Assembly: GCA_947172415.1 (NCBI GenBank)
Contig: OX359192.1
Location: 6,326,501 to 6,390,500, forward strand
DNA from: Chondrosia reniformis
Taxonomy: Eukaryota; Porifera; Demospongiae; Chondrillida; Chondrillidae
Length of the DNA: 64,000 nucleotides
Reading direction: 5' to 3'
In this document: positions 1-64,000 of the stretch, in pieces
How the letters are laid out: each line of letters starts with the position of its first letter
How positions within the stretch are numbered: position 1 is the first letter of the stretch
Made by a program: the position numbers and the translations under genes
The notes under the pieces: model-generated
What the model was told of the DNA's origin: nothing
Database searches by the model: none
The model's input: the letters and a program-made list of their open reading frames with translations, nothing else

Positions 1-77
1 TAGGTGAGAAGCGCAAAGAAGAACAATGGAAGCATTTCCCACTGGTCAGTAGAAAGGCAGTAGGAGTTGTTACACAC

Positions 78-3000
78 CTTTCTGACAGGATACTGTACGA
101 GTACTTTGATCATTATCCGATAACCCTGTAAGAGAAAAATTAATCCTTTAGTCACTTCCTTGGTTATATCCTCTATTAAATAGGCACACAAATGGAAAAT
201 AGTTCAAGTCATTTCTCAAGAAAGTTGTATGAATGACATTTCCTTGCTTCTGTTATTATCCTGCTCTACAAATATTACATTCTTTTACCATTTAAAGAGA
301 ATTACTGTTTAATAACAATTTCAACACTGTTGTCTACTAATTACAGAACCTTCACATTTTCACACAACTACATTCTAATACAAATTAGCTAACCCTACCC
401 AATTGCAGATCAAACAATATACGTACACAAACCTACTGTATTCATCATAACTCATCCCACATAATATTGCAGAGCCAGTAGGCAATGACTCGTGCATAGT
501 CTGATTGCATTACTGCTTCAATAGCTTAACAATTGAATTTGTCATACAAGCTAATTGACCTCAGATCATGTGACCTTAGTCGCATGATCTGAGGTCACAT
601 GACTATGACCTATAATGAACAACTCCACAAGCTGAGCAAGTAACAAACTTCTATCATTAATTGAAACAACTAATGCTCTGTGACTATTACCCAACTTGAG
701 AATTCCTTACAACATGCATAAGCAATACACTAGCAGAGAGACATGTAGTAACACATACCTCCTGGTCTCGGCTACTCAAATTGGATATGGCCTTTTCAAG
801 CAACCTTGCTGCTTCCTTGAAGCTTCCCTGAAAAACTACCCTATAAATCTTGGGAAAGAGGATAAAACTGACCAAGCATAATTAACCTCTTCTCTTAGTA
901 GTCCAAACCACATAGCAGTTACTAAGATCCAAAAAACCAACCAAATCCCAGAATCCTCTTTGTTCCAAATATGGTTGTGGTCCACTTTTCAATCTCTTCA
1001 GTTGCCTATCTACGTGATTGTCATGACGCCGAACCCATTCCAGGAGATGCTCGACAAGCATTCCAGTTGGAAGGCTTTCAATATATAATATTTCACTTAA
1101 GTTCCACACAAGCTCCCAAGAGACAAGAAGACTTTCTTGTGTGTCCAGGTCCTTCTAGAAGATGTTGGTCGTACAATGTAAATACATATACGTAGTACAT
1201 CTAATTAACTTATACTATCTAACATATATAAAAAAGCAGTGACAAAAGTGATAGTAATTAAAATTGATCATTATAGAGTATGTTGGATATATTTTTAAAC
1301 ACTCTTTTTGATATTCCCATTAAATGCAGCATAAGTGATATACCTTGGCGCAATAAAATAATTTCATTTAACTCAACAATCAACCACCTGACTACTTTTT
1401 ATTAATCTTCACTAATTCACAACGGTATTTTCAAGATGGAGCACATTTAAACATCTGATATCACTTTACCAACCACTGGAATGATGCACATATCCTCCTA
1501 AACATTGTAGAGATAGTTTAATAAGACACTACAAACTTGTTACATTGCTATAGACACATCCCTGCATAACAGCTGGTCACATGTCAATGAATAACCAATC
1601 ACCTCCCTCTCCATTGAGTGACTAGTCCGGCCTGCTAGACCCTCCCCTATAGCAGCCAATCACCTCCCTCTCCATTGAGTGACTAGTCCGGCCTGCTAGA
1701 CCCTCCCCTATAGCAGCCAATCACCTCCCTCTCCATTGAGTGACTAGTCCGGCCTGCTAGACCCTCCCCTATAGCAGCCAATCACCTCCCTCTCCATTGA
1801 GTGACTAGTCCGGCCTGCTAGACCCTCCCCTATAGCAGCCAATCACCTCCCTCTCCATTGAGTGACTAGTCCGGCCTGCTAGACCCTCCCCTATAGCAGC
1901 CAGTCACCTCCCTCTCCATTGAGTGACTAGTCCGGCCTGCTAGACCCTCCCCTATAGCAGCCAATCACCTCCCTCTCCATTGAGTGACTAGTCTGGTCTG
2001 CTAGACCCTCCCCAATAGCAGCCAATCACCTCCCTCTCCATTGAGTGACTAGTCTGTCCTGCTAGACCCTCCCCTATAGCAGCCAATCACCTCCCTCTCC
2101 ATTGAGTGACTAGTCCGGTCTGCTAGACCCTCCCCAATAGCAGCCAATCACCTCCCTCTCCATTGAGTGACTAGTCTGGTCTGCTAGACCCTCCCCTATA
2201 GCAGCCAGTCACCTCCCTCTCCATTGAGTGACTAGTCTGGTCTGCTAGACCCTCCCCAATAGCAGCCAGTCACCTCCCTCTCCATTGAGTGACTAGTCTG
2301 GTCTGCTAGACCCTCCCCAATAGCAGCCAATCACCTCCCTCTCCATTGAGTGACTAGTCTGGTCTGCTAGACCCTCCCCTATAGCAGCCAATCACCTCCC
2401 TCTCCATTGAGTGACTAGTCCGGCCTGCTAGACCCTCCCCTATAGCAGCCAATCACCTCCCTCTCCATTGAGTGACTAGTCTGTCCTGCTAGACCCTCCC
2501 CTATAGCAGCCAATCACCTCCCTCTCCATTGAGTGACTAGTCCGGTCTGCTAGACCCTCCCCAATAGCAGCCAATCACCTCCCTCTCCATTGAGTGACTA
2601 GTCTGGTCTGCTAGACCCTCCCCTATAGCAGCCCTAGGCACTTGTAGGGAGGGTCTAGCAGGCCTGACTACTGAGTGACAGGAACATCTGATAACTCAAT
2701 TAGGTATTGTATAACACACATACGTACGTACCCTACACATTTACCATTCCACTATTGTGCATAATTATTATTATTCATTATACACAATATGTACTTATAT
2801 AATACTGATTCAAATTAGTTTCAAAATACAAATTTCCAATGGAACACAATTGCACTTTGAATACAGACCGAAACTCTATGACTGAAAGGCAACTGGGAAA
2901 CAGTAGATTCCTAAGTATATCTCCATGCTCATAGGAACTCTTGTAAATAAGGGCCTAATGTCCAAAATAAGGGCCTAATGTCCAAAATAAGGGCCTAATG

Positions 3001-4518
3001 TCTAAAATAAGGGCCTAGTGTCTAAAATAAGGGCCTAATGTCCAAAATAAGGGCTTAATGTCCAAAATAAGGGCCTAGTGTCTAAATAAGGGCCTAATGT
3101 CCAAAATAAGGGCCTATACCTAAATAAGGTCCTAATGTCCAAAATAAGGGCCTAGTGTCTAAATAAGGGCCTAATGTCCAAAATAAGGGCCTATACCTAA
3201 ATAAGGGCTTAATGTCCAATAAGGACTAAGGGTGACATAGTGTAGACAATACTGAAAATAACTTAAAAGCTAATTCTCCTACTAAATGTAAACATGTTTA
3301 TGAATGCTTCCTTTTTAGGCTATTCACATCAGAGATAATGTGCTGATGGGGGAAACCTTTGCATATAATTTTCTATTCACAGAGTAACAAAATGGCAGCT
3401 GGTTTCCACTTTCCACATCTATCAACCCGACTTGCTCTTTCGACTTGCTCTATGTGCACCTGGTTGATGACTCGCCCTGAGAGGGGTGCAAGGCCTCTGC
3501 AGGGGATCTATCAACCCATCACATGCCATTCCTCAAACTAACCATCATCAGTTCCACATCTTCTTGTTTCCCCCTCTGCGGAATTCCTAACAATGAGAAA
3601 ACAGAAAATGAGCCCACAGTATAGACATTGGAAAATTTAGGGCAGTGCCCTGGGTGCTACAGCACCCCGTCTGAGTAAATTTGTTAATATACTGGCCAAA
3701 CAGCCTCATAGGCCCTTTCTCTGTCACACTCCTGTATAATGTAGCACACACCATTGCAAATTTATAGATCCACCCCTGATACAAACATAAGACAATGTAC
3801 AGCTGATTTACATATGCACCTAAGTATGTTTACAATATTGTCCTATTAAATTGATGACTATGACAATAACCACATTAGAGTCCACTTTAAAACATAAAAA
3901 CAAATAATCCTATAGGTAGGTGTTGTATAGTACTACACAAAAATACAGGTTGATCATGCATAAGGACAAGCTATTGAGGAGATGACATTAACGACCTTTC
4001 CTCTCCTCCTTCAGATGCTCCACTTGCGCCAGTAGGTCTGCGCGGTATTCCACACTGCAGCGCTGTAGCTGACGCTGTTTGTCGATAGCATCAGCTATCT
4101 TTGAACACTCCTGAACTTTGAGAAACCTTTCAGAGGTCCCATTGGCCAGTCGCCTCAGTCCCTCCCCCCACACACAAACTGGCACGCTGCTGCAGGAGAC
4201 TACGTATGTAACAGTAAAAAGGAAAGATCGTCAGTTTAGCACGCTTACAGAATGTACACATTCAAAGTCGTGAGTCAACGCTTACAGGACGACGACTCGT
4301 TGTTCCATATTGCAAGATTCTGCAGTCCACTGAATGTAAAGCTAACTGGAGGCGCCTCCGTATGCGTCTAATATAACATTCAATACGCATATAGACTTCT
4401 TATGATATATTATCTGTATAAGACACAACCTCTCAGAGTGACTTACAGAATCTGGTTCACTAATGAAAATTGGCCGAGCAGCCATTTTTATCAAGTTGAT
4501 TAACCCAGCTACATCCAT
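78..4518 (-). CDS. NUP85: NUP85 nucleoporin, N-terminal part (runs off left edge)
   Basis: Structural subunit of the Y-shaped (Nup107-160) complex of the nuclear pore. Exons seen, 5' to 3': 4447-4518, 4286-4319, 3996-4199, 923-1154, 759-840 and 78-125; the rest lies beyond the left edge. The strongest signature is the 923-1154 exon, with WELVWNLSEILYIE followed by LVEHLLEWVRR and FWDLVGFL. It joins in phase to VFQGSFKEAARLLEKA, the conserved alpha-helical region of NUP85. The upstream exon has LRRLANGTSERFLKVQ, aligning with LRKLFNESHGIFLGLQ of the human protein as I remember it. Two starts are possible, 4518 or 4485 (MAARPIF). The intron 1155-3995 is unusually large and filled with minisatellites. 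Its donor reads gtcgtt, which is weak, and the phase across it does not close, so a micro-exon may be missing. The 923-1154 and N-terminal exons could be separate genes only if that link is wrong. Confidence 0.8.
556..597. repeat. 15-bp-arm inverted repeat in NUP85 intron
   Basis: Positions 556-570 (tgacctcagatcatg) are the exact reverse complement of 583-597, with a 12-nt spacer. It lies in the 633-bp intron between exons 126 and 758. It may be a hairpin or the remnant of a small inverted-repeat element; nothing else identifies it. Confidence 0.85.
1596..2633. repeat. 61-bp minisatellite, 17 copies
   Basis: A 61-bp unit begins caatcacctccctctccatt and repeats head to tail about 17 times with no length change. 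Variants are a few substitutions (ccggcc/ctggtc/ctgtcc; cctata/ccaata; caatca/cagtca). It lies in the large NUP85 intron. The array ends abruptly and is followed at about 2645-2678 by a partial copy in reverse orientation (agggagggtctagcaggcct), so the right end can fold back on the last unit. Confidence 0.97.
2944..3222. repeat. 20-bp minisatellite (ataagggcctaatgtccaaa)
   Basis: About 13-14 tandem copies of a roughly 20-bp unit, with drift in unit length towards the right end (shorter cctatacctaaataag variants). It sits in the same NUP85 intron as the 61-bp array but shares no obvious sequence with it. Confidence 0.95.
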
Positions 4519-4641
4519 CTTTTTAACCGGGATAGACAGGAAGTGACAGCATCACCACATTCAACGTTATCCTCGACCTAATCATCGTTCGGTTGGAATA
4601 GTTCAAGCTTGGCTAAATCGTGCGCTCACATCGCTAGAAAA
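4519..4641. promoter_or_regulatory. Bidirectional promoter, NUP85 / triple-PH adaptor
   Basis: Only 123 bp separate the outermost NUP85 start (4518, minus) from the adaptor start (4642, plus), so both promoters and 5' UTRs must share this interval. CG steps are more frequent here than in the flanking introns. No clear TATA box is seen in either direction. The call rests on gene arrangement, not on a recognised element. Confidence 0.6.
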
Positions 4642-7600
4642 ATGCCATCAGAGGAGGATTCGCTGCAAATGGATAAATCGTTAATTAAAGGTACTTACTT
4701 GTAGGTGCGTCAATAAGAAATGCGTCAACAGTGTTCAACCTTATGTGCTTGCAGAATGTATCGACTTCTTTAAGGATCTGAAAGACAAGAAGCTGTCCTC
4801 GGACCAAAGGTACAAGAAGGGTAAGCTATTAATGTCTTTGGAGGAAGCTTTGAAGAAGGATGAAGCGAGCAGCAATGGTGTAGAAAGCAATGGCCAACTT
4901 CAACCAAACGACGGCGAGCTCTATCTCCCTATGGACATGGAAGAACTACCTGAACAGCCGCCAGCAGTACCTGAGGATTCCCGACCCCAGCGCCAGTCCG
5001 AGGGAGAGCTCTACACACCCATGGACGAGGATGACTTCAAGACGACTGAGCCTGCTCCTGTGATCAAAGAAGAGTTGATTGAGGAAGATCAGGAGGAGTA
5101 TGTGGATGTCGAAGAAGCAAAGGAAGGTGTGAAGAGCTACCTCTCCGCTGATAAGAGCGGGGAGGCGATTTCCCCTAGCCCCTCTACTGAAAACCTCAGT
5201 GGAAAGAAATCTGAAAAGCCATATGGCTTCTTACGGCGAGGAGGAAAGCGTTCCTCGGAAAACAACGAGACCTTTCCTCTCCCAGACAAGAGTGAAGCGC
5301 GAATGTGTGGGCACTTGGAGCAGAAGCTGGGCGGCTTTAAGTCAAAAACCCAGGCCTACTGGGTCCAACTTCATAATAATACCCTATACCTGGCCAAGTC
5401 ATCACGAGAAGATGCAGTTAAGTTGGTAAGTACCTTTAATTCCAACTAATGAATTTCCAGGATTAGTTTTGTACGATACACATTCCTGTGATCACTGAAG
5501 GATGGAGAAACTGTATTAGGAATAAAACATACTGCAATGTTGTGACTCTGTTAGCAAATAAACATTTTTGCAACATATTTCCATAATACTAGTTGAGTTC
5601 CTTGAATATTATTTACATACTCTATGATCACTCCTTAACTAGTATTCAAGTACATGATATGACTATAAATATATTACCCAATTTCCTGAGGAGTTTAATT
5701 TTGTTTTGGCATAGGTTGACTAAGAAATATAACTATATAGATAATGTCAAAGTTTGTGTTATGGTAATCACTGGAATGTGAAGTGTGTTATGCATAAACA
5801 TGTATATATGTATATAAAACCTAAATAAGCAAGTGCATGGGGATAATCCTGTCATTAAGATGACTGACATTTTTACAGTACATGTACAACATAAAGATTA
5901 AGGAATACCCAGGGCATCAATATGCTACGTGTATATATATATACATAATATTGTAAGACTTTGTTTAGGCCTAATGAATATGCATATTGATTTCTTTTGC
6001 CAAATATGGTCATATAAAGATGACCTTAGTCTAGTCATGAATATTATAATGACCAGTGTTGTGTGACAAGAAGCTGTAAGATTCTCTTTACTGCTGTACT
6101 TCACTGCTGTATTTACTTCTCTTCTCTGCTTTACTTCACTGCTGTATTTCACTGCTGTACTTCACTGCTTTACTTCACTGCTGTACTTCACTGCTTTACT
6201 TCACTGCTGTACTTACTTCTGTTTAGATCTCTCTCAATGGTATGACTGTTGAGAAAGCTAAGGGGGCAGTACCTCAGTTTGATATAATTGGCCCCAAGAA
6301 GAAAGATAAAATGACATTCAAGTCTGAAAGTGCTGAAATTAACAGCATGTGGGTGATAGAGTTGCAGTCCTCAATACTTGAAAACAAGCCAGTGGATAAC
6401 ATCAGCATTACTGAGAAAGGTACATGTGATTTTGGTTCGTGTGCAAGGAAGCAAGGTTGTATGTGTACTATATCCATTCTATTTACTTTCATTGTTATTA
6501 TTGAATTAATTTAATAGTTTAAAATACACTGTAAATGTCTCTATTCCTGGTCAATATTTTGAAAATTGAATGTAGTTGTTTAAATTTCTTTAATAAATTG
6601 ATTTGTTTAAATTTTACGTTTTCATATGACACAATACATCATATGTATTCTAAAGACAAGATAAATTATTTCGATTTAAAACTAATGTTTTTCATTTTAG
6701 CCTTCCTTTACTAAAACCAAGTCATTATTATTGATATACTATAGCACCAACAAGTTTGGTTTAGTGTCTGGGATTAGGATCTATATACATAGAAATTTGA
6801 TGCAAAATTTTTCTTTCATCTAGAGAGTCTACAAACGGATTATGTGAATGTGCCTAGCAATCCTGAAATAGGAGAAGAGCTCTATGATGACTTGTTGGAG
6901 GACGGAGCTATTATCGGTTCATCTCCATCCACTGAATTAGGCTCAGAACTAAGTGTAGCCTCCCCCTCTCACCGCCCACTGAAGAGCCCCCTCCCTGACA
7001 TCCCTCAGCCAGAGGAGAGTAAGGCCAAAAGCAAGACACTCAAGGAAAGACTCTTCAAGAAACAGGCCGCAGACTCTAAAGTTCACAACCCCATGCCTAA
7101 ACAGTACATCCACGCAGGTCATATTTACATGTACAAAAAGAAGGGCCTGATTGGGGGGGACTGGGAGAAGAGATACTGTGTTCTTTCAGGAGAAGGGAAG
7201 CTCTACTACTCCCAGGCAGATAACGAAAACGAGTGCAAGAGTTTTCTAGACGCTAAGCCCCACATTAACAAGATTGCCATGAAAGATGCCCACAAGGACA
7301 AGAAGGTGGAGAACCATCCTTTCCTCATGCTTATTGCAAAGAGCACCTTTGCCTTCATCTCTGCTGAGGAGAGGAAGAAATGGAAAGATGAGATCGACTA
7401 CACCTTGAGCTCAGGCTTAGAACTAGATTCTGAGGATGAGGAGGAAACGGAAGCGAGCTATGTTATACAAGGTGAGACTTCCAGACCTCATTTATGTTAC
7501 TAATTTTGTAAATGACTTGCACACACAAACTTTTTGTGCACTTTGATTGAGAAAGCTGTATCTTTACCCAAATTGTGTCTGGTCTTCTCTCTGTATGTAC

Positions 7601-8924
7601 AACTGGTGAAATAGAGGAAGAATATGATGCTGATGACATATATGAAGCATTTGATGAGGTGGGATATCAACCGACTACTCAACCTGCTCCTCCCCCTGCT
7701 CCTCCCCCAGAATTGCCAGCCACAAGAATGCAAAATAGAGGACCAGCCCTGCCGCCCAAGGACCAACCTCTCATTCAAGAGGAAATGTATGAAGACGCTG
7801 ATGATGCTGTAGCTGATTACAACCGCTTCAAGACTGATCAAGGCTTGCCTCCTACTTCAGGGCCTGCTCTGCCTCCACGAAACCCATCTATTTCACAGAG
7901 CCCACTTCCTCCCCTTCCAGCCAAATCTGATAAACTACCTGGCCAGCCAGATACTGTTGATGATATTTATGATGATACGCTTGGAGAACAAGAGACCTAT
8001 GATGATGTTGAAAATGCCAAGTCTACTGTTGAGCCAACTATTCCACTTAAATCTCAGGTATTTATAACAGTTACCTCTAAAGCTAATGCTCTCAAAAAGC
8101 CTGTAGCTCAGAAGAACCTTCCCAAAAACTCACCCGCCTCTACACCAACAGGAACACCTAAGGGCTCTCCTAAAATAGCCTCCAAATCTTCATCATTCAC
8201 CCCAACCAAGCCACCGACCCCCAAATCCTCCCCTCAGCTCAAGAAGTCCGCTCCATCTCCGGAAGAACCAGCAGAGGAACTGTACGATGATGTGGAATCT
8301 GCCACTGCTGTGAAACTGATCACAAACACACCTATTAAGCAGTCCCCTTTAGTTTCAAAGAAGCTTACCTCCCCACCTCAAAATGTACCAGAAGAGATCT
8401 ACGATGATGTTGAGCCATCTGCACAAGATAACCCTGAAGAAGATGATGATGGCACCTACATGGTAACTGACAATCCAGGTGTCACTTCCCCCAGTGCCAA
8501 CCTGTCTTTGCCAAAAAGTAACACCTCTGTGTCATCTCCTGGGAGAATCAGATTGCAAAGTAGTGGCAAAGTGGCAGATATGATGAAGAAGTTTCAGCAA
8601 GGGGATAGTGGACAAGATATTAAGTGCAAAGGACGTATTGAGTGTAAACAGCCTGGAAAGCGGTCATTTGTCAAAAATTTCTGTAAATTTAAGGGATCCA
8701 CAATTAGCTTCTATCAGTCATCTGTTGATCCTGAGCCTCATAGCACACTGGATGTGAGCGTTTGTGAACTCTCCCTCTCTAATGAAGATTTCAATGCCAA
8801 GTATTCCTTCAAGCTATCTGCTGGTAGTGTCTACCATACATTCAATTGTGACTCCAAAAGAGAGATGGATAAGTGGATAGATGCCTTGAAGGATGCTGTC
8901 AAGAAGTCAGCTATTCCCGCTTAA
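4642..8924 (+). CDS. Triple-PH-domain phosphotyrosine scaffold/adaptor (SKAP/AFAP-like)
   Basis: Exons 4642-4690, 4755-5425, 6227-6419, 6824-7471 and 7615-8924 give 956 residues. A short helical N-terminus (residues about 17-55, CIDFFKDLKDKKLSSDQRY) resembles the SKAP or AFAP N-terminal helices. PH domains lie at about residues 200-300 (MCGHLEQKLGGFKSK), 400-490 (AGHIYMYKKKGLIGGDWEKR) and 856-950 (ending EMDKWIDALKDAV). The linkers are acidic or proline-rich and carry many tyrosines in SH2-ligand-like contexts: two YxxM motifs (YLPM, YTPM: PI3K p85 type), YVNV (Grb2 YxN type) and repeated IYDDV/LYDDV/TYDDV. Proline runs (APPPAPPPELP) could bind SH3 domains. There is no SH2, SH3 or kinase domain, so this is probably a membrane-recruited signalling scaffold. 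Three PH domains are unusual for SKAP or AFAP families, so I give no symbol. The acceptor at 7615 is the least certain junction. Confidence 0.8.
6080..6222. repeat. Degenerate ctgctgtacttca tandem repeat in intron
   Basis: About ten imperfect copies of a 12-14-bp unit (ttcactgctgtac / ttcactgctttac) directly precede the acceptor of adaptor exon 3 at 6227. The array forms much of that intron's pyrimidine-rich 3' end. Confidence 0.8.
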
Positions 8925-9291
8925 CCTAATCCTTGACTTTTATAAACTTTGTGGATATGTATCTTAAGTGGTTGGAAGTGTAGTTTTGTAAGATCACATA
9001 CACATATGTATGTATACCTTTTTTCTGTTTTGCTTAAACCTGGTGTGATTAAACACTTGTTTAATTATAATATGTAAAATATATTGCAAGTATTCGTAAT
9101 ATGCATTGTCCTCTCTCTCTGGTTAGCATGGAGAAGTTGTTTCACTTTTGAAGTTGAATACTGTAAAATTGTTACTGCTTTACTGCTTCGTTCCAAAAAG
9201 AAGTGTACAATAATGATATTATTACAGTTACATAAGCAATACATGATACATTAATGTGGATCAACTGTATTGGATGTCACCATGGTGACTG

Positions 9292-11334
9292 TTAAAAGTG
9301 TGTTTCAGCCTGACCTCTCTCCTGCACCTCTTTCCTTCTTGTCATGGCTCTTTTCTAAATTAAAGAGAGTTATATAATGAGGCCAACTGAAAAAATGATG
9401 ACTTATATACATGTATATATATTAATGCATGCTCCACACACCTGGGACTCAAGATAGTGGTGAAGTGTCTGTTCAGACCAATCTAGCAGGTGCATGCCAT
9501 CAGGAGGCATTTCAACATTAGTTGGCTTCTTGTTCAGTAGGAAGAGCAGACGTGTAATGTCACTCATGACATTCCTAGCAGTTATTAATATACATAATGA
9601 ATAAATCCATGGACTGAATAGGTATAATGCAACCCTTAAGTACATACGTACTTGTATGATATGGCTGCCTTAGAGTTAACAGGTAGCTCTTTCAGTCTTC
9701 TTCTCATGTCATTTAACATTCTTAGAAAATCTGTAGAATGCTTTCTCAAACGATCAAGCTTTCTTAGGAAAGCAATCATCTCTTCAGAGTGATTGCCATG
9801 TGCAAACATTTCTAGATTAGTAAAAGTATTCTAGTAACACTCACAAATTTAACAGGCCATGAAATACATAGGAACATCTTACCATAGTCCCTTTCATCAC
9901 TGATAAGAACACTTTGTCTATGCCCCGAGATTTCTACCAATTGGGGATCCTTCAAAACAGTAAACCAGTTGTCAATGCCCAGAAAGACAATTGAGCAATA
10001 AAGTACCTTATATTTGTTGCCCTTCTGATTGTCCTTTACTGGTGCATCTATGAAACCAACATTTTGGCTTGTAAGCCCACTTGACTCCTCAGTCCTAGGA
10101 TCAAACCCTCTTGTCCTACATCAATATACATATCAAAGAGCCAAAAATATACATGCGTATATATAGGGGTCTTTAAAAATACACTCATCATTACTGGTTG
10201 GCTAAATAGGCAGTCTTGTAGTACTAACCTCCGTTGTCTATATAGCATTAACCCATAAAACACCAGAAATGATATGATGGTGATGAGCAGTATAGCACCA
10301 ACAACACATACAACTGCTATTAGTACAGTCTGGTTAGTGTCTCCGGCTGGAGTCACCTGTACACCTGTACAAAACAGAAATTTACATCTTTAAAATAGCT
10401 CAATAATCACTAGAATAATCTACGGTACCCTTTTTCTATATATACACATCATGATTGACATCAATATGAGGCAAAGGAAGAATATTTAGGAAAGACTGCA
10501 TGCACACACATACACAGACTCTTACCAGAGCAGTACCTCCTCGATACCACTTCATTAAAGGTATTTATTATTTGGTGGGTTCCACTGGGGCAGGTCTCGT
10601 AACAAAATTGGATCCCATCAGGGGATTCGTACAGGAAATCAACACATCTGAAACATTCAAATAAGACAGAGGATTTCCACTGAAATAAAGTGACTCAAGA
10701 TAGATTCAAATACCTTGCACAGATTGCAACTCCGGTTACATCATCCGGACAGTACACACAATCAGTGATTGGACAAGATGCATCTGGAACTGAGTATAAA
10801 AAAAAACATTTAGATCCTTGTTATAGTGATGGATCAGTTAGTTTTAAAAACTTTTATGTGTGACAAAGGGATTTAGGAAATAACCTGAGGAGTTTAAGCA
10901 TTCCAACTCTTCTTTAGATATACCGAACGTTCCTGATATACAGCCGCATTTACCATCCTTACAAATTGAAAGAGGAGGTTGACATTCACTAGTGTTCTGA
11001 CAAGCTGCAGAAAACAGAAAGAAGAAAAATAACTCAATTTTATTCCTAGAAACAGCTGTCTAGGCCCAGTGGAGCAAAAGAATAAAGACTCTTATGTCCT
11101 CATCCAAAGCTCTCACTAGGTTTAATTCCCTATAGGTCTTTCACTGTAGAATGGATGTAGTACGAGTTAGATTAGAAGGGGGCGTGTACCTCATTAATAC
11201 CGTAGCTCATACAACTTACGTATTTGTCCGCTGGACAACAGCGGTAAAGTAAACAGTACTGAAGAGAGGAGTATCATGTGGAAACGATCACCACGCGTCT
11301 GATACCATCTACCGAATTGCAGATCCTCAGCCAT
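9292..11334 (-). CDS. Unrecognised type I single-pass membrane protein, Cys-rich ectodomain
   Basis: Ten exons (5' to 3'): 11220-11334, 10885-11004, 10714-10783, 10526-10647, 10229-10364, 10007-10115, 9883-9949, 9652-9811, 9442-9574 and 9292-9354. They give 364 residues with consistent phases. A signal peptide follows Met20 (MILLSSVLFTLPLLSS). The ectodomain has about 14 cysteines in EGF/TNFR-like spacing (CQNTSEC, CKDGKCGC, DCVYC, CYETC). One transmembrane helix lies near residues 165-190 (LIAVVCVVGAILLITIISFL). The roughly 170-residue cytoplasmic tail has a charged helical stretch (MIAFLRKLDRLRKHSTDFL), then DITRLLFLLNKKP and MHLLDWSEQTLHHYLE, which read like a folded helical domain I cannot name. 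It could be a death-domain-like or sponge-specific receptor; function unknown. It is convergent with the adaptor (367 bp) and divergent from copine (123 bp). Confidence 0.75.
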
Positions 11335-11457
11335 CGGACCGTCCCCGTTTGGCTGACTGTGGGCGGGGACCTGGAATAGGCGACCGTAATGTTTTAATTA
11401 GCCTCCATTTTGTTTTAAATGGCGACAGAATCGACATAGCTATAGATTACATGCGAT
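11335..11457. promoter_or_regulatory. Bidirectional promoter, receptor-like gene / copine
   Basis: Only 123 bp lie between the two divergent start codons. The interval contains a GC-rich patch (gactgtgggcggggacctgg near 11355-11375) that would fit a GC-box (Sp1-like) element on the plus strand. No TATA box is obvious. The call is inferred mainly from arrangement. Confidence 0.55.
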
Positions 11458-14939
<3,482 letters not shown>

Positions 14940-15291
14940 CAGTTTAAACCATTTTGTAATTCTTTTATTGTAGAAGATATAATGTAGCTGGTTCTATTTG
15001 TGTAGAGTGTACATATAGCAATTATATTGAACTCAATATCTTCCAAACATGCGCATGACAAGGCATGCATCCCAGATAGATATGCATTTTTAATAGGAAG
15101 GATCCATCAGTTGAAACACCTAGAATAGTGAATATATGTACATATTAGATATACCTTCTGGTTTTCCTTCGTGGCCACGCATGCGTGAATTGCGCAAGCT
15201 CACCGCGAGATCAGGCGCCAGAGCCTGGTAACCTTCGCGTGGAAGCGTAACTAAACCTGTAGCCTACCACTCGGCTGCATTCTGTGAAGAA

Positions 15292-16359
15292 ATGGAAACT
15301 ATTCGATCAATTACCCCAAAACTTCAAGCCAATCCTTCTCTAGCAGCCGCGGGATTGGTTGTTTTGGGATCAGCAACTCTTTACCTCCTGCGAGTATACT
15401 TCAGTGGAGGTGTCTGTAGGAACAAGAACCGACTGGACAGCAAGACCGTGATAATAACTGGGGCCAACACTGGTATCGGCAAGGAGACCGCCATTGAACT
15501 AGCCAAGAGAGGCGCGCGGGTTGTCATGGCCTGTAGAAGTCCGCAAAGGGGCCAGGAAGCTTTAAAAGATGCGAAGGATAGAAGTGGTTCCAAGGACATT
15601 GTTCTGATGAAACTTGACCTCTCGTCTAAGCGATCTATCAAAGAATTTGCTGAAGATTTTCTGGCCCGGGAAAAGGAGCTTCACATTCTAATCAATAATG
15701 CTGGGGTCATGCATACACCTTACCAGAAAACAGAGGATGGATTTGAAAAGCAAATTGGTACCAATCACTTTGGACACTTTTACCTGACTCATCTCCTGAC
15801 AGAGAGACTGAAAGAGTGTGCTCCTAGTCGCATCATCAATGTTGCATCAATTGCTCATGTTGCCCACAAGCTGGACTTTTCTGATTTAAATTTTGAAAGG
15901 AAGCCATATGATACATATGCTGCCTATGGCAACAGCAAAGCTGCCAACATGCTTCATGCATACGAACTTTCCCAAAGACTGAAAGATGTTGGTGTGACTG
16001 CATACTCACTTCACCCAGGAGCAGTGAATACTGAACTTACAAGAGAATATGGCTTTTTAGCCAAAGTGAGTCCAAATAAGCAAGTACACAGTACGTACTT
16101 GTACATACTTACAGTGTTTGTCTTTATGCATGTACAGGTGTGTTTTCTTCCTCTTAAATGGATTGGTTTCAAGACAAGCTGGCAAGGTGCACAGACAACC
16201 ATCTATCTAGCCACAGAGAAAGGCGTGGAAAAAGACTCTGGTTGGTACTTTGCAGACTGTACCAAAAAGACTCCGTGGAAAGGTTTACTGAAGGATCCAG
16301 AGAAGGCCAGGAAGCTATGGGATATAACTGTTGAGACACTAAAGATTAAGGATGATTAG
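15292..16359 (+). CDS. Short-chain dehydrogenase, retinol dehydrogenase 11-14-like
   Basis: Two coding exons, 15292-16065 and 16138-16359, give 331 residues. An N-terminal hydrophobic anchor (AAGLVVLGSATLYLLRVYF) is followed by a classical SDR Rossmann fold. The sequence shows the cofactor motif TGANTGIG, the NNAG motif, a catalytic serine region (INVASIAHV) and YGNSK, the catalytic Tyr-x-x-x-Lys. MACRSPQRG after the second strand resembles the NADP-preferring retinol dehydrogenase group (RDH11/12/13/14). Expected role is NADP-linked oxidoreduction of retinoids or other lipid aldehydes at ER or mitochondrial membranes; the substrate cannot be read from sequence. The 72-nt intron 16066-16137 has no stop and keeps frame, so reading through would insert 24 residues. 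I treat it as an intron because of gtgagt/tgtacag ends and loss of SDR homology inside it. Confidence 0.92.
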   Translation: METIRSITPKLQANPSLAAAGLVVLGSATLYLLRVYFSGGVCRNKNRLDSKTVIITGANTGIGKETAIELAKRGARVVMACRSPQRGQEALKDAKDRSGSKDIVLMKLDLSSKRSIKEFAEDFLAREKELHILINNAGVMHTPYQKTEDGFEKQIGTNHFGHFYLTHLLTERLKECAPSRIINVASIAHVAHKLDFSDLNFERKPYDTYAAYGNSKAANMLHAYELSQRLKDVGVTAYSLHPGAVNTELTREYGFLAKVSPNKQVHSTYLYILTVFVFMHVQVCFLPLKWIGFKTSWQGAQTTIYLATEKGVEKDSGWYFADCTKKTPWKGLLKDPEKARKLWDITVETLKIKDD

Positions 16360-16687
16360 TGTAGTGAACACTTGTTTGTATGTTATATATTCTGTTACAA
16401 GTTAAACAAAACATTCAAATTGGCCATTTAATAATATGTACGTATATGCAAACAATACAATATATAGAGACTGCATTGAAAATGTATTATTTTATACATC
16501 CTTAGAATAGTAGCCATTTAGACATACAGTACGTATGTAAGAAATAGCATTATAAATGTAAGGAAAACATGCAGTTTTACTAGTCATTGAGTTCAACACC
16601 ATCACTATCTTTGTGTTGTGAAATCCTTTCTAAATGCACTATCTGTAGTGTTAATAGTACAGCAACATTCACCATCAGTTGTTCCTT

Positions 16688-19600
16688 TTAACTGAAGTTT
16701 ATGTAGTCAATGCCTTCTGTAAGCTCCAATGATGACAAAATCTTCTCAAATTCACCTCCTGTTAAATCCTGGGACATGTACATAAATTCATAATAAACAA
16801 CTCTAATCATAGTCACATCCAGCTTATCTTCTAGTATTTAGTTACAGTACATAAACTACTGTTAAAAGGAAGAAGTGAGAGCAGCTGCTGGGAATTAAAT
16901 TCATGGCAACTGGTATAACTACTTCAGTATGCATTAACAGCCAATCAAAATGTAATACAATATGTTATTAACTCTATAATAAGGAAACTGTTTACACAGC
17001 CAGAGTAAAATGGTAGAAATTAGTATATTTTCTTCTTTCATTTTTGTTACACTTAAAGAATTAAGTTTAGTGTAATTATGTAACATTCAATTATGCTCAA
17101 TTTTTCCCACAAATAACTATGAATATCACAGTTGATTAATTTAAGCAATGAAGGAAACCTCTGTATACTGAGAAATGAATTATCTTCCCAGAACTCCACA
17201 GTATGTGAGATGATACACATTGAAACAGAACACCATTATGTATGTACTATATTGAGCTTACCCATTTAATACAGAGAATGAAGGGTGGCTTTGCTTGACT
17301 GTAGTGAAGTATAGGGACTTTTGGGCGTGGCTGTATCTACATGATAAGTGATATGGTGATCACTTTATACTAAGTATAGGAATTGTATGTATTGACAGCA
17401 CCAAAAGAAATTAATAAAATGTCTTCCCATTCATCTACAGTACGCACACATAGAAACACTTACACATACTAACAATTTCACTCAAGCTCCATTGATGCAA
17501 ACAATGTGCAAGTCACACACAAACACACAACTACATATGAGGTCATGTAATGCTGTAACCAAGTATGTACTATACATACATTGCACTCCTCATACGTATA
17601 ATATCCTTGAGATACCTTCTTCTCATCCACATCACAAAATGCTATAACCTACACAAACAATAATACTCGATAAAGCATATATAGGCAAAATATTGTGGGT
17701 GTATGCATGTTTGTGTCCAGAGATTTTATTCTTGTTTATAGTTTTAGCAGAACCATGCCATAGAATTTCTATATTGGTATCGCAATATCCTGCAATACTC
17801 AACAGACCTTCTCTCTATGTGCTGGCTGTAGAGACCTGTATAGTCTTCGCCCTTGCTTTCCGGCGTTCCATATAGTAAAATGATCCCATTTACACAAAAT
17901 AAACTTTTCCAGAGCTCTCACTCGTTCACCCCAAATAGTCCATCTACGTAAGCACATTAAGTGTGACACTAGTATATACGTACATACCTTTCAGATAAAT
18001 AGGAGAAGTGTTGGCTCTAACTTAGACAAGTACCATGTACGTACATATATAGGCATTTACAAACTTCTAATCCACTAGAGTGATAATCAAACCACAACTA
18101 TATCTTCAATAGAGAATATTGTATCTAAAAGATAAAATTCAATTGCTGGTTCCTATCGTTATAACCAAGCCATAGCTCTGATTCTAAACTACTTTTATGG
18201 CTGTAATTAGATATTACTGCTTATATAGTACATCAGCCAAGTAATCCTGAACAAAATACAAAATTCTTTGATAAAATTTCACCTTATCCGAAAATGTACA
18301 AAATATTTTTTCACACTAACTGAAGTGCTACGGTAAAAATCGGGACTGTGAAAAATTTTTATTTTAACCTTAAGCGAGTTCATCTAAAGTGGGTTCAACT
18401 GTACCTCATTTTGTAGTTTTTTTCCTTTTTTTCCTTTTCTTATTAATTTATACGTACATACAATTGTTTGATACATATATATATGAAAGATAACTAGTCT
18501 AAACATTAGCATCATGAACATAAGTACAATGTTTCTACCCATGTAATGTATAAACCATGCAACCCCGTATTTAAACTTGTCCATGGAATATGTACCTGTT
18601 TATTTGATGAGTAGCAGAGTCAAGATGGTATCGATATGTGAGCAGCTCCTCTTGTACACAGTGCAGAAGACCACCGCGAGACAAGTGATTGTAGAAGAAG
18701 ATTAAATCTTCTGGAGTTCCACCATCTTCTTCACTATAGGGTCCCGCAGTCAGAAATACTTTACGATGGCAAAACCAGGTTGGCTGGATGAGTGTTGGTC
18801 CAAATGCAGTGAAGGCCTAGAAACAGTACCTCTTAGAGTAAGGAATTGGTCAACTTGAGGTTTACACAAATAATGTTGAAGCTAAATACAGCACTTCTCT
18901 ATTGCATGACTTAGTCTATTAACATGTAAAAATGTTATCATTTAAATGGCTCATCTTTCAACTTTTCAGCATCAAGAGATACAGTTGGTAAATCTTTCAT
19001 CAGGCATTTTGATCCTGAGTGTCGTCTTCAAACTCATGGTGTCAAAATGCCTTATAAAACATACATATAAACACTATAGTTCTATATGTAAGATCTGTAC
19101 TTGTTACAATTACGATATAGTACACCAGTGGATTCTAATATTGCACATACAAATTTGACACCTCTGATTACACAACGTTCTTCTTAATATGTATAGTACA
19201 TAAAATTTGTTGTATTCATATAAAAGCTGGGAACGATCTGCTCTGCTGCAGCAATAAGTGTTCTTGATGCTCACTGCACCCTCTTATACTTGTATGCACC
19301 TTTGAACTAATGTATACAGGACAGCGCATACTTGTGTATATAGTTGTTCTTCATCAAGCGAGTTGCACCACCTGGTGTAGCGATCAGTTGACCCTAAAGG
19401 ATCTCTAGTGAACCGACAACCTATCAACTATTTGATGAGAAGATAAAACTTACAAACAGATGGTATTTTGTCACTGACAGCTAATACAGATATATACAGT
19501 GGTGTACTGAAATAACTCACACAATGTTGTCCCGTTTGTTTATATATCTGTTGGGCAGTTGCATGTTGTAATTTAATCCTATCAACATGCATTACATCAT

Positions 19601-22361
19601 CCTATACAAGAATGCATGTACATACATAAGAATACCTTATACGTGAGTAATGAACACGCTGTAGTAGTGCAGTGACTTGTTCTCTACTTACTGCATCCAG
19701 AAAACAGAGATACTGTCCTGAACTTGCCATTATAGCTTGGTTCTTGGAGTAGCCAACTGAAGGTAAAGATACAATTGCATGTATGTACATACGTATGTAT
19801 ACAAAATAGTAATTACATAGAAATACATACTTAGGCAAATCACATGGTCACTGCAGTCATATACATATAATACATTATATTAACAGGATAATATTCAGTG
19901 ATTTGCATAATTCATCACATTAGCTGGTATAGATGGTATAGAAGCTGCATTCTGTAACACAAACTGCAAAAAGGTCAAACAACTCAGTCCCGTTGAATTA
20001 GAAGTCATACCAACCATACCAAACCTTCAATGTAAGGTAATTGATAAATGGAAGATCAACATTGTTGAACCAGAAGCAGCTGCAAAAGTCTATTCATAAC
20101 ATGACTTCATAACTATTCATAACTTGTTGCCGGGTCTCATTTAGAGGGAGAAATTTTGGTAGGAAGAATATTTAGTAGATTGCCCAAATTATGGCATTTG
20201 ATAGATTTTGCTGACAAGGCAGTTATTCTCCTACATTCAGTATAGTTGGGTGGTTGAAATACTGGCTGATTGCTCTCAAAACCACCAATCCGCCAAAATA
20301 AATTGGCCACCAAAATTCTAGCTATATGGTAATGTAGTTTATAGAAATTAAGGTTGCTACAACTTTTCTAATGAAAAGTGCTATATAACATAGTGAAAAT
20401 GGACAAATTACTATGATAATCAGAAGAGCAAGTGTGGCATCAAAGGCCTATGCACACACCAGCTGTTGTGTGGTCCCCAGTGGCAATAAATTTTAAAGTT
20501 ATAGAGTATGATGTAATCTCCCCTTAATATTCCCTAGCCAGCTCCTCCCAGACTAATTATTTACACCAGGAGACTAGGATGGTGGCTGCTGATACTGCAC
20601 AGCTGGGGACATTCTCAGCTTGAGAGGGCAGGAATGCATCAACATCCTTAAAGGTGCTACATTTCCTCCTGTTTTAATAGCTTGACACATGAGGAACTAG
20701 GGAAAAGGAGAGTTAGAGTTGATCTAGCAAAACCACATTGTGCTATGTCATAATTCCACAAATATGTGCACCTAGAACTGTGCAAGACAAGAGACATCAC
20801 ATGCTTCCTGAATGACACAGGATGGAGACCCGGGGATACCCAGACATTGTGTCAGTGCGTCCAGGGACGTGAGTGACCTTTACAATGTATTAAATTCTTA
20901 ATGCTACACTCTTCAAAGTATATAGGATATCTAAAAATAGATGTTACATAAGACATATGATAAAGTGTCTACCAAGGCCAGGTAACCACCAAATTTACAG
21001 GGTGATCCCCCTTTTACACTAGTACATATATGTATGTATGTATGTATATGTATAAAATAACCAGATAAAGGTGATACTTAGTACAACCACATCACAATTC
21101 CTGTAAAAATTACTAGTTCCTTTTCTACATGTTAACAGTGTGTTCAAATGTACTGAAATATTTACATTTAAATAACCTAATATAAGTAGATTATTATGTG
21201 GAATACAACATACTGAAGAGGTTAACATATCAGGTCTGTTGGAATAGGTTCAGACCACTCCTCAATGTGGCAAGAAGAGAATTGCTAAAGCGCACAGTCT
21301 ATGCTTGCATGTAAAGCAGTTATAAACACCAGAGGTCAGAGGTCAAACTATTACATCTTGCCCGCACTCCCCTAGATTCCCGCAACCCATAAATCCATCC
21401 TACACCTTGTAATTGAGCAATACACCCACATTAAGATGGCACATTACTCAGGACATACTTCTATCCAAACAAGCATGCATTATGCATGAGTTATCAGGAA
21501 TAACCATATTCATAGCTTTGTTCCCTTTGATGGTGTGGACTTCGAGACATACAAATATGCTGTCTAGAAAATCTAAGCATGAAAAGGTATTAAAATGCAT
21601 TTCACCTAACCTACGGAAAGATATTAAACAAACACAGTTCCACCTGGACCACCCAAGCTTGTGTGCCACATGAATGATGAAATAAACATGTTTACAGGTA
21701 CTCCATCTGGAATCTCCCTGACAGTGCAGGCTCTGGCTAGAGCATCTGGAGTCTAGACACCACTTGGTCGGCTGCATCTGGGTGGTCCTTTAAATTACTT
21801 ACAGTTCCACTACAAAAACACTGCAAGTTCTACATTTCAAACACCATTGAATGTGCACATGTATTCAGCTATGCAACATTAAGACCTACACTAACGCCTC
21901 TATTTCCAGTAAACCACAAACACATTTATACAGTTCAAAAGAAATTTACTGAATACCACGTTAATATTGCACACTATGAGAGTATTAAATGGTTCACTTA
22001 CCCCCTTTAGGGGCCTTGCCACTCTGTGCACTGGGGATAACCCTGATTCCCCTACTCTCTAGCCTTTGTCTCCAAGATTTTACAATCTCCATTGAGCTGT
22101 CCTATTAGGACAAACAACAAAGACATACAATGCAGCAGAGAGACATCCTTTCGACTGACTTACTGTTGATGCATCGTCAAAAATGGACAGTTCCAATTCG
22201 CCATCATAGCTTTGGAAGAGCAGAGAGCTAAGGGTCTCATTTAAATAATTTGAGGCATTGTGTACTGGCATAATGACACTCTTGGGAGTAAGAGAGTTAT
22301 GGAATTATACATAACGGACATACTATTCTAACGGAATTTGTAGACTTACCACTTCGGCCAT
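16688..22361 (-). CDS. B3GNTL1: Queuosine-tRNA galactosyltransferase (B3GNTL1/QTGAL)
   Basis: GT-A family 2 glycosyltransferase. Exons 5' to 3': 22350-22361, 22164-22280, 22002-22101, 19692-19756, 19521-19601, 19332-19427, 18596-18816, 17808-17943, 17616-17648, 17262-17336 and 16688-16768 (338 residues; human about 361). Landmarks are the GT2 start [37 protein letters not shown] with the metal-binding [75 protein letters not shown], and the ending [29 protein letters not shown] tail. All match B3GNTL1 in order. In vertebrates it adds galactose to queuosine of tRNA-Tyr. The first coding exon is only 12 nt (MAEV). About a dozen residues expected between exons 17616 and 17336 are missing, so one small exon may be unseen. 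The large third intron (19757-22001) holds nothing I recognise. The eighth exon uses donor gtctgt. Confidence 0.9.
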
Positions 22362-22392
22362 TTTGTTACGTAAATAGGTATCGATAAATAAA
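22362..22392. promoter_or_regulatory. 31-bp bidirectional intergenic gap, B3GNTL1 / PEX10
   Basis: The start codons of two divergent genes are only 31 bp apart. The promoter of at least one gene must overlap the 5' UTR or coding start of the other unless upstream non-coding exons exist. The interval carries tacgtaaataggtatcgataaa and no obvious core promoter element. Confidence 0.6.
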
Positions 22393-23352
22393 ATGGCCTC
22401 CGCTAGTTTGGGCCCGAGTGTTCGCTTAATTCATGCTGACGGTCCATCCTTGATCAAAAGCAACCAAAAGGATGTCTATTATGTTGGCCACATGCACGAG
22501 ATGATTTCAGGCATCATCAAAAGGATAGTTTGTCCAAAAACTTGGTTAAGTTGGCATGCTGAATTACATCTTTTTGCGGAAATACTTTACTTTGGTTTAA
22601 CCACCCTATCTGGACGACAGACTTTTGGCGAGGAATACAGCAATATTTTACAAGTTAGCCCAAAGGGCTCGTTGGAGTTAGACTATAAGACACCCAGTTG
22701 GTTGCGTAGGGTTAGCTTTCTGATGTTACAAACATTAGGGCCTTTCATAATTCGGAAATGGTTAACTAAATTGCGCAGCCTATTGTCAAGGGGTGCACAT
22801 AATGCTAGTGATGAGACCAAACAAAAATTTTGCAAGATATTGGATGGCTTACAAACCGCTATTAGGATTGCATCACAGTTTCATTTGGCATTCTTTTACT
22901 TGACAGCTACCCACTATCACTTGGCAAAGAGGGTAGCAAGTGTCAAGTACATGTCATTGGTGGAGGGTACATTTGATTTGAAAGCCAGCAATCCCTACAG
23001 CCCGCTTGGACTGCTTCTTTTGATTCAGCTAGGCCTGGAGCTTGCTAGCCTTGCCCAAGGCTACCTTGACTCAATGGCCCTTGGTATGAGAGATGCAGAG
23101 GTTATATCTGTAAGAAGTGAAACTGAGAATATTGGAACTATAGAAACAGCTCCAAAAGGTTCTAGTCAAGAATTAAGCTTAAGATGTTCCCTTTGTCTAG
23201 GAAATGTGAAGGCACCGGCTGCTACTCAATGTGGGCATGTATTTTGTTGGCATTGCATAATACCCTGGTGCAGTCGAGAGAAGGCGTGTCCGATTTGCAG
23301 AACATCTTCTAATCCACAACAAATTGTATTTTTACATCATTTCAGTGTATAA
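22393..23352 (+). CDS. PEX10: Peroxin-10 RING E3 ligase (PEX10)
   Basis: Intronless, 319 residues, close to the usual PEX10 length. The N-terminal Pex2/Pex12-type membrane region contains DVYYVGHMHEMI and RQTFGEEYSNI, typical of PEX10, then hydrophobic helices near residues 100-230. The C-terminal C3HC4 RING finger is complete: CSLC, then CGHVFCWHC, then CPIC, with WCSREKACPICR. PEX10 forms the peroxisomal retrotranslocation channel and ligase with PEX2 and PEX12 and ubiquitinates the import receptor PEX5. Being single-exon among heavily split neighbours is notable. It is head to head with B3GNTL1 (31 bp) and its 3' end is 121 bp from that of the convergent meteorin-like gene. Confidence 0.95.
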   Translation: MASASLGPSVRLIHADGPSLIKSNQKDVYYVGHMHEMISGIIKRIVCPKTWLSWHAELHLFAEILYFGLTTLSGRQTFGEEYSNILQVSPKGSLELDYKTPSWLRRVSFLMLQTLGPFIIRKWLTKLRSLLSRGAHNASDETKQKFCKILDGLQTAIRIASQFHLAFFYLTATHYHLAKRVASVKYMSLVEGTFDLKASNPYSPLGLLLLIQLGLELASLAQGYLDSMALGMRDAEVISVRSETENIGTIETAPKGSSQELSLRCSLCLGNVKAPAATQCGHVFCWHCIIPWCSREKACPICRTSSNPQQIVFLHHFSV

Positions 23353-23473
23353 TTTATTCAAAGTTTCTAAGATACAACTGATAAAAAGTTTATACACTTA
23401 TAAAAAAAAAACTATATAGTTGTGTTATGTATAGTATTTTATACAACATATCTGTGAATATTGTCACAGATAA

Positions 23474-24628
23474 TTAATAACGACAGCAAGTGTTCCTGTT
23501 GAGATAGCTCTGATAAACAGTCCTGACTTGTTCATAATGGGTTTGAGCACAGCAAAGTGTCATTTGAAGGACCCCTTGCCTGTGGTCTACATCTGTTTTG
23601 TTATAAGCAGAAATAACATAATGACCATTCTCTTTCAGCTTGCACTTTCCTGTCACTTCAATATACTTGGGTCCTCTTATACATCTATGGATCTGTTCAC
23701 TTGTTGCATTGTTTGGATCCAATATAACATGGTCAGGAGGAGTAACACCATGTCCCAGGGGACAGGTTCTTGAGCTCAAAGCTGGACTGTTACAGTCATT
23801 GTATTTGATGTATACCAGCGCTCTAACTTTGTGAATGTATTGGGATTTCACCTTTGACTCCTTTACTGATAGCACTTGGCCGAAGACAACTAATGAAGAG
23901 AAAGATTATCATGCATGAAACTTTTGCATATATAGATGGGTCATGCAAAGATACAGTGTATAAGTGATTAATTTCAATGTGTATCACTCACTATGATCAC
24001 TTTTGCACATGCATCCAGTCGCACATGATTCAGTACAAAGAGTGCAGCCTGAAGGAGATATAAATTCGGTATATTATTATATTGATTACCAGCTTATAAT
24101 GGGTTCGTACTTTTATTATCAACGTCAGTGTAGTTGTAAGAAAATGTGGTGTCCTCTGTGGCGTTATTAGCGACGATCTGCAGCGTTATGTGTCCGCAGT
24201 AGGATTGCATGCACAATTCGTTTTCCCGCATGCTGGCGAAGCTGAGAGAATACCTTCCTCCATCCTTATATTGATAAACCTGCACTGCATTAGGCGATAT
24301 AGCTGCTGGATGTCTGAAACATAGTCTGAATCGATCGCCACCCTTGTAAAAATACAGGATTCTTTCATTGTCTGGCGAGGCCCAGGTGATATTACCGCTC
24401 TCACAGTGAGCAGGAGGAGAATCCCTGGCATAAGGCCATTTGAAGGAGGGCTGTCCATTATTGGTCCTCAGAATTCCCCTAGAAAATGTAAAGTTCACAA
24501 TAAAAATCTGCAAATATACATATTGGACTTGGTGCAGCCTACCTCAAGTTCAGGCTGCAATCTTCCTGTGCAAGGCTACAGGAAATACTAGCAACTAGGA
24601 ACAGGTAGACTGTGAAGATGAGTTTCAT
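23474..24628 (-). CDS. Secreted meteorin-family-like protein
   Basis: Exons 5' to 3': 24543-24628, 24111-24478, 23992-24048 and 23474-23889 (308 residues, matching the roughly 290-310 of meteorin and meteorin-like). A signal peptide (MKLIFTVYLFLVASISCSLA) is followed by a CUB-like Cys-containing half with ITWASPDNERILYFY, VQVYQYKDGG and FSYNYTDVDN. Next is a Cys-dense hinge (CTLCTESCATGCMCKSDH) leading into IVFGQVLSV. That hinge mirrors meteorin's C-x-x-C then CTSDFVVRG. The second half looks netrin-like (NTR) and ends VRTVYQSYLNRNTC, comparable to the meteorin C-terminus. No transmembrane segment is seen, so it is presumably extracellular. Vertebrate meteorins are secreted growth or metabolic factors; the role here is unknown. 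A generic NTR/TIMP-like protein is the main alternative. Confidence 0.65.
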
Positions 24629-24690
24629 TTTCGCTTCTGGAATTTTGCTTTCTTAAAACAGTACTTGAGAGAGCTGCTAAAGTTGCGCGT

Positions 24691-24697
24691 TTTTATA
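24691..24697 (-). promoter_or_regulatory. TATA box of meteorin-like gene
   Basis: On the minus strand this reads TATAAAA, inside ggttataaaaacgcgc, 63 bp upstream of the start at 24628. Distance and sequence fit a core promoter with a short 5' UTR. Confidence 0.6.
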
Positions 24698-24980
24698 ACC
24701 CACGATCGCAACGTGAGTCAAAAATCCCCGTCGTAATCAGGATTTCCGGGTTGCATCAGACTACATCTAATTCGGTAGCTCCTACTATATCTGCTATGTT
24801 ATATACATACGTATATGAAACTGATCCAATAACTTAGAAACACATATAAGAACCGGTAGAATTATAGCTATCTCGCTATATACCTAGCTAGATATCATTA
24901 TTATTAATCAAAGTTGGTTAGTTCCATCATAATCATGCAATTAAATTAAAAAAAAACATCAAAATCACAATGACAAGTCT

Positions 24981-27900
24981 TTATGTTCCATCACCAAGGT
25001 GAATAGGTAAAATACCTACTTCATCCAAGATTGAAAACACCATGAACACAATGTAAAGATATATCAGAACAATACCGTATGCCCTGGGTATGGAATACAA
25101 TTAATGTACACATTACAGCTACATTTACAGTTAAGCATTTAAAAAGCTACCAACATATATACGCACTTTGGTGGAGTAAACTTGAAAATTGGCATGACTG
25201 CTGCACTGGCCAAAAGTGATATGCCAAGAAATATCCATGATAACTTTACCTATAAGAAAAGTGGTCTTCATTAAGGTCTGAGACATGTTTTCAAATCAAG
25301 ACCAACCTTGTTGTATTCAGGGCTGTTGATATGGAAGGTAAAATAGGTCAGTTTGTTAGTCGCTAAGTATGCCTAAAGCCAAAGAACAGAGAAATATTTA
25401 TGCATTGTTATATGTATATACTGTTGCATATGCAAAGACATCAACATATTCTAAGACGAGATCATGTCAGAAACATGCACAGGCATAGATGATGTTATAA
25501 GTAGTTAGTGACTAATATATCACTTCAATATTCACAGCTGGTGGGATATTAATAGCTATCTTCCCACAGAAATGTAGGCGGCCAGCAGACAAGAGAACAC
25601 TTACAGAAACACAAAGGAATAGCCTATCAGTCTGTAATTAACTTTAAGCTCTTCTTATTTTGAAACTGCTGAATAAAGTATCACTTGCTAGAAAATAGAG
25701 CTCCTGCCAGGAACCACAAATATGGGATTCAAATACTAAACACAATGCAATCCAATTGATAGCCTCTGAATATCACTTGCATTATGACATCATATACCAC
25801 TAACTGAATGAGGCTCCACAATCTCAACTTCTTCATTAACCAGAATTAGCTTATTAGTAACTATAACAATCCAATTATATATATCCAGATTGACCATCAC
25901 TAATAAACAAAACAACAAACTGCCCACTGCTTATTTACCTTATTACAGAGTGCGGTTATTAAATTACTCAAATTTATAATCTCCAAGAAAAGTAATTAAT
26001 GCCATGTAATGTAATCAAACTCACAGAAAGTGCAATTCCCAGTCCAAGAACATCATTCAGAAGTGGAGATCCAAAACATGAAGAAACGCCCATAGCAGGC
26101 TTGCCAGCCCTTGCCACTGCAGTATCAGCCACCCAATCACCAACTGAATTACCCACTGCCAACACAGTAAGTCCAAGAATAGCTGTGAAAAGAGAAGATT
26201 CATATTAAAAATGTTCAATTATGTATTTCTTCATAAAGCTTCCCATTAAAGTCACAATAACAACCAATTGGAAAGTATTTAAAAATTTACACAAGTGGAG
26301 AGTGTAGATCTAAATTCTGTTCTTCTTATTTCATGTAAGAAACATCCTCCACGTTACAAAGAAGACATGCAACAGGCGACTAGTGAACTGTAGGGAGTAA
26401 GACACACTCCCAGAGATTCAAATACTTTGAAGTCACATATTTAACAAATTATTAACTGTAATACAAGGACATTTTTAATTGGTCACAGTCGATAAAAACA
26501 AATAGTGCTATGAAATAAACTGGACACCATTTGTTCTCATATAATATAACATATTAAAGCTAGGTTGATGAAGATTAGAATCCTAAGGCATGCCATGTTG
26601 TGGTTGGTAGTCATTAGTATAGTGTGGTACTGCAAAGAACATGAAATGATAGAGTCTACCTCCTACAGATAAGAAAATTCACAACCACAGAGATCAGGGA
26701 AATGGAGGAGTTTTAGTTGAAAGAGTATTAGTAAAAACACAACAAAATTCCATACAATAACTTTCTACAAAAGAGATCACAGAAGCTGCAACAGTAGAAC
26801 GTGTCTCCACTTAACAGCAATCTACCAAATAGGTGTCAGATAACACGATATATTTATAATCTTACAGATGGTTTGGAAAACACTTGGAATCTGATATTTT
26901 AGCAGAATGGAGAAGAGTGTAACATCATTCCTCTCACTAAACAATACACAGAGGTAGCAGAGATGCATTGGATCCATTATCCCCAGAGGTTATCAGGAAT
27001 ATAATAGTCTCTCTCTTCAGCAACAAGGATATTGCTATAGCAAGTGCTATTGTATACCTGGTTGTACCTGGTTGCTATAGAAACTTCTCTAGTACCAATT
27101 TACAGATAAACAGGTAACTGAACAGTACCTGAGATAGAAACATCTGATGCGTACACAAATTAGGTGCATACATACGTATGTATATTTAAATTGTGCATAG
27201 TATCTTGAATGAAAGGGGCTTCATTGGTATGCATACTTTACACAAATTTTAGGATCTAATTTGAATTAGCCAATGATGCAGCCATTTCCTTCCAAATACA
27301 CATGCAGGGTTTCTTTCAGGGGGAGCAGAGGGGGCAATTTGCCCCCCTTGAAAAATTTGTGTCCCTCCTTGAAATGACAAATTATATACTGTAGATGATT
27401 CCACACTACGAATATACGTATGTGCCAGAATGAACATTGGTGCACTATGCCCCCTTCATTTCTATTATCATCATTTTGCCCTCCCTTGCTAAATACTCTA
27501 AAAGAAACACTGAAATGTGACAGCTCTTCAATGAAACAAGTCGGAAACCATATTACGTACAATAAAATCAGTTCTTCAACACAGTAATCGTGTTGTGCAC
27601 ACAAACAGCTTATCTCAAAGCCATAAAGAATACATTCCTTGTACTATTAAATAAATTGCAATACTTTGGTAATATTAGAAAGATCTTTTATCAAACTTTG
27701 ACCATCTAGATAAGAATCGAATTGATATCATGACATTCTATATTAATTTAATTACTAATTTCATGTACAAGAGCCCAAAGGCTTCTAGAATGCACCTGTA
27801 TCACAGCTAAATAACAGCCCAAAGGCTTCTAGAATGCACCTGGCCTCTAAAACCTACCTGTATCTATGCTAAATAAGAGCCCAAAGGCTTCTAAAGTAGC

Positions 27901-30900
27901 AACAACTTCATTAGCTTCTATGTTGAGCCAACAAATGGAAAAGATGAATGCAGAGAGTCCCAAGAAGAACTGGAACACTGGGTGAGGAGCCTTTTTGATT
28001 GGCAAGAAGTAAAATAGAAGAAAGCTAGCAGCCAGACCTGGGGGACAGAAGAAAGAAAAAAGCAAACTATATCAGAAAATATTGTTGGTACTCCTTTAAT
28101 GTATAATATTGAAAGACTGATTAAAGAATATTAACTTTATTATCTGTAACTCATGCATTGTACATTCATTTGTAAAATAAGATGTTTATACTAGTCAATT
28201 TCTATTAAAGACACAATTTCTCACCAATTATAATAAAAAATGCATATACTGGAAACTGGCTTTGGCCCACAGTAACATTAAACCCATCCCAGCCTCCTCC
28301 AAATGTAATAATAACCAACATCAGCGAAGGAACAGGAAATATTGATGCAAACAACTTGCGATAAACATCCCATTTCTTATCCTAGAAGAAATTAAAGAGA
28401 TCTGGGATAATAAATCAAGTAATAATTCTTTCCCAGCATCAACTAAATGCACTTGCCCAGGAGCTTGTCAACCTAATATCAGACCACCGACTAACAAATA
28501 TAAGTACACAACACAACAAGAACACATACATAAACTGATGACTTAAACCAGCTGTCCTGGGCTCAATTCCCATCAATTATAGTTCTCCTTTATATTTCTT
28601 CCTTACAGTGCTGTTTGAGAATGATTACTTGTGGTTTGATTACCATTACAACTACTTCATAGATAAGCCTACTTCTCTAGTGGTTGATAGAGTGGTCCAT
28701 TGGTTAAGATGCCCCCTCCCACTGGACATAGGTCGGCACTTTGATAATGAGCTAATTTTGACTAAGTGAATCATCAGTAATTGGAATACCAAACGAATGG
28801 AAACTGATTAGTTTGTATATGTACTTATTAAAAGAGGAACGTGTGAACACATTGCTGTGACAGGAGTGGCTAGGGCTCTCACAAGCTAGAATACTTGTGG
28901 TTTACTTATCAGCAGTTAATGGAACAGACCAAAGTGTATTACTTACTACAATAAAACAATTGGGGACATTAAAAATCTAAAGACTACCTTGAAGCATCAC
29001 ATGTATTACAATTAATTCTAGATTTACAGTACATGATAGCCAAAGATTAAGACTGGCTTATAAAGCTTCTTAAAGTTTTAATGAGTACATGTCACATTAG
29101 CTAATGAAATTGCTACATGCATATCAGCTCTAACTAAGTGTAGGTGAATGTAAACCTCACATGATAACATGGAGGACAGGTGATCCAGCGCAAGAGACTG
29201 ATTGGCCATTCTATGACAAACTGTATCTTGACTCCTATGTGGGACTTTTTTGGCTATAAAGTACACACAGTATGATACACAATTCATAAAAGATTGTACT
29301 AATTTATATACCCAGTAAACTATATATATTGGCTTACCCAGGTTAGTCCCACCAGCTCTAGTTTTTCCTTAAATAGAAAATGGAAAATGGAAGTAAGTCA
29401 TTATTTAAATAACAACAACAACATTAAAAACAGAACTTAAATATTGTAAAACAACAAACATTTGGATTTTCAGAGTCATTATCTTCCTTTGCTGTATTCA
29501 CATTGCCTTTGTTAAGCTCTACATTTCAAAGTACAGGATAAGCTATGACAGGACCAACTTTAGTTGTACATTAAGAAGCTGTTTGTATTATGTATGATTC
29601 ACTTACTTTCGCTGGCCAGACTATTTAACAGAGAGGTCTCCTCACTGTTAGAAGTTGACCTTCTTCTTTTCTTCATCTCCTTCCATTTTCTCTAACAGTA
29701 GGCATCAATTAAATGTTATAGAAAACTAAGGTACGTATATATTATCCATTAGCAACCAACCTTGATCCACGGAGATATATACACATTTGCCACTACAATT
29801 GCAATGTAGAGGACATATATTACAAGAAAGGAAATGGCCTCGTAGAAGTACACCTAATAAGAAGAAACGTGCTTAGATAGTTTGTATACATCTCAGACCA
29901 ATGTAAAGTAGCCAATAGCTAAGAGGCTCCCCTGTTAAAATATTTAATACTGCCTATTGTATATTGTATTGTAGTATTGTGCTGTATTGTATTGTAGTGT
30001 AGTGTAGTGTAGTGTAGTGTAGTGTATTGTATTGTATTGTATTGTATTGTATTGTATTGTATTGTATTGTATTGTATTGTATTGTATTGTATTGTATTGT
30101 ATTGTATTGTATTGTATTGTATTGTATATAAAGGTGACTGAGTGTCCTATAGGGGGAGGGAAATAAAGGGAATCCCCTACCACTACAACAAGCCAGGGCT
30201 GCAAACACATTGATAGAGGGTACATTCCAAGTTATACATGAATCTAAAAACACAAATTTCCAATTAAAAGGACTAGAATAAAATGCAGAACTTTTGGACA
30301 AAGATATCTCTACCGAGCAGTTTCTGGAATCCCAGCCTTCATCAGCAAATCCCATTCTTGGACTTCTGAATATCCTAGAATTCTTAACTTTAAAGATGTG
30401 CATGTATGTACTCACGGTGCCGTCAAATGCCACAGCAACGACAACAATAACAACAACAATATACACTGATACATCTCTCATGAAGCTGTAAACATCTGTA
30501 AAGAACGACACAGTAAATAAAGAAGGCATTTTAGTTGAACCCTAAACTGAAACACTCACTAATAGTCTTCCGAGAAACCTCTGACAGGAGAATTACTGAG
30601 CCAAACACAACAGTTGATATGAAAAGAGATGCACCAATCAGAGCACTGTATAGATCATATGTAGAAATTTCAGTAACACATATACACATACGAGAATAAA
30701 GCCTTATTGAGCATCAATAACATTGATTTACTAATTTAGAATGTTTCAACCCAGAGGTCTTCATCAGCAATATACGAGGAATTGGAATACAAGCCAGTTT
30801 AAATGGGAAAGGGTGTGACATTTGGTGATGTTAAAAGTGCGCTGAATAATTAGCAGCAATGATGAGGCACACAACAATATTATCCTTATTTCATACATAC

Positions 30901-31716
30901 GTATGTACATAAGTGAATACCTTAGCAACAAGGCCATGTCTGATTCCTTCTGTAGAGCTGAGAAGGCTGTAAAGACATCTGGAGCACCTAATGAAGGCAA
31001 ACAGATTCTACCCTAAACATGCCCTCCTATGGTTATACCATGCTCACAGACCATTTCCTATAGCCAAAAGTGTAATTCCACTTATATCTTCCGGGAGCCT
31101 CAGCTTTTCAGATAAAAACTCCAGCGGAGGCACAAAGAAGTAATCAGCCTAAGATATGAAGGAATGAACGAGGTGAATAAAGAGAAAAAGTAACTGGCAT
31201 CTCAATGACTGCATATCTTACTGTGGTCGCGAGAAGGGAAATTAGAAGTAGTACCCAGAAAGCCATTAGGATATAAGCTAAAGGCTGCATAGTAGAGTGA
31301 CAAAACACATCAAATATGTTAACTTGTGTACATACAATAAGTAGATTATTTAAACAAAGCAAATTGTATGAAATTCCACCAACCTGTACATACTCAAGAT
31401 CACAAAGTGTAAAAGCGAGGTAGTTAATTAGCGATGCTTTGTCTCCACATACTGCTAATACAAAACTACAGCTGTCATTGTATCCTTCGTGATGATTCCG
31501 AGGCTTAGTACAATTATCTCCTCCACTGTCGAGTAGATGTCTACTGTGAAAGGTTGTCAGTGGTTCCAGGGCAATATCCGGTCCATTGGTAATTATCTCT
31601 ACCTTCTCTGCGGTCTTTTGTGTCTTAAAGATTTTGGTGTAAGCTACGACACAAAACAATGCTAAACAGACAGAGACAATACGAGTGAAACGTCGAGGTC
31701 TCTTCATCGATATCAT
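24981..31716 (-). CDS. SLC8B1: Mitochondrial sodium/calcium exchanger NCLX
   Basis: Exons 5' to 3': 31384-31716, 31222-31284, 31052-31148, 30921-30987, 30560-30645, 30416-30495, 29761-29853, 29607-29691, 29338-29357, 28225-28381, 27858-28037, 26025-26182, 25307-25372, 25167-25249 and 24981-25083 (556 residues; human 584). NCLX landmarks are a luminal Cys segment (CSFVLAVCGDKASLINYLAF), alpha-1 repeat GITLLAIGNGAPDVFTAFSAL, a central hydrophilic loop rich in Lys/Arg/Ser, alpha-2 repeat LTVLAVGNSVGDWVADTAVAR followed by MGVSSCFGSPLLND, and the ending ILDEVGILPIHLG. The family exports calcium from the mitochondrial matrix in exchange for sodium. The start is the first ATG (31716); MKRPRR at 31707 is an alternative. 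The 20-nt exon 29338-29357 is inferred from phase. Introns contain a pentanucleotide array, a MITE-like element and a duplicated exon end. Confidence 0.9.
27305..27512. mobile_element. MITE-like element with 17-bp terminal inverted repeats
   Basis: Left end cagggtttctttcaggg (27305-27321) and right end ctctaaaagaaacactg (27496-27512) are inverted copies matching at 13 of 17 positions. The 208-bp interior has short GC runs (ggggcaatttgcccccc) but no coding frame. It lies in the NCLX intron between exons 27858-28037 and 26025-26182. A target-site duplication is not clear. Confidence 0.6.
27772..27893. repeat. Partial tandem copies of an NCLX exon end with its splice donor
   Basis: The string agcccaaaggcttcta occurs at 27772, 27816 and 27878. 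Only the last is coding (minus-strand exon 27858-28037). The two intronic copies also carry the exon's 3' edge and a donor-like junction (minus strand gatacaggtgcattct). This looks like a duplication of an exon end, not an ordinary satellite. Confidence 0.8.
29956..30125. repeat. (ATTGT)n pentanucleotide microsatellite
   Basis: About 30 copies of attgt, with a short agtgt variant block at the left (29995-30024), in the NCLX intron between exons 30416-30495 and 29761-29853. The long Tyr-Asn-Thr-Ile-Gln frame it opens on the minus strand is a by-product of the repeat. Confidence 0.97.
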
Positions 31717-31868
31717 GAGGCAAGCGAGGAGGCCAAGCGTATACTCTTGTGCATTCAACCGGACACGCCCAGTGTTTCCCAATTCTGCAGATGGTTGCGC
31801 AATGCGGAAAGGTTCATAAACTTAATATATGGAGTTCATACTGCTGCATGTATTTTAATTTAATAAAT

Positions 31869-33110
31869 TTATTCAGTTCTATCTTCTTCTCCCTGGGTGC
31901 GTTTTCTTTTTAACAGATCTGGCATTATAGCTGCTGAGCTGAGAAGGAATCTACAACTTACTCCAGCAAATAATGCACCACAAAGTGGTCCCAACCAATA
32001 GACATAATGATCCTTCCAAACGCTTAGTGGTTCTTGTGCTACCATAGCAGCCACTAATGGCCCCAGGCTTCTAGCTGGATTCAAAGAACCGCCAGTAATA
32101 TGAAACCTATGTCATATAAAAGTTATACAGCTACATCATAAAGGATATAGTCTGCAATATAAATATGTATAAACTATATATGTATATGTGGGAGAACTTT
32201 CAAAGGACTGTATGCTCGAGGAGCCATTTATACCAGACTTTAATGCCCATACAAGATTCATATACACTCTATATATATACCCAGCTAATATTGCAGCTGT
32301 AAGTGCTAGGCCAATACACAATGCAGCTATCCATTTCGAAGTTGACTTCTTGTCCATGGCACAGTTTATAATGGTTGTCACAAAGAATGCAGTAAGCATC
32401 ATTTCCACCAAGATTCCTTGCCCAGGAGATACATTGGGCCCCAGTGTGTGGATACTTGTCGTTATGTAACTATTACCCAATACCTGTAATCAAATGAATA
32501 TAGTATACTTTAAGTATTATATAAAGTGATGGAATTAATTGCACACTAAAGCAAAGGCTATAATGAATAAGACTTCAATGACATGACTGGTCAGCATAAA
32601 ATATTCCAATGATTATTCACTTCTTCACATATAGTATAAAATGTACATTGCCATATACTATATGTGTGTATATACGTATACAACTCTGATAATGCAATAC
32701 TGTGCAATCTTATACAATGCAAAACCATGTGCATGGAACAGATCCAAGCTAACCAAGACTATCAAACAACCACAAATCCCACCAGCTATCTGAACCAATA
32801 CGTAGCATAATGCTGTCAGCCAGTTGATACGTCCACTGATAAAGGCACCAAGAGTGACAGCTGGATTGAAATGTCCTCCACTGACGTGTCCAAAAGCAGC
32901 TACCATACCCATCAGTCCCAATCCATGACTCAAGGCCACTGTTACCACTGAAGAAGGACTGGGTCCATCTGTCCCAGTGTGACTGCTTGTGCTCAAGACA
33001 CTGACAAACACAAAGCCACAGGTCCCATAAAACTCTGCCAAAGACCTGTGCACCAAGTTAACCCAAAACTTTTTAGTTTTCAAAGCACTAATCCAGCCAA
33101 ACGTTCCCAT
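31869..33110 (-). CDS. Aquaporin (MIP family water/solute channel)
   Basis: Exons 5' to 3': 32685-33110, 32281-32483 and 31869-32106 (288 residues). Six hydrophobic helices are predicted with both pore signatures: HFNPAVTLGAF in the first half and LNPARSLGPLVA in the second. Other family hallmarks are the early Glu in HRSLAEFYGTCGFVFV and GHVSGGHFNPAV before the first NPA box, and WIYWLGP-like YVYWLGPLCGAL after the second. The gene has no long Asp-containing loop typical of aquaglyceroporins, so a water- or AQP8-like channel is more likely, but selectivity cannot be settled by reading. Its stop lies only 152 bp upstream of the NCLX start on the same strand, so its 3' UTR probably overlaps the NCLX promoter. 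Confidence 0.93.
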
Positions 33111-36100
33111 TTAGCGACCCATAAATCCTCTATGGAACCGTCTATATAATCTAATACTGAACTGTTAATGTTCTTAACAAGAATTTCCTAGATATGTGCC
33201 AGTTGTTGGTTAGGATTTTGAACTTATTCAATTGGTCAAACCTATTTACAGCTGTAGGAAGTCATACTCCAATTGCAGTCAACTCTAACTCGGGTCCTAC
33301 ACTTCTCAGAGATACTTAAGGGGATCAGGAGATAATGTATGCTAAAGTTCTGTTTTCAGTTTTATTACTATATATTTCTAATTCATCAAGTTATTTTTAG
33401 ATTTGACTTTCATGCATATAAACAAGAAATATCAAAATACAGTAAATACATAGTACTCTTTCAGCACATACACACACATACAGTATATATCAGAGACTAT
33501 ATACTATATATGGTAGAAGGTACTCTCTAAGTTGGGATGCATATAAAGGGATGGGTATATATTTTCAATAAACTATACACATTTCCGTCGTTACAATCAA
33601 TTGCTAATTTAGGAGTCTCCCCACTTCCAGTGCCAGTGGCATTGCCCAGTCTTGGCATTTACAGTAAGGAAAGTGGAAGACTAATTGAATTGAAAACTCT
33701 TATCTTGTCCATATATATTCATATATATTCATATACAGTCGGTTTTCAAGGTTGATTGCCATCAGTTGTACTATATCAAACTTCTATCTACCACAGCCTA
33801 TTATGTGGTTGAAATACTATTGATTACTGGGCATCAGAAGTATGTAGATTAATATAGTCCATACCTATGTCAGACAATCAGATATATCTGTGACTGATTA
33901 TATACAAATTAGAGGGTTAGGGCAGAGTATAAGAGTACATAAAGTGTTACTCATGTGTGAAGTGCTTTTATCTGAATTGATATATTAGGTGGTCATAGCA
34001 ACTGAAGCTTTGTGAGCCTTGTAACCAAGCTGCATTATTCTGTCAACTCAGCATTCCACCCACCTCCACATACACTGTACATGCTGATGATTGAAAGACA
34101 CTTCTCATGGTATGCTTTGTATCAGTCTGAACTTTTTGTACTCCCCATACACTATACAAGGATCTAGGGGGTAATTGAATACCATTTAACTATCCCATTG
34201 ACTTTGTGGGCTAATTGATAGAGAATTTCCTCAATATATATAAAAGTTTTTATAATCCTGTGTTAGTCAAGGAACAAGCAAATATTCATATTTGATTGCC
34301 TCTGATGTTTTCCAAATAACATTCCTCTACAGTTGATAACTTCATGGTTGAACAGAATAACATAAAACTACTTCCAGAGTTTCTATATAGCATCTGAACT
34401 TCTGAGGTGGTTTGGAGGTGATATCATTATCTATAAAAATGGTGCACCTATTGTGATAATCTAAACAAGGTCACTCCTAATTAAGTCATTTTTATTTTAT
34501 CTCCAAATCTATCTACATACAGCTAAGGATTTTATAGGCAGATATAAAGTTTAAAAGGGAGGTTGCCATGAGATCATTGATACCCTCACCACATAGAAGC
34601 ATAACTGATAAATGAAGTTACTTATACTAATTATGTACATCATTAGTTTTCAAACATTAGTTTCTTTATTAAAGTGCATTAATTACCATTTTAAGAGAAT
34701 TCCTACAAATCACTGTCATATATAATATTATCATAAAGTGAATATATATGCATGATCAATCAATATGGACACCTATACATGTATATGTACACTCTAATAT
34801 ATTTCACTTCCTATCTACACACATATAGATCTAGAGTACATCTATTTCATTTTCTAAATGATGAAACATATTATATGAATGTTAAGGAATAAGATCATCA
34901 CGGTAATGAAATCATGAATACATATATACTTTCCTAACAGAATGGAAATATATGCACACACCTTAACAATGAAGTGAGGCAGCCACAATATAGGAAGACA
35001 AATATAAGTCATGATCATTTACCTACATAACCATGTATAGCAATAAACCTTTCAATGTTATATGCTTATTAGGAATAGAAGCAGTGTAAAGTCATCTGAA
35101 GTATGTCACTTTACAGGAAAAGTACTGATTTGTAGATCAAAATCACATGTGAAAATATTATAGGTTTTCATGAAGCCTAAGCGCCACATTATCTTAGATC
35201 TGTAAGTGTGAAGATACCATGTACTACTCAAAATTACTAAATATTTACGTATATATATCTATGAATGACAATTTTGAATGCCTGCATGTAGTACATACAT
35301 ACATTATCCCAGGAACAAAATCTACTTGGGTCTTTATAAGTTTATAATAATTATGCACGTACTCATAGTTTTTCCAAAATTACCACTTCACCAAATATGC
35401 ATGCAATCAATTAATAGTTAGATTCTCATTTACTGCAATCTATCATTATGCTTAGAAGTTAGTGAAAAGAATACTACTAAGTGGAATTAGACTCTTTTTA
35501 GCTATATTGCCTTTAGCATCACCCAAACTATAACTATATAGCTGAGTATTGCATATAGTACATCAATGATTAAGGCTTAATATATTTATTATATACCGAT
35601 TACATATATGCATATATTTTGCTAATAATTCTCGGCATAACACTGTGCCACTCCATTAAATAGCTACCACACCCATGTGTTCTAAAAATAGAGTTTCGAT
35701 TATACACGTTGCCATGGTAATTCATACAATCCACTGCATCATAGGTGTCAGACTATATATAGGCTACAAGTCTATAGCTGAGCTTGTAATAAGATATAGC
35801 AACCCTTTGAAGTATAGAGTTCACTAATTACTTCAATCAGACAAGCAGAATTTGCTTCAGCATGCAGCAAAGTTATACTTAGCGTATAATATTATCTATT
35901 TAGTGTTTATAAGACTACAATTTGGGAGACACAGTGTCTTTTGGACTGGAGTATGGGCAAACAAGGTCCCTAATAGGACAGCTGAGTACATCATTATATG
36001 CACACAATTAGCCTCATATCACCTGTGTAAACATGTAAACAAAGATAGATGCAGCTGGTCACACTATCAAATTCAATCTGAGTAGGCATGTGTGAATCTA

Positions 36101-39100
36101 CTATATATGCATGACAAATACATTAATTGTAATTGATGTCTATAATCATATTGAATATAAAAAGACAATCAGTAAAATCATATGTACACATATATATGTG
36201 TGTGTGTGTATATGTATATAAGTATACATGTTGATTTAATTGATTTATTGATGAACATGGCAGCCTAGCTAAAGATTAGGAGCTGCATGTATATAAAATT
36301 AACATTTCTTTTGCTAATGTATAAAGACTATATGTGGCTGTTTATAGGCTTTAAATATAGAGTTGCTACCATTAGTTTAAATAGATTTTCACCAACTCAT
36401 AAAATCAGCGCCTATATATGTATATTTTTAAGCATTTCTTCCTTATATAGAACTTCAATCACCATGACAAAGTTCTAATAAGATATAACAAATTCTGTTA
36501 TGAAGGTGTATTGTGATTATATGTCTTCAAATTGTTCCATATGATCTTCCCTCCTTAAAAGGGTTATTGTAATTTTTGCCATTTATTTGTCTTCATTCCT
36601 TTTGATTTTCCTATACACATCTAGTGTATGTTAATTAATCTTGTAATCAACACCTCTAACCAATATGCATGTATTAATTATGTTGGTTAAAAGGTGGCAA
36701 TTATGGGATTATCAGGTTGTGCTTTCTCTTTAATGGTGCCAATGCCACAGCCTATATTAAGAAGGATGATCAATAAAAATGTTTTAGTTTAAGTTTGCAC
36801 ATTTAAATGAATATTATATATTCATAGGCGTCAGAGCTGGGGCGTCTGGGGCAGTTTTGGCCACCCCACTTTTGCTTCACCCCTCTTCTTTTTAACAAAA
36901 GCTTATAGCTTGTCAATGTGGCAAAGATATATAGCCAACAATGGTACAACCTATTTTTATCAATGCTAATGCATGAGGCCTCTCCACTTTGTAAGTACTT
37001 CTGACGCCTATAATATTACGGCTTACATCATTAAATTTGAAGAAATTTATAATAAATTTTAATATAGTTGAACATACACATATACATGACATTTTTCTGC
37101 TTGGATCTGGACTGGTCAAAAATGCCTTGTAATGTAATATATTAGCTATCTGGCTTGAGGAATGCTGATTACTGCTATCTCACTAGTGGTTAATTTGAGC
37201 TTGTACCATATGTCTCTAGATAGAGCCAGCTGGGCTGTGGTTACAACCTGCTATTCTAAATCTACCTGACTTGCAATTGCATTAATAACACATACCCAGT
37301 TATTCATTTAAATACCATATTAGACATACACCCAAGCTGCCAGAGTCACCTTTGTACAGTATAAATGCACTTGTAACATGTTCCTGTTTCCTTGTTACAC
37401 ATCACAGTATTATTTCATAGCAAAGTTTACATGTATAAGGCTTTCAGAGAGAAATCCTCATTTGGTTCACAAAATATTCTGTGTCTCTATTTATATAGGT
37501 TCTACAGGCTTCCATGACTTATAATTTATCTCTTTGTGGGCTTCATAAGGAGGTCAAAAAATCAGTCATTCTCATATTTGCAGTGGGAAATTTCCATATA
37601 TGGATACGGTTCATCAACTTCTTCTGGCCTTGATGTTCATAATTGTCTTTCTTGTCAGTAACGGTCCCCTTTAGTTATTAAAGAAGAAGTGATTAATTTA
37701 CATAGAGGCTATTGTGCTCTTCTTATCTCAAAGAAATTCAGCTGCACCATTCCAGGCTGTGGATAGCTGTGTTTGCATAATCTGTTTACACAGGTTGACC
37801 CAAGGTATTTGACACAAGTGCACCACCTGCTTAAGCCATGCCCCTTTCTCTAGTGTATCATAAGGGGTGCAGTCTTTGCTTTATTATGTTATGGCCTATA
37901 TAGGCACCACCTAAATATCTATAGGTCTCTTGTGTGCAAATGTAGAGTACTACTACTGAGTTAAGTAATTCTCCCAGCAGGTTGTTATATGATTATTAGA
38001 GTGTCCTTCAAATCTGACTGCCATCTTCTGAAAAAATAACCATGGCAACTGTATTATAGGATGTATTATTGAACCAATGCCTCATGATATAGAGTGTTAG
38101 TTTTGATAGGTGTAGGACACCTCAGAGAGTTCAGGCACTGAAGGTCACACGCTAGAGGCCTCTAGGTTAATGGTAACTATATATATATGTATTTTCAAAT
38201 ACAGATCTAGAGGTGGTATATATGGATATCATAAATCCTACAAACCACAGAAACAAAACAGGGGATTGTAGTAAAATAAAATCACTCTCTAAGTTCTACT
38301 ATAAAAGGCTTTTATTTTAACAAAATTGTTGATGTAGGATTAAATTCTTTGGTATCTCCCAAGTGAACCCCACCACTCAAAGTGGGCAACTATTTGTTAT
38401 GTGTTGCTAAATATTTTTCCTGCCACAGAATAATTCATATAGATGTATATTTACAGCTACAGCTTGTAAAATGTTATTAGATAATAATTATAAAAGAGAA
38501 CAAACTATACTATATAGCTTCGAATTCGTTTAATAATTATGTCCTATAAACCAGTTATATGGTATACCTTTAGCAGAGAATAGTAATTGGTGGTTCTCTA
38601 CATTGTTGATTTGGTGATGTCTGCTTCAAGTTACAGTCTCTCAAGTTTCTTTTATCATTTGTACAAACATAACAGTTTACACAAGGCTATATATGTTCAA
38701 GCTTAGCAAAACATTGCCTTTCACCTTGAAATGCTATAGCCTCTTTCCTCAATAATGGAAGGTGTTCAGTCGGCAGGGTCAACCTAATGGACAGAATATA
38801 AGTGTGAAGCATTAACTAGCTCGTGTGCTTTGGGGCAATCCACCCCTTACAAGAAACTACTTCAAAGGTTTCTAACCCTCTCCAAGATCCCTTAACATAA
38901 ATATTATGCTCTAAGTCCTTCATCAAAGAAAAGATGGATCATGCAACCATAATGGGTGGTATACATTATAGATCTCCACTGATTAGATGCAGGACCAATA
39001 TCATAGGACGTCATCTTTCATTTATATATACTCCTGTTTACATATTTAGCCATGTCTGGTCATAACAACCTTGCATGGCAGGTCTGTTATGATAGTCCAC

Positions 39101-39440
39101 CCAAGTCATTAAACTATACAACAGGATATGTTTGCAAGCCTACTATAGTTTAATAGCATGATATACCATGGAGCTATATATTCGCTTTTAGTCACATGCA
39201 TTAATTAATAATGCAAACTACCATATAGTAATAACCCCTGGTCCATGCTAGCACTTGCTTGGTGACTGGGTACTAGAACTCATACACATATAGAATTCAA
39301 TTACTTAGTTTCTTATCTTGCTTCATTGGCATCACCTTTGGCAAGATTAAACGAATCCCGTAAATAGGCGAATGTTGAGGGAACTCCATATTTGTCCATA
39401 TTTGTGACGTAGCTCAAACCGCAGAAGTAAGCACAAAGTC
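33111..39440. other. 6.3-kb gene-poor intergenic region
   Basis: AT-rich sequence between two divergent genes (aquaporin and ADAMTS-like). I find no frame with convincing protein features on either strand, only many short AT repeats (atatat, tacgta) and one MITE-like element. It may hold regulatory sequence for the protease or an unseen non-coding gene. Confidence 0.7.
36824..37011. mobile_element. MITE-like element with 12-bp terminal inverted repeats
   Basis: Left end ataggcgtcaga (36824-36835) is the perfect reverse complement of the right end tctgacgcctat (37000-37011). The 188-bp element has no coding frame and starts with a GC-rich stretch (gctggggcgtctggggcag). Flanks are AT-rich (atatattc / aatattac); a target duplication is ambiguous. 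Confidence 0.65.
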
Positions 39441-39447
39441 TATAAAT
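39441..39447 (+). promoter_or_regulatory. TATA box of ADAMTS-like gene
   Basis: The sequence tataaat lies 98 bp upstream of the start at 39539, followed by the GC-rich patch gctgctccccgcagc. It is the only strong TATA motif in a sensible position for this gene. Confidence 0.55.
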
Positions 39448-39538
39448 ACCGCTGCTCCCCGCAGCAAGTGCAGCAAAGCTAATCGATAGAAATATTTAAT
39501 ATATATAAATAGAAAGATAATTTTAATCCAAGGTCCAG

Positions 39539-42500
39539 ATGAAGGCATCATTATTATTAGCAGTGATTGCCTTTTCCGCTATCAGAGTTGGTAGTGCCGC
39601 AGCAAATGTACGGCAAATCGAGGAGAGACTGTCCCCAGAAAGACTCCAAGCAGAACTAGGACGTCCATTAGGTTGGAATATACGAGTTTACCAGTCTCTG
39701 TTACATCCATAACCTTAAACAAATCCTATAATGAGTTATTGCAATGCTATCTGCTATATATTCCAGAAAATTGACTGTTGCTAATTTTGTGTTCTGATAG
39801 ATGCCCTGCCTGATCATGTACTCGTCGAAGTAGATTTGAGGAATGTTAGAAGTAGAAGAGATGCTGGAGAAGACGTCTTCATAGAAATGAACATATTTAA
39901 CAAATCATTCATGGTTGATATGGCACTTAATCGATACCTGATTCCTGAGAACTACATCGTTGAGGATGTAGATGAAGAAGGTGTTCGTCACAAAGTAGAG
40001 AGCAACTCAGATAAATGCTATTTTCAAGGCACAATAGCTGGCGACCCTAGTTCAAAAGTATCACTAAGCTTATGTCAGGATGACATGATGGTGGGTGCAT
40101 ATACTTTGAAGAGAGAATGAGATATTATGTCATGTAGTATGCTAAAACTGAATGCATGATTTGAGGAATGTTAGGTCTTACTTCATGTATATGTGTACAT
40201 CTTTTTATCAAAACAAAAACACAGTTTCAAGGGGATCTGTAAATTATTAGTGAATAGGCAAACAAACGATGTGAAATCAGTGGAGCTGTTGTTTCTCTGT
40301 TCATTCATGGTATTGTAGCTAGTGTCATGTGTGATCAGAAAACAACTAAAGTGACTCAAAATGTAACTAATGACATTTAGCTTAATGACTGTACAAAGAT
40401 TACTAACCTCTGATTAATCTAATTATCTTCAGTACACATTACGACATATACTTGCATGGGAAGATACTGGAGATCAAAGACTAGAATAAAGCATTAAATT
40501 TAGTATAGATTTTATGTACTCACTCGACTTAAGTTGAATTCCTTTGCTTTAGGATGGCATGATAATTAGTGGCGTACATGCCATTGCCGTGAAACCTGTG
40601 AATGGAACTCCATATCATCTTGCTTACGATGCAACAGAGATTATTCTATCAGATTCTGAAATAGACAATATCAATGGTTAGTAGGCAATTGCTAGTTTGA
40701 TCAATGTTTGATTGATACACACATTTAGACTCTTTATAATGTTACCTTTTAAGTTTAGGTGTACCACCCTTGAAAGCATTCCTTGTCTGAAGTCATTTGT
40801 TATGTAAAAGACTTTGCCCTAAATGGCCATATTTAATGTCTTATGAATATTATTCATCCTTTTGGCTTCTATTTAGGTTCACAAAGCTCTCTATAGCTAT
40901 AGGTCCTATCTTCTAATGCCATGCTATAGTTGGAATGATACAATTATATATTGCCTGTAATTCTATACTGTAGACAAACGACCTGATGATAGTCACATGC
41001 CAAAGAAAGTTATTAATGAACTTGAGAAAGCCGTAAGAAGTAGACGTCAGTCTAATGAGGAGATTATGGAAATTATGGTCTATGTGGATAAACAGACTGT
41101 CGACTTCTATGGTGCTGGAACGGAGAATTATGTACACAATGTTCTTAATGTCGTAAGTATTAATAAATATGAAATATATATGTACATAATATTTAAAATG
41201 TTCTGTATCAGCTACATATTTCAATATTGATTGTTTTATGTGAAACACATATTTTGTGACTTTCTTACTGTAGCTTGCAAGCCTGTTCAGTGATTCATCC
41301 CTTAATGGTCCTCCAATTTATATATCACTTGTGAAATTGATCAGAGAAACAGGAACTACGTCTCCCTTCTCCTCCACAACAGATGTGGATCCTCTGTTGA
41401 ACAGCTTTTGTAGCTATCAAGCTAACTTACCAGATGCCAACGAATTTGATGTTGCTGTTCTACTCACAAGGTAGGTACAAGGGTGGCAATCAACCTGCTC
41501 TGCTATGCTCACCACTGTTAAGTATTAGATGCTTAAATTTCTGGTTCAATGTTGACTGTAGGCGAAACCTATGTGGAATGGACAGCAATAATGTATGTAA
41601 ACGAGGAACCATAGGTTATGCTCCCGTCAGCGGAATGTGTACCACTGCTCGATCTTGTGCCATTGTGGAGGACCAGGGCCTCCCAGCCGCCTTCACTATT
41701 GCTCACGAGGTTGGCCACACGTAAGTTATCTTGAACTATCAAATAAACTTGTCTTCAGACTCCAGTCTTACTGTGATATAGGTTATCAATGAGGCACGAT
41801 GGGAGCCAGAATGAGTGTGACCCTTCTGGTAACATTATGGCAGGCACACTTGGAGGTGGGAAAGAGGCATTTAAGTGGTCTACCTGTTCTGCCACCTACC
41901 TCAACCAGTATCGGAGGAGTGGAGGAACCTCTTGTCTTCAAGATACACCCTCACAGACCACAATTAAGCCCAATGTACTGGTGGGTGTTAATTTTACTGC
42001 TGATGAGCAGTGCAAGGCAATTTATGGCCCTACTTCAGGCCTGTGCAGCTGGCAGAAACTCAATGTGAGTGTATACACTGTTTTTTGGGTTGCATATGTA
42101 GCTGTTGAACTTCTCTGATAACACTTAAATGTATTCAATATAGCATCCACAACAAATCTGTTTATTACATCCTACCTCTGTTTGTGTCTTTAGGAGATAT
42201 GTACAAAGTTTTATTGTTCTAAGGGTAGCAGTTGTTCCACCAACTATGTACCTCCCGCCGATGGTACTGCCTGCGGAGGCGGAAAGGTACTGAGAAACTT
42301 GCTAATAAAGTATTATGTTTGATCCATAATGACATGACTTCTCTCCGATCAGATATGTTACCGTGGTACCTGTGTTAACCCTGTGGAGGTGGCCACGCCT
42401 ATTAATGGTGGGTGGAGTCAGTGGACTGCATGGAGTAACTGTTCCAGAACATGTGGTAGCAGTATTAAAACCAGATCAAGACAGTGTAATAACCCAACGT

Positions 42501-44857
42501 ACGTACACACACTAAATAATGTAACTTGGCATTGATATGGGTTCTTATTGAGGGCAGCTAATTTTCCTTTGAAGGAGTACTCTCCTTGGTAACACAAAAT
42601 GGCATTAGTAATTGGAGCTATTCTCCATTGTGGAAGAGCCTATCAGATTGAAGTGTTATAATCTATTCATGAAATGAAAAGAATATTAATACATTTGTTA
42701 GAGTTCTTCATGATATACAATAGTTTTGATATCCATATATATGTATATATATATATATGGATGACTATACTACATAACAACCTCTCTTGTATACAGTACA
42801 ATATTCTTCCTTCTGTAGTCCCCAATTTGGAGGTGCCTATTGCTCGGGAGAATCCATTGAAAATCAATTCTGCAATCAACCCGTGAGTTGTCATACAATG
42901 CATATGTATGTGCTGTATATAATATATGTACATGTAGACCTGTGCTTATATATGTGCCTGTAGACCTGTGCTTATATATGTGCCTGTAGGCCTGTGCTGA
43001 TGGTGACACCTTCAGGCAAGAGCAGTGTGAAGCCAGGAATACTGTTGCTTTCGGTGGCAATTTCTACACATGGAGACACTATGCCTGTAAGACTTATATA
43101 TAAGCTGGATATCTGTATAGGATATGTGCATAAGGACATGATAATTCTCTTCCATAGCTGCACCAGTTGGAGTCTGTGAATTAGCCTGTCTTTCCAATGA
43201 AAATTTTTATGCCAATTTTGGAACAGTTGAAGATGGGACTAGTTGTCCAGCTGATGCTGGATTTGACAAAGCTGTGTGTATATCGGGCAGTTGTGTGGTA
43301 TGTTCAGCTGTCACAGGCACTGATGGCATGTAACGCTTTTGTAGACATCTTTAACATTGTCGGCTCACTTCTTTTAGAATGTCGGATGCGATAATACCTT
43401 AAGTGGCACAAAGTTTGATAAGTGTGGTGTTTGTGGAGGAGATGGAACTGATTGTGAAAAAAATGTATTCACTTTCTCTCAAAATAACCTCCCATTTGGT
43501 AAGTTCAATTGAAGGCACATATGTAGTATATAGCAAAGCCTTCATTTTTTAATTTGCTGACATATAGAAGTGCTTTCTATTAATGTGATATAAGTGAAGA
43601 AACAGATGTCACTGTAACTGATATATATATAGACTATAATAAACTGGTTTAATTTCATTAGCCAATAAAAATATCTAAATTATCACCCTTTTTTTCTTTT
43701 TTTTTCCAAAATAAGGTTATTTTACAATTGATACCTTGCCCAATGAAGCCAGACAAATTAGAGTATTGGAGAACTCTGACAATATGAATACATACTTTGG
43801 TGAGTGACCTGTGTGATTTGATACACAGCATGCATCTTCCTAATCAGTAGACTCAATGAGTTATCTTATGTCTGCTCAGCTAACCTATTTATATCACAGT
43901 GGTACCAGAGGATGGTCACTCACTTGAAATGGCCACTTCTTCAGTAAAGTCAAAATTTAACACTTTGTCATTTTATATACGTATAATACTAGTCACCTCT
44001 CTAATGTAGCCAGATAAATTAAGTCACACTGGTGACTGGATTAGGCAGGTTACACTGTATAATGAATTTAACAAGTATTCCTTATATGTATATGCATATA
44101 TTAATACCTCTTTTTAATTTTTTTTTAAAATGTCCTGATTTTTTAGCCCTATCAGTTGGTGGCACTAGAATATTGAATGATGGTTACTCGGTTACTGCCT
44201 CCAAAGACTTTACAGCAGCTGGTACAGATTGGACATATCGTAGAGTTAGGGGTGTTTCTGAGACACTAACTGCATTTGGACCACTTAAAGGGAATGTAGT
44301 CCTAGAAATTTTAATCGGTTCCAGTGGAACAAATGCAAATATTCAGTATGAATATTACACCCCTATATCAAGTCCTCCTACTACTGCTGCTACTGAAGCT
44401 ACTACTGAAGCTACTACTGCAGCTACTACTGCAGCTACTACTGAAGCTACTACTGCAGCAACGACTGCAGCAACTACTGCAGCTACTACTGAAGCTACTA
44501 CTGCAGCTACTACTGCAGCTACTACTGAAGCTACTACTGCAGCAACGACTGCAGCTACTACTGCAGCTACTACTACAACTACTACTGCAGCTACTACTGC
44601 AGCTACTACTGCAGCTACTACTGCAGCTACTACTGCAGCAACGACTGAAGCCCCAACCAAACCATCAGCCTGTACAAGTGAGTTATACATGATACTTGTC
44701 TGCTTCACAAGATATGGTTAAAACCTGACACAATTCTATTCTTTACATTCTAGGTAACTGCAATGATTTTTACACTACTTGTCCCTACTACAAGAAATAT
44801 TGCAAAATATACACAGTTATCAGAAGTTATTGTTGCAAGACTTGTAATTGCAGTTGA
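39539..44857 (+). CDS. ADAMTS-type secreted zinc metalloprotease with mucin-like linker
   Basis: Sixteen exons: 39539-39671, 39801-40090, 40553-40676, 40974-41152, 41274-41470, 41562-41720, 41782-42064, 42194-42286, 42353-42498, 42819-42882, 42990-43086, 43158-43297, 43378-43498, 43716-43799, 44147-44677 and 44754-44857 (914 residues). In order: signal peptide ([15 protein letters not shown]); prodomain with CYFQG; furin-type site VRSRRQ just before the catalytic start IMEIMVYVD; zinc motif HEVGHTLSMRHD with Met-turn region NIMAG, complete and split by the intron after 41720; a disintegrin-like Cys-rich part; one thrombospondin repeat [16 protein letters not shown]; the ADAMTS hallmark [12 protein letters not shown]; a spacer; a Thr/Ala-rich [10 protein letters not shown] linker; and a six-Cys ending ([15 protein letters not shown]...CCKTC) like a PLAC or ShKT module. 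It should cleave extracellular matrix. The mucin-like stretch near the end is unusual for the family. Confidence 0.93.
44377..44654 (+). repeat. Coding ACT-GCA/GAA-GCT repeat (Thr/Ala-rich linker)
   Basis: About 90 codons built from actgca, gctact and gaagct triplet blocks encode [10 protein letters not shown] runs in the ADAMTS-like protein. It is a candidate O-glycosylated stalk between the spacer and the last Cys module. Long open frames in the other frames (poly-Leu plus strand, poly-Val/Ala minus strand) are artefacts of this triplet repeat. Confidence 0.95.
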
Positions 44858-45810
44858 ACTGCCTATTTAGAAATTTAGAAAGGGTCTTCACACACTTATC
44901 CTTTGAACAAAGCTGGTCTTACTAATGCCTTCTTACCCTCTGACTCTGAATTAGTTGTAAATATTTACATAACTCTATTCTTACGCATGAGTCTGTTTTA
45001 ACATTGTAAAGAATTTGAAATTAATGTAAAATATATGAGTTATAATGTGTTATGTTTTCATATAACATGTTAAAAAGATTGGTTCTTTTTAGAATTAATG
45101 TATCACATAGAATCTATACAGTATACTTATGCATGTGAAAATTGATAGTTGATCTTAGACTAGTTTACAATTCTATAAGCTATATAATTGCTATATATGT
45201 ATATGCATGACTGCCATGTGTGATGATCCATGATCCCCTATAGGTATAGAGTCCACTGTATAGGACATGTATGTACACATGCACACTACAAAATGCTAAA
45301 TATCTCCTAGGATCACTGTAATCATGTAAGTATAAATGTGCAGCTTTTAGTCACTAGGGACAAAGTCACTACCCCTCTCTTCTTATTCTCTGGAGTACAC
45401 ATCATGCAGAATACATCATTCCTTTTCCCTTTTTTCTTTTTCCTTTTACTCTTCCTTCCTCCTTTTCCCCCCTTTTTCTTTTTCGTTATAACTACTGTAC
45501 TCACGAATGACACCATTTATGAACACGTTGCGCAATCTACGGGACATGGGACGGCCTTTGGATTTTTAAAATACTTGTTATGCAATAATTTACAAGAGTA
45601 TACTGAATGCTTACATAGATGTATGCATTGGCAATGAGCTAGGTTATATTTTATGTTATAAATCTCATTATGAATTCGACAATTGGAGTTATATAACCAC
45701 TGCACAATGATCATTTTTGTTTGACAATTCTGAAATATATATACAATGTCATACATATATATACATATACATGGTTTTTAAATAATAAAAATGTTCAAAT
45801 AATGTAGTTC
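44858..45810. other. Intergenic, with pyrimidine tract at 45419-45486
   Basis: No convincing gene. The stretch 45419-45486 is almost pure C/T (ccttttcccttttttctttt). The rest is AT-rich 3' flank of the protease gene. Confidence 0.6.
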
Positions 45811-46050
45811 TTAAACAAGTTCTTCATGAGCCATGCTGTTTCTTCTCCTTTTTTGAGTCTTACTAGAATGGTGCTGCAGTACTTCATTTCGCATCACTTT
45901 ACTGAGTGTAAAGGTGATCCCAGGGCACACCACGAGGAGGTAGAAGTACTTCGTGCCCCAAATGGCCTCCGGTTTCTCAACTCTGTTTGACACTTCCACT
46001 ACTTGCGTCGTAAGAGAAGTTGCTCGGGAACGGTCCGGCGTACCTGACCG
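45811..46050 (-). CDS. Possible small membrane protein, C-terminal exon (hypothetical)
   Basis: An open minus-strand frame ends at 45811. It reads ATSLTTQVVEVSNRVEKPE, then a hydrophobic segment (YFYLLVVCPGITFTL), then a basic tail with KTQKRRRN and the end AHEELV. The frame has no ATG before the hydrophobic segment, so it would need an upstream exon, which I could not place in the CpG-rich DNA to its right. Balanced composition and the membrane-plus-basic-tail layout are the only support. I recognise no family, and it may be chance. Confidence 0.25.
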   Translation of the reverse strand, partial: RSGTPDRSRATSLTTQVVEVSNRVEKPEAIWGTKYFYLLVVCPGITFTLSKVMRNEVLQHHSSKTQKRRRNSMAHEELV

Positions 46051-46640
46051 ACCTGTGACCAGTTACTAGTCCTGCACTGCCTCACGCTACGGACAGAACA
46101 AGCCCGACCCTGGCGGACCACAAACTCCCACCAATGAGAATCATCATGTGCACACAACGCAGCTTGAGAGCACTGTACACAGACTTTAGCTCATTGGGAT
46201 CGGCCAGGCGCTTTAGAGTAGGGACCCATCAGTTCACTGAACTATAAGAAAAGAATTGAAAATACATGATATACAATGAAATACTGCATTGATGCATGGA
46301 TACGAAAACTGAATACAAATTAAAATGCAAATGCCTTCCAAACCAACCTGAAGCTGCAGCCTACAACAGGGGTTCCTGACCGACTACGTAGTGGCACTGG
46401 ACCCACGCTCCTCCAGGTACGGGTCGTATAGTGAGAATCCCGCAAGTGCCAATTTAACACACAAGCAGGATTAATAGTGAGATACATCTCCAGGCACTAA
46501 CCCATGATAGAGAGACCACCCCACTATACGAACACCGATGACCCTTTGTCGCATGGTACCATGGTCGTGCTCCTACCACGGTTTTCGCATCGATCCACAC
46601 CAAAGCAGACCTCCAGAGTTGATAGCCCGGAGGCCAAAGA
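46010..46640. other. CpG-rich island of unknown function
   Basis: About 630 bp with a much higher GC and CG-dinucleotide content than the flanks (for example ggtccggcgtacctgaccga near 46033). The segment 46244-46355 inside it is AT-rich, so it is two GC-rich blocks. Both blocks contain cctgaccgac (46043 and 46376). The second block has a 10-bp inverted pair, tcgtatagtg near 46428 and cactatacga near 46530. No tRNA, rRNA or snRNA was recognised and no long frame is open. It could be the 5' end of an unseen gene, a structured RNA gene, or inserted DNA. Confidence 0.4.
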
Positions 46641-46963
46641 CTGAAAATTTCCTTGCCTATTTATAAGAAATTGTCGGCGGGAAACATCGTGAACTTGGCG
46701 GAAACTAAAATTTTGCTAATGTTTTCGAGGTCATGTTCGAGAACAATAGATAACATGCAGAACATAACCCGACCTATTCAGCAATTTATTATTGTTATTG
46801 ATTTTCGACTAGAAATCATTCATGGCTATCCAGCGAAGCACATCATAACATGTATAGTGACCCCATGAATAGAAATGCTTAATTAATAAACAAGCTTTCA
46901 GTGGTTTAATGAACCTCTGATTATTTTAGCAGTGATCTTTTATTTCACAAGCTCTTGCAAGCG

Positions 46964-47001
46964 CATGAATCGACATGCCAATTGGCATATCGATTCATGC
47001 A
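46964..47001. repeat. 38-bp near-perfect palindrome
   Basis: The sequence gcatgaatcgacatgccaat is followed directly by its inverted partner, with 18 of 19 base pairs matching (one C/A mismatch at 46975/46990) and no spacer. It lies in non-coding DNA beside the CpG-rich island. Confidence 0.9.
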
Positions 47002-48792
47002 CAACACAGGACAACGTCACAATGATATTTTACACGTAGGAAGTCTATAATGCTTCTTTTTCTTAATGTTAATAATTAGCATATGCTGCAACGCATCTTT
47101 ACTTCATGTAAAATACTTTTTACTTGTGAGACTGTTCAAAATGTAATTTTTGTACTTTAACGTTTATACAAACTAGCATAAATTTTGATTTGACAAGTAT
47201 ATGTCTTATTGTGCAGCCTAATTGATTTACTGTATATTCTATTTATAGAATTGTCATGGTCCTCATGGAAGTCAAACATCAGTAACCTAGCAACATGTCC
47301 AATTAAGAAACAAGGAGGACTGAGTGCATGGAATTTACAGTGATTTAGCATGTCTACCAGTCCCTAGTAACTAGTAACTCCCAGCTACTGTCATTCAGTT
47401 AGGGGAGGTGTAAAGTACATGCTTAACAGGTTCTCTGTATCCTAAAGATCAGTTTGTCTTACTATATTTGGCTATGAAACTCTACAATCCTTTTAAGCAG
47501 GAGTATTATTGCTTAAGTTTTATAGAAAAATTTGGCAGGTTAGTTGGACCTCAGTGTGACATTGACATTTGGCAAGATATCCATTTTTGGTGTCACTTTT
47601 GTCTTAGCCTCCTATATGTATAAAGTGTATACATATAGCTGTACAATTGTATGTAAGCATGATCTTAGGACTCTGTTAACCCTTTAACAAAATCATCTTT
47701 GCCTTTTAGTAGTAGTGTTGCCTAAACATTGACAACATTTCATTAAAAGTGTTTTCGTTTGCATATGTAACTATATTGTGTTTGTATGACAAGGCCTAGC
47801 TGCCCAGCTGGTGGAATTCCCAAGATTTATCATTACCTTCTAAGTTAACACTACAGCTGTTACTATGGCAATATTTACATAGGAATGGTGCCAGAATCAA
47901 TTTAGCTATAAGCCATTTATAGAGTGTTTGAAGGATTATCTAAAGTTGGATGATGAATTAAGTATTCATCCATGATATATATAATTCTGACAATCATTAG
48001 ATTCCTGTCTTGTGTATATGGCCAATTAATCAATATGCCTTTATATACTTGTACACTGTCCCCTGACCATTTTGTCATCTCTACATGTAGGCATTGTTCA
48101 TGTTTCTCTTGTTATAAGTATATGTGTGTTTAAGTTTAAGCATGAGTTAAGGAAATCATTGCTTAAGTACTTCAATATCAAACTTGAGGTAGTAGGTTAG
48201 GAGTAAGTTAATTGATGTGCACATTAAGCCTTTCTGTGAATATTAATTCAAATAACTAAATTATAATTATTTGTCTTCTAAGCATTATGTCCATGCAGAG
48301 TGTAATTAACTATAATGAGGTATATATTTGTCAAAATGTACATTTTGTTTTAATTCTCTTTCCACAGCCCAGTTTCATCTCCAACAATACCAAATAAAGA
48401 ATCTTCATAATAACTAGTTCCAGTTCCATGGCAATAAGATTACGGGTGCCATTATTCTGGTAAAGTAAAGGTTAATATTACTCTTATGACACAACTCATG
48501 GACAACCTGTTATATTTAAAGAGATTTGGACTTGCCTCTCACTCTTCACCTATATCATCCTGAGCCAAACGTGATATGTAAAATAGACAAGTTTTAGTTT
48601 TAATATGCATATGTTAGTTCAAGTTAGTGTCATGAGGTTGGATGTAATAAGATGTGAAATACAAGCAATGATAAGAACTTGTCAGTGTTACAAAACTGTC
48701 CAGTTAGTATGTATAGAAATACGACATACTAAATGCATGGTCCAAGCCATAAGAATTACATACACTGTATTGGGAATATCTAGAGCTTAAAG
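47002..48792. other. Intergenic, no gene seen
   Basis: AT-rich, no frame with protein-like features on either strand. It is the 3' flank of the tweety gene on the minus strand. Confidence 0.6.
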
Positions 48793-51700
48793 TTAATCCT
48801 CAAACAGAGGTGCCTCATGTACATCTACTTGGTCTATTGGTTCAACCAAAGCATCATACTACGTACATAGAAAAGCAAATGAAATAGATGGTGAAGTGTG
48901 TTTCACATTAAGGAGTATATATCTAACAATAAAATTATTAGCACAGTACGTACATACACACTATTTAAGTATCCTAATTTATTGAGACTCAGCAACAATT
49001 ATATTTAAAACAAATTTAACGTTTTGACCTGGAGGTCTTCATCAGCATCAACACTATATGCACAGTAGTTTAAAGGCTCAATGGCTCTTATTAGTAAGAA
49101 AAATCTTTGACCCAAGACTTTTAGAAATCTCAGCACATAGTTGTAATGGCAATAGGAGATTTAACATTTAGCTCATTGGATCTCACTTTGCCAATAATTA
49201 TAAGCATGCATACCTGAGGTGGCTCTGAAATTGTGGACTGTAGTATGTTGTCATTTGCAGTGTTAGTAAACTGATTCATCTCAATTGAATGTATGGCTTC
49301 AGTATATTGTCCATCTATGGAGGGTCTTTGTGTAATTGCGTCCTGGGTCACCATTCCAGATGTCATTGTACTATATACAGAGGTACGTATATACGTACTT
49401 AACTATACAACTTACAATGTACATACATGTACTGAACTGTCTGGATATGCATTGGAGTTACCTTGTGCCAAGTATTGACGGCTGTGGCCTATTCCAACTG
49501 CTTGATGCATAGTCGCCTCCAAAGTTTCTTGGAATAAATGTGTCAGTCTTTGAAGAAAAGTCATATAATCCTTCTTCTCTGAACCATTTATAGAAAGTGG
49601 AGCACATTGATGTTCTTCCATGCACATATCTGCTATAACTCACTCAGTGTTTCTTAGGTAACCAAAAAGAGCTGATCCCAAACAGAGAATGCACATGATT
49701 GCAATTACCAGACCAAAAAAGCCACCAAAGGATGTAAGCATGTATATACTACACAATAGAGTACAACATAGCATGTACACCACACAATAGAGTACATAGT
49801 ATGTATTATATACTATACAATAGTACTTAGTATGCATTATAGCAGCTGCACTCTACTTTGAATACAAACGGTCTTCTGCAAATTCAGTTCAATAAATAAA
49901 GAAGAATAAACTTACAAGCCAACCCCACACACAGACTTTCTTGCATGTTCATAGCTCTAGATGATGGAGAGAAGCCTTCATCACACAAGTATACATGCGG
50001 CTGTATCTATATATGGTAACAGCAATCAGGGACAACATACCGCATGTACAGGGTCACAGGTTAGAGGAGCTTGTTGGAAAGCTGAATAAGATGCATCTAA
50101 GCTCAGTTCAACTCTATTTAAGTGACCCTAGTGTGTTTAGAAATGAATATTAGGTTAAATAGACAATGTATATATCATTTGCTTGAAGGAACTTATATAC
50201 TTTCTCCTCATTTGTTTGAAGTAAGTTTTTTAAGCTTGTTACTTGACTTTGAAGCATCTTATACAAGTCACCAGTCTCGTTTACCAACTGTGGTAATAAG
50301 AAAGATGCTTAAACAACAGCACAAAAGAAGTTGTTTGTTTCCATTTACCATGCCATTAGTGTTGTTGCAGGAATCTTTACACACCAAATAGTAATCCACT
50401 GACACTGTATACACAGTGTAGACACAATATAATTAGAATATTGCTATATATATAATCACATATTACCTATTACACAAAACAAGTCAAGTAATAAAGTCTT
50501 ATTGTGAATGGGGGATCCCCCTAAAGTGATATAATCACCAACAACCACAGGCAGCTGTTTTCCCTTACTTAGTATGGTACACTTTAGTAGTGACTTTGAG
50601 CACTAACAATGAAATGGGAGTTGTGTCTGATTTGGTGTAAGATCTTGCAATGATCACCAATGTTACATAATTGCCTTTGTACAGGCAGTTTGTGCATTAA
50701 CTCCCGTTTCACAGTATTATATGCCTATAAAATTGGTGTTGCATTGGCAAGTAATATAAGGATAAATTAATCTTATTTACCATCTAAAGATAAGGATGAA
50801 TTAATCCTATTTACCATCTAAAGATAAGGATGAATTACCACCTAAAGATAAATCTTATTTACCGTGTAAAGATGGGTCCTGAGTATGTTTTAAAGTGGTT
50901 TCAGGATTAGTACAGAAATCAGCCAATACCTAGAAAAAATCAATATCTGTTGTCAATATACGTATGCTGCAGATTATTGTCATGAGGAACTCTTTTTGTG
51001 ATTTTGTGAATGCAAAATAAAACGTCATTAACACAAATATAACTTTAAGTAACATCATCATGCACTTGTAAAATTCACAAAAATGAGAACACTAATTATT
51101 AGTCACTTCCTAGTAATTTACAATACTACGTATGTGGACCTCTGTGGTACAATATTGTAATCAAAAATTGGCAACATAGATATTAAAGAATTGAACACTT
51201 CAACCTGGAAGTCTTCATCAACAATTTCTATTAATACTTGTAACGCTGATGCTCAACCATTTCAATTACCATTATGAACGCAACAAACATCCTTACCACT
51301 TGATAAGGTACGTATGTACGTATCTATAACTTACCATTGTCCCAGCAAACCCGAGAGCCACCGCAAACCAGGTAATTATCATGAAAATAGTTACTGCCAC
51401 TAGCATGCTGAAGGTATGGAGATTCAGACAACACATTCACTGAGTAGATATATGTACGTACGTAAGTGTCAGTTTAATTTTTGAATAATTTATCATATCT
51501 ACTCTTCAGAATGTACTATAGGAGGAAATGGGATGGATAATCTAACACCATTTTCCAGTAGATATGGTTGAGTGGGCTAAGGAAACAGGTAATAGAATAT
51601 ACTACATTTTCTTATCTAGTACATGGATGTACGTACATACATACGTATAATTCCTAGGCAGCACGAGTACATTGCCATAATACAGTTATTGGCAGTGTTA

Positions 51701-54700
51701 GAGAGGGCAAGACCTTTATGATAAGTATACATTAATTAACAGACATAGAAATGCTTACAATAAAAGGAACTGCATTTTACAGCACAGCAGAGCTATCCCG
51801 GTAACCAATAGAATCACACCTAACATAATTAGGAATCCTATGACAGTCCAGTGCCTACAATTGTGCCAAAATAAAGAAAGTTAAAGAAAGATGAAAAGCT
51901 TTCAAACAAAAGTACTAAAGTGTACAAACCTGGCTAACTCCACAACTGGTAGTTTATAAGATCCTGGGAAAAAATTGTAGTCATCCGGTTTGAGATTAAG
52001 CATGTTTAGGTTTGTCAAGAGTTGATCAGCACTCGTCTGTAACTTATTAGCTTCTTCTCGAATTGCCCTGTTGCTACCATAAACCTGAAGTTCACTCAGT
52101 GCATCAGAAAAGTCACTGTCCAAAGTCTACAATATACATAAACACACAATTAAACTCCACATATACATATACATGCATGCTAACATATAAGAACAATATA
52201 GTCAGTAGTTCATTACAGTACTACATAGATAAACCTGAAAACTGTGCAATCTGAAACATAGATATATATCCATGGCTCACTATCCTAATGAGATTCATAG
52301 CAGCCTGATCTGTTTGTTAATATGTGGTAAGGACAGACTAACCATCCAAACAAGGTCATTAGTGGGAGTTGGGTACTTGTCTACTTTGATAAGAGATTAT
52401 TATGTAAACAGTTCAAGCTGAGAGTCTTTTGGTCACTTTGAATATATAATTAAGCTGACTAACATTAGCAATTACGTATATGTCAAGATAGGTCTTTAAT
52501 ATGTATAATCTGCACATATTAATATGTATAATATACCTATATAATTAATTATTTTTGTTGCATTTAGAATGGTAATTAAATGGTTGACAATCAGCAACAA
52601 CTGATGAAGACCTTCAGAGTCAATTTGTCCAATTTCTGTTACTTCTAGTGTTGATAATGTTCAATTACCATGCAGTATGCTATTACGTATTTTAGGCTAT
52701 ATACATATATAACACTGCATACATACATATGTATGTACATAAATACTACCTTTAAGTAATACTTACTAATGCTTTAGTGTTATCTTGGCTTTGTTGAACC
52801 TGTTCAACGAAGCTAACAAAAGTGTTCAGGCTTCTGTTCAGTTCCACTTCAACATACAGAAGTCCACCCAGACATGTTCTAAATGGAAAGGAGGCTGGCT
52901 AGTTGTTGCAATGTTTCAATTAGTAAGATGGTAATAATAAGTGTTTAGATGATGGGGGGATTTCTTCTAACTGCACCAAAACTAATCTCAAAGATAAATA
53001 ATAAGTAGTTGCCTTGGTGATATCACAGATTATATAAACTTAGGTAAGTTTATATAATCTATGGTGATATGAATTATATACTCCTAGACTTGGACCACAG
53101 CACTTAGGGACAAAGTGCATTCCTCATAAGGTGATTATGGCCTGCTGAAATGATACTAAAGTAAGATCAAAAAGTCAATGCCAGTTGATTAGTCAACAGC
53201 TCATCAGAAGCCAAATTAAGCTGCAATACCAGAAGTGTCTCACATACTAGGGGAGTACATTACTTGTACACAACATGAAATCATGTTCATTGCAGCCTCT
53301 ATGGAGATGAAGGTGTGTGCTAAAGGGGCATTTCTAAGGGTGTGGATACAGATATCGTCCATCATTGACCATTTTATTCATAGGGTTAGATGATGGATTT
53401 CTTCTAACTGTGCCAAATTTATCTTTGAGATGGTTCATCTTTATAATCTTTTGAGTGCCTAGAGATGAGTGACTAAAGAAGAACCTTAGAGTTGAAATGT
53501 TTGCTTCTCAAGAAACAAACTGTGTCTCTGGACACTCGAAAGACTAAAGATAAATCATCTCAAAGAGAAGTGTATTATTTGCATATATACAGTAATTTAG
53601 TAAATGATTGCGTTGCCTATTACATATGTGGAAAAGGCAGTAAATTGCTGTATATAGCTTCATCTATAATAACGTTATTTGTTGTAAATAAATGTGGTTG
53701 ATTATTAGATTAAATTCTTTAAATTAAAGATTAATTAAACTCACAGAGCCAGTAGAAGCCACACACATGCCACTCCTGCACAGCACCTGGCCTTTCCTTT
53801 AGGATGAACAGCATCTTCTGGACAACAACAGCAACAGATCAAACAGTTGTATACAAGGTATACGATAAACAAAACAAGTCCGACCAGCAGTGGAAGACAG
53901 GACCATATTATCACAGACTAAAGAGGAAGAGAGGGGAAGAGAGAGGGTTGAAGAGAAAGGGACAGGGAGGGAAGGTAGACAGAGGGAGGGAGAGGGAGAA
54001 GAAGGAATGGGAGAGGGAGAGAAAGGGAGAGAGAGTAAACATTAAGGTACCTAGAAAAGGGGTGTTAAGAATGCAACTATTATAGCATACACTCTCAATG
54101 ACTTTATGATGTCTTTCTTGCCCAGCTGTTTAAAGAATCAACACAGGGAGATGGAGGAATGTGTCAAGTCTTCTTGTACAAACACCAAAACATATACAAA
54201 CTTGGTTTCCCACAACATAACACACATTTTATCAGCTGGTTACCATGGAAACATAAAAATAAGGGTAAGTGTTGTATTGCATCCAAGTGTGACATATTAT
54301 GAAGTTGTGAAGATGGTTGATAGGTTGGCCATATTATGACATGGCACATATGAAAAGTATGGTGACAAGGTACTGGCAGGGCTACGTATGAGGGTCCCAA
54401 TATTGCATGCAAGGAATGAGTTAATGAGTTTAAGATTAGAGGTTGTAATGCACTGCTGACAGAATCTCTTGTTACGTGCACATCAAAGGGTATATCAGCG
54501 TCCTATACTAAGGTGAAATTATTTTGAGCAATATCACCTTACTCGTCAGGAGAGAGACTAGGGGTTATTTAGAAATGTCATAAAACACATTCTCATATTA
54601 CGTACGTACCATATACCACGATCGACCATATACGTACCATATACCAAGTTGATATATAATATATTATATAATGACATATAATATCTTGTACAATGATTTA

Positions 54701-55567
54701 AGTATCACCGTAAAACAACACCTTCAAAATGATAAAAGTTACTGCTGATTACGCAAAATCTTGTGATAATAATACAATGTGGGTATGTATTAATAATATC
54801 TGAAAATGACTACATATAGTAAACACTGACACCTTGACTCAAAGGCACTACCAGTTTGTCAGGTGTATTATACATGTGTATGTAGTCTGACTGCAGCCAT
54901 AAAATAAAATTACAAATGTGTCCTATTCTACATTGTTTTACAGTTTGCGGAGCCCTAAAACTTAACAACTAATTGTGAGAGTTTACATAGTTCACAAATG
55001 TTAAGAGGGAGGTAAGTGTTATATATTCAGACTGTATCACTACCTAAGCTGAGACAGAGCTGATCTTACGTGAAACCGTGGAACATATTTTACAAAACTA
55101 CGATGATTTGACAAATGTATTCTTGCATAGTAAAGAGAGATGGAAGCACGGCGCATATATATGAAAAATCTAATACACCATTTTCCTACATGCTGTGCCT
55201 ATTCTGTATAATACGTTATTCCACGGCTCTTCTATTTCAAACAAATGGTCACAGCTATATTATTATTATTATATAACAGTGGAAGCTTAACGTTTGAGCT
55301 CAGGTTTATTAAATTAACAAAATTAGGACTACCTGTACAAACACACTATATATACTTCTGCAGGTAGCGAAAATAGCAGTGATATACAAAATAGGGAAAC
55401 AGTCCTACGAAAGTGCTTGTCTGTATACATACACGTACCTCGAAATAATCAAGACTGCCTGTTACAATTGTCTGTTCATTGCTCGCAAAGCTGATGTTCA
55501 GGTGTGGAATATTGTGGAAGGCCAACACTAGGGGTGCCGGGGTATAGTCACTCTTGCAAGTATCCAT
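48793..55567 (-). CDS. Tweety-family membrane protein (TTYH homolog)
   Basis: Exons 5' to 3': 55439-55567, 53745-53917, 52767-52878, 51930-52126, 51759-51854, 51335-51407, 50863-50929, 50349-50404, 50201-50287, 50041-50127, 49916-49956, 49644-49748, 49462-49629, 49214-49370 and 48793-48858 (537 residues, all phases consistent). The layout is tweety-like. An extracellular N-terminus (VLAFHNIPHLNISF) comes first, then TM1 followed by a CCCCCPEDA cysteine cluster, TM2 (CCAGVACVWLLLALTCLGG) and a long helical ectodomain with heptad-like Leu spacing. TM3-TM4 (IGFLIMLGVILLVTGIALLCC; VAVTIFMIITWFAVALGFA) follow, then the family landmark ADFCTNPE, YYLVCKD, a second ectodomain helix, TM5 (FFGLVIAIMCILCL) and a long cytoplasmic tail ending FED. 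Tweety proteins are glycosylated membrane proteins, once proposed as chloride channels and possibly lipid-handling. Intron 1 is 1.5 kb. Confidence 0.85.
51194..51282. repeat. Interspersed repeat fragment (inverted relative to 52565-52625)
   Basis: It contains caacctggaagtcttcatca and, further on, ctcaaccatttcaattacca. Both parts reappear on the opposite strand near 52565-52625 (aatggtaattaaatggttga, ctgatgaagaccttc). Related gaggtcttcatcagca strings occur at 30754 and 49031. This points to a dispersed element, possibly the tail of a retroposon. Confidence 0.55.
53027..53060. repeat. Perfect 16-bp-arm hairpin in TTYH intron
   Basis: Arms 53027-53042 (agattatataaactta) and 53045-53060 are exact reverse complements with a 2-nt gg centre. 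It sits in the intron between exons 53745-53917 and 52767-52878. Confidence 0.9.
53920..54036. repeat. Purine-only tract (GA-rich) in TTYH intron 1
   Basis: Almost entirely A and G on the plus strand (gaagagaggggaagagagag), hence a polypyrimidine tract on the transcribed sense strand. It directly precedes the acceptor of the 53745-53917 exon in the minus direction and could serve as an extended splice-acceptor tract. Confidence 0.85.
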
Positions 55568-55975
55568 CTCGATCGGCAAAACTACCACTCTAGAACAAGG
55601 ACGCTATGGAGCAACGAAGTCTTATAACCGCAGCTACTAGTTGATTAGGTCACCACACTCTCTGGAGTTATGCGGAAACGAATATTTTTGTCCCCGAATT
55701 CGTGTTGTGTCTAAAGTCGCCTCTGCATGATAAATCTCACACCTTTTCTCAACACTTAGGACAAGACTTACTGGATGCACTTTATGTATACACCAAATAA
55801 CCCCTATTAATGCCCACCTTAACTTGTTATTATGATAGACCCAGTTTTGGTATTAAAAGAGAAACTGCATGCAAGTATACAATTAATACTGAATATTAAT
55901 ACATACTTTACAAGAATTATATAATTCATTGAATATGAATTATAAATACTACTCCATTGTATCACCCACTCAAGT

Positions 55976-58900
55976 TCAAAAGAAGCTCATCGGGTTTTTA
56001 ACAGTTACATCTAAGAAAGGACTCTTCTTTGTGATGTTAAACATGTCTCCATGTATCATCTTGCTGACTTTTCCATCTACCTCTTCCTCTTTCAAATCAG
56101 CATTTGCCAATAGCTATAAATTAGACAACTATTTACACTAGTTTCTACATTTCTGTTAAAGAAACTCACTTCTTTTAGTTTTGACTTGTTGATGTCTCCT
56201 CTTGTTGCTAGGAGACCAATCACATGATTAGCATTTATATTATCAAAACTACTCTGCAATTTCTATAGAGAATAGAATAAATGTCAGTTATGTATGTCTT
56301 ATTATTTTAATATTACTATATTTAAACATAATTCCATGGTTACTTCAAAGAAATGGTCCACAAGAGTCCATAAATTAATGTATTTGCTCATAATAACATT
56401 GTACAAAGACTTAAAGAAATGCTTTCTATAAACTAGATTCAATTTTAGGAAAACCAACTGTTAACTGTCTAAAAATTAACAAATAATATTTATAAAATAG
56501 TGAGAAGTCTGGCAAGTAAGATAATTGCCTATTAAATAAAGAAACCTGGAGATCAACAGCACATTCTTTGTGCACATATCACATCTTATAGTCTGATCAA
56601 CCTACCATTATCTCCGGAAGAATATAATTCTTATCAACCACCCAAAGTTCTGCTAAGCTCTGCAGGATCATCCCTTTCTATTGTAAATAACAAGAAATAA
56701 AAAGTGACATACGTATGTACCTTATTGGGGGTGTACTGTATGGAGAAAGATCTAGCCATTTCAATAAATCTTTATGATATGGTGATATAAGACTCCAAAT
56801 ATTAGGAAATATAATTTATATCATTTAATCACTAATATGTATCTATGTCAACAGATATGATAGTGTTGGTAAATATGGTTTAAAAGGAATGTACTGAGCA
56901 TAGAGGAAACTCCATCAGGTAATGGAACACCTGTTGTATATTGAACTGTCTGGTCCATTAAGACAGTTGTTATCCATTAAGGTGTTATGATTAGATAAAA
57001 GGTAAACATTTCACAATTGTGTTGATGCAACATAGCTACTGATCCATCTGTTTGGCTCACCCTGCGAGGGGTGCTGGGTACAATCTTCTGAAATGTGTCG
57101 CTCAGTAGTCTGGACTCCTTAAAGACTTGGTCCTTTGCAGTCTCTCTCTGCTTGGTATTCTGCAGCCTAATCCTCCTACAAACACCAAAAGAGCAATCTA
57201 CTGAAATTACTTGCCCTGAAACTAAGTAGACCCTGCCCTAAAAATAAGTAGACCTTGCCCTAAAAATAAGTAGACCCTGCCCTAGACCTTGCCCTGAAAA
57301 TAAGTAGACCTTGCCCTGATAATAAGTAGACCTTGCCCTGATAATAAGTAGACCTTGCCCTGAAAATAAGTAGACCCTGCCCTAAAAATAAGTAGACCTT
57401 GCCCTAAAAATAAGTAGACCCTGCCCTAAAAATAAGTAGACCTTGCCCTAAAAATAAGTAGACTTTGCCCTAAAAATAAGTAGACCTTGCCCTGAAAATA
57501 AGTAGACCTTGCCCTGATAATAAGTAGACCTTGCCCTGATAATAAGTAGACCCTGCCCTGAAATTGTGCAATCTACTGCTATTACATAGCAAGATGCACA
57601 TATTGAGCTATGGGTTGGCCCTGTAAATGGGTGTGTTATAGCGTTGGACATGAAAGGAGTGAAGCAGGAGGTTATTTGCTGAGAGGTAAATACTTTTCCA
57701 TCATCGCTTGAGAGTAGTGTGCTATTAGTCTGTGATGTGATTCTAGTACAGCAGTATCATGGAATCTGCAGATAGGAAAAGTAGCATGTATAACCTGCAT
57801 AAATAAACATGATTTATATAAGTTACTAACTCATTTTTGAGCAGTAGAAAGTCTCGATTATACTCCTCTACAGTTTTAATAATGCTCATTATTACACTTT
57901 CATTATTAAACCTGAAAACAAAAAAACTTTAATATGTCAATGTGTGTTACCATGCCGACACAGTCCACAACTGACCATTTATCACGAGTGCAAAGATCCT
58001 TCAAAACAGTACGGAGATTCTCAAACTCCAGATCCACCAAATAACCAAGGCTACAAAGACAAATATATTATCAACATGTAAGCTACCGTATATAAAAGAT
58101 AGCCTATATATAGCTATGTGGTTAGGTAGGATATCCTACGTATATACCTAGAAATAGTTACAGAGACAGTTAACATGTTAAGAGCGTTACCTGCCCAATT
58201 AAAATCTAATCACTTTGGAGTACATCCAACCTTCTCGTGATTGCAAATTTAACAGTCAGAAATAAATCTGATAAATCCCAAATTCAGATATTTGCTGAAT
58301 ATCACTCCTTCTCTCAGTATTACCAGCTAGAGGTATCCTGATGCAATGGGTACTGGATAGTACATACAACAGCTTACCAGACACATCCAATGTGCTGAAA
58401 CTCTTTACGAAGCTCCAGGAAAGTGGCTTCAAATTCAGGACTCAGTTTGTTGGAGGGCATTTTCAACTCCTGAATCAGAAACTCCTAATTGAAATCAAAT
58501 CAAGGTGATAACAAAACCACAACTATTTGACACACATCATTAAGTAAAAATGTCATCTGATCTACCAACCTACAATACAGTTACACTATAAACCTCGTGC
58601 ATGCATGTGCTTTTAAAGTGCAAGTGACTGCCAAACCTTCTGTTCCTGGAGATATTCTATGCAAAGGAGACAGTTGTTTGCACAAGCTATCTGTTGAAAA
58701 AAGGAAAAAAGAGAAAGATTACATATATGAATAATCTAACACACCATTTTTTTTAAGTATATTACATCTACTCTAGAGTAAAGGCCTATAGGGAACTAAA
58801 GCTAATGAGAGCTTTGGATGAGGATACAAGAGTTTTCTCCTTCTACTTCTCTTCTTTTCATTTTCACTGGGCCAGACAGCTGTTTCTCAGAATTCCACCC

Positions 58901-61900
58901 TTTATCAGTGACACTGGGAATATTAACCTTCTTCTTGATCTTTTGTGAGTCCTTGGCCCTAATTCTTTCAACTCAATGCTTACTTACCATATTTGGCATA
59001 AACATCCTGTATCTTGGTTTAGGATCACCTCTGTCGTGCATAGCTTTCAATCCATCAGTGAAAAAATCTACCGCATATTGCTCAATGACACCTGATGCAC
59101 AGAATGGTTGAAGATAAAACTACAAATGACATTTGCAGACATGAAGGTAAATTTGTTGAGTTAGTTATTATTACAAAATGAGTTTCACATACTATTGTAT
59201 TTTGTCTGCAAGTCTTTCATACACTCCCAGCACACTTCCATCGCCTAGCAACAAGAAATGTTTATGTTAACAGATTGCCCAATGGAGTAGGCCCTATAAC
59301 TATACATGTATCTACTGACTACTAATTGTATTCATTGGTTAATAGGAAGAATGAAGCTTTAGATAAATCATGTGACATGCGCAGCGACTTCTAATGAGGT
59401 TCTCCCTTAATCTTAGAGGGAGACCTTTGTGGTCTCCTAGCAACACACAATACAGATGCATATGTACCTTAACCCTTGAATCACCTCCGATAGCTTTCAT
59501 CACATCAATCTACATAGAAACACACATGAAATCACATTGCTGCTACATGCTATATTTCACATTAATAATAAGTTAAAGCTAAACTATGTACTAAACTATG
59601 TAGTATTGTGAGGAAGAGCACAAAAAGAAGTAATTAATGGAAAATGATCTACTGTGATCTGCCACTGAACTACATTCAATACAATCACATGCCCCATACA
59701 TACACATACACACCCATACATACACATACACACCCATATATACAGATACACACACCTCACATTCACTCACACAGGTGCACTCACAATGACACACGTGGTA
59801 TGCAGATGGTACTACATTCCATGTACATGCAGTTAGACGAGCTCACATTCTGTTGAATCACTTCAAAGAGATCTCTTGGCAGTGTAGTCTGTAGATGACC
59901 TTCTATGTCTTCCTCTGGGGGTTCCCCACTGTTCCAATCCTACAGATTCATGAATATCATTCAGGATGAATAGCCTTTCAAACAGTAACTACATACTAAC
60001 ACACAAAGTAATCCGATTGGTTGATGGTGTAATATCTCTAATTATACGGAGCAAACACAAACATTGACAACATAAGTTGTATAGCTATGAGTTTAACTGT
60101 TATGTTATAATGCTGTGCTCACAATACATATGTACAGTAATACATACCCTTTCACTCTCAAAAGTGACTAGTTTTTCATTCAGTTGCAAGACATTTTCTC
60201 TGATATGTTTAAGAGCTCTGAAATATAAATGGTCAACATTGTGTATAACAGAGACAAACGAGACCAAGAGAGGTAACAGGAGAAATAGTGCAGATTTTAT
60301 AAGTATACAATGATAGAGAAATGGTTGTGGTTTTGCACTATCATAGGCTCACTCACTCAGCTTCCAGACCCTTAGCCAGATGTGGAGGTACAATTGCCCC
60401 ATGGTCATCCAGATCCACTTGCAGGTCACTTAACACTGACTCACTATACAGTGCAACGAAGTAGTAACCACAATTAACTTCAACACATAGTAAGCATTTC
60501 TTAGGAATGTTGAAATCTCTATGTACTATGTATTGAGGACATTGCATAATTATGAAAGTGAGTACATACGTACCTTAAAGATTTGGCCCACGACATCAAC
60601 AGAAGTATGCTTCCTGCATCCAAGTCCATTTTAATCAATCTTTCAACCTAACATTGATACATAATACAGTCACATTGAAGTCACAGAGACAATCACATGG
60701 AAGTCACATGACAGTCAAAGAGACAATCACATGGAAGTCACATGACAGTCACAGAGACAATCACATGGAAGTCACATGACAGTCAAAGAGACAATCACAT
60801 GGAAGTCACATGACAGTCACAGAGACAATCACATGGAAGTCACATGACAGTTACAGAGACAATCACATGGAAGTCACATAAACAAAGTCACACGATTTGT
60901 TTCATGTGGTATATCCTTAACTAATCCACTTGTCAGAGCACATTCTAATCCTAGCTACATGTCCAAAACATGCACAAAGACTACAGTTAGTCCAATCTTA
61001 CTGTTTCTGAGAGGTTCAGGTGGTACTGGGTCACATAGAACTGGAAGATTTGGTATTCTTTTGGGAATAACGGAATTACATTGTTCTAATTAAGAGAAGC
61101 ATATGAAGAGCAATGTAAACATCACTGAATTAAGTTCATGCAGCCATTTGAGACTATGTGTATGTCCAACTGCCATTTTGTTACTGGCAAGACATAAGTG
61201 AGACATGCCATAATCTGGAGATGGAGAGTCTGCATGAATTTCTCCTTTAATCCATTAAATCGGTACAATTATCAATCTACTCAAGCCAGTAAAATTAGGG
61301 ACTTCCCCTGAAAGCACCCTGAATAAATTTTAAATAACCAATCAGATTAAAGAACATTCTGTGAATGATCAAATCTAATTGCCAATAGTAGCTTGATCCT
61401 TGGCCCTACTATTACCCCATTAATACTATAGCTACAGTAGACGCTGCATTTTCAATAAACACACACATACACACCTTTACAGATACCAAATCTTGAAAGA
61501 AACTTCTTCCAAGATCTGTCAGGTAACCTTTCATCCAACCCTTTTCAACCGTATCAATGATTTCAAACCTTTTAAACCTGTACAATGGAAGTTCAGTTCC
61601 TAAATCTCACTAATATAATCAAAATAGAACCTTCTAGAACAGATAACTATTTAATAATGATGAAATAATGAGATAGAAGACTTAATATATACGTATGTAG
61701 CTGTTAGTTGTATTACCCGATTGATAATTAAATTCCTAGATATAACAATTCAAAAACATTAGTTAAGGTAACTAAACTCCTTTAATACACATGCTCTTAG
61801 AAATTGGCTAATATAATAGAGACCTGCTCTTGTTTAGAAGCCAGGGGGGGAATGAATACTGGAAAGGACAGTAAGTTTTCCATGACAGCTGAGTTAATGA

Positions 61901-63985
61901 CTGAGGAACAACTAGAAGTGGAGGTTTGAATTTTAGCTGCAACAGCAACGTTGTGGTGGCAGAATAAAGTCATGTTATGCAATCTTATATAGAAAGTAGG
62001 CTTAGGGGAACAAGCAACCACTTTACAGAAGCTAGCCTCCAGTAGACAACAGGTAGTCTAGAGAGAGGGGATGGAGAGGCTGGGCTTATACGTATGCAGA
62101 TGCATATGGTATATGTATGTACATACTCTATAACATACGCATGCACATAGTAGGTTTAGTATATGTACAGTATGTATACCATTTGTTCAAACTGAAATGA
62201 ATCGTACCTCTTTCTCACAGATTGCTCCAACACCCACACAGCCTCTTTCCTCCATTTTACTGGTCTCCCAGGAAGATGCTTTAACGGAATATTCTGCTTT
62301 GAAAGTCTTTCTTCTAATTTTACATCAATTCTGGATGGAATAAGTAAAGTATATATGTAAGAGGATCTTCAAGAACTAGAAGGTATGAATGCACAACTGC
62401 AAATGACCCACTTTTCTTCTCTCTCGACAATCTTCATGGCAGTCACCACTCTTCTTGGATCAACTTCCGAATGATGAATGGTTTCTTCTAGAGTATCCCA
62501 AATCTGCTGGCCCAAGGCACCCTGTACGACATTGAACTAATTATTATGGGATTAAATTCCCCTATGTTATTTATTTACATTTTCAACTTGTAAGTATAAT
62601 TATTTGTTAAATTTAACTATACCATTTCCCTCACTGAATATATCCGTTTAGTTTTGTGTATATTTTTACTGTGCCTTCTAACAAGTAGCCCCTGGCTAAG
62701 GGAATTCCCCAGTTTAAACAAGCATATTAATTGATTGCACCAGTGTCCCTCTCAAAGGATAGCAATAAGAGCCACAATATGTGTACCTTCAATCTGTCAA
62801 GGTCTTGAAAGTATCTATGCAGGGCCTTCAAGATGGAAGAGAGAAGAACCATTACATTACAAGTTAGCCTACCACGGGATTTAATAGCTTACCGTGTTCT
62901 TGTCAACATAGGCTTCTTTGGAGTGGTACAACTGAATCAACAGTTCATCTCTGATGTGCTCCAATTCACTCAGTCTGCACACAAAAATGTCCACTAGTTG
63001 ACACACTTTGTAGCTATTACGGGAGGATGATACTTACTCTCTGTGAGCTACTAAGAGATTCTGTTTTTCAGGTTCTGTTTTAATGAGATCATTGGTGCGA
63101 GCGACTGCAGCAGGCACATCATAAATCTTCTCAAGGTGGGCATAGGTGGTCCTTAACTGCAGCAGAAATACTCTCAATGTACTACACTGTGTACTAAATT
63201 CTCCAGTCTAGTACTTCTCTCTTTGCACCTCTCCCTCCCTCTCTGCTCCCCTCGCTCTCCCTCTCTCACCCTTGCTTCTCTACTCTCCTTCCCCTTTCCC
63301 TTCCACTCTTTGTCCTCTCCTTGTTTACCCTCTGTCTCCCCCTCTCACTCTCCCTCCCCTCTCTCACTCTCCCTCCCCTCTCTCACTCTCACTCTCCCTC
63401 CCCTCTCTCACTCTCCCTCTCCTCTCTCACTCTCCCTCTCCTCTCTCACTCTCCCTTCCCCCTCTCACTCTCCCTCCCCTCCCCCTCCCTATTAACATAT
63501 CCTAAGAAACAGGCCCAAGGAAATAAGTCCTCCTTGTTCAAATTAAATCAAGTGATATCATATCCTTAGTGAATGTATATAGATGGTATCAGGTCACTGA
63601 TTCAATCATAAGATCTCTTAGCACCTGACTGACACTGGATGTGGTGAAGAAGGAAACTGCACCAACTCACCTCCTGATGTGTCCGGTATACCTCACGTAT
63701 AGGACCAATCTTCTCACCCAGCTCTTTACAAGAAGCATACAGATTTCCAACCTCATCAATCCTACAATAAACAGTTGTGTACATGCAACCAACAATGGTG
63801 TACATGTAAACAACAGTTGTGTACATGTAAAACAACAATGGTGTACATGTAAACAACAATGGTGTACATGCAAACAACAGTTGTGTACATGCAAACAACA
63901 GTTGTGTACAATGCAAACAACAGTTGTGTACATGCAAAAATTACAAGCTTACTCTGCCTTGATCTCCTTGATTTCAGAGACAGTT
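55976..63985 (-). CDS. EXOC3: Exocyst complex subunit EXOC3 (Sec6), lacking its N-terminus (right edge)
   Basis: Twenty-four exons are visible on the minus strand, from 63953-63985 and 63671-63761 down to 56606-56677, 56170-56262 and 55976-56113. Others include 63038-63156, 62893-62974, 62412-62521, 62208-62330, 61475-61577, 61002-61085, 60357-60443, 59847-59939, 58378-58484, 57831-57911 and 57061-57175. Together they encode about 679 residues; roughly 70 N-terminal residues lie outside. Sec6 landmarks are VVTAMKIVEREEK, LPGRPVKWRKEAVWVLEQSV, PLFPKEYQIFQFYVTQY, LDAGSILLLMSWA, the pair DWNSGEP and LQTTLPRDLFEVIQQN, and near the end HVIGLLATRGDINKS. EXOC3 is a helical-rod exocyst subunit that tethers secretory vesicles to the plasma membrane. 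Exons are 33-138 nt. Its stop is 408 bp upstream of the TTYH start on the same strand. Confidence 0.93.
57233..57560. repeat. 22-bp minisatellite in EXOC3 intron
   Basis: About 15 copies of ataagtagaccttgccctga with a/g variation (ccctgcc/ccttgcc, aaaa/ataa) in the intron between exons 57831-57911 and 57061-57175. Confidence 0.96.
60668..60885. repeat. 34-bp minisatellite in EXOC3 intron
   Basis: Six or so copies of a 34-bp unit containing gacaatcacatggaagtcac and atgacagtca, between exons 61002-61085 and 60574-60647. Confidence 0.95.
63225..63488. repeat. CT-rich low-complexity tract in EXOC3 intron
   Basis: About 260 bp of nearly pure pyrimidine, with a ctctctcactctccctcccc unit repeating in its right half. 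The long Ser/Leu/Pro frames in it are repeat artefacts. Confidence 0.95.
63777..63935. repeat. 20-bp minisatellite in EXOC3 intron
   Basis: About eight copies of gtgtacatgcaaacaacagt (with aacaatg variants) directly upstream, on the minus strand, of the 63671-63761 exon. The Cys/Leu-rich minus-strand frames here are repeat artefacts. Confidence 0.95.
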
Positions 63986-64000
63986 CTGGAAGGAGAGAAG

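Follow-up and report, generated by a model that had tools for sequence, protein, structure and literature searches.

Research on SKAP and ADAP proteins has dealt mainly with their part as adaptors in T cells and neutrophils. Members of the SKAP family possess a single PH domain, a C-terminal SH3 domain and an N-terminal helical dimerisation domain, and those of the AFAP family are characterized by two PH domains, N-terminal SH2/SH3 docking motifs and a C-terminal coiled coil or leucine zipper. In IRS and DOK proteins a PTB domain follows the N-terminal PH domain, and Gab proteins also carry their PH domain at the N-terminus. The layout of ADAP, as given in the passages of the source cited, names no PH domain (PMC8290198). 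Among the matches listed in our search of the open-licence literature, no work on SKAP or on a three-PH scaffold in sponges was found. Our study describes a locus whose product combines features of several of these proteins. The reading that we favor, with some confidence, is that it constitutes one gene, that its 956-aa product is a cytoplasmic scaffold working like the SKAP/ADAP adaptors, and that this product is probably a divergent SKAP relative.

Gene model and PH domains

A single coding sequence of 956 aa, running from ATG to TAA on the + strand at positions 4642-8924 of the window (the whole 64,000-nucleotide stretch analyzed, 6326501-6390500 of contig C4), was predicted from splice signals in five exons, with four GT-AG introns and one frame kept throughout. 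Exon 1 (4642..4690, +; aa 1-17) contains the ATG and the N-terminus, where a predicted helical hairpin begins, and ends at a GT donor in phase 1. Exon 2 (4755..5425, +), lying between an AG acceptor and a GT donor, encodes a dimerisation-like hairpin with a CxxFF motif (aa 17-56), the tyrosine motifs YLPM, YTPM and YVDV, and the first part of PH1, the remainder of which is supplied by exon 3 (6227..6419, +). The YVNV and YDDL motifs and PH2 are found in exon 4 (6824..7471, +); a proline-rich, YDDV-rich linker, PH3 and the stop codon are found in exon 5 (7615..8924, +). Outside its PH domains, the protein is chiefly linker, in which proline, serine and acidic residues abound. A search of the genome (117.4 Mb in 15 contigs) with the 956-aa protein, in which six candidates were scored, returned its own exons and one other match (E 5.9), and at the sensitivity of that search the gene would be single copy.

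The first-pass annotation had claimed three PH domains at residues 200-300, 400-490 and 856-950, and the Pfam profile search bears out both their number and their ranges: three PF00169 matches, all above the 25.1-bit cut-off, lie at aa 199-290 (PH1, 36.8 bits after splicing), aa 403-497 (PH2, 34.9 bits) and aa 865-949 of the whole protein (PH3, 45.2 bits, scored as a fragment). When these domains were compared with 177,635 distinct PDB sequences, the first match of PH2 was the SKAP1 PH domain (E 8.3e-5), and four of its seven matches at E<=1 were SKAP chains; PH3 found the ARAP3 PH domain first (E 1e-5), and PH1 found IPCEF1 first, weakly (E 0.016). Matches of PH1 to coronavirus nsp7 (E 0.37-0.71) were put down to chance. 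Against comparison sequences not drawn from a database, PH2 reaches z 9.3 with the SKAP2 PH domain and z 7.7 with the second PH domain of AFAP1L1. The three domains are hardly alike among themselves, their pairwise scores being reached by 714, 1263 and 105 of 5000 shuffles. Because PH domains are widespread, pairwise scores of this kind express family likeness more than descent. A PH-domain tree of 23 rows, two of which (sp_L007 and sp_L008) are wrong-strand translations, leaves 13 of its 20 inner branches open, and no kinship was drawn from its branching order. Folded alone, PH2 gave a poor model (mean pLDDT 50.8) that was left unused.

The basic W-x-K-R motif was compared in alignments to the SKAP-like PH domain. 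PH2 keeps it as W418-E-K-R421, whereas PH1 reads Q216-A-Y, with both basic residues lost, and PH3 reads V873-K-N, with the second one lost. As the only domain in which the motif is kept, PH2 is, judging by its residues, the likeliest phosphoinositide reader of the three.

The N-terminal segment and a SKAP-like gene on the same contig

A human SKAP2 query, its sequence not drawn from a database, identified a SKAP-like gene among 29 records, which consist of the window and 28 fetched loci and correspond to 20 places (L001-L008 lie inside L009-L016). Its main exon is at L014:4116-5479 (G000:C4 6688115-6689478), about 353 kb from the three-PH gene. PH and SH3 domains, both above cut-off, are accompanied in it by an N-terminal ARDFLSDL segment and two IYDDT sites, and in the PDB its PH domain is closest to that of SKAP1 (E 3.6e-8), with PLEKHA5 near behind (2.1e-7). 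In the genome search with the same kind of human SKAP2 sequence, the top one of 23 matches is this gene (E 9.9e-8), and the next match to the PH part is PH2 of the three-PH gene (E 0.044). Aligned with the SKAP-like PH domain, PH3 scores 69 and PH2 scores 57 (0 of 5000 shuffles reach either), and PH1 scores 34 (reached by 323 of 5000). It is important to note that two of these results count against SKAP kinship, namely that PH3 rather than PH2 aligns best with the SKAP-like domain and that PH1 and PH3 are closest to other families in the PDB. At E<=10, the SKAP-like gene was missing from the results of the search with the full-length 956-aa protein (six candidates scored).

Dimerisation of SKAP1 requires residues A17, F20 and L21 (PMC6282339), and the counterparts in SKAP2 are given as V24/F27/V28 (PMC8290198). 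The three-PH protein has CxxFF in the same register as AxxFL in the SKAP-like gene, and the score of a gapless 32-residue alignment of both N-termini is reached by 93 of 5000 shuffles. Furthermore, a phase-1 intron interrupts both genes at one and the same codon of the alignment, immediately ahead of CxxFF/AxxFL. The split codon is E17 in the three-PH gene; in the SKAP-like gene it is completed by the exon from L014:4116, whose acceptor looks clear, and the assignment of exon 1 (L014:2293-2350) is tentative: four upstream candidates have the same donor score, and this one lies closest.

Profiles of the N-terminal hairpin were scored against a background of 4655 fragments with an open frame, 241,732 aa in all, taken from the window and from L009-L028. 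With a six-sequence profile (the N-termini of three AFAP proteins, two SKAP proteins and the SKAP-like gene), exon 2 of the three-PH gene ranks second of 4047 matches, next after the SKAP-like gene, which is itself in the profile; two of 5000 shuffles reach its score, and its E of 2.6 against the background is weak. The score of exon 2 is reached by 74 of 5000 shuffles with an AFAP-only profile (background rank 692 of 4034), by 81 with a human-only profile (318 of 3894) and by 72 with a SKAP-only profile (64 of 3708). Nor do the human-only and AFAP-only profiles recover the hairpin of the SKAP-like gene, which they place at ranks 3016 of 3894 and 3217 of 4034, respectively; therefore, either both are underpowered or the SKAP-like hairpin is non-homologous as well. 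AlphaFold2 folds the exon-2 fragment alone (aa 18-75) as a helix-turn-helix, with block mean pLDDT of 76-94 over the first 40 residues. Foldseek returned for this model one match only, not meaningful at E 8.8, and the N-terminus found in the PDB no SKAP chain and one chance match (E 4.2). Its best pairwise score, 43, is to XB130 (a sequence not drawn from a database) and is reached by 8 of 2000 and 24 of 5000 shuffles. The resemblance of this N-terminus to the SKAP/AFAP N-terminal hairpin is no more than suggestive.

Tyrosine and SH3-ligand motifs and a putative mechanism

The motif counts cover 601 linker residues and were compared with 5000 within-linker shuffles that kept the composition of each linker. 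Exact YDDV occurs three times (aa 649, 744 and 783), and related sites are YDDL (aa 325), YDDT (aa 639) and YEDA (aa 579). None of the 5000 shuffles reached the counts of YDDV (3), Y[DE][DE][VLIMTA] (6), the acidic context [EDQ][EDT][LIMTV]Y[DE][DE] (6) or the SH3 ligand PxLPx[KR] (3), and for this reason the YDDV-type and SH3-ligand patterns are genuine features of the protein. The two YxxM sites, YLPM at aa 73 and YTPM at aa 103, carry less weight (153 of 5000 shuffles), and the single YxN, the YVNV at aa 311, is what chance would give (2455 of 5000). Neither YxxP nor [RK]xxPxxP occurs in the 601 linker residues. The two YxxM sites and the at least four YDDV-type repeats read by the first-pass annotation are thus present; its Grb2-type YVNV is present too, but since YxN is at chance level this site has no statistical weight and is not evidence by itself. 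As for the role in receptor tyrosine kinase signalling that had been proposed, the YxxM and YVNV sites exist, but the EELYDDV-type sites would point instead to Src-family kinases and Nck/SLP-76-type SH2 proteins, because they resemble the pYDDV sites of ADAP (PMC2908683).

In what it says of dimerisation, of the lipid bound, of the kinases and partners and of the role of the protein, the mechanism that we propose goes beyond this anatomy and is inferred. The N-terminal helical hairpin would dimerise the scaffold, and PH2 would bring it to a phosphoinositide membrane, probably one containing PIP3, with PH1 and PH3 perhaps binding other lipids or proteins. Src-family kinases may then dock on the PxLPx[KR] motifs and phosphorylate the acidic EELYDDV-type tyrosines, so that the repeated pYDDV sites could recruit Nck/SLP-76-type SH2 proteins and, with them, actin regulators; in a second arm, the two YxxM sites could recruit PI3K p85 and raise PIP3.

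Precedents in the cited sources bear on both arms. Full-length SKAP1 and SKAP2 have been reported to bind PIP3, SKAP2 only at the higher lipid content of 20% (PMC8282632), and R131 of SKAP1 is among the residues needed for this binding; a point against the proposed mechanism is that PI3K inhibitors did not alter how the isolated SKAP1 PH domain was targeted to membranes (PMC8290198). An ADAP pYDDV peptide pulls down SLP-76, Nck1/2, PLCgamma1, p85, RasGAP, Crk and Gads, and direct binding of Nck to ADAP is confirmed; as reported in the passages cited, yeast two-hybrid assays confirm only SLP-76, the Fyn SH2 domain and Nck, leaving p85, RasGAP, Crk and Gads unconfirmed, which counts against the mechanism (PMC2908683). 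Clusters of phosphorylated nephrin, Nck and N-WASP form at membranes and drive the assembly of actin (PMC4238058), and p85 is bound by the N-terminal YxxM of XB130 (PMC4068053). In the genome studied here, at least 82 SH2 matches were found at exon level, and these, like its spliced genes, agree with an animal source. A candidate p85 is given by an iSH2 match below cut-off (26.2 vs 31.5 bits, E 3.5e-4), in a search that also gave a below-cut-off match in the archaeal control; as this iSH2 match is paired with an SH2 match about 1.2 kb away, it likely represents a p85.

Kinship and comparison with known scaffolds

The protein is a SKAP-like scaffold that we file in none of the SKAP, AFAP, ADAP and IRS/DOK families, because it possesses neither the SH3 domain of SKAP, the PTB domain of IRS/DOK, the hSH3 domain of ADAP nor the C-terminal coiled coil of AFAP. 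At E<=10, SH3 families are absent from the Pfam matches of the 956-aa protein, and PTB and hSH3 families are absent from its Pfam listing; the genome search for hSH3 gave no match in this genome or in the control genomes and so lacks a positive control. The chain stops seven residues past the PH3 match, which leaves no C-terminal coiled coil. The first-pass suggestion of a distinct docking protein holds insofar as the three-PH layout is absent from the families tested, but the protein is probably not kinless, because PH2 is nearest in the PDB to SKAP1/SKAP2, the contig also carries a SKAP-like gene and, suggestively, the N-terminus is similar to the SKAP/AFAP hairpin. It is likely an unusual SKAP relative and not an entirely novel type of protein.

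Several other explanations have to be weighed. A lineage-specific scaffold made by domain shuffling, with PH domains from different families, convergent docking motifs and no particular tie to either SKAP or AFAP, strikes us as rather doubtful: it would agree with the dissimilarity of the three PH domains, with their different top PDB families (IPCEF1, SKAP1 and ARAP3) and with the open branches of the tree, but not with the intron position and phase common to the SKAP-like gene, the PH2-SKAP matches in the PDB and in the genome search with SKAP2, or the similar YDDV/YDDT sites of the SKAP-like gene. We consider it unlikely that the protein is an early-branching member of the AFAP family (AFAP1/AFAP1L1/XB130) in which a third PH domain has replaced the C-terminal coiled coil. 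The comparison sequences, which were not drawn from a database, give XB130 as the best pairwise match of the hairpin, AFAP1 PH1 as the best partner of PH3 (z 10.3) and AFAP1L1 PH2 as that of PH1 (z 6.4); PH1, however, has no signal to the PH1 of AFAP1 or AFAP1L1 (597 and 502 of 2000 shuffles), and the coiled coil is missing. A small BLAST with the whole protein places SKAP2 (E 2.7e-4) slightly ahead of AFAP1 (0.001) and AFAP1L1 (0.002), and XB130, whose sequence we take to contain EELYDDV, would also speak for AFAP. XB130 has, in addition to its p85-binding N-terminal YxxM, several SH2/SH3 docking sites (PMC4068053).

Less probable still is the preservation in this gene of a SKAP/AFAP intermediate, descended from a common ancestor that had PH domains, YDDV sites, YxxM and a dimerisation hairpin at its N-terminus. 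We give little credence to a docking protein in the manner of Gab, IRS or DOK that would serve receptor tyrosine kinases, the role proposed at first. PH domains occur together with YxxM and one YVNV, and the reported Grb2, Crkl, Sos and Shp2 homologues in the sponge Amphimedon (PMC7260276) mean that readers may exist; against this stand the missing PTB domain, a PH1 that begins only near aa 199 and the chance-level YxN. Finally, it is very improbable that the model fuses two genes or contains incorrect exons, for although the exons come from splice-signal prediction, the frame is unbroken across four successive GT-AG introns and the intron at codon 241 falls inside PH1, whose joined halves give a full PH match.

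If the protein is a divergent SKAP relative, as we favor, the presence of a SKAP-like protein and a three-PH relative in one genome would suggest that scaffolds of this type arose before immune cells did and were varied by gain of PH domains and loss of SH3. The protein would also be a candidate scaffold that may both read PIP3, through PH2, and raise it, through YxxM. Were the SKAP/AFAP intermediate true, the Src-adaptor/PI3K feedback scaffold of vertebrate immune cells would predate those cells and date to the first animals.

Compared with the known systems, the protein resembles SKAP1/SKAP2 (SKAP55, SKAP-HOM) in PH2, whose best PDB match is a SKAP PH domain and which keeps W-x-K-R, in the YDDV-type sites and, suggestively, in having CxxFF where SKAP1 has AxxFL; unlike them, it has three PH domains instead of one and no SH3 domain, is much longer, and carries two YxxM sites as well as SH3 ligands of its own. 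With AFAP1, AFAP1L1 and AFAP1L2 (XB130) it shares more than one PH domain, a suggestively hairpin-like N-terminal segment, an N-terminal YxxM as in XB130, and proline and SH2-docking motifs, but it has a third PH domain and lacks a coiled coil or leucine zipper at the C-terminus. Gab, IRS and DOK proteins also combine PH with YxxM sites, although here the PH domains number three, none is N-terminal and the PTB of IRS/DOK is lacking. Finally, ADAP (FYB1) differs in its hSH3 domains and is alike in its repeated YDDV sites and proline-rich linker, and the same SH2 proteins would likely read the sites of both.

Genes around the three-PH gene

On one side of the three-PH gene, coiled-coil-like open frames (window 3988-4551, minus strand) were recognized by eye; they lie on the strand opposite to it, across a short gap and apparently in a head-to-head arrangement. 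On the other side lie exons of an apparent membrane protein (9403-11059, minus strand), in which an EGF-like segment rich in cysteine and a transmembrane stretch were recognized by eye; four of its fragments were tested against Pfam, and none matched at E<=0.001. The window also includes a short-chain dehydrogenase (15232-16356, plus strand), a PEX2/PEX12-type peroxin with a RING finger (22378-23349, plus strand), and an aquaporin-type (MIP) fragment (32661-33110, minus strand).

Other PH-bearing loci of the genome

In locus L012, the frames at 4862-5593 and 5988-6542 (plus strand) encode a PH domain followed, by eye, by a PDZ-like domain, together with YEDL/YDNP tyrosine sites, and they possibly represent another docking protein. 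In locus L009 (2707-5816, plus strand), a PH domain adjoins a long stretch that appears by eye to be coiled-coil and IQ-like; this PH domain was the sole match among the loci to the AFAP1L1 sequence at E<=1e-3.

SKAP-like gene and the SKAP and AFAP N-termini

The SKAP-like gene (L014:4116-5479, corresponding to G000:C4 6688115-6689478, plus strand) has an AxxFL segment at its N-terminus, IYDDT repeats, a PH domain, and an SH3 domain, nearly all of it apparently encoded by a single exon. Among the human proteins, the N-terminus of SKAP2 reaches 7.5 bits against a profile built from three AFAP N-termini (E 0.00024, one sequence searched), a hint that the SKAP dimerisation domain is akin to the AFAP N-terminus.
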